Origin: an uncultured Erysipelotrichaceae bacterium
Lineage (GTDB): Bacteria; Bacillota_I; Bacilli_A; Erysipelotrichales; Erysipelotrichaceae
Direction: 5' to 3'
NCBI GenBank assembly: GCA_949744505.1
Contig: CATJXY010000052.1
Location: 1-64,000 of the forward strand
Length of the DNA stretch: 64,000 bases
The notes below the pieces were generated by a model, which was not told the DNA's origin, did not search any database, and saw nothing but the letters and a program-made list of their open reading frames with translations. This document shows, piece by piece, positions 1-64,000 of the stretch. Both the position numbers and the translations under genes were made by a program. Positions within the stretch are counted from its first letter, which is position 1. The number at the start of each line of letters is the position of its first letter.

Positions 1-350
1 AAAATAGCCTCTAATTCAAGCATAGTTAGAGGATCTTTCTTTCCTTTTAATCTCAATGTATAAGGATCAGATAATTCCGCATGTACTTTCCATGCTTCTT
101 CTTTTGAAAGATATCCAAAACGAACAAATAAATTTCTTGTTCTGCTTACTCTTGCTTTTCTTCTGCGTAAAACTCTTCTTGTTCCACGGGCAATCCTTCT
201 ATCTTCCATTGATTCCCCTTGTGGTTCAAAAATACGTGACCCCAAATCTAAGATTCGATAAGGTTCGTTATTTTCATCCACGAGCATACACGCCCATCCC
301 ACAGATCCAACTCCTGGATCTAAGCCTAGAATATACTTATTTTCTTCCAT
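1..350 (-). CDS. cas9: Cas9 (type II CRISPR endonuclease), N-terminal ~116 aa only, truncated by the left window edge
   Basis: Reverse complement from the ATG at 350..348 reads MEENKYILGLDPGVGSVGWACMLVDENNEPYRILDLGSRIFEPQGESMEDRRIARGTRRVLRRRKARVSRTRNLFVRFGYLSKEEAWKVHAELSDPYTLRLKGKKDPLTMLELEAI: RuvC-I motif (GLDPGVGSVGW) followed by an Arg-rich bridge helix. RBS AGGAGG is upstream. Absent from the ORF track because no stop lies in the window. Confidence 0.95.
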   Translation of the reverse strand, partial: MEENKYILGLDPGVGSVGWACMLVDENNEPYRILDLGSRIFEPQGESMEDRRIARGTRRVLRRRKARVSRTRNLFVRFGYLSKEEAWKVHAELSDPYTLRLKGKKDPLTMLELEAI

Positions 351-367
351 AAATGTTCCTCCTACCT

Positions 368-506
368 ATAAAAAGAGCATGGCCCAATCATAACGAGTAT
401 GTTGGGCCAAAGCTCTGCAGTCTACCTTACGGTAGGACTCTGATAAAGAGTCTTGCAAAATTGAATTGTGCTTACAAAGAATTGGTGCTTAAGCAACTCT
501 TTGTAA
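368..506 (-). ncRNA. Candidate tracrRNA, immediately upstream of and co-oriented with cas9
   Basis: Minus strand: TTGACA -35 (534-539), 16-nt spacer, TAAAAA -10 (512-517); then a 13-bp hairpin (472-484/494-506), a GACTCT/AGAGTC hairpin (436-452), a CTACC/GGTAG hairpin (422-435), and a strong terminator hairpin (374-416) followed by TTTTTAT. Size and architecture fit tracrRNA, but the cognate repeat is not in the window. Confidence 0.62.
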
Positions 507-511
507 TTAAA

Positions 512-539
512 TTTTTACACATTTCAAAATGATTGTCAA
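512..539 (-). promoter_or_regulatory. Predicted sigma-A promoter for the candidate tracrRNA
   Basis: TTGACA-N16-TAAAAA on the minus strand, with expected start near 505, at the edge of the first hairpin. Confidence 0.5.
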
Positions 540-626
540 TAGTCCATTTATACTCTGTACAATAAATTGAACACATATTTTATTTATTTTCATACCACAT
601 TAATCGTTGTACAAAAATCCCTCCAC

Positions 627-1604
627 TCAATACTTTCCCAACAATTCCTTCACTTGTTTAATATAATCCTCTCTAAGTGATAGAGGATCTAATAATTCTA
701 TATTTCTTGCATATTGAAATGAAAATATCATAATTTCATTTTCAGTTGCAGTAATTCTAGCTAAAAACTTTTGGTTGATATCCGGCGATAAACTAACCGA
801 AGTTCCAAAAGTATCAATAACTTGATCTAAAATAGAATAATCACAGCGAAGTGTAGCTCGAATAAAAGTTCCACTAAACATATAAGGTCGATCTTGTGAA
901 TACTGTTCTAACATATCTCTTTCTTGTGATGTTAAAGGATTTACTCTTTTTTTAATTATTCTACAATTTCGTATCTTATCAATTCTATAATTACTAAATT
1001 CAAATTCACCTAAATGATTATCGCTTTTTGCCACAAGATATGATTTCTCATCTGAATATACAATTTTATATGGATGTAATCGATATTTTGTATCTCTTCT
1101 TTGAATTAAATTTTTATTCAAATCAAAATGCATATAATCAAATTCAATACAATTTTGTTGATATATTGCATTATTAATCATTTCAATTCTAAAAAAGAAT
1201 TCATTATCATGTAATTTATGATTATCTTTCCAATATAATTCCTTTTTCTTCTTATAATAATTCTCGCCTTGTGTCATCAAAAGTCTTTTAATTAAATCTT
1301 TGGTATGATTAGGTGAAACAGACTTCGATGCATGAATTGCATTAGCCAACAAGATAATCTCTGATTCCTCAAAAGTACGATTCATCAAATAATATCCTTG
1401 ATGATTATCTTGATAATTACTGATATCATAATCATAATTTCTAAGTGCTTCTAAATTGGCATAAACCGTTCTTCTTTCAATTTCAATATCATATTCATCT
1501 TTAAGGTATTTTTGAATCTGTGTCGCACTTAGAGGATGTTCTTCATCACTATATTTTTCTAATATTTTCAAGCATCCTAATAAACTCTTCTTTTTCTCTG
1601 CCAT
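627..1604 (-). CDS. HTH (HTH_11-like) + WYL-domain transcriptional regulator
   Basis: 325 aa; N-terminal wHTH (SATQIQKYLKDEYDIEIERRTVYANLEAL) and WYL-type region (YRLHPYKIVYSDEKSYLVAKSDN). Confidence 0.85.
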   Translation of the reverse strand: MAEKKKSLLGCLKILEKYSDEEHPLSATQIQKYLKDEYDIEIERRTVYANLEALRNYDYDISNYQDNHQGYYLMNRTFEESEIILLANAIHASKSVSPNHTKDLIKRLLMTQGENYYKKKKELYWKDNHKLHDNEFFFRIEMINNAIYQQNCIEFDYMHFDLNKNLIQRRDTKYRLHPYKIVYSDEKSYLVAKSDNHLGEFEFSNYRIDKIRNCRIIKKRVNPLTSQERDMLEQYSQDRPYMFSGTFIRATLRCDYSILDQVIDTFGTSVSLSPDINQKFLARITATENEIMIFSFQYARNIELLDPLSLREDYIKQVKELLGKY

Positions 1605-1927
1605 TCATTCACCTTCTTTTATTTATTTTAACAGATACCCTGTACATTTTTATGAACAATTTTTAATTACTTATAAAATATTAAGTACATTTCTTTAATA
1701 GTTTAAAATGTTTTTATCAAGTAAAAAAATCAAATAAATTCACGGTAATGATTCCACCAACACCCCTTTTACTAAAAAATAACTGCAATTTTACAGTTTT
1801 TTTAGTACATAATTCTTTATAGACTTAAAAATGCCACTTTTATTAACATTTTTAATCTGGTTTTGTTATTCTTCGTTGGTGGTGTTTCCTTTTTTTATTT
1901 TGTATAATAAAAACAGGAGAAAAAATT

Positions 1928-2353
1928 ATGATTCATGAAAATCTTTATACATTAAGAAAAATCAATAAATTAACACAAGAAGAAGTAGCCGAAAAAATAG
2001 GAGTCTCTCGTCAAGCCTTGGCTAAGTGGGAAAATGGAGAAACACTTCCCGATATAGAGAAATGTTCTGCTTTAGCAGATCTTTACAATGTATCTTTGGA
2101 TAATTTAGTTCATTATTCTCAAGAAAAAGAAAAATATCCTATTCCCCCAAAGGGAAAATATGTATTTGGATTAATTCAATTAAATGAAGATGGAACTATA
2201 AAAATTCCGGATCAAGCAAAAGAAATATTTCAACTACATGCAAAAGATCAACTCATCCTTTTAGGAGATGAAAAACAAGGACTAGCACTCATTAAAGAAG
2301 AATCTTTTTTAAATATGATCGAGCATATGAAACAGGGAGATTTTTATGAGTAA
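1928..2353 (+). CDS. XRE-family HTH regulator with C-terminal SpoVT/AbrB-like domain
   Basis: N-terminal LRKINKLTQEEVAEKIGVSRQALAKWENGETLPD is classic HTH_3; C-terminal NEDGTIKIPDQAKEIFQLHAKDQLILLGDEKQGLAL resembles an AbrB fold. Confidence 0.8.
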   Translation: MIHENLYTLRKINKLTQEEVAEKIGVSRQALAKWENGETLPDIEKCSALADLYNVSLDNLVHYSQEKEKYPIPPKGKYVFGLIQLNEDGTIKIPDQAKEIFQLHAKDQLILLGDEKQGLALIKEESFLNMIEHMKQGDFYE

Positions 2354-3514
2354 AATAGCTTTTTTCTGTATCCCTGCACATGGGCATACCAATCCAACAT
2401 TAGAAGTTGTTGAAGAATTAATTCGATACAATAATCAAGTTCGTTATTACTCTTATGATATTATGAAAGATAAAATAGCATCTACCGGTGCAGAATATAT
2501 TTCCTGTGACACATATGATTCACAAAAACAATTATCTGAAAAAGATATTGACCGTTTTGGAAAAGACATTGAATTTTCTATCAAAGTTTTAGTTGATACA
2601 ACGCTGAATCTAGACACATATTTATTACAAGATTTAAAAAATTGGAATCCGATTGTATTGTTGCAGATTCTATGGCTTTATGGGGTAAACTTTTAGCAAA
2701 GAAACTAAACATTCCTTTTATATCCTCTTGCACAACATTTGCCTTTAATCGATACTCTGCAAAAATTATGAAGCAAGATTTCAAAAAAATGATTCTTTCT
2801 CTTTGGCAAATGAATAAATGTAAAAAACACATTCAATTACTTCAAGATAAAGGATATCCAATAAAAAATGTTATGGATATCATTCAAAATGATAATGATA
2901 CAGATACAATTGTCTACACCTCACCATACTTTCAACCATGCAGTGAAACATTTAGTGATAAGTATTCATTTGTAGGTCCATCACTTAACCCACCGAGAAT
3001 TTCAAATTCTGAAAATTTATCTCAAGTCATTTATATCTCACTGGGAACTGTAAATAATCAAGTAACTTCTTTCTATAAAAATTGTATTGAAGCTTTTAAA
3101 AACACTTCATTTAAAGTTATTCTCTCTGTTGGAAAATTTCAAGATTTACACAGTCCTTATGAAAATATAGAAATTTATGAACATGTCAACCAACTTGAAA
3201 TTCTTCAGCATACTTCTGTCTTCATTACTCATTGTGGCATGAACAGTGTCAATGAAGCCTTGTTCTTTCATGTTCCCCTAATTCTTTTCCCGCAAACTGA
3301 TGAACAAAGCGGAGTAGCCTATCGAGTCAATGAATTAAAAGCCGGAACCTATTTAAAAGAAAATAAACCCAATATCATTTTTGAAACTGTTTTAGAAGTT
3401 CTAAATAATCCACAATATAAAGAAAATGCAAAAAAGATTGCAGAGAGCTTTTCACAATGTCAAGGAAGTAAACAAGCAGCTCAAAAAATCATACAAGTTA
3501 TCCATAACAAATAA
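2346..3514 (+). pseudogene. MGT-type GT1 glycosyltransferase, split by a -1 frame change near 2633-2645 (ORFs 2346..2696 and 2642..3514)
   Basis: ORF1 begins MSKIAFFCIPAHGHTNPTLEVVEELI; ORF2 carries HTSVFITHCGMNSVNEALFFHVPLILFPQTDEQ. The two join in the -1 frame at TTTAAAAAATTGG. Could be a frameshift mutation, a sequencing error, or programmed frameshifting. Confidence 0.75.
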
Positions 3515-3545
3515 TCTTAACCTTCAACATTCTTATATCAAGTAA

Positions 3546-3586
3546 AAAATCTTCTACTTTTTAATCATTTATGTAGAAGATTTTTA
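3546..3586. terminator. Bidirectional terminator between the GT gene and the activase gene
   Basis: AAAATCTTCTAC ... GTAGAAGATTTTT inverted repeat with flanking A/T runs. Confidence 0.7.
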
Positions 3587-3590
3587 ATTT

Positions 3591-6500
3591 TTATAAGTTT
3601 TCTTTTGCTTTTGCAAGCATCAACTTAATGCGATTGATTTGGTTGACTTCACTGGCTCCCGGATCATAATCAATGGCCACAATATTTGAATTTGGATAAA
3701 CTCTTCCCATTTCCTTAATGACACCCTTACCTACTACATGGTTCGGCAAACAAGCAAACGGTTGGGCACATATAATATTTCCTACACCATTTTTATTTAA
3801 CTCAATCATTTCCGCTGTCAACAGCCATCCTTCTCCTGTTTGATTCCCCGTATCAATAATATCTGAAACTTCTTTCATCAGTTCATGAAGATTGCTTAAT
3901 GAATCAAATCTTTTACTATTTTTTAATGCTTCATTCATGACATTGCGATAACGATTAACGTATCCATCAAAAATCTTTTCAACCCATATGTTAAAAGAAG
4001 ATTTTCCGAATTTCTTTGCTTTGATCGTTCCGTTATAAACACAATACAAAGCAAAATCAAATAAATCCGGCATAACCGCTTCAGCACCTTCTGATTCCAA
4101 CAAATCAACGACATGGTTATTTGCGGAAGGCAAGAATTTCACCAATATTTCTCCGACAACCCCCACTCTTGGTTTCTTTTCATTCGTAATTTCAAGCTCA
4201 TCAAATGCATTTACAATTTCTTGTACATTCATTTTAAAATCTTTAAATTCCGCTTCCTTTAAACTATCCTTACATTTCTTAGAATAAAAATTATAAAGTT
4301 CATTTGCACTTCCTTTTTTCATTTCATAAGGACGAACACGGTATAAACAACGCATCAAAAGATCTCCATACAAAACTGCTTGCATAAGCCTTCTGATCAT
4401 AATTGGGGTATAACTGAATCCACTGTTTTTTTCGATCCCGCTGGTACTGATAGAAATAACCGGAATGTGACCCATTTGTGCTTTATCTAAAGCTCGTCTT
4501 ATAAACCCGATATAGTTTGTTGCACGGCATCCACCACCGGTCTGAGTAATAAACAATGCCGTCTTATTTAAATCATATTTTCCAGATTGAAGTGCTCGGA
4601 TCATCTGTCCAACTACAATCAAAGAAGGATAACAAGCATCATTGTTGACATACTTCAACCCTGTATCCACATCCTCTTTCGTTGCTTCAGGTAAAACAAC
4701 AACATGATATCCACAATCAAGAATTGCTTGCTCAACAAGATCAAAATGAATCGGAGACATATTCGGTGCAAGTATTGTATAGCCTTCCTTCATTTCTTTT
4801 GTAAATTCTACCCTTTCAAAAGCACTGCTTGTAGGATAGAGCTGTCGTTTCATTTCTTTTCTTTCATTTACTGCACTAATCAATGAACGAACACGAATTC
4901 GAGCTGCACCAAGATTACTAACTTCATCAATCTTAAGCGATGTATAGATTTTTCCGGATTTATTTAAAATATCTTTTACCTGATCTGTTGTTACTGCATC
5001 CAATCCACACCCAAATGAATTCAGTTGAATCAATTCCAAATGCTCGTTTCCCTTTACAACTTGGGCAGCTCGGTAAAGGCGTGAATGATACATCCACTGA
5101 TCCGAAACAAGTAACGGTCTCTCCACTGTTGCCAAATGAGAAATGGAATCTTCAGTCAATACCGCAAAACCATAAGATGTAATCATTTCCGGAATTCCAT
5201 GATTGATTTCCGGATCCAAGTGGTAAGGTCTTCCTGCCAAAACAATTCCGCTTTCTCCTGTTCTTTTTAAATACTCAAGTGTTTCTTCTCCTTTTTTACA
5301 GATTGCTTGACGTACTGCATCGGCTTCACAATAAGCAAGATCTAATGCTTGCTCAATTTCCTTTTTAGAAATATCAAATTCTTTTTTAAATACAGCATAT
5401 AACCTTTCTGCCAATTTCTTCTTATTATCTAATCCAATGAACGGATGGAAAAAACGAATATTTTCTTTTCGAATTTCCTCTACATTATTTTTGATATTCT
5501 CCGGATAAGAAGTAACAATAGGACAATTGTAGTGATTAAATGCATCTTTTGTTTCATTTTGTTCATAAGCAACGCATGGATAAAAAATTGTCTTAATTCC
5601 ATGATTAATCAGCCACTGAATATGTCCATGAACAAGTTTTGCCGGATAACATTCCGATTCACTCGGAATGGATTCAATCCCCAATTCATACATACTCCTT
5701 GATGAGAAAGGAGAAAGAGTAACACGAAACTTTAAAGCCGTTAAAAAAGTAAACCAAAACGGATAATTCTCATATTGATTTAAAACTCTCGGAATTCCAA
5801 TAACCCCTCTTTCAGCCAGTTCTTCATTTAGTGGGGTATAATTAAAAATTCTATCCAATTTATACTTATATAAATTAGGAAGATCTTGATGACTCAATTC
5901 TTTTCCCAATCCTCTTTCACAACGATTTCCACTGATAAACCGTTGTCCATTTGAAAATAAATTAACAGTTAAAAGACAATTATTAGTACATCGTCCACAA
6001 CGAGCCATGTTTGTTTTAATTGTCAAATTCTTACATTCTTCATAGGAAATTAAATCTGTACTCTGTCCATGATAATGTTTTTTTGCAATCAACGCAGCTC
6101 CAAATGCCCCCATTAATCCTGCCAATTCCGGTCGTATTGGTTGAATCCCGGAGATATTTTCAAATGCCCTTAAAATTGCATCATTTAAAAATGTTCCACC
6201 TTGTACAACAACTCGCTTTCCCAATTCTTTTGCATCTGCCAGCTTGATTACCTTAAATAAAGCATTCTTAATCACAGAATAAGATAATCCTGCTGAGATA
6301 TCGGCAACACTGGCCCCTTCTTTTTGTGCTTGCTTAACCTTTGAATTCATAAATACAGTACAACGACTTCCCAAATCAATTGGGTTTTGGGCAAATAAAG
6401 CTGCTTTTGCGAAATCTTGAACACTGTAATTCAATGACTTCGCAAATGTTTCAATAAAAGATCCACAACCGGATGAACAAGCTTCATTCAATAACACACT

Positions 6501-7823
6501 ATCTACAACTTGATCTTTAATGCGAATACATTTCATATCTTGCCCACCAATATCCAATATGCAATCAACTTCCGGTTCAAAATGAGCCGCTGCATGATAA
6601 TGAGCAATCGTTTCTACTTCTCCATAATCTAATTTCAAAGCCGCCTTGATCAGTGCTTCACCATATCCGGTACTACAAGAAGAAACCAAATGACAATTTT
6701 CGTTTTTCTGCTCATAAATCTCGCATAATGCTTTTTTCGCAATATTCAGCGGACTTCCTTCATTAGAACTATACATTTCATATAATAAATTTGCATCCTC
6801 ATCCAATAAAACAACTTTTGTAGTTGTACTACCGGCATCAATGCCTAAGTATGCATTTCCACAGTAAGTACTAATTTCCTTATGATCAACAATGTGTTCA
6901 TGGTGACGTTTTTTAAATACTTCATATTCTTCCTTATTACAAAACAAAGGCTCCAAATGTGTAATTTCACTTTGTAATTGCAAGGGTCCATTCAAATCAT
7001 TCAATATCTCATCAAAAGTTTTGAAATTCTTCTCATCTGCCAATAAAGCCGCCCCCATCGCCGCAAACAAATGACTATTTTGCGGGTCAATGATTTCCTC
7101 ATCTGTCAAATTCAAAGTACGAATAAAACTCTGTTTCAGCTCTGTAAGAAAGTGTAATGGTCCCCCTAAAAAAGCAACATGCCCTCGAATCGGTTTTCCG
7201 CAAGCAAGACCACTGATTGTTTGATTAACAACTGCCTGAAAAATAGATGCAGCTAAATTCTCTTTTCCTGCTCCTTCATTAATTAATGGTTGAATATCAC
7301 TTTTCGCAAAAACACCGCATCTTGCCGCTATCGGATAAATTGTATCATATCCTTTTGCGTATTCATTTAAACCGGTTGCATCTGTTTGTAGCAAACTTGC
7401 CATTTGATCAATAAATGATCCCGTTCCTCCTGCACAAACCCCATTCATTCTTTGATCGATTCCACCGGTAAAATAAATAATCTTCGCATCTTCTCCACCT
7501 AATTCAATCGCAACATCAGTCTGTGGTGCTACTTTTTTCAAAGACGTTGACACACAAACAACCTCTTGATTAAAAGGAATATCCAATACATTTGCCAAAG
7601 CTAATCCACCAGATCCGGTAATCGATGACATAAATTCACATTCACCACATGCCTTCTTTGCATTAACTAATATATTCTTTACTGTTTCCTGTATATTTGC
7701 ATAATGTCTTTGATAATCCGAAAATAAAATTTTTCCTTCATGATCCAATATCAGAACTTTCACGGTAGTAGATCCAATATCAATTCCCAATCGATTTCTT
7801 TTTTCTATTTTCTCCATATTCAT
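3591..7823 (-). CDS. Large acyl-CoA dehydratase activase-like protein (two BadF/BadG-type ATPase domains + DUF2229 / 2-hydroxyglutaryl-CoA dehydratase-like region)
   Basis: 1410 aa; two ASKHA segments ([32 protein letters not shown]), [14 protein letters not shown] and [14 protein letters not shown] motifs, then a Cys-rich C-terminal half. Confidence 0.88.
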
Positions 7824-7827
7824 CCCC

Positions 7828-8274
7828 TCAATCGTGATGCATCGTTTTACTTAAAAGACAGTTATCTGTCAATTTCATTAGTATTCGATTTAAACTTTCA
7901 ATTTCTTCCTCAGAACAAATACTAATCATCTTTGTATCTTGCTCTTTCATAAAATCTTTTAAATTCTCATACATTTTTTTCGCTTTATCAGTCGGCTCAA
8001 TAAACTTTAAACGTCCATCTGAGGAACTGTTAAATCGTAATATCATTTTCTTTTTCTCTAGTCTTTGAAGCAATCCGGAAATTGTCGAATGCTTTAAATG
8101 AAAGCGTGTTTCCAATTCCTTTTGACTGATATCTTTATTCGGATGCGTAACCAAATAATTAAGAATCAGCATTTGTGGCAAAGTCAAATCATGCTTACAT
8201 AGCAAATTATTTGCCTGTGTTTCCAAATGATTACAGATTACTCTCATCATTACACCTAAAGGATATTCTTCCAT
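7828..8274 (-). CDS. MarR-family transcriptional regulator
   Basis: 148 aa winged-helix ([32 protein letters not shown]); 4 nt upstream of the activase gene in the same orientation. Confidence 0.82.
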
Positions 8275-8517
8275 ATTTCAGTTTCTCCTTTGTACACAAA
8301 ATGTAGCATACTACTTAATTTTATTCACAATCTTTTAATTGTCAAGAATGATAAATTCAACAAATCATGTCATTTTGTAAATTTTTCAATCATAGATAAT
8401 TAAACTATAAACATGGCATTATGAAATCAATTCCTGTTGTATTATAACTAAAAAAAACATACTTCTAAATAAAAAGTATGTCACTTTATATTAGTAATAC
8501 TTAAATTATTTTATATA

Positions 8518-9087
8518 TCAGGGCATATACCAATAAGAATTAAATTGATAAAGATATGTTCTTGCCCCTTTTGGCATCTGTATTACAGCATTAAATACAT
8601 TAAGATAATCCCCACATCCACTCCCTATATTTATTGCACCAAATGTTCCTAAAAATCCCCATTCAGGAAAAATCAGAAACAAAATAAAAGGAATAAATCC
8701 AAAAACTAAATTAGGTAGCATGGACATAAAGATAAAACGACCTTTACTCATCGTCTCCGGTCCGGTAACAAAAAGTATTCCCTGTTTAAAATTTGTATAC
8801 AAGTACACTTCTTTTTTAAAGCACAATGCATGTAAAATTTCATGAGGAAATAAAACCAACACTGATCCTATACAAGCTAAAAAGCTAAATCCTCTCAATC
8901 CGTCAGCTGCCCGAAAAAAGAAAATCACAAAACAAAAAACAGTCACGGCTAATGCTAGTCCATTCGCAATAAGGCTTAATTCTTTCACCGTCTTTGGTTC
9001 TTTAAACTTCACTGCTCCTTCAATATGTTCTCCATGGGGAATTGATTCTTCATTCCCATTAAATTTTCCTTTATATACCAATTTCAT
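8518..9087 (-). CDS. DUF3267-family putative membrane zinc metalloprotease
   Basis: 189 aa, multiple TM segments, HExxH-type motif FPHEILHALCF. Confidence 0.75.
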   Translation of the reverse strand: MKLVYKGKFNGNEESIPHGEHIEGAVKFKEPKTVKELSLIANGLALAVTVFCFVIFFFRAADGLRGFSFLACIGSVLVLFPHEILHALCFKKEVYLYTNFKQGILFVTGPETMSKGRFIFMSMLPNLVFGFIPFILFLIFPEWGFLGTFGAINIGSGCGDYLNVFNAVIQMPKGARTYLYQFNSYWYMP

Positions 9088-9209
9088 AAATTATAAAACA
9101 TTCCTTCCATTTTTATTTTAAAACAGAAATATATCGAAAATCAACCTATTAGTCCCTATCCTTCTATCAAATTGACAGGGTCAAGATTTTGCGTTAAAAT
9201 ATCCCATAT

Positions 9210-9284
9210 GCCCCTATAGTTCAAGGGATAAAACGAGGTCCTCCTAAGACCTAGCTACAGGTTCGAGTCCTGTTGGGGGCGCCA
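9210..9284 (+). tRNA. tRNA-Arg (anticodon CCT)
   Basis: Acceptor GCCCCTA/TGGGGGC, anticodon arm AGGTC-CTCCTAA-GACCT, T-loop GTTCGAGTC, encoded CCA. Confidence 0.93.
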
Positions 9285-9292
9285 TAAATTTT

Positions 9293-9325
9293 GTCGGAAG
9301 CACGGTGTTTTCGGCTTTTTATTTT
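9293..9325 (+). terminator. Putative intrinsic terminator after tRNA-Arg
   Basis: GTCGGAA/TTTCGGC stem (two GU pairs), then TTTTTATTTTTT. Confidence 0.5.
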
Positions 9326-9410
9326 TTCTAAAATCCAAAAACTTTGATTCTTTACAATGGTTAAAATAGATATTGTGATTTTTAAATCCTATATAATAAT
9401 TAGTTATCTA

Positions 9411-10205
9411 CTACTTAACTGCCACAAAAAGACATGCTTCTTTAGGAACAATGATTTTCCCATTTTTTGCCAAGTCATTTTCCAAATAATTTCTTAAGAA
9501 CTCAAGCTCACAATCTTCAATCGTTGCGATTGTCCTAATCGATTTAACCCAAGTCATTAATGGTTCTACTTCTGTAAACACAAGTGTGTCTTTATATTCA
9601 TAACAATTTACCTGAGAAAAAAACTTTTTTAAATACTCTTCTCCATTTTGCATAGAAAAACCATAACTTTCATAAAAAGATTCAGTAAGTGGATTTTGTT
9701 TCTTTAAAATTTGATTTAAGAAATATCTGATTCCATAGTTGCTATTTGTGGAGGCATAAAAAACACCCTTCTTTTTTAAGATTCTACTTACTTCTGATAG
9801 TGCTTTGTCAATATCCGGTACATGGTACAGCATGTGATTTGCAATAGCGATATCAAAGCTTTGATTTGAATAGGGAATATTTTCAATATTAAGTACCTCA
9901 GTTTTAACATTCGCTTTTTCTTTAATATTAGAACCTATTGATTTAATCATACTTTCAGAAAAGTCCGATAAAATTAAATTAGAATTATCCGGCAAGGAAT
10001 TCAAATGGTTGTTCCACTGACTGGCACTTCCACACCCCAATTCAATTATTCTCGCATTTTCAAATAAATCATATTTTTCAAATAAGAAATCAAAAAAACT
10101 TTTTTGATTAGAACTATATTTTTCATGAAAATTTGTTCTGATATTTAAGTTATCACTATTCTCATATTGTTTTTTTACATTCTTAGTGTTATCTATAATA
10201 TTCAT
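9411..10205 (-). CDS. Class I SAM-dependent methyltransferase
   Basis: 264 aa; motif I IIELGCGSASQWNN and FDIAIANHMLYHVPDIDKAL. Confidence 0.82.
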   Translation of the reverse strand: MNIIDNTKNVKKQYENSDNLNIRTNFHEKYSSNQKSFFDFLFEKYDLFENARIIELGCGSASQWNNHLNSLPDNSNLILSDFSESMIKSIGSNIKEKANVKTEVLNIENIPYSNQSFDIAIANHMLYHVPDIDKALSEVSRILKKKGVFYASTNSNYGIRYFLNQILKKQNPLTESFYESYGFSMQNGEEYLKKFFSQVNCYEYKDTLVFTEVEPLMTWVKSIRTIATIEDCELEFLRNYLENDLAKNGKIIVPKEACLFVAVK

Positions 10206-10349
10206 TCCATTACAATCCTTTCATTTATTAAAAACATAGCATCTCAATTAGTCAAAATCAAGCTTTTCCTCTTAGTAAATAACCTTTACTAAACAAAAAT
10301 ACCTATGGACAAAATGTTATAAATATGCTAGACTACCCCTGGAAAGAAG

Positions 10350-10379
10350 ATGAGAAGATGTACAATTAATTCACTTTAA
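10350..10379 (+). CDS. Possible 9-codon leader peptide (MRRCTINSL) upstream of the ABC-F gene
   Basis: ATG AGA AGA TGT ACA ATT AAT TCA CTT TAA with a purine-rich GGAAAGAAG just upstream. Confidence 0.35.
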   Translation: MRRCTINSL

Positions 10380-10420
10380 GTTAAGCAAAAAAATTAATTA
10401 GCTGCAAGGAATGCAGATTT

Positions 10421-10506
10421 TTGTTGAACGAAGTGAAGTAAGGTGCATCTTTTAAAATAATTATTAAAAGACTCCTTTTTTGTCGTTCACAAACGGCTTT
10501 TTTATT
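10421..10506 (+). promoter_or_regulatory. Predicted transcription attenuator in the ABC-F leader
   Basis: Terminator stem GTCGTT-CACA-AACGGC-TTTTTT (10482-10503) just before the RBS; upstream TTGTTGAACGA (10421-10431) is complementary to its 5' arm (TCGTTCA). Confidence 0.6.
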
Positions 10507-10523
10507 ATAGGAGGAAAATTACT

Positions 10524-12049
10524 ATGTTATATATAAATAAACTTACAATATTAAAAAAACTAGATATGCGTGAACTTTTAAGAGACTGTACATTTTCTGT
10601 TCTTCCCCACCAAAAAATCGGAATTATCGGAGAAGAAGGCAATGGAAAAAGTACCTTACTAAAAGCAATCCTTGATCCAAAACTGATTGAAAATTATTGT
10701 AATGTTCAAGGATTTGTCCAACATGAAAATCTCGTATTGGGATATTTACCGCAAAGAATGCCGGAAATATGGAAAGATATTTCTGTTTGGGAGTATTTCT
10801 TTAAAAAAGATCCAAACTCGGATTGTGATTATCAAAACATTAACAATTGTTATTCTCTTTTATCGACATATCAATTGAATGAAGAGGATTTATATGATAA
10901 AAAGTGCGGAGAATGTTCAGGAGGAGAACAAGTTAAAATTCAATTAATCAAACTTCAAATGCAAAATCCGGATCTCTATCTTTTAGACGAACCTACAAAT
11001 GATTTAGATATTGATACCTTAACCTTTTTAGAAGAATTCATGTCCGATGAAATACAACCATTTTATTTATTTCTCATGATGAAACATTGCTGAGAAATGT
11101 TGCAACCGGAATTCTGCATTTAGAACAAATTCACCGCAAGACACAATCGCGATGGACTTTTGAAAATATTGAATATGATGAATATCTTGAAAAAAGAAAT
11201 TTACTGAAAAATCGCCAGAATCAAATTTCTGACAAACAACATGCAGAATACAGGGCAAAAATGGATCGTTATAATCGCCTCTATCAAAAAGTAAATCATG
11301 CTCTGAATACCGTATCAAGACAAGATCCTCATACCGGATACTTACTAAAAAAGAAAATGAAATCTGTGAAAGCTTTAGAAAAAAGAATGGATAAAGAACA
11401 AGAAGATTTGACCAAGCGATTTGATGGCGAAGAAGAAATTAACTTCTTCTTTCAAGATTTTAATATTCCATCATCAAAAAAAGTATTAGATTATCAAACA
11501 AACTCTCTCACAATAAATGGGAAAGAGTTATGTAAAAATATTGATCTACAAATTTATTCTAAACAAAAAGTCGCTATTGTCGGTAAAAACGGATGTGGTA
11601 AATCAACACTTCTCAAGTTAATCATCAATCAAATAGAAAGCCAAGAAAATGTTGGATATATGCCTCAAAACTATGAAGATTACTTAGATCCGAATAGTAC
11701 CGTATTGGACTTTTTATGTAAAGATAGAGATAAAGCAACTCAATCAATGTTACAAACATTTTTAGGTTCTTTAAAATTTACTGCGGATGAGATGAATCAG
11801 ACATGCAAAGAATGTTCGGAAGGCCAAAAAGCTAAACTTTATCTTATCAAACTTATGTTTGATAAAAAAACTTTCCTGATTTTAGATGAACCGACGAGAA
11901 ACCTTTCTCCGCTCACAAATCCCATCATCAGAAAAGCCCTTCATGATTATCCCGGAACGATTCTTTTCGTCAGCCATGATCGACTTCTCTTAGAAGAAGT
12001 TGCCACACAAATACTTGTCATGAATGAATCCGGACTTCATATTTTGTAA
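10524..12049 (+). pseudogene. ABC-F family ATPase (antibiotic-resistance/ribosome-protection type), split by a -1 frame change near 11060-11080 (ORFs 10524..11093 and 11087..12049)
   Basis: ORF1: Walker A GEEGNGKSTLLK, signature CSGGEQVKIQL, Walker B LYLLDEPTNDLD. ORF2: linker plus GKNGCGKSTLLK, CSEGQKAKLYL, FLILDEPTRNLS. The -1 frame across the junction reads ILFISHDETLLRNVATGILHLEQ, i.e. the expected H-loop. Confidence 0.85.
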
Positions 12050-12090
12050 ATTAAACGTCAATATCAAAGGGAATCTCTGAATTCTATGAT

Positions 12091-13350
12091 ATGATTAATA
12101 TGAAATTAAAGGATGTGATTACTTTGAAAAGAAATATTATTTATTTGATCTGCTGTTTCCTTTTTCTTGTAGATATACAGATTCAAAAAGTTCTTGCAGA
12201 AGAAATTGAAATCAAATCTCCTTCAGCTATCTTGATTGATGCAGAATCGGGACAGATATTATATGAAAAAAATGCTTATGAACAGCGTTATCCTGCCAGT
12301 ATCACAAAAATCATGACTACCTATCTCGCTATTACCTATGGTGATTTAAATGAATCTCTTACTGTTTCTAAAGAAGCCGTTGACTCCATTGGTAAAAATG
12401 CTTCTAATATGGCTCTTCAAGTAGGAGAGATACTCAATTTTAAAGATGCTGTCTATGGTGCTTATTTGATCAGTGCCAATGATGCTTGCAATGTTCTAGC
12501 CGAGGCCATTAGTGGTTCCACTGACAATTTCGTTGATTTAATGAACGAAACTGCTCATCTTGCAGGAGCGAATCATACTCATTTTTCTAACACAAACGGA
12601 TTACCCGATGAAAATCATGTAACAACTGCTTATGACATGGCTATGATCACAAAGTATGCAATGAAAAGTGAAAAATGGATGGAGTTATTTACAACTGAAT
12701 CATATACTATGCCCGCAACGAATCTAAGTAGTGAGCGAACCTTCATTATAGGAAATGAAATGGCTCTTTCAACATCTGATAATTATTATCCGAATGTTCT
12801 TGGTGGCAAAACCGGATGGACTCCGGATGCAAAGCTTACTTTAGTCACTGTATGCAGACAAAATAATAGAATATTGATTGCCGTCATTATGGGATGTGAA
12901 GATATTCAAAAACGATACAATGATACTCGCACTTTATTTGATTATGGATTCAAAATGGTTCAAAATACCTATTCTGCAAACGATTTTATTTTTCCGCATA
13001 CAGAATTAACAAAAGAAAATGAAGTCATAGCGATTGCTTCTTTTACACTGAATGAAGATATTTCTTTTCTTTATCCTACCTCAATTCCCTTCGAAGATCT
13101 GACAATAAATCTTACAATTAAAAATCCAAATAATCCACAATTGATATCGGCATCTCTCAATCTTACCTTTCAAGATAGCCTGCTCTATACCACAGATGTT
13201 CAAATCGAACTATCCGATCCGCCACAATCAAATTCTTCTTTTTTATCGGATTCTCTATTAATAGTAAGTCTTTCTCTATTCGTATGTTTCCTATTTATTT
13301 TTCTTTTAAACAAAACTTCAAAAAACAAGCACAATAATTCCAACAATTAA
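12091..13350 (+). CDS. dacA: D-alanyl-D-alanine carboxypeptidase (S11/PBP5-like), C-terminal membrane anchor
   Basis: SITKIMTTYLA (SxxK), SANDACN (SxN), GGKTGWTPDA (KTG), signal peptide and C-terminal TM. A start at TTG 12124 is also plausible. Confidence 0.88.
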   Translation: MINMKLKDVITLKRNIIYLICCFLFLVDIQIQKVLAEEIEIKSPSAILIDAESGQILYEKNAYEQRYPASITKIMTTYLAITYGDLNESLTVSKEAVDSIGKNASNMALQVGEILNFKDAVYGAYLISANDACNVLAEAISGSTDNFVDLMNETAHLAGANHTHFSNTNGLPDENHVTTAYDMAMITKYAMKSEKWMELFTTESYTMPATNLSSERTFIIGNEMALSTSDNYYPNVLGGKTGWTPDAKLTLVTVCRQNNRILIAVIMGCEDIQKRYNDTRTLFDYGFKMVQNTYSANDFIFPHTELTKENEVIAIASFTLNEDISFLYPTSIPFEDLTINLTIKNPNNPQLISASLNLTFQDSLLYTTDVQIELSDPPQSNSSFLSDSLLIVSLSLFVCFLFIFLLNKTSKNKHNNSNN

Positions 13351-13351
13351 A

Positions 13352-13380
13352 AAAGCAAGGGACATCCTCCTTGCTTTTAA
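13352..13380. terminator. Bidirectional terminator
   Basis: AAAAGCAAGG-GACATCC-TCCTTGCTTTT between convergent genes. Confidence 0.7.
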
Positions 13381-13397
13381 TTTATATTTGTATTCTT

Positions 13398-14726
13398 TTA
13401 TTTTACTAAATGGAATTTTTCTTGACGGCCGGCAATATAATGAACCTTACCGTTTGTAAACAATACATCTGTTTCTGCTCCGAAAGTCAATGTGAGATTC
13501 CAACTCTTAACTTCACAGCGACAATTCAATTCAAGCGAATAAGCTGTATTATCATACATGAGATAATCACCTGTTCCCGGTACACCATCCTGCATATCCC
13601 ACAATCCAATCGTTGGTCCTGCGGCATGTCCATGGAATCCAATTGGATGTGTATAAATGCATGGGTTGATGCCCTCTTCCTTGGCTTGTTTTAAAGCAAG
13701 TGCCAAAATTTCATTTCCGGATCTTCCTGCTTTAAAGTGACTAATCGTGATATCTTGCAAACGATTTACAGTCTTCATGACTGCTTTTAATTCTTCCGGT
13801 GCATCGGTTTCATCCAACTTACATACATAACAGTTTTCCTGAGTATCCGTACAAAGATTCAAATAACGTAAACCCACATCACAATGCAAAAGATCTCCAG
13901 GCATAATAACAGTTGTTCCTTCTACTTCGTTAACATCTTTTCTGCGAACAGAAACTTCAAAATCAAACCACGGTTGTAATCCCAAATCAATAACCTTTTG
14001 CAACATGAAATACTTTACATCATCATTTGTTGTTACACCCGGTGTGATTACTTTACTGGAGAAAGCTTCATCGATCATCGCATGAGCTATCTGCATGATT
14101 CCTGTATAAGCAGCCATCTCTTCTTCAGAGCGTGTTTCTAACCATCCAACACAAACATTTTCAGCATTTACAACACGACTCTTTTGATCTTCATCCAATG
14201 CATCCATAATATCAGCATACATCGTAGAAGATAAACCATCCGCAAACGCAAATGTTCTAGATATATTTAATCCAATCTTTTCAGGATTACACTGTTTGAT
14301 CATACGATGTAAACATTCCATCTGTGTTTCGCATGGAGCATCTGAATTACTTCCCCATTTTGATCCTTTCGGATTCAACCATACTGAAGTATAAATACCA
14401 TCTAAACCAACATTCGGTCTTGTCAGTGCATAACGTTCCACTTTTCCTTCTTTATTAAGATAGAACATTAAGATTGTTGTTCTTCTTGCTGTCATCATTG
14501 CACATGGTACCAATGTTTTCAAAACCGGATCTTCATTGTATTCTTTACATGCTACGACCCAACAATCAATTCCGCTTCTCTTCATGACTTCCGGTAAAAT
14601 TGTATCCAATCTCTTCACAAGCCATCCATCTAAAATACGTTCTTGCTCACGGTAAGAATAAATCTTTGGCAACAATTCATCTGTACTGCTGCTTCTAACC
14701 ATGAAATCTTCTGTCGAAATTCTCAT
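13398..14726 (-). CDS. M24-family Xaa-Pro peptidase-like
   Basis: 442 aa; metal-ligand regions HCDVGLRYLNLCTDTQ, THPIGFHGHAAGPTIG, SLELNC. Confidence 0.85.
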   Translation of the reverse strand: MRISTEDFMVRSSSTDELLPKIYSYREQERILDGWLVKRLDTILPEVMKRSGIDCWVVACKEYNEDPVLKTLVPCAMMTARRTTILMFYLNKEGKVERYALTRPNVGLDGIYTSVWLNPKGSKWGSNSDAPCETQMECLHRMIKQCNPEKIGLNISRTFAFADGLSSTMYADIMDALDEDQKSRVVNAENVCVGWLETRSEEEMAAYTGIMQIAHAMIDEAFSSKVITPGVTTNDDVKYFMLQKVIDLGLQPWFDFEVSVRRKDVNEVEGTTVIMPGDLLHCDVGLRYLNLCTDTQENCYVCKLDETDAPEELKAVMKTVNRLQDITISHFKAGRSGNEILALALKQAKEEGINPCIYTHPIGFHGHAAGPTIGLWDMQDGVPGTGDYLMYDNTAYSLELNCRCEVKSWNLTLTFGAETDVLFTNGKVHYIAGRQEKFHLVK

Positions 14727-14729
14727 TTT

Positions 14730-15971
14730 CTATCCTCCTATTACAAAATCACCATGTTCCATGATAACGACTTCCTGACCATCAAATGTTGTTCCGACAA
14801 TCTTTGTTTCAGGAGTTCCGATCATGAAATCATTATGACTTGTCGCCACATTGACACCCTGTGCCAAAAGTTCTTCTGTGCTCATCTTGGCACCGCCTTT
14901 GATATTACTTGGGAAGCTTGTTCCAAATGCCAAATGACAAGCTGCGTTTTCATCAATTAATCCGTTAAAGAACACACGGTTCATCAAACGAATCGGAGAA
15001 CGTTTAGAAACAAGGGCGACTTCTCCCAAACATCTTGTCTGTTCATTTTTAAATAATGCATCTCTTAATAATTCAACATTTTGGGAAGCAAAGCAATCAA
15101 CAGCTTTTCCATTTTCAAAACGGATACCGAAATCTGTTACAAGTTTTCCTGACATCATGAGTGGGAATGATGCATAAGCAACACCATTTACAGTACGGAA
15201 ATCAGGATCTGTAAAAATTTCTTCCGTTGGCATATTGGCAACATATGGATCCAAATTGCTGTCTCCCATATCTCCTGCACTGGTCCAAATATGATTCTTG
15301 ACCAAATCCATCGTAATATCTGTACCTAATTCACTTGTAATATGAAGTGATTTAAAATTATACTCATTCAATTTAGAAGAAATAATTGACATTTCTTCAC
15401 AATGTTTCTCCCAGTTTTCTACCGGATCACTCTTATCATCCACACGCATCATTGCACATAGATCATCTTCCAATTTAGCAAAAGCCTCTTCATCCGAACA
15501 TTCCGGATATAAAGTTCTTGCCCAATCCATTCCGGCAACAACAGATCCGGTCCATTTCAATGTTCCTGCATGAATATAATGTCTGACAACATTTCGAACT
15601 TCATTGCTACTATAGCCTTGTGCTAACAGTTTATTGATCTCAACATCATTATTCAAGGTTGGATAGCTTGCTCTAAAGCCCATTTGAACACAATCTTGAC
15701 GAAGATAGTAATCCAAGGATTCTTTCTTCCATTCTGGAACATCTCTTAAAGTTGCTTCATCACAATAGAGTGCTCTTAAATGTTCTAACTGTGGATCTTC
15801 AATGTGCATAACGACATCTTTTGCCCCCATTTCAAATGCTTGCTTTGCAACCTCTCGTGCTAACTCTAATCCATCTGTTGAAACTTGCAATAAAAGAATT
15901 TGTCCTTTTTGAAGATTCACACCCATTTTTAACAAGACACGAGCATATTTTTCTAATCGAACCTGATTCAT
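14730..15971 (-). CDS. M29-family aminopeptidase (AmpS/PepS-like)
   Basis: 413 aa; starts LEKYARVLLKMGVNLQKGQILLLQVSTDGLELAREVAKQAFEMGAKDV; C-terminal CHLAFGTSFPSNIKGG and SHNDFMIGTPE. Confidence 0.87.
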   Translation of the reverse strand: MNQVRLEKYARVLLKMGVNLQKGQILLLQVSTDGLELAREVAKQAFEMGAKDVVMHIEDPQLEHLRALYCDEATLRDVPEWKKESLDYYLRQDCVQMGFRASYPTLNNDVEINKLLAQGYSSNEVRNVVRHYIHAGTLKWTGSVVAGMDWARTLYPECSDEEAFAKLEDDLCAMMRVDDKSDPVENWEKHCEEMSIISSKLNEYNFKSLHITSELGTDITMDLVKNHIWTSAGDMGDSNLDPYVANMPTEEIFTDPDFRTVNGVAYASFPLMMSGKLVTDFGIRFENGKAVDCFASQNVELLRDALFKNEQTRCLGEVALVSKRSPIRLMNRVFFNGLIDENAACHLAFGTSFPSNIKGGAKMSTEELLAQGVNVATSHNDFMIGTPETKIVGTTFDGQEVVIMEHGDFVIGG

Positions 15972-16540
15972 CTGTTTTTCTCCATTTCTTTTAATAAGAC
16001 TTCTTTAATTTGCTTTTCTGATTGTTCAGGATCATTATTGGAAACAACATGATTAAATAATGCAGCTAATTCCATCTCCATTTTAGCCTTATTTAAACGT
16101 CTCTCTACCGAAGCCTGATCATCATGATACAATTCTTGAATTTGTTTTTCCAACTCTTCAAAACTTTCCGGCATAACAAAGAAAGCTACAGCTTCAGGTA
16201 AATTTAACTTCAAAGCACCTACACCTTGAGCTTCTACCTCAATCAAAACATTTTTTCCATCCACCACAAGGTCTTCAACCTGTTTGCGTGGTGTTCCATA
16301 ATAATACCCATTAAATTCTGTATATTCCAAGAACTCACGATTTTTAACAGCTTCTGCAAAATCACGATGAGAAACAAAGAAATAATCCTTTCCTTCCACT
16401 TCATTTGCCTTTGGCTGACGAGTTGTCATTGAAATAGAATAAGACAAGTTCAAATCTTTATCTGCCAATAAACGTTCACGAAGTGGTCCTTTTCCTACTG
16501 AACTTGCACCGCTCAAAATTACAACTAATCCTTTTCCCAT
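15968..16540 (-). CDS. Guanylate kinase-like protein, divergent
   Basis: 190 aa; SYSISMTTRQPKANEVEGKDYFFVS and LEYTEFNGYYYGTPRKQVED are Gmk signatures, but the P-loop reads GASSVGKGPL and the usual GRGTES-type lid is absent. Confidence 0.8.
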   Translation of the reverse strand: MGKGLVVILSGASSVGKGPLRERLLADKDLNLSYSISMTTRQPKANEVEGKDYFFVSHRDFAEAVKNREFLEYTEFNGYYYGTPRKQVEDLVVDGKNVLIEVEAQGVGALKLNLPEAVAFFVMPESFEELEKQIQELYHDDQASVERRLNKAKMEMELAALFNHVVSNNDPEQSEKQIKEVLLKEMEKNR

Positions 16541-16549
16541 ATGTGCCTC

Positions 16550-17986
16550 CTATTTACATTCTTCTACTACTCTGCAAAGCAATTTATATGCACGATCAAA
16601 TGATGCTAAATCCAACTCTTCTTGTGGAGTATGAATAAATCTTGAAATCGGTCCCATTGAAATAATATCAATATCCGGAATCATTCCTTTAAATACACCG
16701 CATTCATTTCCACCATGACCGGCAAGAGTAACTAACTCTTTACCATATAACTCTTGAACTACCTTAGCATACGTATCTCTCATCGGTGAAACTTCGTTAT
16801 AATTCCATCCCGGATAACGAGCTGAGCAAGATACTTCAAATTTTAGAATTTCAGCTAAAGATGACAGGATGCGAACTAAATTATCAATTCCACTCTCTAA
16901 AGCACTTCTCAAAGAAACATGGAATACAATTGAATTTTCTTCCATCTCTACCACACCTAAGTTAAGAGAAGTTAAAGTCAACCCTTCAATTGCCATAGAA
17001 CGATGTTGGAAACCATTTGGCATCAAATAAGCATAGTTAATAATTTGTTCACTGATTTCTTTCACAATTTTTTGTGCTGCCGGCTCTACTTTAATTAGTT
17101 CTACCGTAAATCCTGCATCACTGAATTCAAGTTCTGTCCAAACATCTTTTCTTGTTTTTTCTACAACCTCACGAATTTGTTCTTCTGTTGCACTTGATGT
17201 AAATAAAGCTTCAGCTTCACGAGGAATTGCATTTTCCTTTAATCCACCACTGTATTCAACAAGTTGAAGATCAACGCCGGCAATTTCAGCTTCCTTTAAA
17301 ATTCTTATTACAAGCTGATTGGCATTACCTCTTTCTTTATTGATTTCTCCACCGGAATGTCCGCCTTTTAAGCCCTTTACAACTAAAGAATATGTTGCAT
17401 CTTCATTCTTCTCATATTTCAAAGCTTTTCTAACATCCACACGACAACCTCCTGCACTGGAAAGCATCGTCGATGTTTCTCCACCACCATCTAAAGAAAT
17501 CATACGATGACTGTGAATGTTTTTCGCATCAAGTTCCATAGCCCCAAGCAATCCGATTTCTTCCATAGTTGTAAAAATACATTCAAGCGGTGGATGCTTC
17601 AAGCTATCATCCTCTAAAATTGCCAACATATAAGCAACCCCTGTACAATCATCTGCACCGAGTGTTGTTCCTGTCGCTTTAAGAATTCCATCTTCCACTC
17701 TCAATTTTAGTGCATCTTTCATAAAGTCATGATCAACATCTTTATTTTTTTCACATACCATGTCGACATGTGCCTGCAAAATCAAAGGTGCCGCATTTTC
17801 ATACCCCTCAGAAGCATCTTTGTATACAATTACATTATATACTTCATCTTGAATCGCCTTTAAACCATGTTCTTTTGCAAATTGCATGATATAATCGCTA
17901 ATTGCCTTTTCATTTCTTGATCCATGTGGGATCTTGGTTGTTTCATTGAAGTAGTAACAATGCCGTTTAGTCAAATCAAATTCCAT
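16550..17986 (-). CDS. pepD: Aminoacyl-histidine dipeptidase (M20C, PepD-like)
   Basis: 478 aa; LILQAHVDMVCEKN, TTLGADDCTGVAYMLAI, TMEEIGLLGA, HGGNECGVF. Confidence 0.9.
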   Translation of the reverse strand: MEFDLTKRHCYYFNETTKIPHGSRNEKAISDYIMQFAKEHGLKAIQDEVYNVIVYKDASEGYENAAPLILQAHVDMVCEKNKDVDHDFMKDALKLRVEDGILKATGTTLGADDCTGVAYMLAILEDDSLKHPPLECIFTTMEEIGLLGAMELDAKNIHSHRMISLDGGGETSTMLSSAGGCRVDVRKALKYEKNEDATYSLVVKGLKGGHSGGEINKERGNANQLVIRILKEAEIAGVDLQLVEYSGGLKENAIPREAEALFTSSATEEQIREVVEKTRKDVWTELEFSDAGFTVELIKVEPAAQKIVKEISEQIINYAYLMPNGFQHRSMAIEGLTLTSLNLGVVEMEENSIVFHVSLRSALESGIDNLVRILSSLAEILKFEVSCSARYPGWNYNEVSPMRDTYAKVVQELYGKELVTLAGHGGNECGVFKGMIPDIDIISMGPISRFIHTPQEELDLASFDRAYKLLCRVVEECK

Positions 17987-17998
17987 AGTTTTCTCCTC

Positions 17999-19936
17999 CT
18001 ATTTTAAATGAGAATCCATCCAATTGGTAATCTCATTTAATCTTCTCAAGCGGTGAAGTGGCTTTCCACTTCTTGATAGTTCATGGTTCTCACCTTTGAA
18101 TCCAACGAGTCTTGTTTCAATACCTCGGCATTTGAGTACCGTATAATATTGAATGGCTTCATCAATCGGACATCGATAATCTTCAATTGAATGAATAAAC
18201 AAAGTCGGCGTTACTGCCTCATTTGAATATTTCAATGGTGACATCTCCCATAGTTCTTTTTCACAATGATACAAATCATCAAATTCTTGTTCAATCGGAA
18301 AATCAATTCCATAATCACTGGCACATACTTCTGTGATCCAGTTAGAAATAGAACGTTGTGATGCTGCGGCTTTAAATCGATCAGTATGACCAATAATCCA
18401 GTTTGTCATATAACCACCGTAGCTCCCACCGGTAACTCCCAAGCGATCAGAATCGATATTCGGATATTCGCTTAATACAAGATCCACAAAATCCATAATA
18501 TCTTCATAATCTATTTTACCGAAATTCTTACGCAAATCGGCAAATTCATTGCCCTTTCCATCAGACCCACGTGGATTACAATACATCACAAAGTATCCCT
18601 CGTTTGCCCACACTTGCATTTCATGGTAGAACAATTCTCCATAAGCTGTTTTCGGTCCTCCATGAATATCCAAAATAGCAGGATATTTCTTATTTGGATC
18701 AAAATCTTTCGGTTTCAATACCCAACCGTCAATCGGAGATTCTTTCTTCAAAACTAACTTTTCCGGCTTCGCCACATAATATTCACCAAGCAATTTACTG
18801 AAAGAAGTCAATGGAATTACTTCATCCTTCACGATTTTCACAATTTCTTGAGTCTTTTGATCCTTCATGGCAATTCCATATATACAATCATGACCTAATG
18901 CAAAATCATCAATTGTTCCTTCAAAATCCACCACATGCGTTAATCCCTTTGGATCATATTTCAACAAAACCGCTTTACTTTTCTCTGTTGCAATAAAATA
19001 AACTTCTCCATTTACTTTATCATAATTTTTGAGTTTACCATAACGACAATCACTTCCGACACTGTTATAAAAACTAAACTCATTATCCAATACCAGGTTC
19101 ATTTTTCCATCTTTCAATTCATAGAACTTTCCGGCTTCCATTGCCCCATATTCTTTGGCAAAGGTACCAATCACCATGATTTTTTCCTGATATACAAATA
19201 CACGATTAATTTGCATAGTTTCTTTAAACAGCACTTCAGTTTTCAATGTATCAGCATTGACTTGATATACCCAACTCCATTTTCCTTTAAAAGTTTCAAA
19301 ATCAATACCACTATATATGATATTTCTTCCATTGACATCAAAACTTTCCACATCCATCGTAGCCGGTGTCAGATCTGTAATCTGATATGTTTTCTTATTT
19401 ATAAGAACGAGCCTATTTCTCTGTCCATTAATAATCCCTGCTCCATTGAAAAAGAACGGATATTCATCAAAAACAACATAATCCTCATCGCTTTGTTTCT
19501 TCTCATCGACAAGTTTTCTTTCTTCATTTGTAGCATGATGATAATTCGGATAATTACGATCAATGCTTATTAGCGCCAAGAAATTTTCTTCATCAAAATC
19601 ACGAAGAGATGAAAGTGCACATGGAAGCTTAAAACACTCTAGTTCTTTTCCATTTAAATCAACTTTTCTGATTAATGTATGAACAGATGAATCCTTTTCA
19701 TCACTTCCTACAAAATACAAGACATCATTGATCATGAAATTTGCGGTTCTCTTATCTTTTTTAATCACAGCATCAGTTTCATGCTTTAAATCATAAACAT
19801 GAAGAAATTGTTGATAATCATTTTTATGAACTTCAGCTTTTGTTTCAATGTAAATGAGCTTTTCTTTCTTACTATCGATTTTCAAATCAGATAAATAGCT
19901 GTAATCAAACAAAGTTTCTCTCTTTAACTGTTTCAT
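17999..19936 (-). CDS. S9-family prolyl oligopeptidase / acylaminoacyl-peptidase-like
   Basis: 645 aa; ILDIHGGPKTAYG, catalytic GGSYGGYMTNWI, C-terminal HSIEDYRCPIDEA and ENHELSRSG. Confidence 0.9.
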   Translation of the reverse strand: MKQLKRETLFDYSYLSDLKIDSKKEKLIYIETKAEVHKNDYQQFLHVYDLKHETDAVIKKDKRTANFMINDVLYFVGSDEKDSSVHTLIRKVDLNGKELECFKLPCALSSLRDFDEENFLALISIDRNYPNYHHATNEERKLVDEKKQSDEDYVVFDEYPFFFNGAGIINGQRNRLVLINKKTYQITDLTPATMDVESFDVNGRNIIYSGIDFETFKGKWSWVYQVNADTLKTEVLFKETMQINRVFVYQEKIMVIGTFAKEYGAMEAGKFYELKDGKMNLVLDNEFSFYNSVGSDCRYGKLKNYDKVNGEVYFIATEKSKAVLLKYDPKGLTHVVDFEGTIDDFALGHDCIYGIAMKDQKTQEIVKIVKDEVIPLTSFSKLLGEYYVAKPEKLVLKKESPIDGWVLKPKDFDPNKKYPAILDIHGGPKTAYGELFYHEMQVWANEGYFVMYCNPRGSDGKGNEFADLRKNFGKIDYEDIMDFVDLVLSEYPNIDSDRLGVTGGSYGGYMTNWIIGHTDRFKAAASQRSISNWITEVCASDYGIDFPIEQEFDDLYHCEKELWEMSPLKYSNEAVTPTLFIHSIEDYRCPIDEAIQYYTVLKCRGIETRLVGFKGENHELSRSGKPLHRLRRLNEITNWMDSHLK

Positions 19937-19945
19937 AACTTTCTC

Positions 19946-21154
19946 CTATACTGTTTTGATACGATCCCGATTTGCTGCTAAGAATCTCACTTTTCCATTA
20001 TCTAAAAGAATACTTTCTTCAGTGAAGATAAATGTATCTCTTCCATACATCTTCAAGTTCTCAATAATACTCAATTCCAATGCATAACCTGTATTATCAT
20101 AGACTAACCGATCTCCCTTAACCGGAATTGGATTTTGGTTAGAAAATAATCCAATTGTTGGTCCGGCACCATGTCCATGAAATCCCAATGGATGAGTATA
20201 AAGAACAGGGCGAAGTCCCTCTTTCTTACCTTGTTCAATACTAGCCGTAAATATATCATTTCCACTTCTTCCGATTTGAAGATTTTCAATCACGATATCT
20301 TGAAAGCGATTATTCCGCTTCATCGCTTCTTTTAATTCTTCCGGAAGCTCTTTTTCATCTTCTTTTAACACATAACATAAACGCTGAGTATCTGTGCATA
20401 AATTCAAATAACGAATGCCGAAATCACAGTGTAAGAGATCTCCACGCATGATAACAGTCTCTTCTCCATGCATTCCATCTTTTCTTTGAAGATCGATAGT
20501 CGGATCAAACCAAGTCTCAATTCCCAGTTGATTCACTCTTTCTGCCATATAATCCATTAAATCACGACATGTTGTAACACCAGGTAGGATTTGTTCCTTA
20601 CTGAATGTGTCTTCAATAATTTTCATTGCTTCATCCATGACCATTGGATATACTTCTTTCTCACGCGCACAACGAGTTTCTAAGAATCGAAGTCCAACTT
20701 CATCACTGCTAATAAATTTATCTGTAATCTCCTTTGGTAATTCTTTCATCATTGTGCGATACAATCCAACAGATAATCCATCAGTAAACGCATAATCATC
20801 AGAAATATCAATTGCGATATTTTTAGGATTCAATCTTGTCAAGACACGTGTTAAAGCCTCCATTTGAGTTTCGTTCTTCACATCATAATCCTGAGTATAA
20901 TACTGCTCTAAAACAGAATCATGCATATTAACACAAATTCTTTCCGTTTGTGTTAACACTAAAATTGTAATTCTTCTTGCGGTAGGAAACAATGTCGGAG
21001 TCAATGCATGAAACATCGGATCTTCATTGTACTCTTTTGATAATACGATCCAAGCATCGACATCACTTTCTTTCATAACTTGAGGCAAAACCGTTTCCAA
21101 TCTTTCCCTCAATATTTCATCTTTAATTTGATTTTGTTTAATAAATGATAACAT
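19946..21154 (-). CDS. M24-family Xaa-Pro peptidase-like
   Basis: 402 aa; HCDFGIRYLNLCTDTQR, THPLGFHGHGAGPTIG; paralogue of 13398..14726. Confidence 0.86.
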   Translation of the reverse strand: MLSFIKQNQIKDEILRERLETVLPQVMKESDVDAWIVLSKEYNEDPMFHALTPTLFPTARRITILVLTQTERICVNMHDSVLEQYYTQDYDVKNETQMEALTRVLTRLNPKNIAIDISDDYAFTDGLSVGLYRTMMKELPKEITDKFISSDEVGLRFLETRCAREKEVYPMVMDEAMKIIEDTFSKEQILPGVTTCRDLMDYMAERVNQLGIETWFDPTIDLQRKDGMHGEETVIMRGDLLHCDFGIRYLNLCTDTQRLCYVLKEDEKELPEELKEAMKRNNRFQDIVIENLQIGRSGNDIFTASIEQGKKEGLRPVLYTHPLGFHGHGAGPTIGLFSNQNPIPVKGDRLVYDNTGYALELSIIENLKMYGRDTFIFTEESILLDNGKVRFLAANRDRIKTV

Positions 21155-21165
21155 ATTGTTTCTCC

Positions 21166-22356
21166 TTATATCCTGATTAAAATCAGTTCTCTTTGCGGTT
21201 CAACTAAGAATTCAGCACCATGTTCAGTAATAACAACATCTTCTTCGATACCAATCTTTCCCGCTGCCACTTTTACACCCGGCTCTAATGTAAAAACATT
21301 CCCTAATTGAAGCGGTGTATCAATTAACTCAGGGCGATTATATCGAGGTCTTCTGTTAGCCAAAATTGTTCCTCCATCATGGGTTTGGTGACCAACTTGA
21401 TGCCCTAGAGCGGCATTCCATGAATCAAAACCCATATCAACAATCATATGTCTAGCAATCTGATCCACTTCAAATCCCGTTACTCCCGGTTTCATAAATT
21501 TTCGAGCAGCTTCAATTGCATCTCGAACCAGATAAAATGCTTCTTTAACCTCTTGCGGAGCATCTTCTTCATCGTCTTTCAAAACATAATACATACGTTG
21601 TAAATCACTGCAATATCCGTCTTTACTGACACCATAGTCAATATTAATCAAATATCCCGGAACGATCGGTGTAGAAATAATTCCCATATGCCCCGCCGGA
21701 ACATTCGGATCTACAGCAACAGACGGACATTGTGAATCAGCCCAACTCATTCCATATCCTTCTGAATAAGCAATATCATGAAGGTAATTAAATATATCAA
21801 GAGAGGTTGTTCCTTTTTTACAAATAGATGGAACACTTCTTAAATACTCATCCGCCTTAATAGCACAGTCACGAATCTTTTCAATTTGTGAAGAAGTTTT
21901 TCTTCCTCTTACTTCACTGATAATTCCGAATGCGCTTACAGTTTCCATTGAAAAATTCAAGCTGGCAAATACATTTTGAAGATGTCTATACATCCCATAT
22001 GTCAACCCATCACTGCTCGCATCACTACTGCAAATATCCAAAGCTAATGTTGCAGGTTTTAATTTATTAAGGACTTCTCGCATTGTTTCTTCCATAGACG
22101 ATTCATATTCAATGACTTCATCAATTCCTTCACAGTTTCGATAAGTATCCCCATCTAAAGAAGAAACAACAGCAAGACACGTTGATTCTTTGGTAAAAAT
22201 CAAGGATGTTGCAGCACTAAACTCCACTTCCCCCAATACCGGAAGCACCGGTTCACTTTTAATTGCAGTCGATTTACCGGCAATAAGCCATGCATCAACA
22301 TTATTCTTTTTGATTGCCTCATAAATAATAGGCAGTTTTTCCTGATCAAATCTCAT
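21166..22356 (-). CDS. M24-family Xaa-Pro aminopeptidase
   Basis: 396 aa; INIDYGVSKDGYCSDLQR, GHQVGHQTHDGG, FTLEPGV, IGIEEDVVITEHG. Confidence 0.9.
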   Translation of the reverse strand: MRFDQEKLPIIYEAIKKNNVDAWLIAGKSTAIKSEPVLPVLGEVEFSAATSLIFTKESTCLAVVSSLDGDTYRNCEGIDEVIEYESSMEETMREVLNKLKPATLALDICSSDASSDGLTYGMYRHLQNVFASLNFSMETVSAFGIISEVRGRKTSSQIEKIRDCAIKADEYLRSVPSICKKGTTSLDIFNYLHDIAYSEGYGMSWADSQCPSVAVDPNVPAGHMGIISTPIVPGYLINIDYGVSKDGYCSDLQRMYYVLKDDEEDAPQEVKEAFYLVRDAIEAARKFMKPGVTGFEVDQIARHMIVDMGFDSWNAALGHQVGHQTHDGGTILANRRPRYNRPELIDTPLQLGNVFTLEPGVKVAAGKIGIEEDVVITEHGAEFLVEPQRELILIRI

Positions 22357-22386
22357 ATCTTGCTCCTTATTACTATATAATTTGAT

Positions 22387-22414
22387 AGTTTGGAGCCCAA
22401 AAGGACTCCAAACT
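22387..22414 (-). other. Intercistronic stem-loop downstream of the oppA-like gene
   Basis: AGTTTGGAG-TCCTTTTGGG-CTCCAAACT, 9-bp perfect stem with no T-run on either side. Confidence 0.6.
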
Positions 22415-22431
22415 AATTTAAACTTTAACTA

Positions 22432-24099
22432 TTATTTTGCAGGTGCTTTTACATACCAAAGTAGGTAGTTAGATTGAGGGCTTGGAATAACACCTTCAAC
22501 ACCGGCTCTTTTCAAACAGATATTTTTATATCCGAATAGAGGTAATGTATAAGCCATTTCACGAACTAAATATTCTTCTGCTTCATGTAATGCTTCATAG
22601 CGCTCTGTTCCTTCCATTGAACGAGCTGCTGTAATCATTTCATCATACTTCTTATCGCCCCATGTTAATGCAGCAGTTTGCTTATAAGTTGCAGCTAAAT
22701 CTGTAAAGTTTGTAGCATCCATATAGTCTGCAGACATCGCATTTCTTGCTAAATCATACAATCCATTTGTACGATCATCAAAGAAGGTACGAATTTCAGC
22801 TGTCTTCAAAGTTACTTCAACATTTACTTCAGCAAGTTGAGCTTTCAATACTTCTGCAACAGTATCATGCATAGTATTTTGGTTATAGTAGTAAGTAAGC
22901 TTCAAAGGATTAGACTCATCAAATCCAGCTTCTTTCAACAATGCTTTTGCTTCTTCTTTATCTGTGTAAACAAGTGCATCTTTTTCGTCTTGTTCCTGAC
23001 GGAAATCACCGTTAGCACCTTCAAATCCCATTGGTACTAAACCATATAAAGGATAGTATAAGTCTCCGGCATCCAAAGCCTCAACAATTACAGAACGGTC
23101 AACACCTAACTGTAATGCACGACGTACGCGAACATCTTGTAATGCAGGTAATGTCTTAGAATAGCAGTTAATATTCAAATAGTAACTAATAACAGACTTT
23201 GTTTCATACAATTCTTCTTGTCCGGCATAAATTTTTGTAACATCACTGTTAACAGAAGTTGCGAAATCAATTTCTCCTGTTTGGAAAGCCATTAATTGAG
23301 CATCCATATCAGGCATGATCTTTGCGATCAATGTTTCAATTGTTACTTTATCAGCATAAACGAAGTGTTCATTCTTTTCCATAACAATTTCACTAGCTGT
23401 ATCGATCTTAACCGGATGGAATGGTCCATTTGTAGGAACAGAAGGATCATTAGCCCAAGTATAATCATGATCTTTTGCATAATCTGAACGCATAGGCATA
23501 AATGTGTTTGATGGAAGCAATGAAATAAAATACGGACATGGTTCTTTCAATGTGATTTCGATTGTATTGTCATCCAAAGCAACAATTCCCATATCATCCA
23601 TAGCAGCAACATCATCCATATTTTCACCATGTTCTTTAGCATTCACAACATAGTCTGTGATGAAATATGAATAAGAAGCATCAGCAGCACCCAATCCTAC
23701 TGAGTGTTTCATACCATAGACATAATCAGCAGCAGTCACTTTTTGTCCATCACTCCAATAGTTATTTTCTACTAAATGAAGTGTGTAAACAAGTCCATCT
23801 TCACTGATATCATAGCTTGTACAAGCTCCGTTCTGTGTAGATCCATCTTCTCCAATGTAGAACAATGGGAAATATAACTGGTTAACAACCAATGAAGTAA
23901 CACTGTCATTAGCCATTGCAGGATCCAAATATTGTGGTTCTCCACCTACAGCATAAGTGAAGGTAGTAGCATACTCTGTAGTTTCTCCTTGGCTATCATC
24001 ACTGCTTTGTTGGCTGCTACTCTCTTTTGATGAGCATCCTGTAGCAAGAACGATGAATAAAACTAGAAGAGCACTAAGTAGTTTTCTTAAATTTTTCAT
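22432..24099 (-). CDS. oppA: Oligopeptide ABC transporter substrate-binding lipoprotein
   Basis: 555 aa; lipobox VLATGCSSKES; SBP family 5 motifs (YTLHLVENNYWSDGQKVTAADYVYGMKH). Confidence 0.92.
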   Translation of the reverse strand: MKNLRKLLSALLVLFIVLATGCSSKESSSQQSSDDSQGETTEYATTFTYAVGGEPQYLDPAMANDSVTSLVVNQLYFPLFYIGEDGSTQNGACTSYDISEDGLVYTLHLVENNYWSDGQKVTAADYVYGMKHSVGLGAADASYSYFITDYVVNAKEHGENMDDVAAMDDMGIVALDDNTIEITLKEPCPYFISLLPSNTFMPMRSDYAKDHDYTWANDPSVPTNGPFHPVKIDTASEIVMEKNEHFVYADKVTIETLIAKIMPDMDAQLMAFQTGEIDFATSVNSDVTKIYAGQEELYETKSVISYYLNINCYSKTLPALQDVRVRRALQLGVDRSVIVEALDAGDLYYPLYGLVPMGFEGANGDFRQEQDEKDALVYTDKEEAKALLKEAGFDESNPLKLTYYYNQNTMHDTVAEVLKAQLAEVNVEVTLKTAEIRTFFDDRTNGLYDLARNAMSADYMDATNFTDLAATYKQTAALTWGDKKYDEMITAARSMEGTERYEALHEAEEYLVREMAYTLPLFGYKNICLKRAGVEGVIPSPQSNYLLWYVKAPAK

Positions 24100-24117
24100 T
24101 TTTCTTTCCTCCTATTT

Positions 24118-25104
24118 TTATTTTTCATATAAGAAACATGAAACTAATCTATTTCCTACTTGAATCGGCTGAGGCCGTTCCTGACGACAACGATCTGTTG
24201 CTTTAGAACAACGAGTAGAGAAAGGACAACCTTTTGGTGGATTAATTGGGCTTGGTATTTCACCTTCCAAAATAATTCGTCCTTTATTCTTAGCTGTATC
24301 TGGATCCGGAATCGGAATAGCCGACAATAAGGCAACGGTATACGGATGAAGTGGACGATGATAAACATCATTGCTTGGTCCAACCTCCATCATATGACCA
24401 AGATACATAACTCCGATTTTATCAGAGATATGTTTAACCATGCTCAAATCATGAGCAATAAACAAATATGATAATCCCATTTCTTTTTGGATACTTTTCA
24501 ATAAGTTAATAACCTGTGCTTGAATAGAAACATCCAACGCAGAAATCGGTTCATCACAAACAATAAACTTAGGATTAACAGCCAAAGAACGTGCAATTCC
24601 GATGCGCTGTCTTTGGCCTCCGGAAAATTCGGCCGGATAACGACGGATATGATCCGGTTTCAATCCTACAATTTCAAGCAATTCAACAACTCTTTTTTCA
24701 CGTTGTTCATCATTGTCATAAATGTTGTGAATAATCATCGGTTCTTTAATAATTTCACCGACAGTCATACGAGGATTCAAAGAAGCATACGGATCTTGGA
24801 AAATCATCTGCATATCCTTTCGGAAAGATTTTAATTCCTTTCCTTTGATCTTTGAAATATCTTTTCCTTCAAAAGTTATACTTCCGCTTACCGGATCGTA
24901 TAATTTCACAATCGTTCTTCCTAAAGTACTTTTTCCACATCCGGATTCACCTACAAGTCCAAATGTTTCATTAGGCATGACATCAAAGCTAACACCATCT
25001 ACCGCTTTAACAACCTGTTTCGGGGCAAAAAGACCTTTTGTTACATCAAAATGAGTTTTTAAGTCACGAACACTTAAAATTGGTTTATCTTGAACGTTAC
25101 TCAT
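24118..25104 (-). CDS. oppF: Oligopeptide ABC transporter ATP-binding protein
   Basis: 328 aa; [46 protein letters not shown]. Confidence 0.93.
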
Positions 25105-26102
25105 TCTTTACCCGCCTTTCTATCATTCAGCCAGCATGCACATTCATGAGTTGGTGAAAATGTTTTTACATCCGGCATATATTCTTTACAAACTTTCATT
25201 GCATGCGGACATCTGTCTACAAACGGACATCCTTTCGGTGGATTCAACAAATCCGGTGGTGATCCGGCAATCGGGGTCAAATCATGATCACTATCATCCT
25301 CCGGATTGGCAATACAGCTCAATAATCCTGTTGTATAAGGATGTTTTGGATCATAGAAAATTTCTCGATCCGTTCCGATTTCAACAATTTTACCACCATA
25401 CATGATTGCAACACGGTCACATAACTTTGCAACAACTCCCAAATCATGTGTAATCATGATAATAGCTGAATCACTTTCTCTTTTTAAAGTGTCAATCAAT
25501 TCTAATACTTGTGCTTGAATTGTAACATCCAACGCTGTTGTCGGCTCATCCGCAATGATAAGCTTTGGATTACAAGCTAATGCAATCGCAATAACAATAC
25601 GCTGTCTCATTCCTCCTGAGAATTCAAATGGATATTGAGTAATTCGCTTTTCAGGAGAGGGAATTCCAACCAATCGCATTAATTCCAAAGCTCGTTCACG
25701 AGCCTGTGCTTTAGTCATTTTTGTATGATTCATGAGCGGTTCAATAAGCTGAGTTTCAATTTTCAAGACCGGATTCAAGAAAGTCATCGGATCTTGGAAA
25801 ATCATTGCCATTGTATTTCCACGCAACTCACTCATCACTTGTTCGTATTCTTTTTTCTTTTTGAACTTTCCTCGTGAAATATCTTTACCATTAAAAGTCA
25901 CTTTACCATTTGTAACTTCTCCGTTTGCCGCTAAAAGGCCGATGATCGAATACATTGTTTGACTCTTTCCAGATCCGGATTCTCCTACAATTCCCAAGAC
26001 TTCACCTTGTTCTACATGGAAAGAAACATCTCTTACCGCCTTTACCCGACCTTGATCGGTTTTAAATTCAGTACACAAGTTTTCTACTTCAAGCAGTGCC
26101 AT
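25101..26102 (-). CDS. oppD: Oligopeptide ABC transporter ATP-binding protein
   Basis: 333 aa; [46 protein letters not shown]-terminal oligo_HPY Cys motif. Confidence 0.93.
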
Positions 26103-26112
26103 CTTTTCTCAC

Positions 26113-27030
26113 CTACCTTTTAATTTCTAATGCTTCTCCAATTCCATCTCCGATAAAATTCAAAGATAAAATTGTAAGACAGATTGCCGCAACCGGCCAT
26201 ATAATTTGAATTTGATTTACGAAAATTAATGCTCGACAATCATTTGCCAATTTACCCCAGCTCGGAATGGAAGGGTTCAAACCAATTCCGACGAAGGATA
26301 GGAATGATTCTGTGAAAATTGCAGAAGGAACCATCATCGTCAAACAAACTACAATCGGTCCTAAAGCATTTACAATTAAATGCTTCATCAAAATTCTCAT
26401 ATCACTGGCACCAAGAACTTTTGCAGCCAATGCAAATTCCATTTCTTTAAGCGACATAACTTGCGTTCTTACCTGACGAGCCATTTGAATCCACGAAGTC
26501 AAACAAATTGCCAACATCATAGAAGTAATACTATCGCCAAAAATCATCAAAATCAAAACTGTATACAACAAGCTTGGAACAGCATAGATGACATCGATGA
26601 TTCTCATCATGATCATATCAACTTTACCACCTAAATAACCGGAAATACCACCATAAACAATACCAATAAATAAATTGATAACCGCAGTTGAAAATCCGAT
26701 AGAAAGAGAAATTCTGGCACCGTACATAACTCTTACCATAATATCTCTTCCCAACTTATCCGTACCAAACGGATGAGCTAAACAAGGAAGTAAGTTCTTA
26801 CTTGCTAAATCTTGTCCTTCATATGTGTAAGGAGAAAGCATCGGAACAAAAATTGCACCCAAGACCATAATTGCAAGGAATATCAATCCAAACAAAGCAA
26901 GTTTATTCTTTTTAAATCTTCCCCATGCATCTTTGAAAAAAGTTTTACTTTCAACGGCAATAAATTCTGAGTTTTTTTCACTATCATCTAATTTATCAAA
27001 CATTTCATCATTTAATTGAATCTGACTCAT
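26113..27030 (-). CDS. oppC: Oligopeptide ABC transporter permease
   Basis: 305 aa; HPFGTDKLGRDIMVRVMYGARISLSIG and EAA-loop AKVLGASDMRILMKHLIVNALGP. Confidence 0.93.
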   Translation of the reverse strand: MSQIQLNDEMFDKLDDSEKNSEFIAVESKTFFKDAWGRFKKNKLALFGLIFLAIMVLGAIFVPMLSPYTYEGQDLASKNLLPCLAHPFGTDKLGRDIMVRVMYGARISLSIGFSTAVINLFIGIVYGGISGYLGGKVDMIMMRIIDVIYAVPSLLYTVLILMIFGDSITSMMLAICLTSWIQMARQVRTQVMSLKEMEFALAAKVLGASDMRILMKHLIVNALGPIVVCLTMMVPSAIFTESFLSFVGIGLNPSIPSWGKLANDCRALIFVNQIQIIWPVAAICLTILSLNFIGDGIGEALEIKR

Positions 27031-27038
27031 TTTATCAC

Positions 27039-27962
27039 CTACTTTCCAATCTTAATACGTGGATCAACCAACGCTGCAACAATATCCGATATTAAATTCA
27101 TAACAATAACAATTGCACCAAAGAACAATGTTAATCCCATAACCAATGTATAATCACGATTAGTGATACTATTTGTAAACTCTTTACCGATTCCCGGAAT
27201 AGTGAAAAGTGTTTCAATAACCATAGATCCTGTAATTAATCCAGCGAACATCGGTCCACAATATGTGATAACTGGGAGTAATGCATTTTTCAATCCATGC
27301 TTGATTATAACCCAAATCTCTTTTGTACCTTTACTTCTTGCTAAAGTTATATAATCCTTATCCATAACATCCTTCAAAGAACTTCTGGACAATCTGGTAA
27401 TCATAGAAATTGAACTCAATGCCATCGCAATCGACGGTAAGATATAATGTTTCCACGAATCCAATCCAACAATCGGAAGCCAACCTAACTTTACCGCAAA
27501 GAAAATCATCGTTATCATCGCAAATAAGAAACCCGGTATTGAAACTCCCAAAGTTGCAAGAGTCGTAATTAAACCATTAACAAATCGACTTTTCGATAAA
27601 GCTGAAACAATTCCCAGTGCAAGTCCAACAAAGATTGCTATAAAGAAAGCAACAACACCTAATTTAGCCGTAACCGGTGCTCTTTGAATAATAATATCAG
27701 ATACCTGCTGTCCTTTTTTAGAAATTGATTCACCAAAATCACCATGAAGTGCATTTTTAAGATAAATCACATACTGCTCACCAACCGGTTTATCTAAACC
27801 GTATTTCTTTTCCAATGCTGCATAAGTTTCTGCGGACATGACCTTGTTATCCTGAGTGAATGGTTCACCAGGCATTGCTCTGACACCAAAGAAAGTAATT
27901 GTTGCCAAGATAAACAGCGTCAACATTCCGATCAATAATCTTTTCACTATATATTTCAACAT
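27039..27962 (-). CDS. oppB: Oligopeptide ABC transporter permease
   Basis: 307 aa; MLKYIVKRLLIGMLTLFILATITFFGVRAMPG; EAA-loop ARSKGTKEIWVIIKHGLKNALLPV. Confidence 0.93.
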   Translation of the reverse strand: MLKYIVKRLLIGMLTLFILATITFFGVRAMPGEPFTQDNKVMSAETYAALEKKYGLDKPVGEQYVIYLKNALHGDFGESISKKGQQVSDIIIQRAPVTAKLGVVAFFIAIFVGLALGIVSALSKSRFVNGLITTLATLGVSIPGFLFAMITMIFFAVKLGWLPIVGLDSWKHYILPSIAMALSSISMITRLSRSSLKDVMDKDYITLARSKGTKEIWVIIKHGLKNALLPVITYCGPMFAGLITGSMVIETLFTIPGIGKEFTNSITNRDYTLVMGLTLFFGAIVIVMNLISDIVAALVDPRIKIGK

Positions 27963-28010
27963 ATCTGTTTCTCCTTTACCCTTATAAGCTATAATTCATT
28001 ATAATTATTT

Positions 28011-28472
28011 TTAAGTTTCTACGCTTTGTATATCAGCTACAATATCTTCAGAAGAAATTATATTTCCTATAAATCCGGCTGAATCAAAAGCGCGTTTTAA
28101 TCTTTCAAAAGTTCCTGTTGATAATCCATTTGCAACCGGATTTCTATCGGAAAAATTAAGTGCAATAGTATCAGGATTCTTCTTCTTGATAATTTCAGAT
28201 AAAGTTGTTTCAAATGATACCGGAAATGCAACAACTTCATCAAATATATTCAGTACCGCATAGCCATTGTAATCTATAGGAGTACATACTGCGTAGCTTG
28301 AATGATCTTTACAAAATATCAATGCTGTATAGCCGATAAATTCTGCATCGCTAATCAACTCTAATACAGGTTCTGTATTCGTAGCACTTTCCTGGCCGGC
28401 AACGATCCACATATCAATATCTCTATCTTGCAGCGCTTGCAATGCTCTTTTGATTTTCTCACTAGAAAACAT
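28011..28472 (-). CDS. Orphan creatinase/prolidase N-terminal domain protein (no M24 catalytic domain)
   Basis: 153 aa aligning by eye with the N-terminal ~150 aa of the full M24 gene at 21166..22356 (DMWIVAGQESATNTEPVLELISDAEFIGYTALIF vs DAWLIAGKSTAIKSEPVLPVLGEVEFSAATSLIF). Confidence 0.8.
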   Translation of the reverse strand: MFSSEKIKRALQALQDRDIDMWIVAGQESATNTEPVLELISDAEFIGYTALIFCKDHSSYAVCTPIDYNGYAVLNIFDEVVAFPVSFETTLSEIIKKKNPDTIALNFSDRNPVANGLSTGTFERLKRAFDSAGFIGNIISSEDIVADIQSVET

Positions 28473-28507
28473 TTTATTTACGCCTCCCTTTTTTTAATAT
28501 GTTTTTT

Positions 28508-28536
28508 AGTATACAGTCATTCACAAATATTTTCAA
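28508..28536 (-). promoter_or_regulatory. Predicted sigma-A promoter for the peptide uptake/peptidase operon
   Basis: Minus strand TTGAAA-N17-TATACT, ~36 nt upstream of the first gene of the cluster. Confidence 0.65.
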
Positions 28537-28664
28537 CATTTTTCAAAGTCTTTTTTCTTATTTTTTTATTTTTTTCAATAAAAATGAAAACATTTTCATA
28601 AATTTTCATTTTACCTATTTCTTTTTCCTATTTCTCAAATTTCATTCATCATTAAACTAAAATA

Positions 28665-28691
28665 AATTTCACAGATAAACTCTGTGAAATT
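28665..28691 (-). terminator. Terminator downstream of the MATE gene
   Basis: AATTTCACAGA-TAAAC-TCTGTGAAATT, 11-bp perfect stem. Confidence 0.6.
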
Positions 28692-28706
28692 ATTTAATAT
28701 TAATTT

Positions 28707-30107
28707 TTAAATTGCTTTGAATTCATTTTTATTTACAATATTTTTAATCCAAATCCCTTTATGCACAAGAGTTAAACCAATGATAGCTTTGGGAATATCC
28801 ACACATTGTACAAGTAAATAAACAAGAATAATATGAAATGAAGTATACCTTGTCAAACAATATGCTATCGGAAGTGAAATAATACATGTATAAAAACTAT
28901 CAAACAAAAAGGTAAGTAATGTATTTCCGCCACATCTTAGAGTGAAATAACTTCCATAATATAATGAATAAAGAGGAATTGTCATAGCAGCAATTCTTAG
29001 AAGTGTCGTTGCCAAATACTTGATCTGCTCTGTTGTATTATAAATTTGAGGAATAGCCGGTGCCACGGAAAATAAAATAATACCGGTTCCGGCACACAAC
29101 AAGAAATTAAAGACAATTAACTTAATATCTGTATCTTTTGCTTCTTCCTCTTTTCCGGCTCCTAATTTTTGTCCCACGATGATCGAAATTGAATTTCCCA
29201 TCGCGTAACATATAATCATAAAAAGGTTGGTTACTGTTGTCGTTATATTCATTGCCGCAACAGCTTCTAATCCACGAGTCGAATAACATTGTGCGATTGC
29301 AGCCATTCCTATTGACCATAGTATTTCATTAAATAAAAGCGGCGCTCCTTTTATACAAATATCTTTCGCTAAAGAATACGGGACTTTGATTTCCTTGTAT
29401 ATATCTTGTAAAAATACATGAATTTCTTTATTTGAATGAGAAAAGAATGCTATAACAAATAATTCACAAAAACGGGAAATTACCGTTGCAATCGCTGCCC
29501 CTTGGATACCTAAAGCAGGAAAATTGAAATGGCCGAATATTAGGATATAATTTAAGATAAAATTAGTAAATACCGCAAAAAGACTCGCTACCATTGGGAG
29601 AATGGTTTCGCCACTTTCTCTTAATGAGGACGAATACACGGTTACAAGAAGAAATGGAATAAGTCCAACCATCATTATTTTCATGTAAGACCAACCATAA
29701 TCCAATGTTAGCATTACATCCTTAACTTCATTTGTCCCTGAAGTAAGATACATCTGAATTAAAGATTGACCCTTAATGCCAAAAATCAAAAGTGCAACGG
29801 TCAAAATCAAACATCCGATCAATAACTTAAATCGAAAGCATGCCTGCATCCCTTTCACATCTTTTTTTCCGGCAAATTGTGCACTAAATATACTGGCTCC
29901 GCTAATAGCCCCAAATATTGTTGTATTGTAAACATTTATAAGTTGATTCGTTATTGAAACTCCACTCATCTGTAATGTGCCAACCTGACCAATCATAATA
30001 TTATCGAGGAGTCCAACAAAATTAGTTATTCCATTTTGGATTATAATTGGCAATGCTACGACCATCACCATTTTATAAAACATTTTATCTCCAAAATATC
30101 TTTTCAT
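28707..30107 (-). CDS. MATE-family efflux transporter
   Basis: 466 aa multi-TM protein; VALPIIIQNGITNFVGLLDNIMIGQVG and the typical MATE repeat structure. Confidence 0.9.
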   Translation of the reverse strand: MKRYFGDKMFYKMVMVVALPIIIQNGITNFVGLLDNIMIGQVGTLQMSGVSITNQLINVYNTTIFGAISGASIFSAQFAGKKDVKGMQACFRFKLLIGCLILTVALLIFGIKGQSLIQMYLTSGTNEVKDVMLTLDYGWSYMKIMMVGLIPFLLVTVYSSSLRESGETILPMVASLFAVFTNFILNYILIFGHFNFPALGIQGAAIATVISRFCELFVIAFFSHSNKEIHVFLQDIYKEIKVPYSLAKDICIKGAPLLFNEILWSIGMAAIAQCYSTRGLEAVAAMNITTTVTNLFMIICYAMGNSISIIVGQKLGAGKEEEAKDTDIKLIVFNFLLCAGTGIILFSVAPAIPQIYNTTEQIKYLATTLLRIAAMTIPLYSLYYGSYFTLRCGGNTLLTFLFDSFYTCIISLPIAYCLTRYTSFHIILVYLLVQCVDIPKAIIGLTLVHKGIWIKNIVNKNEFKAI

Positions 30108-30182
30108 ACTTTACTCCTTTCACACAATAGATGTATTATACAATACATTATTGGAATCTCCAAATTAAAAAACAAATCATTT

Positions 30183-30644
30183 TCAGATTTGCTTTAAATT
30201 CGCACAATAGATTCTTGACTCCTCATTCCATGGATGATATCCTTGTCCAATATAACTAAAACCATAGTGTTCATAATAACCAATATGATCGGTACAAAGA
30301 TATAACTTATCAAATCCGCCTTGAATCGCATCGCTTTTTGCCTGATTGATCAAAAGCTCGCCATACCCGTGATGCCGATACTCTTCTTCTACAAATAGTG
30401 CACATAACCACGGATATAAATCCATACGGCTAATAAAATCATTCGTAATCAATCCGGCACACCCTGCTATTTTATCTTTATCCATCAATAAATACCATCG
30501 CGGTAATGAATTGTTTTGATCAAAACAATGATTAATACAATCTTCATAAACCATTTTGCTATCTTCACTTGCCCATTTACTCTGAAAATACTCTATCGCA
30601 AGCTTCTTCATTTCCGGAAATTCAGTAACAGAGATTACTTTCAT
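30183..30644 (-). CDS. GNAT-family N-acetyltransferase
   Basis: 153 aa; LCALFVEEEYRHHGYGELLINQAKSDA. Confidence 0.85.
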   Translation of the reverse strand: MKVISVTEFPEMKKLAIEYFQSKWASEDSKMVYEDCINHCFDQNNSLPRWYLLMDKDKIAGCAGLITNDFISRMDLYPWLCALFVEEEYRHHGYGELLINQAKSDAIQGGFDKLYLCTDHIGYYEHYGFSYIGQGYHPWNEESRIYCANLKQI

Positions 30645-30803
30645 ATTACGCTAACCCTCCCTAATACTATATTCATCAATTATTAATAATTTATTAGATA
30701 CCTTCTTATTTAAAAGTTATTCTATCTTAAATACCTCTATTATTCAATAAAAAAATTGCTGTAATTGCAGTGAATTCACTACTCTTACAACAATTTTTCA
30801 ATT

Positions 30804-33800
30804 TTATGCTTTGATTTCTTTACGCTTATTCAACAATACCATCATAATTGCAGAACCAAGCATCATCATCCACATATAGAAAGTAATAGAATTATCTCCT
30901 GTATTTGGACTATAATCAACTCTTACTTCTTCTTTAACTTCTTCTTCAGGTTTTGGTTCTTCATATTCTGAATAACTTGTACCATAACCCGGTTTGATTT
31001 CACCGTTAGGATAAACGCTGATTTCAGGTTTCCATCTGTCATCTACACCGTCGCCATCTTCATCAATTGGATCACGATAATCTGTTCCGGTTGGATCACC
31101 ATCACCTTTGTCAATATTTGTATCCGGCTTCCAAATACCGTCTTTATTTCCACCTTCCCCACTAGGTTTCCAATCTCCGGTATTGTCTGTATCAATGTTG
31201 ATATCCGGTTTTCCATCACCATCTGTATCAATGTTGATATCCGGTTTTCCATCACCATCTGTATCAATGTTGATATCAGGGATTCCATCACCATCTACAT
31301 CAATATTTGTAGGCAAAGTTTCACCAATTACGACTACAATTGTATGATTACCTGTAACATTTTCGAACTTGAATGACCCATCATTGCTGATTAAATCAGG
31401 TCTAGATTTACCATCAATAATAACATCTTTTACTTTATATTCATGTTCTTCATCTTTTGTCATACTCCATTCAACATTGTAATCTTTACCACTTAAAACT
31501 GTACCACTAGATGTGATTGTTCCCGCAGCACCTTTGATTTCTGTTGTAATGTTGAATTTTTCTGTACGGAATTCTTTATCTGTTGGAACTTCTTTATCAT
31601 TAGGTAATTTTTTCTGAACAAAAATTTCAACATTCATATCACTCGTGATATTTTCCAACTTATAATTGTTTCCGGTCACTTCAACTTCTTGACCATCAAC
31701 AGTTACTTTAACAATTTCGTAATTGCTAGGAATTCCACTCCAGCTTACAGTTGTTTCTTCGCCTTCTTTGAAGAGACCTTTTCCTTCAACTGTACCAGCT
31801 ACTGACTGATCTGGATTATTAATGTCTTTAATACTTCCTTTTACTTTAAATGTTGTTTCAGGAAGAGTATCAATTACCGGTTTACCTGTATCAGGATCGG
31901 TAACAGGATTACCATCCTCATCTTTCTTCTGATCAGCGAAATAAACTTCAATTTCATGATTCATAGAAATATTTTGAACAGCCATGTTGAAACCTGTTGT
32001 TGTCTTTGTATTAATCAAACTTTCTTCAACTGCATCTTCTGCATAAACTGTCAACAAGCCGAAGATATTTGCAGAAGCAACTTCTTCACTTGATTCAGAT
32101 TCAGTATTTTCTACTGAATTCTCTTCTGATACTTCAGGAAGAGTTTCTGTTACTTCCGGTTCTGTAGAAGATTCATCAGCTTCAGGTTCATCGCCTTGAA
32201 CTGGATCCTCATTTACTTCTTCAGATACTTGAGCATTGCTTTCTTCCGGAGTCATAGATTCTTCCGGTTGTGTTTCTTCTGAATCAACCGGTAATTCATT
32301 TACTTGAGAAGGATCTTCCTCTGTATTTTCAGAAGTTTCTGGTTCAACAACATCTTCTTGAATCAAAATTTCATCCAATCCATTTACTTCAAGTTCTTCA
32401 CCATCTACAACAATTTTAATGATATAACTATTCGCATTTGGAGTAGCTTCAATCTTTGTGTAGTATTGACCTTTATACAATGTCTTTGATGCAGAAGCAG
32501 TACCATTACCATATTTATAAATGTTAACATCATATAATACAGGTTTAACTTCTACGATAACATCTGTATCTTCTGTCAAACTTCCCAAATCAACAGAATT
32601 CAAATCTTTAACATCTACTTCATTACCATTGATTGTTACTTTTTCAACTTCATAGTATGTGTAGTCATCTGATGTTGGATCAGCGTCATTAGAATTAATA
32701 TCCCATTCAACTTCATAAGGAGTTTCAGACTTAATTACAGCACCACCTGTAATTGTTCCCGGACCGCCTACAATCTGAGTATTGACTTTAATAAATGAAT
32801 CCTCTGGATAATCCGGTTCAACAACATCATCATCCGGATTTTCCGGCTTTTCTGTGTAATAAATATCTACTACATGGTTACCTTTGATGTTATTTAAAAT
32901 TGTATATCCTTTTAATACATCGTCCACAGTTTTAGTTCTTGTTGTAACTTCTACACCATCAACTAAAATCTTATATGGAACATACTTATCATTTTCAGCA
33001 TCCCACTGTACTTCATATCTGCTTCCACGATCTACAACAGATGATGGACTAACTTTAATTGTACCATCTCCACCATAACGGTTGACAGTTACTGTGTAAT
33101 ATCCATCCGTTTGGTTACCACCGGCAGCAGGTAATTTTGAAACCTTAACGACAATCTTATGGTTAGATTGAACTCCAGTAAAGGCAATTTCAGCAGCGTC
33201 TAGATTTGCATACTGTTCACCATCTACTATGATTTCACTGACTTTGTAACCTTCACCGATTGTCCATGTAACTGTAACATCTTCGTTCTCATTTACTCTT
33301 GTTGTCGGTGTAATTGTGCAGCTTCCATCAGCACATCCCTCGATTGCTGTTTCTATTTGATAAACATTCGGAACATCTACAGGAGTATTTCCTGATGGAC
33401 CCTTTCCTTCTGCAAATTCAACATAAACTGTATGATTTTCATGTACATTTTCAAGTGTCAATCCATCTTTTCTCAACAAGTCATCACGAACAACACCATC
33501 TACCAAAACTCTGGATACATGATATCCTTCATTTGCTTTCCATGAAACATACGGAGAAGATCCTTCTTTTTGATTCAATGCACTTACGCCTGTACCGTTT
33601 CCTTTTGTGATAACTCGAACATTGAAGTATCTATCATAATATAATTTCAATGATAATACCGGGTTACCGGTTACTACACCTTCATAAACATTGTGAACGT
33701 TATTTTCATTAAACCAATATTTAACACCATTAACTGTAATCTCAGAGATTTTATCTCCTTCACTTACAGAAACTTTTTGTTCAGTTGATCCTTGGTTAGT

Positions 33801-36800
33801 CTTTGTGCTTGCAGCATCTTTTCTATAGATGTATTCACCTGCAGCATTCTTCTCACCAGAATTATAATAGTAATCTACGGTATATTTTGTATCATTTCGA
33901 GCTTCCCAAACAGCTTTGAAAGTACGATTTACTTTTTGAGTTCTAATTGTATTTTCTGCTTCTGCATAAGAAGTCTCAGTCATTTCTCCATTCTCATCCA
34001 ATAACTTCCATCCTTGGAAATCATATCCAGGTTTTACCGGTTCAGGTTCAGCTTGATATGCTTCCGGTGTTGCTTTTGAATATGCATGATCCTTAACGGT
34101 AGATCCTCCGTCGGAGTCAAAACTTACAACGAACTTATTTGGGTCTGTTTTCCATACAGCATAAACAGTTAAATCACTTGCAGGCATTGTTGCCGGAACA
34201 GTTACAATACCACTAATTCCCGCACCCAATACAAATGTATTATCTGTATTATTCATAGCATTCTTTGATGTAGACCAACCTTGGAAAATATATCCAGGCT
34301 TTGTCGGTACACCACGACCTGAAGTAGGAATTGCCTGTACTCCGCTGTCAGAACTAATATCAGATGCAAGCAAGTTTTGCTCATAAGGAACGTTTTCATA
34401 AGAACGAACATTTCCCAATGATCCGCCGTTTGCATCAAATCTCAATGTATACTTAGAAACTTCCCACTGAGCAACTAAATAATAGTAGTCGCTTTCAACA
34501 TAATCTTTACCAGCATTAGAAGAAGCTACAGTAACTTGTGTTGAAATAGCTTCAACATTTGCAGCATTACTGATAAATGCCGGATTTTCTGCATCCGCTT
34601 TCACATGAGATTTCAATAATTTCCATCCGGTAAATGTATATCCCAAACGAGTTGGTGTCACATGCTGATCATCAATTTTCTTAATTACAGAAGAACCACC
34701 AGGAACTTCAAAGCTTGTTCTACCATCAATAGTTCCACCATTTGCCAAATAAACAAGGACATTTTGGTCTCTTGAATAAGAAGGACGAATGATAATTTCA
34801 TGATTTTCATCCGGTTTTGGTGTTGTTCCAGGAGTTACATCTTCATCTCCATTATCTTTCCATCCACTGAAATACTCATCTTCGTCTCCAGAATCAGGTA
34901 CATCGTCCTCTTCCGGTAAAACGATAATCGGATTATCACCGATAACATAGTAATCTTCAATTGGATTTCCATCAGGATCCTCAACACGGACATGTACCGG
35001 TTGGAATACTGCTTCATTACCAATGTTTCCACATTCATCTTTTACCCATACAACGATTGGTTCTGTAGATTCAACTTCAATCGGGAATGAGTATTCATGA
35101 CTGATATTTTCAAGATAAATCCAGTCATCTTCTGTTGGCTTGTAATCTTTATTATTTGTAACACAATATGCTGCTACACCGGAACCACGTCCATCTTTAA
35201 TAAAGGTAATACCATCTTCATCAATTCCTTCACCAGTATCTGTTAAAGTAATCTTAGCTTGATTTCTTGAAGTATTTTCTCCTTTGATAAACGGATACTC
35301 ATTGTCTAAATAAGCTGTCAAATATGTCTGGAAAGTTTTTGATTCATTTCCATTTTGATCACGAACTGTTAATTCAAATACATAGGTTCCTGAAGTACTA
35401 TTTTTTGTGAATACATAATTCGGAATCTTATCCAATCCATCTACCCATCCGGTTCTTACCGCTACAGCACCTTTCGGATCATATACTGTATAATTATATT
35501 GCGAAATTTTTCCATCTGCTCCAGAAAGAAGACCGATAGAAGATTTATCATGAATATTAACGGCAACTTCACTATTTGTCAAAACAAGGTGTTGAAGGTG
35601 AATTGTCATTAACTGTGAATCATCTTCAAGATTTCTTACAAAGAAGTTTGCCAAAGGAAGGTCACTGGAAATATTCGCTTTCTGGAAGTGATTTTTCTCA
35701 AAGTAATTCTTTGAAATGAATTCAGCCATTTGTCCTACATAGTCATCTGTTGTTGCAATACAACCATTCGCAGAACCAAGACCTTGGTGAACAATGTTTC
35801 CATCAGCATCTGTTTTCAAAATCGGATTACCCAATTCATCTAACTTCAAAGACCCATCCGGATTCTTTTCGTATTCGGAATCAGTAACTACTTTTCCATC
35901 TTGAGCATTAGAAACATAGAACAATTCGTTTTCATTCATACGATTGATTCCATCAGCATAATCCTGCTTTCCTTCAGTAGGAATTCCCGGATTTCCGCTA
36001 TCTCCTGCCAAGTTAATGAAATACTTATATTCTGCTCCTTCATAATATTGAACATATTTCAAAGCATCAAACGCTGAAGCTTCATAAGTCATTTCCAAAT
36101 CAGTATAAATAATTGAAGAGAATCCGCTACAACCATGTGAAGAATATCCAACCCATGGTCCAAATCCATTTAAGGTATTTGCCGTAAACTGAGGAATCTC
36201 TAAATTACGAACTACATCAACCGGTGCAGAAAGATTTCCGCTCGCATCATAAGCTTGTTGCTGAATTGTTAAACTTTCTTTTTTCAATTCAACAGTAAGA
36301 CGAATTTTCTTAAGGCTTCCCAAAGAGAAACTTCCGCTCTTTATTGAAGTTCCTGCAAATGCATTTGTCAAAGAATCTGCTGCAATATTGTTAATTTTTC
36401 TGATTTCCCAAGCACCTGTTCCACTTGCTGCTGATCCTGCCGCAAAATAAAGCAAATATCCGGAAACCTTATCATCAGCTGCCGTCTCTGTTCCTTGATT
36501 TTCAACTCCGGCATTCATAAAGAATCCAAAACCTGTCAATGTATGCGTATTAATGACAGATGCATCAATATTGAAACTGAAAGTACGTGTACTTGAACTA
36601 GGAGCTGGATAAACCATGAAATCTGCATATGCCGGTTTTCCATATCCTGCAAAAGCCATATTGGTTGCACCATTTTCACTTTGATAAATACCAATATGTC
36701 TATTAAATTGAATACATGCACCATTTGTAAATTTGTTTGTTGTTTTATTGATATAACTTTGAATATCAGCACCTGCCGGTGCACCCATACTACCTGCATC

Positions 36801-37172
36801 AGCAATACGGACTGGTTGCATAGCTCTCTGATCAGCCGCAACTAAACTCTGATAGTGAGCATTACTATGATAGTGGTCATATACATGCCATCCATCCATA
36901 CTTGAAGCATCAATAGAAACCGCCGTACTAGTTATACGGAATGTCGACGGATCCATTCCTTGGTCAATTAACTTTTGCGTTAATTCCTGCTTGAAATCCA
37001 AGAACGTTCCCGGATAATCTGAAGGAACATTAACCGCAATATCAACTACCGGTGTCGGGTTAGTACCAACGTTAGCTGCAGCACGCACTTCTTGGGTACT
37101 GTCTTTTGTGCTCATGAAACAGCCCATGACCAACGCGATACATAACATGACATTTAAAACTTTACGTTTCAT
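30804..37172 (-). CDS. Large modular cell-surface protein with InlB-type (Listeria-Bacteroides) repeats, VDG-type repeat modules, Asp-rich DGDGKPDINIDT repeats and an SPNTG-type C-terminal anchor
   Basis: 2122 aa; N-terminal signal peptide; repeats such as YTLRFDANGGSLGNV and FVVSFDSDGGSTV; C-terminus YSPNTGDNSITFYMWMMMLGSAIMMVLLNKRKEIKA. Confidence 0.85.
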   Translation of the reverse strand: MKRKVLNVMLCIALVMGCFMSTKDSTQEVRAAANVGTNPTPVVDIAVNVPSDYPGTFLDFKQELTQKLIDQGMDPSTFRITSTAVSIDASSMDGWHVYDHYHSNAHYQSLVAADQRAMQPVRIADAGSMGAPAGADIQSYINKTTNKFTNGACIQFNRHIGIYQSENGATNMAFAGYGKPAYADFMVYPAPSSSTRTFSFNIDASVINTHTLTGFGFFMNAGVENQGTETAADDKVSGYLLYFAAGSAASGTGAWEIRKINNIAADSLTNAFAGTSIKSGSFSLGSLKKIRLTVELKKESLTIQQQAYDASGNLSAPVDVVRNLEIPQFTANTLNGFGPWVGYSSHGCSGFSSIIYTDLEMTYEASAFDALKYVQYYEGAEYKYFINLAGDSGNPGIPTEGKQDYADGINRMNENELFYVSNAQDGKVVTDSEYEKNPDGSLKLDELGNPILKTDADGNIVHQGLGSANGCIATTDDYVGQMAEFISKNYFEKNHFQKANISSDLPLANFFVRNLEDDSQLMTIHLQHLVLTNSEVAVNIHDKSSIGLLSGADGKISQYNYTVYDPKGAVAVRTGWVDGLDKIPNYVFTKNSTSGTYVFELTVRDQNGNESKTFQTYLTAYLDNEYPFIKGENTSRNQAKITLTDTGEGIDEDGITFIKDGRGSGVAAYCVTNNKDYKPTEDDWIYLENISHEYSFPIEVESTEPIVVWVKDECGNIGNEAVFQPVHVRVEDPDGNPIEDYYVIGDNPIIVLPEEDDVPDSGDEDEYFSGWKDNGDEDVTPGTTPKPDENHEIIIRPSYSRDQNVLVYLANGGTIDGRTSFEVPGGSSVIKKIDDQHVTPTRLGYTFTGWKLLKSHVKADAENPAFISNAANVEAISTQVTVASSNAGKDYVESDYYYLVAQWEVSKYTLRFDANGGSLGNVRSYENVPYEQNLLASDISSDSGVQAIPTSGRGVPTKPGYIFQGWSTSKNAMNNTDNTFVLGAGISGIVTVPATMPASDLTVYAVWKTDPNKFVVSFDSDGGSTVKDHAYSKATPEAYQAEPEPVKPGYDFQGWKLLDENGEMTETSYAEAENTIRTQKVNRTFKAVWEARNDTKYTVDYYYNSGEKNAAGEYIYRKDAASTKTNQGSTEQKVSVSEGDKISEITVNGVKYWFNENNVHNVYEGVVTGNPVLSLKLYYDRYFNVRVITKGNGTGVSALNQKEGSSPYVSWKANEGYHVSRVLVDGVVRDDLLRKDGLTLENVHENHTVYVEFAEGKGPSGNTPVDVPNVYQIETAIEGCADGSCTITPTTRVNENEDVTVTWTIGEGYKVSEIIVDGEQYANLDAAEIAFTGVQSNHKIVVKVSKLPAAGGNQTDGYYTVTVNRYGGDGTIKVSPSSVVDRGSRYEVQWDAENDKYVPYKILVDGVEVTTRTKTVDDVLKGYTILNNIKGNHVVDIYYTEKPENPDDDVVEPDYPEDSFIKVNTQIVGGPGTITGGAVIKSETPYEVEWDINSNDADPTSDDYTYYEVEKVTINGNEVDVKDLNSVDLGSLTEDTDVIVEVKPVLYDVNIYKYGNGTASASKTLYKGQYYTKIEATPNANSYIIKIVVDGEELEVNGLDEILIQEDVVEPETSENTEEDPSQVNELPVDSEETQPEESMTPEESNAQVSEEVNEDPVQGDEPEADESSTEPEVTETLPEVSEENSVENTESESSEEVASANIFGLLTVYAEDAVEESLINTKTTTGFNMAVQNISMNHEIEVYFADQKKDEDGNPVTDPDTGKPVIDTLPETTFKVKGSIKDINNPDQSVAGTVEGKGLFKEGEETTVSWSGIPSNYEIVKVTVDGQEVEVTGNNYKLENITSDMNVEIFVQKKLPNDKEVPTDKEFRTEKFNITTEIKGAAGTITSSGTVLSGKDYNVEWSMTKDEEHEYKVKDVIIDGKSRPDLISNDGSFKFENVTGNHTIVVVIGETLPTNIDVDGDGIPDINIDTDGDGKPDINIDTDGDGKPDINIDTDNTGDWKPSGEGGNKDGIWKPDTNIDKGDGDPTGTDYRDPIDEDGDGVDDRWKPEISVYPNGEIKPGYGTSYSEYEEPKPEEEVKEEVRVDYSPNTGDNSITFYMWMMMLGSAIMMVLLNKRKEIKA
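31186..31293. repeat. Three contiguous 36-bp tandem units encoding DGDG[K/I]PDINIDT-type repeats
   Basis: TCTGTATCAATGTTGATATCCGGTTTTCCATCACCA at 31186, 31222 and 31258, the third diverged. Confidence 0.9.
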
Positions 37173-37476
37173 TTTCGTACTCCTTCCTTTCTAAGCAAGA
37201 ATGAAGAAGGCCAATCATCAGAAATAACCCCAAAATTGATTACTAACAAAAAACTTCTTTCCCAATCCATTTTTCTTCAATCTTGTTTATTTTTATTACT
37301 AATGATTATAATATCACAATTCTTTCATAATGTCTTTCATTTTTACTTTTTATTTATTAATTTTCATCATTATTTTTAATTACTAATAAAAAATAAGACT
37401 GTAGTACAATTTTTTTGATTTTTATCTTGATTTACAACAATAAAAATACTCTTCCCTATTTTCTTCATTTGTGAAA

Positions 37477-37502
37477 AAGCACGATTAATTTCTCAATCGT
37501 GC
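37477..37502 (-). terminator. Terminator of the 137-aa gene
   Basis: GCACGATT-AATTTCTC-AATCGTGC, followed on the minus strand by TTTTTC. Confidence 0.7.
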
Positions 37503-37511
37503 CTTGATATT

Positions 37512-37925
37512 TTACACTTTATTCTTTAAATCGCTTGTATGATCCACTTTTGGTCTATAAGTTTCAATAGCAGTTTGTAAGTATTCCAAAATCACACTCG
37601 TCGCTTCTATCAATTTAGAAAATCTTGTGTATGTTGCGCTTTCCTTCTTAGCATTATTGATACCGGTGACACATTTTCTTTTAATTGAGGCAATTTGTAC
37701 AGTTGCCTTTTCCAGATCTTCTTTCAAAACTACATTATCAGGATTGGTTAAGATTGCTTTAGAAATATATAAAGCCTTGATTCTATTTGTATTAAGAGAA
37801 AATGGAGAAGTTCCTTCTTTTAATTTCAATCTAACCTTCTCACAATTCGCAATAGAAGACTCAATAATTTCCAATGTATCCTGTATTTGTTTTTCTGTGT
37901 ATTGAGTCATCTTCTCACCTCCCAA
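37512..37925 (-). CDS. Hypothetical protein, 137 aa, predicted helical
   Basis: ORF with its own terminator; no family recognised. Confidence 0.6.
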   Translation of the reverse strand: MGGEKMTQYTEKQIQDTLEIIESSIANCEKVRLKLKEGTSPFSLNTNRIKALYISKAILTNPDNVVLKEDLEKATVQIASIKRKCVTGINNAKKESATYTRFSKLIEATSVILEYLQTAIETYRPKVDHTSDLKNKV

Positions 37926-38113
37926 AATCTCATCATTCTCTTATTTTCTGTGCATAGAGTTCAACATACACTTAATAAAAAAGTCCATATACCATGTATT
38001 TCCTTTATATAAAGGAAGCAGCATGTTAAATAGACTTTTAAAATTTGGCATGAAATTGTCGATATTTATCAAATCTATATTTTCCCAATAGCACCCAAAT
38101 TAATTAATCAATA

Positions 38114-38461
38114 TGGTGGAGCTGAGGGGAATCGAACCCCTGTCCAAGAATTGCCTCCCATTTAGACCTCTACAGTTTATTTCGTTTTTAATAAAACAAA
38201 GACACTAAACGAACAAACAGTCTTTGAGTTTTCCTGTTTGATTTTCGTGCTTTTGTGCCAGGATCACAATCGCCTTATCCTTTATAAAGTGATGCCGGTG
38301 TCTGACCTAAAGGCAAATCATAGCCGACAGCTGCAAGCCAAATGTTAGGCTAATTAAGCAGCAAAACTTAATCTGTTTCCAGTTATTTTATTTTGGTACT
38401 TAGGGTACCACTCCACTGCAGTCTAAATCAAACATAAACCTGTCGAAACCTTTACAGCCCC
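38114..38461 (-). ncRNA. ssrA: tmRNA
   Basis: Minus strand begins GGGGCTGTAAAGGTTTCGACAGG and ends GGGGTTCGATTCCCCTCAGCTCCACCA; adjacent to smpB. Confidence 0.95.
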
Positions 38462-38466
38462 ATTAA

Positions 38467-38919
38467 TTAATAGCGAAGCTTTAGAGCTTTTTCCATCTCT
38501 CTTTTCGCATCTTTCAGCTTCGCATCCTCACGCTTATCATAAAGCGCTTTTCCTTTTGCCAATGCAATTTCCAATTTGGCTCGTCCATTTTTTAAGATCA
38601 TCTTAACCGGGACGATCGTATATCCTTTTAGCTTCACTTTGTTTTGAAGTTTTCTGATTTCTTCCTTATGAAGTAAGAGTTTTCGCTCACGAGTTTCATC
38701 GTGATTGAACCGATTACCGAAATCATAAGCAGAAATATGCATTTCCTTAATATAGGCTTCATTGTCAATAAAACTGATATAAGCATCTTTGAATTGAACC
38801 TTACCAAGTCTAATTGATTTGATTTCTGTTCCTTGTAAAACAAGTCCTGCCTCATAAAACTCCTCGAGAAAATAATCATGTGAAGCTCTACGATTATAAG
38901 AAACTACTTTTTCACTCAC
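38467..38919 (-). CDS. smpB: SsrA-binding protein SmpB
   Basis: 150 aa; YNRRASHDYFLEEFYEAGLVLQGTEIKSIRLGKVQFKDAYI. Confidence 0.97.
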   Translation of the reverse strand: MSEKVVSYNRRASHDYFLEEFYEAGLVLQGTEIKSIRLGKVQFKDAYISFIDNEAYIKEMHISAYDFGNRFNHDETRERKLLLHKEEIRKLQNKVKLKGYTIVPVKMILKNGRAKLEIALAKGKALYDKREDAKLKDAKREMEKALKLRY

Positions 38920-38949
38920 GATCTCACCTCTTTTCTAGTATACCACAAT

Positions 38950-41061
38950 TCATCTTCTTTTTCTCGCTCCCGCAACGACAAAATCAATAATTTGTTTTTC
39001 TTTATCTGCCGCTAAAACTTTAATTCTGACTTTTTGCCCTAATTTATATATCTTATGTGTTCTTTCTCCCATTAATGAGAAATTAGCAGGATCATAATTA
39101 TAATAATCATCTTTTAGCGTGCTGAGTTGAACAAGCCCTTCTACTGTATTTTCAAGTTGAACAAAAAATCCAAACTTGGTCACCCCACTAATGATACCAT
39201 CAAAATATTTTCCGACAAAGCGAAGCATATACTCTGCTTTTTTCATATCCTCCACTTCTCGCTCCGCTTCAATAGCGATTCTTTCACAAATCGAAGTTTC
39301 ATCCGCAAGTTCTTCCATTAGAATTTCATCTTGATGTATCGATTCTTTATCCGCATTCAAATCAAAAAAATATTTTCTTAACATGCGGTGAACAATTAAA
39401 TCAGGGTAACGACGAATAGGCGATGTAAAATGTGTATACTCTTTTAGCGCTAATCCGAAATGCCCTAAACAATGACTGTCATATTTTGCTTTCTGCATAG
39501 ACCGTAACGCAATTAAAGATAAGGCCGGATAACAGTCTTCATCTTTAAACACCTCTAACATTTCTTGAATCTGATTTGGCTTTAAATCATCTAATCCACC
39601 TTTAATTCGATATCCCATAATTAAAGCGACACGAGCCAATTCTTTTGCTTTCTTTAATTCCGGTTGTTCATGAATTCGATACAAAGAGGGTATTTCCATC
39701 CACTTCATATGAGCGGCCACACATTCATTCGCACATACCATGAAATCTTCAATCATTCTTTCTGATTCTCCTCTTTCTCTTGGGAAAATATCAAGAACAT
39801 CTCCGTTTTCATTCACTTGAATCACTGCCTCTTCTTTATCAAAGCTGATAGAACCGAGTGACTCTCTTCTTTTTCTGATCAAAGAAGCACACTCTTGCAT
39901 ATCCTCAAATAAACTTCCCAATCGACGATATCGATTGCATAATTCAGGATCCTGATCTAAAATACGATTTACATTTTCGTAAGTCATTCTCTCCGTACTC
40001 TTGATGTAAGATGGATAAATCTGATAGCTTGCCACTTCACCGGATTGGTTAATTTCCATATCACACGTTAATGTTAAACGAACCACATGCGGATTTAAAC
40101 TACATATTCCATTGGACAAAAGTTGTGGAAGCATCGGCACGACACGATCTACAACATAAACAGAAGTTCCTCTTCTTCTCGCTTCATTGTCCAAAGGGGA
40201 ATTCTCCGTGACATAATAAGAAACATCCGCAATATGAACTCCTAATTTAAACCCTTCTTGAGTACGTTCTATACTGATTGCGTCATCGAAGTCTTTTGAA
40301 TCATTTCCGTCTATTGTCACAATGGTACGATGAGTTAAATCTGTTCTTCCTTTTTTTTGCTCAGCACTGACTGTTTGATCGATAGCTTCCGCCTGCTTCA
40401 TCACATCTTCAGGAAAATCAGGCTCAATGTTATGCTCTAAAAGTATACTGAGAATATCCATTCCCGGATCATCTTTGTGTCCCAATATTTTTTCTATTTC
40501 AAGATGCATGCACTTTCCATATTGGACAATCTTCATCAATACTTTATAGCCATCAATTAAATGAAATGCTGATGCATTGATTAATTTGAGTTTAGAATGA
40601 ATGGTTTTATTTTCCAAGCTTACATGAATTCCTCGTTTTAGATGAATCGTTCCAATCAAATGCGTTGTATTCCTCTTTAAAACTTTAATGATACTGCATT
40701 CCCTATCTCCGCTTTTATATTCAACCTTCTTTGCGGCAACTTCATCCCCATTCATCGCATCCACCATATTCTTTTCATTCACATAAATACCGGATTCTTC
40801 ATCTGCACAATCTACAAATCCGAATCCTTTTGGATTGATGCTCAATTTTCCAATGATGATTCCCGCTTCTTGAATTGAAATATAACGGTCTTTTTTATCT
40901 TGAGCAATCTCAATATCTTCCACCATTTCATTCATTGTTTTTATCAAATACTTAAATGATTGTGTTTCTGTACAATTTAAAAGAGTTGCCCATTCATGAA
41001 TATCCAATGGATGATACGTTGTCTTATTTATTTCATTCAATATCTGTTCTTTCAAAATCAT
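38950..41061 (-). CDS. rnr: Ribonuclease R
   Basis: 703 aa; RTIVTIDGNDSKDFDDAISIERT, HFGLALKEYTHFTSPIRRYPDLIVHR, C-terminal S1 domain. Confidence 0.95.
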   Translation of the reverse strand: MILKEQILNEINKTTYHPLDIHEWATLLNCTETQSFKYLIKTMNEMVEDIEIAQDKKDRYISIQEAGIIIGKLSINPKGFGFVDCADEESGIYVNEKNMVDAMNGDEVAAKKVEYKSGDRECSIIKVLKRNTTHLIGTIHLKRGIHVSLENKTIHSKLKLINASAFHLIDGYKVLMKIVQYGKCMHLEIEKILGHKDDPGMDILSILLEHNIEPDFPEDVMKQAEAIDQTVSAEQKKGRTDLTHRTIVTIDGNDSKDFDDAISIERTQEGFKLGVHIADVSYYVTENSPLDNEARRRGTSVYVVDRVVPMLPQLLSNGICSLNPHVVRLTLTCDMEINQSGEVASYQIYPSYIKSTERMTYENVNRILDQDPELCNRYRRLGSLFEDMQECASLIRKRRESLGSISFDKEEAVIQVNENGDVLDIFPRERGESERMIEDFMVCANECVAAHMKWMEIPSLYRIHEQPELKKAKELARVALIMGYRIKGGLDDLKPNQIQEMLEVFKDEDCYPALSLIALRSMQKAKYDSHCLGHFGLALKEYTHFTSPIRRYPDLIVHRMLRKYFFDLNADKESIHQDEILMEELADETSICERIAIEAEREVEDMKKAEYMLRFVGKYFDGIISGVTKFGFFVQLENTVEGLVQLSTLKDDYYNYDPANFSLMGERTHKIYKLGQKVRIKVLAADKEKQIIDFVVAGARKRR

Positions 41062-41092
41062 TTTTTCACCTCCTTGCCGTAAAAAAATAAAA

Positions 41093-41104
41093 AGGCCTTT
41101 CGGC
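41093..41104 (-). terminator. Terminator between secG and rnr
   Basis: Minus strand GGCCGAAAGGCCTTTTTATTTTTT. Confidence 0.65.
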
Positions 41105-41109
41105 CGCTT

Positions 41110-41340
41110 CTATATAATTCTGATAAGTATAACTAACACGAAGAATGTTACCCCTGTAATAAGAGTCAGGTTAGAAATAACTTTTTCAGGTCCTCTCTCT
41201 TTTACATTGGCAAACAGATTCAATCCACCGCTTCCAGTAAAAGCGCTGCTCAATCCATCTGATTTTCCGCTTTGTAACAAAGAAAGAAGGATTAAAAATA
41301 CGGCCACAATCATAATAGCAATTTCTAAGAAATCTTTCAT
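41110..41340 (-). CDS. secG: Preprotein translocase subunit SecG
   Basis: 76 aa; LLSLLQSGKSDGLSSAFTGSGGLNLFANVKERGPEKVISNLT. Confidence 0.93.
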   Translation of the reverse strand: MKDFLEIAIMIVAVFLILLSLLQSGKSDGLSSAFTGSGGLNLFANVKERGPEKVISNLTLITGVTFFVLVILIRII

Positions 41341-41412
41341 TTTAATCTCCTTCCTGCAAATATCTCATTTATGCTTGTCTATTATAACAAAATCATATTA
41401 AGAATGCAAACA

Positions 41413-41910
41413 TTATTTAATTGACTTCAAGATACGCTCTGCCTCTTCATGGCTTTTCATGACAACAATTTCTAAATGTGGGAACTCTTTTTTCAAGCTT
41501 TTCAAATCATCCAGCTTATAATCCCATATAAATTTCATAAATTCTAAGTCGATTTTTTCAACGCAATTTTTTGGCATATCCACTCTACTTTTTCCCCAAT
41601 TTAAAATTGCTCGTTTTATGTAACCGTATAAAGATTCAATACGAGGAAGATCATAAGCATAAAGAATTTCTGCTTTTTCACACCTCTTTTTTAAAGTACG
41701 CGAAAAGTTTCCATCCATGATCCACTCTTCTTTTTCCAATGCTTCATCCAATTTCAAATCAAATTCTTCTTTTGTGCTTTGAACCCAATTCTCATTCCAC
41801 CAAAGTTGGTCCAAATGAACAAGAGGTAATCCCGTTTTTTTCGCAAGTTTGATTGCAAATGTTGACTTTCCACTTCCCGGTCTTCCGATGATACAAATTC
41901 TTTTTGCCAT
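41413..41910 (-). CDS. P-loop adenylate kinase-like / DNA topology modulation-like protein
   Basis: 165 aa; ICIIGRPGSGKSTFAIKLAKKTGLPLVHLDQLWWNENW. Confidence 0.8.
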   Translation of the reverse strand: MAKRICIIGRPGSGKSTFAIKLAKKTGLPLVHLDQLWWNENWVQSTKEEFDLKLDEALEKEEWIMDGNFSRTLKKRCEKAEILYAYDLPRIESLYGYIKRAILNWGKSRVDMPKNCVEKIDLEFMKFIWDYKLDDLKSLKKEFPHLEIVVMKSHEEAERILKSIK

Positions 41911-41991
41911 AAGTTTCTCCTTTTCTAGGTTTTTTATTATAGCAAAACTTATTATTTTTACAAGATACCTCTGTTTGCAAGAGCATTATTA

Positions 41992-42180
41992 CTATTTTTT
42001 GTGAACTCTTTTTGTATGAGAAGGTTGACAAAGCTTCAATCCTATAAGTATTAAAAATACAGGCCAGTATTGTTTACTGATTGATGCAACATGGTCTAAT
42101 AATAAAAATATATCCAATGAGGGATCAATCAAAAGGATGACTCCCGAAATACAAAAAATAATGCCCAGCCGACTCCTCAT
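41992..42180 (-). CDS. Small two-TM protein (LiaI/LiaF-like TM region)
   Basis: 62 aa; two hydrophobic segments ending YWPVFLILIGL. Confidence 0.5.
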   Translation of the reverse strand: MRSRLGIIFCISGVILLIDPSLDIFLLLDHVASISKQYWPVFLILIGLKLCQPSHTKRVHKK

Positions 42181-42247
42181 AACCTTTCCTCCTTTATAAG
42201 GAAAGTATAAGATTTCAACTGAGCATTTTTTGTCAAATTAATGCACT

Positions 42248-43006
42248 TTATTTTGTAGCATCAATAATTTCAGTAAATGAATCCTCTTTAAGACTTGCTC
42301 CACCAATCAAAGCACCATCAATATCCGGCATAGCCATGTATTCTTTGATATTGTTTGGCTTAACAGATCCACCGTATTGAACACGTACATTTTCTGCTGC
42401 TTCATCCCCATACATCACACGAACTTGATCACGAACGATAGCACAGCACTTTTCAGCGATTTCTGTATTTGCACTCTTACCTGTTCCGATAGCCCAAATC
42501 GGTTCATAAGCAATAACCATCTTTCCGACACATTTAGGGCAAAGATCTTTCAATCCACCGGCAATCTGAGCACGAATAACAGCTTCGGTTTCACCGGCAT
42601 CAAATTGAGCTTCGGTTTCACCACAGCACATAATCGGTGTAATATTTGCTTCAATAAGACGTTTTACTTTCTTATTTACTGTTTCATCTGTTTCATTGAA
42701 CATTTGTCTTCTTTCAGAGTGTCCGATAATACAATGAGTCACTCCGATTTCTTGAAGCATTGGTACACTGACTTCTCCGGTAAATGCACCGGCATCTTCA
42801 AAGTGACAGTTCTCTGCGGCAATAATCAAATTTTTTGCATTCTTTACACATGTTTCAACACATGTAAACGGAGCACCGATTCCATAAGTTGCAGCAGCAC
42901 CTTCACATTTTGGATCGATTGCTTTTACAAATGCTTCTGCATCCTTATTCAATTTATTCATTTTCCAGTTTCCAACAATAATTGGTTTTCTCATAATACC
43001 ACTCAC
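42248..43006 (-). CDS. tpiA: Triosephosphate isomerase
   Basis: RKPIIVGNWKMNKLNKDAEAF, CIIGHSERRQMFNET, VIAYEPIWAIGTGK. Confidence 0.97.
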   Translation of the reverse strand: MSGIMRKPIIVGNWKMNKLNKDAEAFVKAIDPKCEGAAATYGIGAPFTCVETCVKNAKNLIIAAENCHFEDAGAFTGEVSVPMLQEIGVTHCIIGHSERRQMFNETDETVNKKVKRLIEANITPIMCCGETEAQFDAGETEAVIRAQIAGGLKDLCPKCVGKMVIAYEPIWAIGTGKSANTEIAEKCCAIVRDQVRVMYGDEAAENVRVQYGGSVKPNNIKEYMAMPDIDGALIGGASLKEDSFTEIIDATK

Positions 43007-43012
43007 TCCTTC

Positions 43013-44206
43013 TTATTTATCTTGAATTACAGCAATACCCGGAAGTTCTTTTCCTTCCATGAATTCAAGAGAAGCTCCACCACCGGTTGAGATGTGTGAG
43101 AATTTATCTCCGAATCCTAGGTTTTTAGCAGCGGAAGCACTATCACCACCACCGATTACTGTATAAGCACCCGGAAGTGCGGAAATTGCTTTACATACTT
43201 CGATTGTCCCTGTAGCATATTTAGCCATTTCAAATACACCCATAGGTCCATTCCATACAACTGTCTTAGCTCCTTCAAGCTCTTTCTTGAATAGCTCAAT
43301 TGATTTAGGACCGATATCCAATCCTTGCCATCCGGCTGGGATATCTCCTTCAAATACTTTTGACTCTGTTTCTTCAGAGAATTCTGTTGTTGCATTTGTA
43401 TCAACCGGAAGAACGATCTTACCGTTTGCACGTGCAAGGAAATCTTTAGCCAATTCTACTTTATCTTGTTCAAGCAAAGAATCCCCGACTGTTTGACCTT
43501 GAGCCACTTTAAATGTATAAGCCATACCACCACCGATAATAATCTTATCGGCAATCTTCATCAAGTTTTCAATCACCGCAATTTTATCAGATACTTTAGC
43601 ACCGCCTAAAACCGCAACCAACGGACGAGCCGGATTATCAATCGCCTTTGTTAAAGCTGTTACTTCTTTTTCAACCAAGAAACCTAACGCAGAAGGCAAG
43701 ATACTTGGAATACCGGCTGTTGTTGCATGGGCTCTATGAACAGAACCGAATGCATCGGATACATATAAATCACCTAAAGAAGCCCAATATTTGCTAAGTT
43801 CAGGATCATTCTTACTTTCACCCTTTTCATAACGAGTGTTCTGCATCAAAACAATTTCTCCGTCTTTCAATGCCGCTACTGCATTTTCCAATTCTGCTCC
43901 GCGAGTAACCGGTACAAAAGTAACCTTTGTATCAACAAGTTCTGCCAAGCGAACTGCTACCGGAGCCATATCGTTTTTCTTCTTATCTGCTTCACATTTT
44001 TCAGGATCTTTATGATCTACTTTACCCAAATGTGACATCAAAATAATTTTAGCTCCGTTTTCAACTAAGTAATTGATAGTAGGAAGAGCTGCCTGAATAC
44101 GGTTGTCATCTGTAATTACACCGTTTTTACGAGGAACGTTAAAGTCAACACGAACAATGACACGTTTTCCTCTTACATCTAAGTCTTTTACTGTTTGTTT
44201 TGCCAT
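43013..44206 (-). CDS. pgk: Phosphoglycerate kinase
   Basis: 397 aa; [50 protein letters not shown]. Confidence 0.97.
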
Positions 44207-44339
44207 ATTAAAAATAGCCTCCTTTAAACAGTCAAATTATACCATTCAAACCCATTTTTTGTAAACAGAAAGACAGCCTTTTGACCGACAATTCACAAAC
44301 TTTTATTTCATTTCTCTTAATATTTTAACTTTTTTTAAA

Positions 44340-44366
44340 AAGCGACTGCCGTAGCAATCGCTTTAA
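44340..44366 (-). terminator. Terminator at the end of the glg operon
   Basis: AGCGA-C-TGC-CGTA-GCA-A-TCGCT, with TTTTT downstream on the minus strand. Confidence 0.6.
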
Positions 44367-45805
44367 AGTGAATTATAAACTTCAATATATCTATCTGCGG
44401 ACAATTCCCAACTCACATCAACAGACAGTGCATTTTTAACAAGCATTCTCCATGATTTCTTATCATCATAGAAGACATGGGCCGCATAATAAAGTGTATT
44501 GATCAATTCTTGAGAACTGAAATTTGTAAAACTGAATCCGGTTCCCTCTTTTGTATACTCATTATACGGTTGAACTGTATCTTTAAGACCCCCGGTTTCT
44601 CGAACAAGTGGTAAAGATCCATAATGCATCGCAATCAATTGACCGATTCCGCATGGTTCAAATAAACTCGGCATTAAGAATAAATCACAAGAAGCATAAA
44701 TTCGATGTGCTAAGGCTTCATTGTAATCTTGGATGTAAGACATTTTATTTCTGTTTCGATCCGCCATATAACGAAGACCGGCTTCAATATCGGCCTCTCC
44801 TGTTCCTAAAATTACGAACTGAACTCTCATTTCCATGATTTCTTCAATTCTTTCTAAAATCAAATTAATTCCTTTTTGCCATGTCAAACGAGATACAAGA
44901 CCTATCATCAAGACATCGTCATCTTGATCCAATCCCAATTCTTGTTGCAAAGCTCGCTTGTTTTCAAGTTTACCGCTAAACGGATTACGCTTATCAAAGT
45001 TCTTTGCCAAAAGAGGATCGGTTTTAGTATTCCACTCAAAAACATTGATTCCATTTACAATACCAACCAGATCTCCTTTTCTGCTTTCAAGAACCCCCTC
45101 CATATTTTCACCATAGGCTCTTGTCAAAATTTCTTTTGAATACGTATCAGACACTGTTGTAATTTTATCACATGTCATCAATCCGGTTTTCAAAAAACTG
45201 ACTCCATCATGGAAGCGCATATAACCATTGTAATAAAATTCATCCGATAATCCAAAGCATGATCCTAAAATATCTTTCGAATAGTTCCCTTGGAATGCCA
45301 AATTATGAATTGTATAAACATGTTTAATACGCGTATATCTTTCATCATAACCATAATGAATCTTACATAAAGCTCCTATCATTCCGGTATGCCAGTCATG
45401 GCAATGCATGATATCCGGCCAAAAATCAACATGCGGAAGCATTTCTAATACCGCTTTTTGATAAAAGGCAAAACGTTCCCCATCATCTGCATATCCATAC
45501 AAACCATCTCGTTCAAAATAACCTTGATGTTCAATAAAATAATAAGTCACATTCCCAGAAACCGTTTTATAAACAGTTGCAATTGTATGGATAATTCCCA
45601 TGTCAATCGGGTACGTAGCAATTCTTTCAAATCCATCACGATTGTTTTTGGCAATTTTCAAATAAAGAGGTAAAACAACACGAACATCATTCCCTTTGTT
45701 ATTTAAAATTTCAGGCAACGATCCAACAACATCAGCCAATCCCCCACTTTTTATAAACGGAAGTCCTTCAGAAGCAACAAATAGTACTGATTTCATAGTT
45801 TTCAC
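44363..45805 (-). CDS. glgA: Glycogen synthase (GT5)
   Basis: 480 aa; VLFVASEGLPFIKSGGLADVVGSLP, MPSLFEPCGIGQLIAMHYGSLPLVRETGGL. Confidence 0.96.
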   Translation of the reverse strand: MKTMKSVLFVASEGLPFIKSGGLADVVGSLPEILNNKGNDVRVVLPLYLKIAKNNRDGFERIATYPIDMGIIHTIATVYKTVSGNVTYYFIEHQGYFERDGLYGYADDGERFAFYQKAVLEMLPHVDFWPDIMHCHDWHTGMIGALCKIHYGYDERYTRIKHVYTIHNLAFQGNYSKDILGSCFGLSDEFYYNGYMRFHDGVSFLKTGLMTCDKITTVSDTYSKEILTRAYGENMEGVLESRKGDLVGIVNGINVFEWNTKTDPLLAKNFDKRNPFSGKLENKRALQQELGLDQDDDVLMIGLVSRLTWQKGINLILERIEEIMEMRVQFVILGTGEADIEAGLRYMADRNRNKMSYIQDYNEALAHRIYASCDLFLMPSLFEPCGIGQLIAMHYGSLPLVRETGGLKDTVQPYNEYTKEGTGFSFTNFSSQELINTLYYAAHVFYDDKKSWRMLVKNALSVDVSWELSADRYIEVYNSL

Positions 45806-46924
45806 CTAAATATTATCCCGGCGTTTAACATAAACCGGAAGTTTTGGGTTATCCCCTTTTAATCCTTTAACTTTATTCACTACAGCATGCTTATCTACTA
45901 TAGCTGTATCCAAATTTACATCATTTCCAATATACGCTTCCGGAAGAATAATTGAATTTTTGACTATACTTCCCTTTTTAATTTTAACATTTCGACCAAT
46001 AACGCTGTTGATAACTTCACCTTCGATCACGCAACCATTCGCAATGACGGATCCCTGTACTTTAGCATCTTCACTGAAATAAGTCGGAGCTGAATCATTT
46101 GTTTTCGTATGAATCGGCCAATCATCCTTAAACAGTTCCTTCGCTATTTCATAATTCTTAAGTTCCATGTTTACCTTATAGTAACCACCCAAATAATTAA
46201 TGCAGCCAAGATATCCACGTAATGAAACACCTTTGATAACCAACTCATCACAACTTTCTGCCAAAATATCTTTAAACCAGAAAATAGAACTTGTCTTTGC
46301 AGCCTTTTTTACTAGCTCAATAAACAATTTCTTAGATAAAATATACGCTTCTAATGAAATATTTCTGTTTTTAAACTTACCATTATTCTTAACAATTTCA
46401 GAAATGCGATGATCTCTATCCATTGTCAACGTATCGCAAGCCCAATACTCATCCTTCGCATCATCTACGGCCTTATAAAGAACACTGATATCTGCATTTG
46501 ATTTAATATGCTCTTCCAGAATCTCATTGTAATCGGCACGATAAATCATATAACTTGGTGCCATGACAACATATTCTTCATCAGATTCTTCGATATATTG
46601 CATATTCTGCATAAACTGGGCAATATCCGTATTGTAAATAGAAGAAGTCACTTCTTCTTCACCATAAAGAATATGCAATTTCCCTTGTTTTGAATTGATA
46701 TTATAATGGCGACCTGTTCCTAAATGTTCAATTAAAGAACGTGGTTTATTTTTGATATAAACTTGAATATGATCAATTCCCGAATTGGTCATATTTGATA
46801 AGACAAAGTCAATAACACGATATCTTCCTAGAATTGAAACGGCAGATAGAGGTCGAAACTGTGTCATTTCATTTAAATCAATACTATTTCCCTCAAAATT
46901 AATAATTCCTAATGCATCACACAT
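45806..46924 (-). CDS. glgD: GlgD (glucose-1-phosphate adenylyltransferase-like subunit)
   Basis: 372 aa NTP-transferase plus hexapeptide C-terminus; directly between glgC and glgA. Confidence 0.93.
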   Translation of the reverse strand: MCDALGIINFEGNSIDLNEMTQFRPLSAVSILGRYRVIDFVLSNMTNSGIDHIQVYIKNKPRSLIEHLGTGRHYNINSKQGKLHILYGEEEVTSSIYNTDIAQFMQNMQYIEESDEEYVVMAPSYMIYRADYNEILEEHIKSNADISVLYKAVDDAKDEYWACDTLTMDRDHRISEIVKNNGKFKNRNISLEAYILSKKLFIELVKKAAKTSSIFWFKDILAESCDELVIKGVSLRGYLGCINYLGGYYKVNMELKNYEIAKELFKDDWPIHTKTNDSAPTYFSEDAKVQGSVIANGCVIEGEVINSVIGRNVKIKKGSIVKNSIILPEAYIGNDVNLDTAIVDKHAVVNKVKGLKGDNPKLPVYVKRRDNI

Positions 46925-46936
46925 CTTGATCCCCTC

Positions 46937-48076
46937 CTACTTCACTTTCTTTTTAGCAGCCAAAACAATTTCAGCGCTCTCTTTATCCCCGACTACTGCA
47001 TCTTCCAAAACCTCAACGTCTTCACCTACAATAGCACGAGTTACAGTTGCCCCACTACGTATTACTGAATCTGTCATAATTACAGAATCTACTACCGTTG
47101 CCCCTTTTTCTACTTTAACACCGGTAAACAATACAGAATTCTTAACCGTTCCTTCAACGATACATCCCTGTGTAATAATGGACTTATTCACAACTGCTTC
47201 ATCACCGATAAATTGTGGTGCCCCCCCCACATCTTCTGTAAATATTTTCCATTTTGAATCCATCAATTGAAGCGAGTTATTCGGATCAAGAAGATCCATA
47301 TTTGCTTCCCAAAGACTATCAATGGTTCCGACATCCTTCCAATAGCCTTTAAAACGATATGCCATAAGCTTTTTACCGTCATTTAAAAATGCCGGGATAA
47401 TATCTTTTCCAAAGTCATGATTTGATTGTTCTGTCTTTTCATCTGCCAACAAATATTTGCGAAGAGTTTTGTAATCGAAAATATAAATTCCCATTGAAGC
47501 AAGATTGCTCTTCGGCTTTGCCGGTTTTTCTTCAAATTCTACAATAACATCATCTGCATCCGTATTCATAATTCCAAAACGACTTGCTTCTTTCATCGGA
47601 ACTTCGAGTACCGCAATCGTAGCATCTGCATTATTTGCTTTATGGCAAGCCAGCATTTTGGAATAATCCATTTTATAAATGTGATCTCCGGATAAAATTA
47701 AAACATATTCTGCTTCCATTTGATCCAAAAAATCCAAATTCTGTGTTATCGCATCTGCCGTACCACGATACCATCCAAGTCCGGTATCCTTTTCTCTCGG
47801 TGGTAACACGAATACACCACTGTCCTTGGCATCGAGTCCCCAGTATTCGTCTTTTGCAACATAAGAATTTAATAAAACCGATTCATACTGAGTCAAAACA
47901 CCCACAACATTAATACCCGAATTCGCACAATTACTTAATGGAAAATCGATAATACGATATTTCCCACCGTAATGTACTGCCGGTTTAGCAACTTTTTTGG
48001 TAAGGTCCAAGAGTCTGCTTCCTCTTCCGCCTGCAAGTATCATTGCAACCATGTTATTTTGTCTCATTTGTTTCAA
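46937..48076 (-). CDS. glgC: Glucose-1-phosphate adenylyltransferase
   Basis: 379 aa; [54 protein letters not shown]. Confidence 0.95.
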
Positions 48077-48364
48077 CCTCTGCGTTTCTTTAATTTAATT
48101 ATAACTAATTTCCAGGAACTTGAAAAGCATTTTATGTAATCCCTTACATTTTATTTTCATTTTTTTGATTCAGTTCCTCTTTTTCACTTCACTTTACATT
48201 CATTTTCTCCTCCCTAAACTTAAAACTTTCCATGCATTTTATGCATGAATCCCACTAATTATCCGCTCAATCGCATAAATATTCCGTCAGCTCTTGTCTT
48301 AAAATTGAATTTTACAAAAAAAGACAATCTTGAATTTTTATTGTTTTCAATATTGCCTCTATGT

Positions 48365-48997
48365 TTAATTTTCAAATTTCATTTTTCTGCTCATTTTTTC
48401 ACCGGCACCTCTTTTAAACATACCGATGTAAAAACGACTGTTCACAAAAGCTATAAACCCCATTACAAACATTCCTACAAAAGGAACATAAATCAAAACT
48501 CCTAACAAGATTAAAGATGAAAAGAGAATAATTAAGAGTATCACAACAGGATATTTCTTTAGATAATTCCCAATTAAACGAACCGCTTCTTTATTTGTCA
48601 CATTGAAACAAGCAATATAAGGAAAAACAAACAAGAATTGTCCGAAAATCATCAATAACAATATTCCCGCAACCCATGTGCTGATAACCAATAAAGCTCC
48701 TTCGGTTTGAGAGTAAAAAAGCATATCTACCAGTAATACAAAAATCAAAAGAAGATATAAAAGCCAAAGCTTGGTTGCCTGTTTCAAATTTGCTTTCAAA
48801 GCATCAAAAAATACTTTCATGACTTGTCGCTGGCCATTTTCCATATAATCAATCATGGCATAATTCAATGCGCATGTACTTGCCCCAACCGATATGATCG
48901 GAAGACTTGTTAAGGTCCATAAAAAGCCTAACAAAATAATCACTGAAGTATTATCTACGCTTTTCATAAACAATTCTTTCATTTTTATACTTTTCAT
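48365..48997 (-). CDS. YesL family (DUF624) membrane protein
   Basis: 210 aa; ~4-5 TM with LWTLTSLPIISVGASTCALNYAM. Confidence 0.8.
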   Translation of the reverse strand: MKSIKMKELFMKSVDNTSVIILLGFLWTLTSLPIISVGASTCALNYAMIDYMENGQRQVMKVFFDALKANLKQATKLWLLYLLLIFVLLVDMLFYSQTEGALLVISTWVAGILLLMIFGQFLFVFPYIACFNVTNKEAVRLIGNYLKKYPVVILLIILFSSLILLGVLIYVPFVGMFVMGFIAFVNSRFYIGMFKRGAGEKMSRKMKFEN

Positions 48998-49019
48998 CTC
49001 AGGAAATCTCCTTTGTTAA

Positions 49020-49547
49020 CTACAAATCAATCTTTACATTTTCTTTTTTATGACTTTCTGCTTCAAAGAATTCTTTACTGCACATATTCATCATATTCGC
49101 AATCAAAGAACTTGGAAATGAAACGATTTTTTGATTGAATAGAGAAACATTGGCATTATAAGCCCGTCTAGCAGCCTGTAAGTGTTCCTCACAATCTTGA
49201 ATTTGTCGCTGTAACTCTTTAAAACTTTCACTGCTTTTAATTTGGGGATAATTTTCTCCTACCGCAAAAATTTGACTTTGTGTTTGGTCCATCTTCGCAA
49301 GTGTTTCGCTTCTTTCTCTCATTGTTCCTTTACGCAATTCAATCGTCTCGATCGTTAGTTCTTTTTCAAATTTCATTAGTCCCTTCAAAGCATCAAGGCT
49401 ACTTGTTAAAACATCATATCGTTTTACCAAAGCTACATCGATTCCTGATAGAGCCTCATCAATTTTAACCTCTGCCCTTTTCAATCCATTAGCCATTTGG
49501 ATCACGGCAATCACAACAATAACTAGAATCGCTAATACAATTATCAT
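49020..49547 (-). CDS. LemA family protein
   Basis: 175 aa; N-terminal TM then coiled coil, IDVALVKRYDVLTSSLDALKG and AYNANVSLFNQKIVSFPSSLIANM. Confidence 0.87.
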   Translation of the reverse strand: MIIVLAILVIVVIAVIQMANGLKRAEVKIDEALSGIDVALVKRYDVLTSSLDALKGLMKFEKELTIETIELRKGTMRERSETLAKMDQTQSQIFAVGENYPQIKSSESFKELQRQIQDCEEHLQAARRAYNANVSLFNQKIVSFPSSLIANMMNMCSKEFFEAESHKKENVKIDL

Positions 49548-49560
49548 ATTTAATTTCCTC

Positions 49561-50415
49561 CTACTTTTCTACCAGATTCAAACAATCTATGATTCGTGTA
49601 ATCACTCGTACTTGTTTATCAATGGAACGTATTTCTTCTTCATTAATTTCACGAAGCAACGGTGCTTCAAACGAGTTTTCGTGATTATCAATCAAAACAT
49701 GAATCTGATTTTCAATAAATCCAATACATAAATCTCCATAAAACTTCTCATTCAACTCAAGAAGGCTTTCCATAAAATGTGGCGTTAGAATATAAAACGC
49801 ATCATGTTGGGATGAACCATAAACTTGATAGGTTCTATTAAACAGTTCATTTTCCATTTTGAACTTCTCAATTGAAGAAAACCAACCTCCCGGATTTCCT
49901 CCCGAAAATCCTCTTTCTTTTACACAAAGATAAGATGTAAAAGATTTTGGAAAATCAAATACCATCCAATATCCGGAAAAGTATGTTGTTGTCGTCGTTG
50001 TTTTTCCTGTTCTTGTTACTTGTTGCATGCAAACATCACTTCTCGTAAAGTGAATTCCATGATACATTCCACTGATTTGATCATCACTACTGTATGTATT
50101 TCCACATGGAATCAATCTTGTTTGCTCAACAAACTCATAATCAAAGCCTGCATCTTGCATCTTTATATCCGTAAAATATCTTTCAAAAACAGAACGAACC
50201 AATGACTCTTTATAATCTTTTTCATAATCACCGCTATATCTTATAATTCCAATGATTAAAATTCCCAAAAATACTAAAACTGCTCCTACCATCGGACTTG
50301 TAAAAAAACAAAGTACTCCTAAAATAATCAAAGGTATCGCAAATGCCATTCTTTTTAGTATCTTTTTTCTCTTCTCATTCAACCTCTGTAATATTTCATT
50401 ATCTTTCATGTTCAA
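49561..50415 (-). CDS. DUF3137-like membrane protein
   Basis: 284 aa; two TM near the N-terminus; YHGIHFTRSDVCMQQ and FSGYWMVFDFPKSF. Confidence 0.72.
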   Translation of the reverse strand: MNMKDNEILQRLNEKRKKILKRMAFAIPLIILGVLCFFTSPMVGAVLVFLGILIIGIIRYSGDYEKDYKESLVRSVFERYFTDIKMQDAGFDYEFVEQTRLIPCGNTYSSDDQISGMYHGIHFTRSDVCMQQVTRTGKTTTTTTYFSGYWMVFDFPKSFTSYLCVKERGFSGGNPGGWFSSIEKFKMENELFNRTYQVYGSSQHDAFYILTPHFMESLLELNEKFYGDLCIGFIENQIHVLIDNHENSFEAPLLREINEEEIRSIDKQVRVITRIIDCLNLVEK

Positions 50416-51077
50416 TCCTCAATCTGCCAATCAATAGGTGTCAATCCTCTTTCAACCAAAGCCTGATTACATTTAGAAAACGGTCGTGAACCAAAAAATC
50501 CATTATAAGCGGATAAAGGAGATGGATGTGGACTTTTAATTAAAACATGTTTTGGATTCGTGATCCACTTTGCCTTATCTTGTGCATTTCTGCCCCATAG
50601 GATAAAAACAATCGGTGTTTCATGTTCATTTAATTTTCTCATCACTTCATCAGTAAACAATTCCCAACCTTTTCCCCGATGACTGAGCGGTTTTGAATCT
50701 TCAACCGTTAAAACCGTGTTCATCAAGAAGACTCCTTGTTTTGCCCATTTCATCAAATATCCATGATGAGGAATACTACATCCCAAATCATCATGAAGTT
50801 CTTTATAAATATTTTCCAAACTTGGTGGAATCTTAACTCCCTTTTGTACTGAAAAGCACATGCCATGTGCTTGATTTGGCTGATGATACGGATCTTGTCC
50901 GACAATCACTACTTTGATATCCGAATAATTTGTATTTTCAAATGCAGAGAATACATTTGTTCTGATCGGATAAACTTTTTTTGTCCTAAATTCATTTCTT
51001 AGAAATGCTGAAAGCTTTTGAAAATACGGTTTCTCAAATTCAGCTTTTAAAAATGGTGTCCATTCATTTTGAAACAT
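50412..51077 (-). CDS. ung: Uracil-DNA glycosylase
   Basis: 221 aa; VVIVGQDPYHQPNQAHGMCFSV, GVFLMNTVLTV, IKSPHPSPLSAYNGFFGSRPFSKCN. Confidence 0.96.
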   Translation of the reverse strand: MFQNEWTPFLKAEFEKPYFQKLSAFLRNEFRTKKVYPIRTNVFSAFENTNYSDIKVVIVGQDPYHQPNQAHGMCFSVQKGVKIPPSLENIYKELHDDLGCSIPHHGYLMKWAKQGVFLMNTVLTVEDSKPLSHRGKGWELFTDEVMRKLNEHETPIVFILWGRNAQDKAKWITNPKHVLIKSPHPSPLSAYNGFFGSRPFSKCNQALVERGLTPIDWQIED

Positions 51078-51130
51078 CTCATTTCACCTCTTCATAATTG
51101 TAACATATTTTCTTTTAAAATAATCACAAA

Positions 51131-51625
51131 CTATAATTCTCTTTCAATCATTATTTCTATTGGAACTATATTTGGTTTTTCCTTTTCAAAAGTTACAAAA
51201 CCATTCTTTTCATAAAATCCTCGTGCTCGCTCATTTTCTTTAAAAACCCATAATATGATTTTTTTATATCCTGCTTTTTTCACATCTTCCAGGACACGCT
51301 CCATCATCTTTGTTCCAAAACCTTTTCTCCAATTATTTAAAAGACTGTGGATACAAATCAATTCAGCACAATCTTCTTCATTATTTCTTGCCTTATCCCA
51401 AAATGCAATACAATGGGCATGTTTCTCAATCTCTAAGATATATCCGTTTTTAAGTTGTTGATCTAAAATTTCTTGATACATTTTTGTTATTTTTACTAAA
51501 TCCGTACATCTTAACAACTCTTCCTCTGACAAGATTCCCTTAAATCCTGCTTTCCAACTTTCCGCTTGTATATAAGCAAGAATCGATTCATCTCCTTTTT
51601 TCACTTTTCTGATTGAATAATCCAT
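51131..51625 (-). CDS. GNAT-family N-acetyltransferase
   Basis: 164 aa; WRKGFGTKMMERVLEDVKKAGYKKIILWVFKENERARGFYEKNGF. Confidence 0.87.
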   Translation of the reverse strand: MDYSIRKVKKGDESILAYIQAESWKAGFKGILSEEELLRCTDLVKITKMYQEILDQQLKNGYILEIEKHAHCIAFWDKARNNEEDCAELICIHSLLNNWRKGFGTKMMERVLEDVKKAGYKKIILWVFKENERARGFYEKNGFVTFEKEKPNIVPIEIMIEREL

Positions 51626-51651
51626 TTTAACCCTCGCAAATTCTATACTAT

Positions 51652-53994
51652 CTATTTTGATTGTTCCTCATTATTTTCTGATTCGGAAATTTGTACTTTA
51701 ATACTTAAAAGACGAATCGCAACATTTCTAACAATATTATTCATCATTTCATCAAAACGTTGATATCCTTCATCTTTATATTCTTCTTGAGGTTTTTTCT
51801 GAGCATAAGAACGAAGATAAATACCTTGTTTCAAACGTTCCATTCCATCTACGTGATCTTGCCAGTATTGATCGATCGTTCCTAATACAATTCTTCTTTC
51901 GATTTCATTCATGAACGGAATTTCTTCTGCTTTCTTTTGATATTCAAGAATCATTTTTTCCGCAAACCATTTTTCATTCATTTTTTTAAAATCTTCTAAA
52001 GCATAGTTTTCTAAATGAAAACTTTCCAACAAATAGCGCTTATGTTCTTCGCTCTTACTTAAACCAAATTCTTGTGCAACAGCTTCAGCAGCACTTTTTA
52101 ACATGCTTTCAATCAATGTACCTAAACTTTCACTGTTTAGTATCTCATCTCTTTGACCGTAGATAATCATTCGTTGCTCCATTAAGACATTATCAAACTC
52201 TAATGTATTTTTTCTCTGTCCGAAATGTCTGACCTCTGCATATTTTTGAATATCATCTACCATTTTTCTTGTCTTTTCCTCGTCAAAACGACCTTCACTG
52301 ACTTTTTGAATCAATCCATTTTGTGTTTCTGTATGATATTTTTGAATCAAATCATCTTGCATAGAAACATAGAAACGGCTACATCCCGGATCTCCCTGTC
52401 TTCCGCTTCTTCCTCTTAGCTGATTGTCAATACGAGCCGCATCGTGTCTTTCAGATCCTAATACAACTAAACCTCCTAACTCAGCAACTCCTTCCGCCAA
52501 ACGTATATCGGTTCCTCTTGCAGCCATATTGGTGGCAATGGTAACGGTTCTTCTTTTCCCGGCTTCTTGAATGATATGTGCTTCTTGAGCATCATTACGA
52601 GCATTTAAAACTTCATGAGGAATATTGCATTGTTTCAACATCTTTGAAAGCAATTCACTGACCTCCACAGATAAAGTTCCCACCAAGACCGGTTGACCTT
52701 TTTCATAAAGTCTTTTTACCTCTTCGATAATTGCCTCATATTTTTCACGCTTTGTCGCAAAAATCTGATCTGGTTCATCTTGACGGATACATGGTTTATT
52801 TGTCGGAACTTGCAAAACTCGCATATTATAAATATTTAATAATTCATCTTCTTCACTCTTCGCCGTTCCGGTCATACCACAAAGGAAATCATACATTCTG
52901 AAGAAATTTTGATATGTGATGGTCGCAATCGTCTTTGTTTCTTGCTTAATGCTGACATGTTCCTTAGCCTGAATTGCTTGATGTAATCCATCAGAAAACT
53001 CTCTGCCTTGCATCTTTCTTCCGGTAAACTGATCAATCAGAATAATCTCATCATCTTGTACCATATATTCCACATCGGCACTCATCACATAATTCGCCCT
53101 TAAAGCATTGTTGATTGAATGAACGATTGCAGATTTATCTTGATCATATAAAGAATCCACATGATAATATTTTTCCGCTTTACTGATTCCTTTTGAAGTC
53201 AAATAAATTTGTGTTGTTTGGACATCTTTTTCATAGTCCTCCATATTCAAGCTTTTAACAAAACGATCTGCCTGCATATAAAGAAACTGCAAATCTTCTC
53301 CTTTACCGGATATGATCAACGGGGTTCTTGCTTCATCAATCAAAATCGAGTCGGCTTCATCAAGAAGTGCCGCATGCAATCCACGAAGCACTCGATCCTC
53401 TTTTCTCATACATAAATTATCTCTTAAATAATCAAATCCCAATTCTGAGTTTGTTGTATATGTAACATCACATAAAAATGCTTGCCGCTTCTCAAATCTA
53501 GATAATTCTTTTCCATTACATCCTACACTTAATCCCATAAAACGATAAACATCTCCCATCCAAGCAGCATCTCTTTTCGCAAGATATTCGTTTACCGTTA
53601 TGACATGAACTCCCTTTTGTTGAAGAGCTAAATAATATACCGGAAAAATTGCAGTCAATGTTTTTCCTTCTCCCGTCTTCATCTCGGCAATATCCCCTTT
53701 TGTCAGAACAACGCCTCCCAATAGCTGTACCGGATATGGATTTTGATGAAGAACTCGTTTTGCCGCTTCTTTTATTGACGCAAAAATCTCAGGAAGCATT
53801 TCTTCCTGTTTTTGTCCTTCTTGAATTCTCTTTTTAAATTTTGCAGTTTGGCTTCTCAGCTCTTCATCGCTCATTGCGCTCATCACAGACTCGAAACCTT
53901 CTGCCTTTTTAACAATTCTATTATATTTTGAAAGCATTCCTGCATCCGTTTTTAATAATTCATCGAATATTTTCATTTCATTTTCTCCTTCCAT
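51652..53994 (-). CDS. secA: Preprotein translocase ATPase SecA
   Basis: 780 aa; GEGKTLTAIFPVYYLAL, DEADSILIDEARTPLIISG, GSERHDAARIDNQLRGRSGRQGDPG. C-terminal Zn motif absent. Confidence 0.95.
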   Translation of the reverse strand: MEGENEMKIFDELLKTDAGMLSKYNRIVKKAEGFESVMSAMSDEELRSQTAKFKKRIQEGQKQEEMLPEIFASIKEAAKRVLHQNPYPVQLLGGVVLTKGDIAEMKTGEGKTLTAIFPVYYLALQQKGVHVITVNEYLAKRDAAWMGDVYRFMGLSVGCNGKELSRFEKRQAFLCDVTYTTNSELGFDYLRDNLCMRKEDRVLRGLHAALLDEADSILIDEARTPLIISGKGEDLQFLYMQADRFVKSLNMEDYEKDVQTTQIYLTSKGISKAEKYYHVDSLYDQDKSAIVHSINNALRANYVMSADVEYMVQDDEIILIDQFTGRKMQGREFSDGLHQAIQAKEHVSIKQETKTIATITYQNFFRMYDFLCGMTGTAKSEEDELLNIYNMRVLQVPTNKPCIRQDEPDQIFATKREKYEAIIEEVKRLYEKGQPVLVGTLSVEVSELLSKMLKQCNIPHEVLNARNDAQEAHIIQEAGKRRTVTIATNMAARGTDIRLAEGVAELGGLVVLGSERHDAARIDNQLRGRSGRQGDPGCSRFYVSMQDDLIQKYHTETQNGLIQKVSEGRFDEEKTRKMVDDIQKYAEVRHFGQRKNTLEFDNVLMEQRMIIYGQRDEILNSESLGTLIESMLKSAAEAVAQEFGLSKSEEHKRYLLESFHLENYALEDFKKMNEKWFAEKMILEYQKKAEEIPFMNEIERRIVLGTIDQYWQDHVDGMERLKQGIYLRSYAQKKPQEEYKDEGYQRFDEMMNNIVRNVAIRLLSIKVQISESENNEEQSK

Positions 53995-54000
53995 CGATCA

Positions 54001-54324
54001 TTAAAAAAGATCAAATGGAGGAGCTAAAATACCAACAGGAATCATTTTTTCATTTAAAACTATTATTCCTGTATGTTCAATATTTTGGCATAACTCTTCT
54101 TTATATGTAATTTCACTTAATAAAGATTCATCAAAAACAGTCAAAACAAAAGTACGTTCAAATTTACCTTCAAAAAATGATTCATTTTGTGAAACGTTCT
54201 CAAATTGTTCAGAGGAACTCATTTCGTTTAAACAAAAATGATCACATGACAAAAACAGCACAAATAATGCAAATACAGTAAAAATAATCTTACAGGTCTG
54301 CTGCTTCATCCAAATTCCTCCCAT
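54001..54324 (-). CDS. Small putative secreted or lipoprotein
   Basis: 107 aa (or from M at 54309); hydrophobic N-terminus with LFLSCDH. Confidence 0.5.
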   Translation of the reverse strand: MGGIWMKQQTCKIIFTVFALFVLFLSCDHFCLNEMSSSEQFENVSQNESFFEGKFERTFVLTVFDESLLSEITYKEELCQNIEHTGIIVLNEKMIPVGILAPPFDLF

Positions 54325-54382
54325 ATAAAAACAAGTATAAAGAAATTTTAACCTTTATTCAAGAAAAACAACTTGACCAAAC

Positions 54383-54412
54383 AAAAAGCAGAAGTTTTTT
54401 TAACACTTCTGC
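54383..54412 (-). terminator. Terminator downstream of ddl
   Basis: GCAGAAG ... CTTCTGC with TTTTT on the minus strand. Confidence 0.7.
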
Positions 54413-54420
54413 TCATTTCG

Positions 54421-55620
54421 TTATGAGTTCTTGAGTCCTTTTGTTCCTTTTGCACCATGAAGTGAAAAATTAGCTAACAAGTTTGTGTCATAAGAGAAAA
54501 TCATCTTTTCTCTTCTTCTTTGACGTTTGATTGCCAATTCAACTAACTCATCCATTAATTGTGTAAAGTTACAATCCGTCTTTTCCCACAGATAAAATGC
54601 CAAACTACCCGGTATCGTATTGATTTCATTGACAAAGATTTCTTTTGTCGATCCATCCATCATAAAATCAATTCGACTCACACCACTTGCAGATAATACT
54701 TTAAAAGTTTTCACAGCCAAGTCTTGTATTTTCTTTGTTGTTTCTTCATCTAAAGGTGCAGGAACAATTCTAGCTGTTGAAGCCATTCCCTTGGAAGCTC
54801 CCGTTTTTTTAGATCCCCCTGATCTTTCATATTTATCTTGGAAACTTAAAATTTCATCCTGCTTTGCAACCTGTTCCAAAACAGACGGTCTACAAGAGAA
54901 AGAATCTCCTAAAACAGAACAGTTAATTTCAATTAAATCCTGAATCATTTTCTCAACAACCACTTTATTGTCATATTGTGAAGTTTCCGCAATTCCGGCA
55001 ATAAATTCTTCATCATTATGTGCAATTACGATTCCGACCGAGCTTCCAAGACAAGCCGGTTTTAAAACAACAGGATAAGTCAAATTGTGTACTTTTTCCA
55101 ACACATCCTGTTTCATGCTCTCAAATTCATGACCATAAAGCCAGAACCAATCCCCGACAGGAAGATTGCTGTTTTGCAATATATGCTTCATAAATACTTT
55201 ATCTTGACCCACAGCAGCAGCCATCACATCACATCCTGCATAAGGTATTTTTAACATTTCCAAGAACCCTTGCAGTGTTCCATCTTCTCCATTTGTTCCA
55301 TGCACAATCGGTAAAAGAACATCTAATTCCGCAATCGGTTTTGTGAATAACCCTTTTTTTACCGGTTCCAGATAAACTTTTTGATCTCTTCTTATAAAAG
55401 TAACTTGCGGTACTTTCATCACCAGTTCATTTAAATTCTTATATGTTTCCATGTTTCTTAGTAGCTCAGAACTAAAAAACAGGCGTTGTTTTGAAATATA
55501 AATTGGAATCACTTCATATTTTGTTTTGTCTAATGCCTCCATTGCCTGCATCGCCGTGATAACACTGACTTCATGTTCAACAGACTCTCCACCAAATAAA
55601 ACACCCACATTTATTTTCAT
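54421..55620 (-). CDS. ddl: D-alanine--D-alanine ligase
   Basis: 399 aa; GVLFGGESVEHEVSVITAMQAM, PIVHGTNGEDGTLQGFLEML, EIFVNEINTIPGSLAFYLWEK. Confidence 0.95.
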   Translation of the reverse strand: MKINVGVLFGGESVEHEVSVITAMQAMEALDKTKYEVIPIYISKQRLFFSSELLRNMETYKNLNELVMKVPQVTFIRRDQKVYLEPVKKGLFTKPIAELDVLLPIVHGTNGEDGTLQGFLEMLKIPYAGCDVMAAAVGQDKVFMKHILQNSNLPVGDWFWLYGHEFESMKQDVLEKVHNLTYPVVLKPACLGSSVGIVIAHNDEEFIAGIAETSQYDNKVVVEKMIQDLIEINCSVLGDSFSCRPSVLEQVAKQDEILSFQDKYERSGGSKKTGASKGMASTARIVPAPLDEETTKKIQDLAVKTFKVLSASGVSRIDFMMDGSTKEIFVNEINTIPGSLAFYLWEKTDCNFTQLMDELVELAIKRQRRREKMIFSYDTNLLANFSLHGAKGTKGLKNS

Positions 55621-55778
55621 GATAAAACCTCCGAATTCCTTTATTTATTATACTAGGATTCCCTAAAATGTGAACTCTTTTCCCTATTTTTTTATTTTGT
55701 AACTCTTTTTTTTCACTATTCGATATTTTATTTATAGGAGGACAAAAAAGATTATGTTAAAATAAATAAGGTGATGCT

Positions 55779-56636
55779 ATGAATGGTGATTATAAAAAAA
55801 TCAAACTGATTGCAACAGACATTGACGGTACACTTGTCAATTCAAAAGGAAAAATCTCTTCTAAAACAAAAGAAATTCTTTTACAATGGCAAAAGCAAGG
55901 GGGAAAAATCGCATTAGTAAGCGGAAGAAATTATACTGACTGCCTCCCTTTGATTGAAGATTTGAATCTGGCAAAGTATGGTGGATACATCATTGGAGCA
56001 AATGGACAGTTTATACAAAATTGCACTACTCAAGCTCGATTTGAAGAGGAAAAACTAAGTATTGAACAGTGTTTACAAATCATCGATAGTGCCAAAAGCA
56101 TGCAACTTGTCAGTGTCCTTGGTTTTGATAATAAATTGTATAATGTCGGAACAGGATTTTCTTTGTTTGTATCCAAAGTTTATTCGATTGCAAGAAAAGT
56201 ACAATGGATTTATCGCCAAGTGGATGGTTATCCGCAAACAAACACAACGGACATTCGTCCCTATTTAACAGAAGGACTGGGGAAAATCGGATTTTTCAGT
56301 CGCTATAAGAAACTTCTTAAATTCGAAAAATTCCTTCATCAAAGTCATCCTAATCAATTTGATACTTACTTTGTGGCAAAGAATTGGTTAGAGGTTACCA
56401 AAAAAGGAACATCTAAAGGAAATGCCCTTTTCAAATTATGTGAAATAGAAGAATTGAGTATAGATGAAACGCTTGCTTTTGGAGATGGCGGAAATGATAT
56501 CTCCTTGCTTGAAGCGGCAGGAATCGGAGTTGCTATGGGAAATGGCATGTCACAATTAAAAGAAAAAGCAGATTTCATCTGCGATACAAACAAAAACGAA
56601 GGCCTTGCCAAGTTTATTGAACAAAATCTTCTTTAA
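55779..56636 (+). CDS. Cof-type HAD-superfamily phosphatase
   Basis: 285 aa; LIATDIDGTLVNSKGKIS, LAFGDGGNDISLLEAAGIGVAMGNG. Confidence 0.92.
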   Translation: MNGDYKKIKLIATDIDGTLVNSKGKISSKTKEILLQWQKQGGKIALVSGRNYTDCLPLIEDLNLAKYGGYIIGANGQFIQNCTTQARFEEEKLSIEQCLQIIDSAKSMQLVSVLGFDNKLYNVGTGFSLFVSKVYSIARKVQWIYRQVDGYPQTNTTDIRPYLTEGLGKIGFFSRYKKLLKFEKFLHQSHPNQFDTYFVAKNWLEVTKKGTSKGNALFKLCEIEELSIDETLAFGDGGNDISLLEAAGIGVAMGNGMSQLKEKADFICDTNKNEGLAKFIEQNLL

Positions 56637-56664
56637 TAAAGTCTTAATATTATGGAGAAATATA

Positions 56665-57414
56665 ATGAATATTAAAAATATGAGTCTGAATTCAAATCAT
56701 TTAAAACTGATCGCAATCCTCGCAATGACAATCGATCATCTTACCGATCTTTTATATCCGAATTATCCGATAGAACCAATTCCTCTCATTTTACATTTTA
56801 TCGGCAGGTTAACGGCTCCGATCATGTGGTTTTTTATCGTTGAAGGATTTCATTATACAAAAAATGTAAAGAAATATATATTACGGTTAGGAGCATTTGC
56901 TTTGATTTCACATTTTGCCTATTGTTTCGGTTTCGGAATCGATCCTCTTCCATTTAAAGGCGGAATATTCAATCAAACTTCTGTAATGTATCCGCTGTTT
57001 ATTGCTGTAGTCATTCTTTGGTTACTAAGTAATGAAGTCAAATTGAACCCAGTCTTAAAATTCTTGATTTCTTTCTGCTTAGTATGGTCTGCTTTTCCTG
57101 CAAATTGGAGTTGTATTGCTGTTCTTGCAATTCTCAGCATGAATGAAAAACGAGGCAATCTAAAAGGGCAGATGTTATCAATGTGTCTATGGGTCTTTCT
57201 CTATGGCATCGTTTCCTATTTCTTTGTCAGTAAAGCCTATGCATTAGAATTGATTGGAGTTTTATTAGTATATCCGATTTTGAAAAGATATAATGGTGAA
57301 CGAGGTAAGGTAAAATGGATGAAATGGTTCTTTTATGCCTATTATCCGGCGCACTTAATTATTATAGGAATATGTCGAATTATTCTATACGGAAATATAA
57401 ACATCGGTTTATAA
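56665..57414 (+). CDS. TraX family membrane protein
   Basis: MNIKNMSLNSNHLKLIAILAMTIDHL, HFIGRLTAPIMWFFIVEGFHYTKN; start chosen at ATG 56665, after the upstream stop. Confidence 0.85.
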   Translation: MNIKNMSLNSNHLKLIAILAMTIDHLTDLLYPNYPIEPIPLILHFIGRLTAPIMWFFIVEGFHYTKNVKKYILRLGAFALISHFAYCFGFGIDPLPFKGGIFNQTSVMYPLFIAVVILWLLSNEVKLNPVLKFLISFCLVWSAFPANWSCIAVLAILSMNEKRGNLKGQMLSMCLWVFLYGIVSYFFVSKAYALELIGVLLVYPILKRYNGERGKVKWMKWFFYAYYPAHLIIIGICRIILYGNINIGL

Positions 57415-57441
57415 ATATCATATTTTACTTTCTACAATAAA

Positions 57442-57475
57442 AATAAGAGATGAAATTTACGTATCATCTCTTATT
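57442..57475. terminator. Bidirectional terminator
   Basis: AATAAGAGATGA ... TCATCTCTTATT, 12-bp perfect stem between convergent genes. Confidence 0.8.
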
Positions 57476-57490
57476 TTATATTTATAAAAC

Positions 57491-58672
57491 TTATAAAGAC
57501 TTAATTGCTTTATTTAAACGCTCCATCGCTTCTTCCAATACCCATTTCGGACAAGCAATGTTTAATCGTTCAAATCCACTTCCGCTTTCTAAGAAAGTGT
57601 ATCCTTGATTCGTATACCAATACGCTTTGCTTTCCATGAATTCTTCCAACTGCTCGTCTGTCATATTCAAGGCTCTAAAGTCAATCCACATCAAATAGGT
57701 TCCCTCACACTCAATCGTTTTCAACATCGGAAGATTTTCTTTTATATACTCTGTGACAAAACGCTTATTTTCCGCAAGTGTTTCCAATAACTCTTCCAAC
57801 CAATCTTCACATTCCGCATATCCGATACGACAAGCTTCAAATGATAAAATCCCCAAAGAAGTCACATGCCACTTTCTTGCCAAAGCCCAGAACTTTTTAA
57901 AGCGTTCTTCGTTTGGAATAATTATATTGGAAACTTTCATTCCTGCAACATTGAATGTTTTGGAAACGGATGTACACATCATACAATTATCTTCAATTTC
58001 TTTTGATAATGTCGGGAAACAAATATGATGATATCCGGGCATAATTAAATCATGATGGATTTCATCTGCTACAATAAATACATGATTCTCTAAGCAAATC
58101 TGTGCAATTCTTTCTAATTCTTCTTTTTTCCATACTCTTCCGGTCGGATTATGTGGAGAACACAAAATGAACATTGTTGTTTTCGGATCTTTTGCTTTCG
58201 CTTCAAAATCCTCAAAATCAATTTCATAATGCCCGTCTTTTAAGACTAAGTTATTCACCAACAATTTTCTTTGACAATCTTCAACGGCATGAAAGAACGG
58301 TGGATAAGAAGGAGCCATGATCAATACATTTTCATCAGCTTTACTGAAACACTCTATTGCCAAATGAATTGCACAAACCACTCCCGGAGTTGTTGCAATA
58401 CGCTCACGATTAACCTCATAACCATGTCTTTTTTTCATCCAATTACAAATTGCATCGTAATATGCTTTAGATGGATTAGCATAACCCAAAATGCTGTCCG
58501 TCAAGTAATCTTTTAATCCTTCGGTGATTTTTGAAGGAGTTTTAAATTCCATATCTGCAACAGAGAATGGAACGATCCCTTTTGGTAGTTCTCTACCTTT
58601 CCCTTTCATTGATTCCCATTTTGATGAACTAAGTTCACTGCGATCTACTAATGTAGTAAAATCATATTTCAT
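57491..58672 (-). CDS. PatB/MalY-type PLP-dependent aminotransferase / C-S lyase
   Basis: 393 aa; PFSVADMEFKTPSKI, CSPHNPTGRVWKKEEL, SVSKTFNVAGMKVSNIIIP. Confidence 0.9.
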   Translation of the reverse strand: MKYDFTTLVDRSELSSSKWESMKGKGRELPKGIVPFSVADMEFKTPSKITEGLKDYLTDSILGYANPSKAYYDAICNWMKKRHGYEVNRERIATTPGVVCAIHLAIECFSKADENVLIMAPSYPPFFHAVEDCQRKLLVNNLVLKDGHYEIDFEDFEAKAKDPKTTMFILCSPHNPTGRVWKKEELERIAQICLENHVFIVADEIHHDLIMPGYHHICFPTLSKEIEDNCMMCTSVSKTFNVAGMKVSNIIIPNEERFKKFWALARKWHVTSLGILSFEACRIGYAECEDWLEELLETLAENKRFVTEYIKENLPMLKTIECEGTYLMWIDFRALNMTDEQLEEFMESKAYWYTNQGYTFLESGSGFERLNIACPKWVLEEAMERLNKAIKSL

Positions 58673-58775
58673 ATTTCAAATACCTCTCCAATTAATATTA
58701 TTATCGCATTTTTAAAAGTAAAATAAAAGGTCAAAACAGCTAAATATTTGAATGTTTTATTCACAACACAAAAAA

Positions 58776-58794
58776 GAAGCTGAATTTCAGCTTC
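58776..58794 (-). terminator. Terminator overlapping the asparaginase stop codon
   Basis: GAAGCTGAAATTCAGCTTC then TTTTTTG on the minus strand. Confidence 0.75.
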
Positions 58795-59707
58795 AATCAA
58801 CACGATCCTCTTTTTGTACTTCACGAATAAATACATTCCCGTTTTTCGGTTCTGCATAATATACTTTTGCTTCATGATTGCTATCGGCAATAACAAATGC
58901 AAAGGGGCAATTTGTTCCAACTCCCCACTCACCAAATCGATTCATACAAACAACCGAAATGGAATGAGCTTTTCCAATTCTTCGCTTTAACTTTTCATCC
59001 AACTCAAACACTGCCTTTTCCGCAGCTTTTTGAGGAGAATCCCCTTCTTTCATTAACCGAACGATTTCATAACTGAGACATCCCTTCATGATATCTTCTC
59101 CTACCCCGGTTGCTGCCGCAGCTCCTATTTCATCATCCGCATAAAATCCGGATCCGATTATCGGACTATCCCCGACACGACCATCTTTTTTCATAAACAA
59201 TCCGGAAGTGGATGTTGCCGCAACAAGATGCCCACTTTGATCCAATCCAACCACTCCGACGGTATCATGATCATTGTAAGAACGAAGTTCTTGATTCATT
59301 TCTTCTTTTCTTTTTAAATAAGTCGAATTCGATAATTCAGTCGATAAATCTATCTGTTGTAACCCTAAGCGCTGTGCTTCCTTTTTTGCACCTTTTCCCA
59401 CTAATTGACAATTAAATTCATTTTCCGAAAGTAATCTTGCCAAATGAACCGGTGAAGCAATATTTTCAACAGCACCTACTGCTCCAAAGCGTAAGGTTGC
59501 TCCATCCATAAAAGCTCCATCCAATTGGATCGTTCCTTCCTCATTTGGCAATCCACCAAATCCGACTGAAGTAAAAGACGGTTCGGCTTCTACAATTTGT
59601 ACGGTTTTTTCCACAGCATCTTTTACATTTATCCCCTGTTTTAGCATTTCAGCGCCTTGACATACCCCATCATACGCCATTTTCCATGTTGCAATTAATG
59701 ACCACAT
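58793..59707 (-). CDS. N4-(beta-N-acetylglucosaminyl)-L-asparaginase-like Ntn hydrolase
   Basis: 304 aa; nucleophile region NDHDTVGVVGLDQSGHLVAATSTSG, VGDSPIIGSGFYADDEIGAAAATGVGE. Confidence 0.9.
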   Translation of the reverse strand: MWSLIATWKMAYDGVCQGAEMLKQGINVKDAVEKTVQIVEAEPSFTSVGFGGLPNEEGTIQLDGAFMDGATLRFGAVGAVENIASPVHLARLLSENEFNCQLVGKGAKKEAQRLGLQQIDLSTELSNSTYLKRKEEMNQELRSYNDHDTVGVVGLDQSGHLVAATSTSGLFMKKDGRVGDSPIIGSGFYADDEIGAAAATGVGEDIMKGCLSYEIVRLMKEGDSPQKAAEKAVFELDEKLKRRIGKAHSISVVCMNRFGEWGVGTNCPFAFVIADSNHEAKVYYAEPKNGNVFIREVQKEDRVD

Positions 59708-59718
59708 TTTTATTTCTC

Positions 59719-61293
59719 CTAATTATTAAACGCATCCGGCAAATCATTTTCCAAAAGGATCGTATCTTCTTTGGATGCCAACTGATAAACAAGTGAAAAT
59801 GCCTCTTTCACTGTTTTAACGACATGTATATTTTCTTTTACAAATCCACTTTGATTTAGCCCCTCAACAATCGGAGCAGTCTGATTCACTCCTACTAAAA
59901 TCGCAATATCAGCCTTTTCTTTCATTGCCGCTCCAAAATTTCGATTCACTTCTTCCTGAATCTCTCCTAAATCAATCATTCCCGGTGTAACAATAATTCT
60001 TTTTCCCGGCATCATCTTCAAAACTTCAAGCGACATATTCGCACCGACCGGATTTGAATTAAACGCATTATCAATAAAAGTATAACCATTTATTTTCTTC
60101 ACTTCTAAGCGATGTTCAACATACTTTACTTTGGCTACTGCCTTTTGTAAAGGCTCCCATGCAAGTTTAAGTTCTCTTCCCACCGCAATAGCACAAAGAA
60201 TATTGGAAATATTATGCTTCCCTAACAGTTTTGTAGTAAATGGTATCTTTGTTCCATCTTGAAGTGCCACATTAAAACGACTTCCCTGTGGACTGTATTC
60301 AATATCCACTGCACGATAATCAACATCTTCACTATCAATGCCCACTGTAACAATTTTACATGTATTTCTTACTCGATAATTACGGATATATTCATTATCC
60401 ATATTTAAAAAACCGACTCCGTTAACCGGAAGCATTTCAATCATTTTCATCTTTTCATTGATAATATTATCCAACGATCCAAATGTATTCAAATGCTGCG
60501 GACCGATACTTGTTACAATACCGTATTGCGGATGAACAAAATTCATCAATGTTTCGATATCTTTAACATGGTCTGCTCCCATTTCGCAAATAAATACCTC
60601 ATGAAGTGACTTAAGCATGGTCCGGATTGTAATCGTAATTCCCATCGGTGTATTAAAAGAAGCGGGAGTCATTAAAGAATAAAATTGTTCGGATAAAATT
60701 TCCTGTAAAACATTTTTACTTGATGTTTTTCCAAAACTTCCTGTTATTCCGATTTTTTTAAGTGATGTATGATCTTCCAAAATTCTTTTCGCATCATTCA
60801 AATAATGTTTTTTTACTGCATTTTCAATAGGAGAAGTTAAAATTGCCATCGGATAAATCAATATCCATGCCATTGAACTGTCCAGTAAAGCTAACAAAGC
60901 AACAAATCGTAAAGGTAACATTATATAAGCAAGAACAAGAATCAATCCTTGAAGAAGAGCCATTACTACAATCTGTCTTTTTACTCGATCTGTACAATGC
61001 AAAGGCTTGATATAATCTTTTTTCTTTTCATTTTGCAATAAAACAAAACCATTTATAGCCGCAAGCACCAAGCCCCCCACATAACTATAAATTCCATCTG
61101 TAAAAATAAATAAAAGTCCACATAAGATCAAGCACAATAAACCATTCAATAAGAATTGCTTCATCCAATTTTGCTTAAACCATGCACTATATCTTCCACA
61201 TTCATAACGATTTTGTTGGAACATATGCAAAGCTCGTTTTGTCGGAACCCAACAAGATAACAGACTAATTAACAAATAGGGTAAACAGTACAT
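59719..61293 (-). CDS. MurF-like Mur ligase with N-terminal membrane segments
   Basis: 524 aa; GITGSFGKTSSKNVLQEIL, EMGADHVKDIETLMNFVHPQYGIVTSIGPQHLNTFGSL, FIDNAFNSNPVGANMSLEVL. Confidence 0.9.
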   Translation of the reverse strand: MYCLPYLLISLLSCWVPTKRALHMFQQNRYECGRYSAWFKQNWMKQFLLNGLLCLILCGLLFIFTDGIYSYVGGLVLAAINGFVLLQNEKKKDYIKPLHCTDRVKRQIVVMALLQGLILVLAYIMLPLRFVALLALLDSSMAWILIYPMAILTSPIENAVKKHYLNDAKRILEDHTSLKKIGITGSFGKTSSKNVLQEILSEQFYSLMTPASFNTPMGITITIRTMLKSLHEVFICEMGADHVKDIETLMNFVHPQYGIVTSIGPQHLNTFGSLDNIINEKMKMIEMLPVNGVGFLNMDNEYIRNYRVRNTCKIVTVGIDSEDVDYRAVDIEYSPQGSRFNVALQDGTKIPFTTKLLGKHNISNILCAIAVGRELKLAWEPLQKAVAKVKYVEHRLEVKKINGYTFIDNAFNSNPVGANMSLEVLKMMPGKRIIVTPGMIDLGEIQEEVNRNFGAAMKEKADIAILVGVNQTAPIVEGLNQSGFVKENIHVVKTVKEAFSLVYQLASKEDTILLENDLPDAFNN

Positions 61294-61296
61294 AAA

Positions 61297-62058
61297 TTAT
61301 TTCTCCTTATCATTTTGCAAGAACACATTGACAATTTGATTAAATCGAACAATTTGATGAAAATAAGCATAATGATCATCCTCTTCAAATAAAATCAAAG
61401 CGGCATCTTTCATTTTTTCTTCCATCATTTTTCCCATCCAAACAGGGGTTGCCTCATCTTTTGAACCGAATATCAAAAGCGTAGGACATGTTACTTTATC
61501 TAAAATTTCACTGACATCATCATTAACACATTTTACAAAAATTTGTCTTGTAATTCCATCCGCATTTTTATAATCTTCACTTCCAAACATCGATTTGATT
61601 TGATCGCTGTAATGATTGATTCCCGGTAAATCAAGGAAATGTTTTACCGTCTTATAAGCAACAATCTTAGATTTTACCGCTAAACTTTGCTTTGGCTTGA
61701 TTCCGGCTGCTCCTGTTAAGACCATTTTTCTAACCGGATATTCAGCTGCATAACGTATTGCCACTCTACATCCAAAAGAATGACCAATCAAAATCGGATC
61801 TTGCAGATCATACTTTACAACTAACTCTCTTAAAAAATCCTTATAATCTTCAACACCCCAAACTTCTGTAGGTGTATCACTTTTCCCAAAACAAGGAAAA
61901 TCTAAATTGAACACATGGAAATCTTTTTCGAGCGCTCTTTGAATCGGCTCCATCATGGAAATATTTTGTCCCCAACCATGCAAGAGAATGACCGCATGAC
62001 CGCTTCCTGTTTCTTCTATTTCTGTATTAACACCTTTTATTATTACTTGAGCCATCAA
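61297..62058 (-). CDS. Alpha/beta hydrolase
   Basis: 253 aa; VILLHGWGQNISM, LIGHSFGCRVAIRYAAE. Confidence 0.9.
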   Translation of the reverse strand: MMAQVIIKGVNTEIEETGSGHAVILLHGWGQNISMMEPIQRALEKDFHVFNLDFPCFGKSDTPTEVWGVEDYKDFLRELVVKYDLQDPILIGHSFGCRVAIRYAAEYPVRKMVLTGAAGIKPKQSLAVKSKIVAYKTVKHFLDLPGINHYSDQIKSMFGSEDYKNADGITRQIFVKCVNDDVSEILDKVTCPTLLIFGSKDEATPVWMGKMMEEKMKDAALILFEEDDHYAYFHQIVRFNQIVNVFLQNDKEK

Positions 62059-62139
62059 TTTTCCTCCATTGTTTCTCTATTATTATATGTAAACTCTTGC
62101 CAAAAGGAAAGAAAAATGAAAAATAAGAGAAATAAGATA

Positions 62140-62168
62140 TTGAAATTTTATGCAAAATAATATATACT
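62140..62168 (+). promoter_or_regulatory. Predicted sigma-A promoter
   Basis: TTGAAA-N17-TATACT, ~25 nt upstream of ATG 62193, RBS AAAGGAG. Confidence 0.7.
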
Positions 62169-62192
62169 TAGTACAAGAAAGGAGTTCTTACA

Positions 62193-62558
62193 ATGTACCA
62201 ATGGTTTAAAGGAAATGTGAATTCAAATATTGTTACGTTTTATCCTAACAATTTTACCCTGAACAATATTGCGGCTTCTTATTTCCAAGACTGTCGATGG
62301 TGTTGTCTTGGAATCGATAAAGAAAATTATAAGATTGCAATCAAGCCGATAACTAAGCGTGAAATTGATTTAAAACTTGTACCTAAAGATGCTATGCATA
62401 AAATATCGATGGGTAAAGGATATGCACGGATCAGTAATAAATCAATCATGGAAGAGATTGGTGCAATGCTTAATGAAACTTGCAACGGAATTAAATTTCA
62501 AGCAGAATTTGATGAAGAGGAAAAAATGTTAGTCATCAACTTACAGGATCGAATTTAG
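62193..62558 (+). CDS. Hypothetical protein, 121 aa, first gene of the NfeD-SPFH operon
   Basis: ORF with good promoter and RBS; no family recognised. Confidence 0.7.
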   Translation: MYQWFKGNVNSNIVTFYPNNFTLNNIAASYFQDCRWCCLGIDKENYKIAIKPITKREIDLKLVPKDAMHKISMGKGYARISNKSIMEEIGAMLNETCNGIKFQAEFDEEEKMLVINLQDRI

Positions 62559-62561
62559 GAG

Positions 62562-63002
62562 GTGGTTACGATGACAATATTTCATTGGTTATGGATCATA
62601 GTTTTCATGGCTGCCGTTATTATCGAATTGGCTACTGCTTCCGCAATGGTCAGTATATGGTTTGCCGCAGGAGCTATTGTTGGCTTGATAGCTTCATTAT
62701 TTAATACAAGTTTTCTTGTTCAAGCCATTTTATTTTTTATCACATCTTTCGCTTCTTTAGCAATTATCCGACCTCTTACCGCAAATTATACAAGAGGAAA
62801 TATCATCCATACTAATTCTGATGCTTTAATCGGAATGAAAGTTCGTCTTATCAGAGCAATCGCAGAGGATCATTTCGGAGAAGTTGTAATTAACGGAATT
62901 CATTGGAATGCCGTCGAAAAAGATAGAAATGATGTCAAAGAAGGATCTATCGTTGAGATTTTGGCAATTGAAGGGTCAAAACTCATCGTTAAGAAACATT
63001 AA
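62562..63002 (+). CDS. NfeD-like membrane protein (short form)
   Basis: 146 aa; TM block then OB-fold-like C-terminus (ALIGMKVRLIRAIAEDHFGEVVINGIHWNAV). Confidence 0.87.
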   Translation: MVTMTIFHWLWIIVFMAAVIIELATASAMVSIWFAAGAIVGLIASLFNTSFLVQAILFFITSFASLAIIRPLTANYTRGNIIHTNSDALIGMKVRLIRAIAEDHFGEVVINGIHWNAVEKDRNDVKEGSIVEILAIEGSKLIVKKH

Positions 63003-63018
63003 GGAAAGGAGTTTATTT

Positions 63019-63912
63019 ATGATATTTGAAATTCTTATTTTTCTAGTATTTTTAGCAATCATCTTTACAGCAATCGCTTATTGTGTACGTGTCGTACCTC
63101 AATCTAAAGCATTTGTTGTAGAACGCTTAGGTTCTTACAACGCAACATGGACAACCGGTCTACACATGGTTGTACCATTCATTGATCGTGTTGCCAACAA
63201 AGTTACTTTAAAAGAAATTGTAAAAGATTTCGATCCACAACCGGTTATCACAAAAGATAACGTTACAATGCAGATTGATACTGTCGTTTATTTTCAAATC
63301 ACAGATCCAAAACTTTACACTTATGGTATTGAGCAACCAATCAGTGCTTTAGAAAATTTAACCGCAACTACATTGCGTAATATTATCGGTGAGTTGGAAT
63401 TGGATGAAACATTAACTTCTCGTGATATTATTAATACCAAAATGCGTTCTATCTTGGATGAAGCAACAGATCCATGGGGAGTAAAAGTAACCCGTGTTGA
63501 AGTCAAAAACATTATTCCACCACGTGACATTCAAGCTTCAATGGAAAAACAGATGAGAGCTGAACGTGAAAGACGTGAAGCAATCCTGTTAGCAGAGGGT
63601 GAAAAGAAAGCTGCAATTCTTGCCGCTGAAGGTGAGAAAGAAGCAATGGTACTACGTGCTAATGCTAAAAAAGAAGCAATGATTGCCGAAGCCGAAGGTC
63701 AAGCACAAGCTGCTATGAAAGTTTATGAGGCTCAAGCTAAAGGTATCAAAATGATCAATGATGCTAATCCGACTCAGGCTTATCTAACACTTCAAAGCTA
63801 TGAAGCATTTAAGAGTGCCGCTAATGGTCAAGCAACAAAAATCATTATTCCAAGTGAAATTCAAGGACTTGCTTCAACTCTAACTGCTTTATCTGAAACA
63901 GTTAAGAAATAA
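63019..63912 (+). CDS. SPFH/stomatin/prohibitin-family protein (QmcA-like)
   Basis: Start placed at ATG 63019 after RBS AAGGAAAGGAG; MIFEILIFLVFLAIIFTAIAYCVRVVPQSKAFVVERLGSY; Ala/Glu-rich coiled coil. Confidence 0.93.
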   Translation: MIFEILIFLVFLAIIFTAIAYCVRVVPQSKAFVVERLGSYNATWTTGLHMVVPFIDRVANKVTLKEIVKDFDPQPVITKDNVTMQIDTVVYFQITDPKLYTYGIEQPISALENLTATTLRNIIGELELDETLTSRDIINTKMRSILDEATDPWGVKVTRVEVKNIIPPRDIQASMEKQMRAERERREAILLAEGEKKAAILAAEGEKEAMVLRANAKKEAMIAEAEGQAQAAMKVYEAQAKGIKMINDANPTQAYLTLQSYEAFKSAANGQATKIIIPSEIQGLASTLTALSETVKK

Positions 63913-63978
63913 AAGATTTTAAAAAAAGGGATGACAAATCAGTTGTTATCCCTTTATTATATTAAAGAGGTGATATGC

Positions 63979-64000
63979 ATGGATGAAGCAAAACTAATTC
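63979..64000 (+). CDS. Start of a further CDS (MDEAKLI...), truncated by the right edge
   Basis: RBS AAAGAGGTG, then ATGGATGAAGCAAAACTAATTC with no stop before the edge. Confidence 0.4.

What the first reader, a model, noticed from the sequence alone, without database searches (positions are those of the whole stretch)
1..350. Hidden Cas9 gene cut by the left window edge
The ORF track lists only an antisense ORF (56..352 +), but the minus strand encodes a clear Cas9 N-terminus: RuvC-I (YILGLDPGVGSVGW) plus Arg-rich bridge helix (RRIARGTRRVLRRRKARVSRTRNLF). A type II CRISPR-Cas system therefore begins here and continues off the left edge. Motif identity is seen directly; subtype (II-A or II-C), activity and novelty cannot be judged from 116 aa.
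Basis: partly seen in the sequence, partly recalled or inferred. Interest (0 to 1): 0.85.

Follow-up and report, generated by a model that had tools for sequence, protein, structure and literature searches.

The report
Cas9 gene start with its tracrRNA
The window begins, at the true end of an assembled DNA piece, with the first 116 amino acids of an ordinary bacterial Cas9 gene and its previously unlisted guide-helper RNA (tracrRNA), a new but conventional type II CRISPR system, most likely II-A, from an Erysipelotrichaceae bacterium.

Summary
In detail: window 3-350 (-) encodes an intact Cas9 N-terminus (RuvC-I with the catalytic Asp, plus the Arg-rich bridge helix), above the NCBI Cas9 cut-off even as a fragment. 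The antisense ORF 56-352 (+) is spurious. Window base 1 is the end of contig C52, so the gene is cut by the assembly. No remainder of cas9, no cas1 and no matching array was found elsewhere in the 98%-complete draft genome. New here: a tracrRNA gene lies just upstream (370 to about 504, -), with a sigma-70-like promoter, anti-repeat, hairpins and U-tailed terminator. Its anti-repeat pairs with the CRISPR repeats of the two nearest relatives at -36 to -37 kcal/mol (shuffled about -7.5). A covariance model of it found a held-out fourth copy (E = 4e-16); among 273 family genomes, clear tracrRNA hits occur only in the four carrying this Cas9 clade. The three relatives (a Holdemania MAG, Dielma fastidiosa, one unnamed; 56-66% identical) have cas9-cas1-cas2-csn2-like-array operons, i.e. 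type II-A layout. Verdict: a real new member of a known kind, with a conventional mechanism (crRNA:tracrRNA-guided DNA cleavage). Whether this genome holds a complete, working system cannot be shown, because the contig stops.

The parts
3..350 (-). cas9, 5' end (116 codons, cut by the contig end); RuvC-I with catalytic Asp11 (GLDPGVGSVGW) and Arg-rich bridge helix
   Evidence: TIGR01865 100.4 bits vs cut-off 100; PADLOC Cas9 1.6e-24; PDB Cas9 2.2e-16; 66/63/56% identity to full-length Cas9 of G035/G294/G024
359..363 (-). Shine-Dalgarno-like GGAGG 8 bases before the cas9 ATG
   Evidence: read directly in the sequence
370..504 (-). predicted tracrRNA gene, about 135 nt, same direction as cas9
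   Evidence: fold -48.7 kcal/mol, z -7.2; covariance model match 370-474, 118 bits (model built partly from it; held-out G294 copy 4e-16)
474..504 (-). 5' hairpin of the tracrRNA (11-bp stem); different stem sequences but a hairpin at the same place in the relatives
443..475 (-). anti-repeat (GTAAGCACAATTCAATTTTGCAAGACTCTTTAT)
   Evidence: duplex with crRNA repeats of G035 -35.7 and G294 -37.2 kcal/mol; shuffled repeats -7.9 +/- 2.4 and -7.2 +/- 2.5
436..452 (-). GACTC-loop-GAGTC hairpin, invariant in relatives; its 5' half overlaps the anti-repeat, so it and the full repeat duplex exclude each other
422..435 (-). nexus-like hairpin CTACC-GTAA-GGTAG, three pairs changed on both sides between relatives
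370..408 (-). terminator: GGCCCAA...TTGGGCC hairpin with U tail
   Evidence: the simple terminator scan missed it
511..539 (-). sigma-70-like promoter of the tracrRNA: TTGACA - 17 - AAAAAT with TG before the -10
   Evidence: 10 of 12 matches (the number of such sites is near chance for the region, but the place fits and a TTGACT box is seen at this place in G035 and G024)

Best explanation
Window 3-539 (-) is the promoter-proximal end of a chromosomal type II CRISPR-Cas locus, most likely subtype II-A, of an Erysipelotrichaceae bacterium: a tracrRNA gene followed by cas9, with cas1, cas2, a csn2-like gene and the repeat-spacer array expected beyond the contig end. Most likely working: the tracrRNA anti-repeat pairs with the repeats of the array transcript (shown here by pairing energy with relatives' repeats), RNase III trims the duplex (inferred from known type II systems), Cas9 binds the crRNA:tracrRNA through its bridge helix and other domains and cuts matching foreign DNA with its RuvC and HNH sites (RuvC-I Asp and bridge helix seen here; HNH and RuvC-II/III only in relatives), and Cas1-Cas2-Csn2 add new spacers (inferred from relatives). 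The left part is missing because the assembly breaks there.
For: Cas9 N-terminus over the NCBI cut-off. tracrRNA: strong fold, anti-repeat matching relatives' repeats, held-out discovery in G294, and clear hits only in the four genomes of this Cas9 clade among 273 of the family. Relatives with complete cas9 (1196-1226 aa) - cas1 - cas2 - csn2-like - array operons and all catalytic motifs. An N-terminal tree places the fragment with G035 and G294 (98/94 support). The G035 contig breaks inside its own array and goes on in another contig, an example of how such loci break assemblies.
Against: No remaining cas9, cas1, HNH_4 or array-like match in a genome estimated 98% complete; a loss of the downstream genes cannot be excluded. 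The closest PDB chains to the fragment are II-C (Neisseria-type) Cas9s, so the subtype rests on relatives' gene content alone. The Csn2-like proteins hit only PADLOC Csn2 models and only in two of three relatives.
Confidence: 0.88

Rival explanations
1. The cas9 is a real remnant: the locus was truncated in this organism (deletion or insertion next to codon 116), leaving tracrRNA and a dead N-terminal stub.
For: No downstream cas9, cas1, HNH or array match in a 97.9%-complete draft.
Against: The frame is open to the very last base and still aligns with relatives there; the contig ends there, as in G035 whose locus also breaks across contigs; tracrRNA and promoter look intact; third-position changes dominate.
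Confidence: 0.08
2. The locus is a subtype II-C system (cas9-cas1-cas2 only), not II-A.
For: The best PDB matches of the fragment and of the full-length relative include II-C (Neisseria- and Geobacillus-type) Cas9.
Against: All three nearest relatives have a fourth gene of 302-318 aa between cas2 and the array, two of them matching PADLOC Csn2 (1e-13, 6e-16), the third aligning with them at 26%; the array is transcribed in the direction of the cas genes in the relatives, as in II-A (for the definition).
Confidence: 0.08
3. The fragment belongs to an IscB, a RuvC or another RuvC-bridge-helix protein rather than Cas9.
For: Pfam alone gives only a weak RRXRR (IscB-type) hit, 17.7 bits.
Against: Cas9 model 100.4 bits vs IscB 15.2 (cut-off 175) and RuvC 22.1 (cut-off 163); 66% identity to the start of a 1220-aa Cas9 with HNH and RuvC-III; matching tracrRNA.
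Confidence: 0.01

Closest known systems
Type II-A-like CRISPR-Cas of uncultured Holdemania sp. MAG (G035; L027/L052, CAJFOC010000001.1)
   Same: 66% identity over the Cas9 fragment; tracrRNA of the same build upstream of cas9 and in the same direction; its repeat pairs with the window's anti-repeat at -35.7 kcal/mol
   Different: 5' hairpin of the tracrRNA has a short loop and another stem; whole operon known; array of about 40 repeats
Type II-A-like CRISPR-Cas of Dielma fastidiosa JC13 (G024; L028/L053, NZ_HE578926.1)
   Same: 56% identity; same tracrRNA core CAAGACTCnTTATCAGAGTC; cas9-cas1-cas2-csn2-like-array
   Different: tracrRNA transcribed away from cas9; different repeat with a matching change in the anti-repeat; Csn2-like without Walker A
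Unnamed Erysipelotrichaceae-family genome G294 (L057)
   Same: 63% identity; tracrRNA with similar long 5' hairpin; csn2-like gene and array
   Different: a small zinc-ribbon ORF lies between tracrRNA and cas9
FrCas9 of Faecalibaculum rodentium (type II-A, Nat Commun 2022, PMC8931148)
   Same: type II-A system of the same bacterial family (own knowledge) with tracrRNA upstream of cas9 and cas1, cas2, csn2, array
   Different: its tracrRNA is transcribed opposite to the cas genes; not compared by sequence here
Neisseria meningitidis-type Cas9 (II-C), best PDB match of the fragment (8ja0, 6jdv)
   Same: RuvC-I and bridge helix
   Different: subtype II-C, no csn2; distant

Membership tests
Cas9 (type II effector) | RuvC-I with catalytic Asp and Arg-rich bridge helix at the N-terminus | tested here: met
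Cas9 (type II effector) | HNH, RuvC-II, RuvC-III and PAM-interacting domain in the same protein | not testable with these tools
   contig ends at codon 116; HNH, RuvC-II and RuvC-III motifs present in all three nearest relatives
Type II CRISPR-Cas | tracrRNA with anti-repeat complementary to the CRISPR repeat | tested here: met
   own repeat unknown, so complementarity shown with the repeats of the two nearest relatives
Type II CRISPR-Cas | repeat-spacer array | tested here: inconclusive
   none in the window, no repeat-like match in the own genome; present in the three relatives, and the locus is cut by the contig end
Type II CRISPR-Cas | cas1 and cas2 | tested here: inconclusive
   no Cas1 match in the own draft genome, cas2 not searched; both present next to cas9 in the relatives
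Subtype II-A | csn2 | tested here: inconclusive
   locus cut in own genome; csn2-like gene in all three relatives
IscB | match to IscB model over its cut-off | tested here: not met
   15.2 bits vs cut-off 175; relatives are 1196-1226 aa Cas9s

The most novel reading that the evidence does not exclude
The tracrRNAs of the window and of G294 carry a long 5' hairpin whose loop (CTTAAGCAC) repeats the start of the anti-repeat; it could serve as a toehold that first catches the 3' end of the crRNA repeat (GUGCUUAA) and then hands it to the true anti-repeat. Together with a Csn2-like protein that keeps intact Walker motifs in two relatives, the clade may be a slightly unusual II-A branch.
Probability: 0.08. 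Interest if true: 0.4.

Novelty: new member of a known kind. Interest (0 to 1): 0.2.

Why it matters
It adds one genus to a small, apparently unstudied clade of Erysipelotrichaceae Cas9 (about 1200 aa) and gives that clade its tracrRNA, with matching changes between anti-repeat and repeat; both are what one needs to build a guide RNA for testing such a Cas9. Otherwise it is conventional.

Tried and rejected
Looking for the missing half: Cas9 family model, HNH_4, full-length G035 Cas9, Cas1, repeat pattern and the contig-end DNA in the own genome, all without a second piece. Rfam gave no match, which says only that this tracrRNA is not covered. Natural long-form tracrRNA that would act as its own guide (known from Streptococcus; own knowledge): upstream sequence pairs with the anti-repeat only at z -2.0 in the window and not in the relatives, so not supported. 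Csn2-like fold prediction from two sequences gave pLDDT 42, useless, so no fold search was made. The G035 array against phage records and four of its spacers against viral contigs: no match, so no PAM could be guessed. Tracr core in viral contigs: none. Plasmids: only weak Pasteurella hits. First genome-contig scan with the single fragment found nothing; the alignment scan named Holdemania and Dielma. The full-length tree left the fragment out as too short, hence the N-terminal tree.

Full report
Check of the observation. The minus strand of window 3-350 is open from an ATG at 350 (with GGAGG 8 bases before it) to the first base of the source, and encodes 116 residues with RuvC-I (GLDPGVGSVGW, catalytic Asp11) and an Arg-rich bridge helix. 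The fragment alone passes the NCBI Cas9 cut-off (100.4 vs 100 bits; IscB 15.2 vs 175; RuvC 22.1 vs 163), hits five PADLOC Cas9 models and Cas9 chains in the PDB. The + strand ORF 56..352 is the antisense shadow. Pfam by itself gives only a weak RRXRR hit; the full-length relative too is recognised by Pfam only through HNH_4 and RuvC_III.

Where it ends. The window is bases 1-64000 of contig C52 (68,041 bases) of a draft genome of 70 contigs, 97.9% complete. So the gene is cut by the assembly. No second Cas9 piece was found with the family model or with the full-length protein of the nearest relative; there is no HNH_4 domain over the cut-off, no Cas1, no repeat-like sequence close to the anti-repeat other than the anti-repeat itself, and no second copy of the contig end. 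The nearest relative's own locus also breaks: its contig ends inside the first repeat and the array continues in another contig. The fragment still aligns with relatives at its end, so an assembly gap is more likely than a real truncation, but this is inference.

tracrRNA. Between cas9 and the upstream WYL-domain regulator gene (627-1604, -) lies a strongly folding minus-strand stretch (370-540: z -7.8). Trimmed to the predicted transcript (370-504) it folds at -48.7 kcal/mol, z -7.2, and the equivalents in Holdemania and Dielma fold as well (z -7.2 and -7.3). The order is: 5' hairpin, anti-repeat, GACTC/GAGTC hairpin, a second hairpin, ACTGCAGAG, a terminator hairpin and a T run. The second hairpin changes sequence on both sides in three of its four counted pairs, keeping pairing (only three sequences, so weak on its own). 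Upstream is TTGACA-17-AAAAAT with TG before the second box.

The functional test for a tracrRNA is complementarity to the CRISPR repeat. The own repeat is unknown, but the anti-repeat of the window pairs with the repeats of G035 and G294 at -35.7 and -37.2 kcal/mol, against -7.9 +/- 2.4 and -7.2 +/- 2.5 for shuffled repeats; in G035 and Dielma the anti-repeat fits its own repeat best, and the differing bases change together. A covariance model made from three sequences, not including G294, then found the G294 tracrRNA about 0.65 kb upstream of its cas9 at E = 4e-16. In 273 genomes of the family the four clear tracrRNA hits are exactly the four genomes that hold a close relative of this Cas9. 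The weaker hits in G035 and G294 are mostly their own arrays (the repeats resemble the complement of the anti-repeat); two others (G268, G276) are at E 0.03-0.08 and were not followed.

Relatives and subtype. Nearest Cas9s: G035 (uncultured Holdemania MAG, 66%), G294 (63%), G024 (Dielma fastidiosa JC13, 56%), then below 50%. In an N-terminal tree the fragment groups with G035 and G294 (98/94), and Dielma comes next (84/76). The three full-length proteins (1196-1226 aa) hold IH(V/I)E.ARE, (V/I)DHI.P and HHALDA motifs, and the Holdemania one RuvC_III and HNH_4 domains. Each is followed by cas1, cas2, a 302-318 aa gene and the array. The 302-318 aa protein matches PADLOC Csn2 in two of three (1e-13, 6e-16), and the three align with each other (26-34%). 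By the usual definition (csn2 present; PMC3936727) the relatives are II-A; for the window this is by homology only. The fragment and the G035 protein resemble II-C Cas9s in the PDB more than SpCas9, so sequence alone would not have given II-A.

Mechanism. Shown: Cas9 start, tracrRNA gene with fitting anti-repeat. Inferred from relatives and the known biology of type II systems: array transcription, RNase III trimming, RNA-guided cleavage by RuvC and HNH, spacer acquisition by Cas1-Cas2-Csn2. The GACTC/GAGTC hairpin of the free tracrRNA overlaps the last third of the anti-repeat, so it must open if the full repeat duplex forms.

Novelty. No paper in the held library mentions Dielma fastidiosa together with Cas9; the Cas9 catalogue of 2020 names neither Dielma nor Holdemania in its main text (supplements not read). 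FrCas9 from the same bacterial family (PMC8931148) shows that Erysipelotrichaceae II-A systems are known and used.

Noticed in passing
window 474-504 (-); L057 about 4063-4095 (+): The loop of the long 5' hairpin of the tracrRNA in the window and in G294 repeats the start of the anti-repeat (CTTAAGCAC); in G035 and Dielma the hairpin is short and lacks it.
   Followed up: partly
L027 9398-10354; L057 9745-10680; L028 4273-5181: The Csn2-like protein keeps Walker A (GPSSCGKST, GGTSSGKTT) and a Walker-B-like strand in two relatives but not in Dielma; known Csn2 proteins are described as lacking a working ATP site (own knowledge).
   Followed up: partly
L057 4299-4697 (+): A 133-aa zinc-ribbon (transposase-like) ORF lies between tracrRNA and cas9 in G294.
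   Followed up: no
window 2346-3514 (+): A UDP-glycosyltransferase gene is split into two overlapping frames near an A run at about 2636; a frameshift, slippage or sequence error.
   Followed up: no
window 10524-12049 (+): An ABC-F-like ATPase is split into two frames near 11090.
   Followed up: no
window 627-1604 (-): A WYL-domain regulator lies directly upstream of the tracrRNA and cas9 in the same direction; this neighbour is not shared by the three relatives.
   Followed up: partly
window 30804-37172 (-): A 2122-aa surface protein with Listeria-Bacteroides repeats and DxDxDG runs.
   Followed up: no
G276:C56:879-981 and G268:C29:53826-53916: Weak matches of the tracrRNA model (E 0.03 and 0.08) in genomes without a close Cas9 relative.
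   Followed up: no
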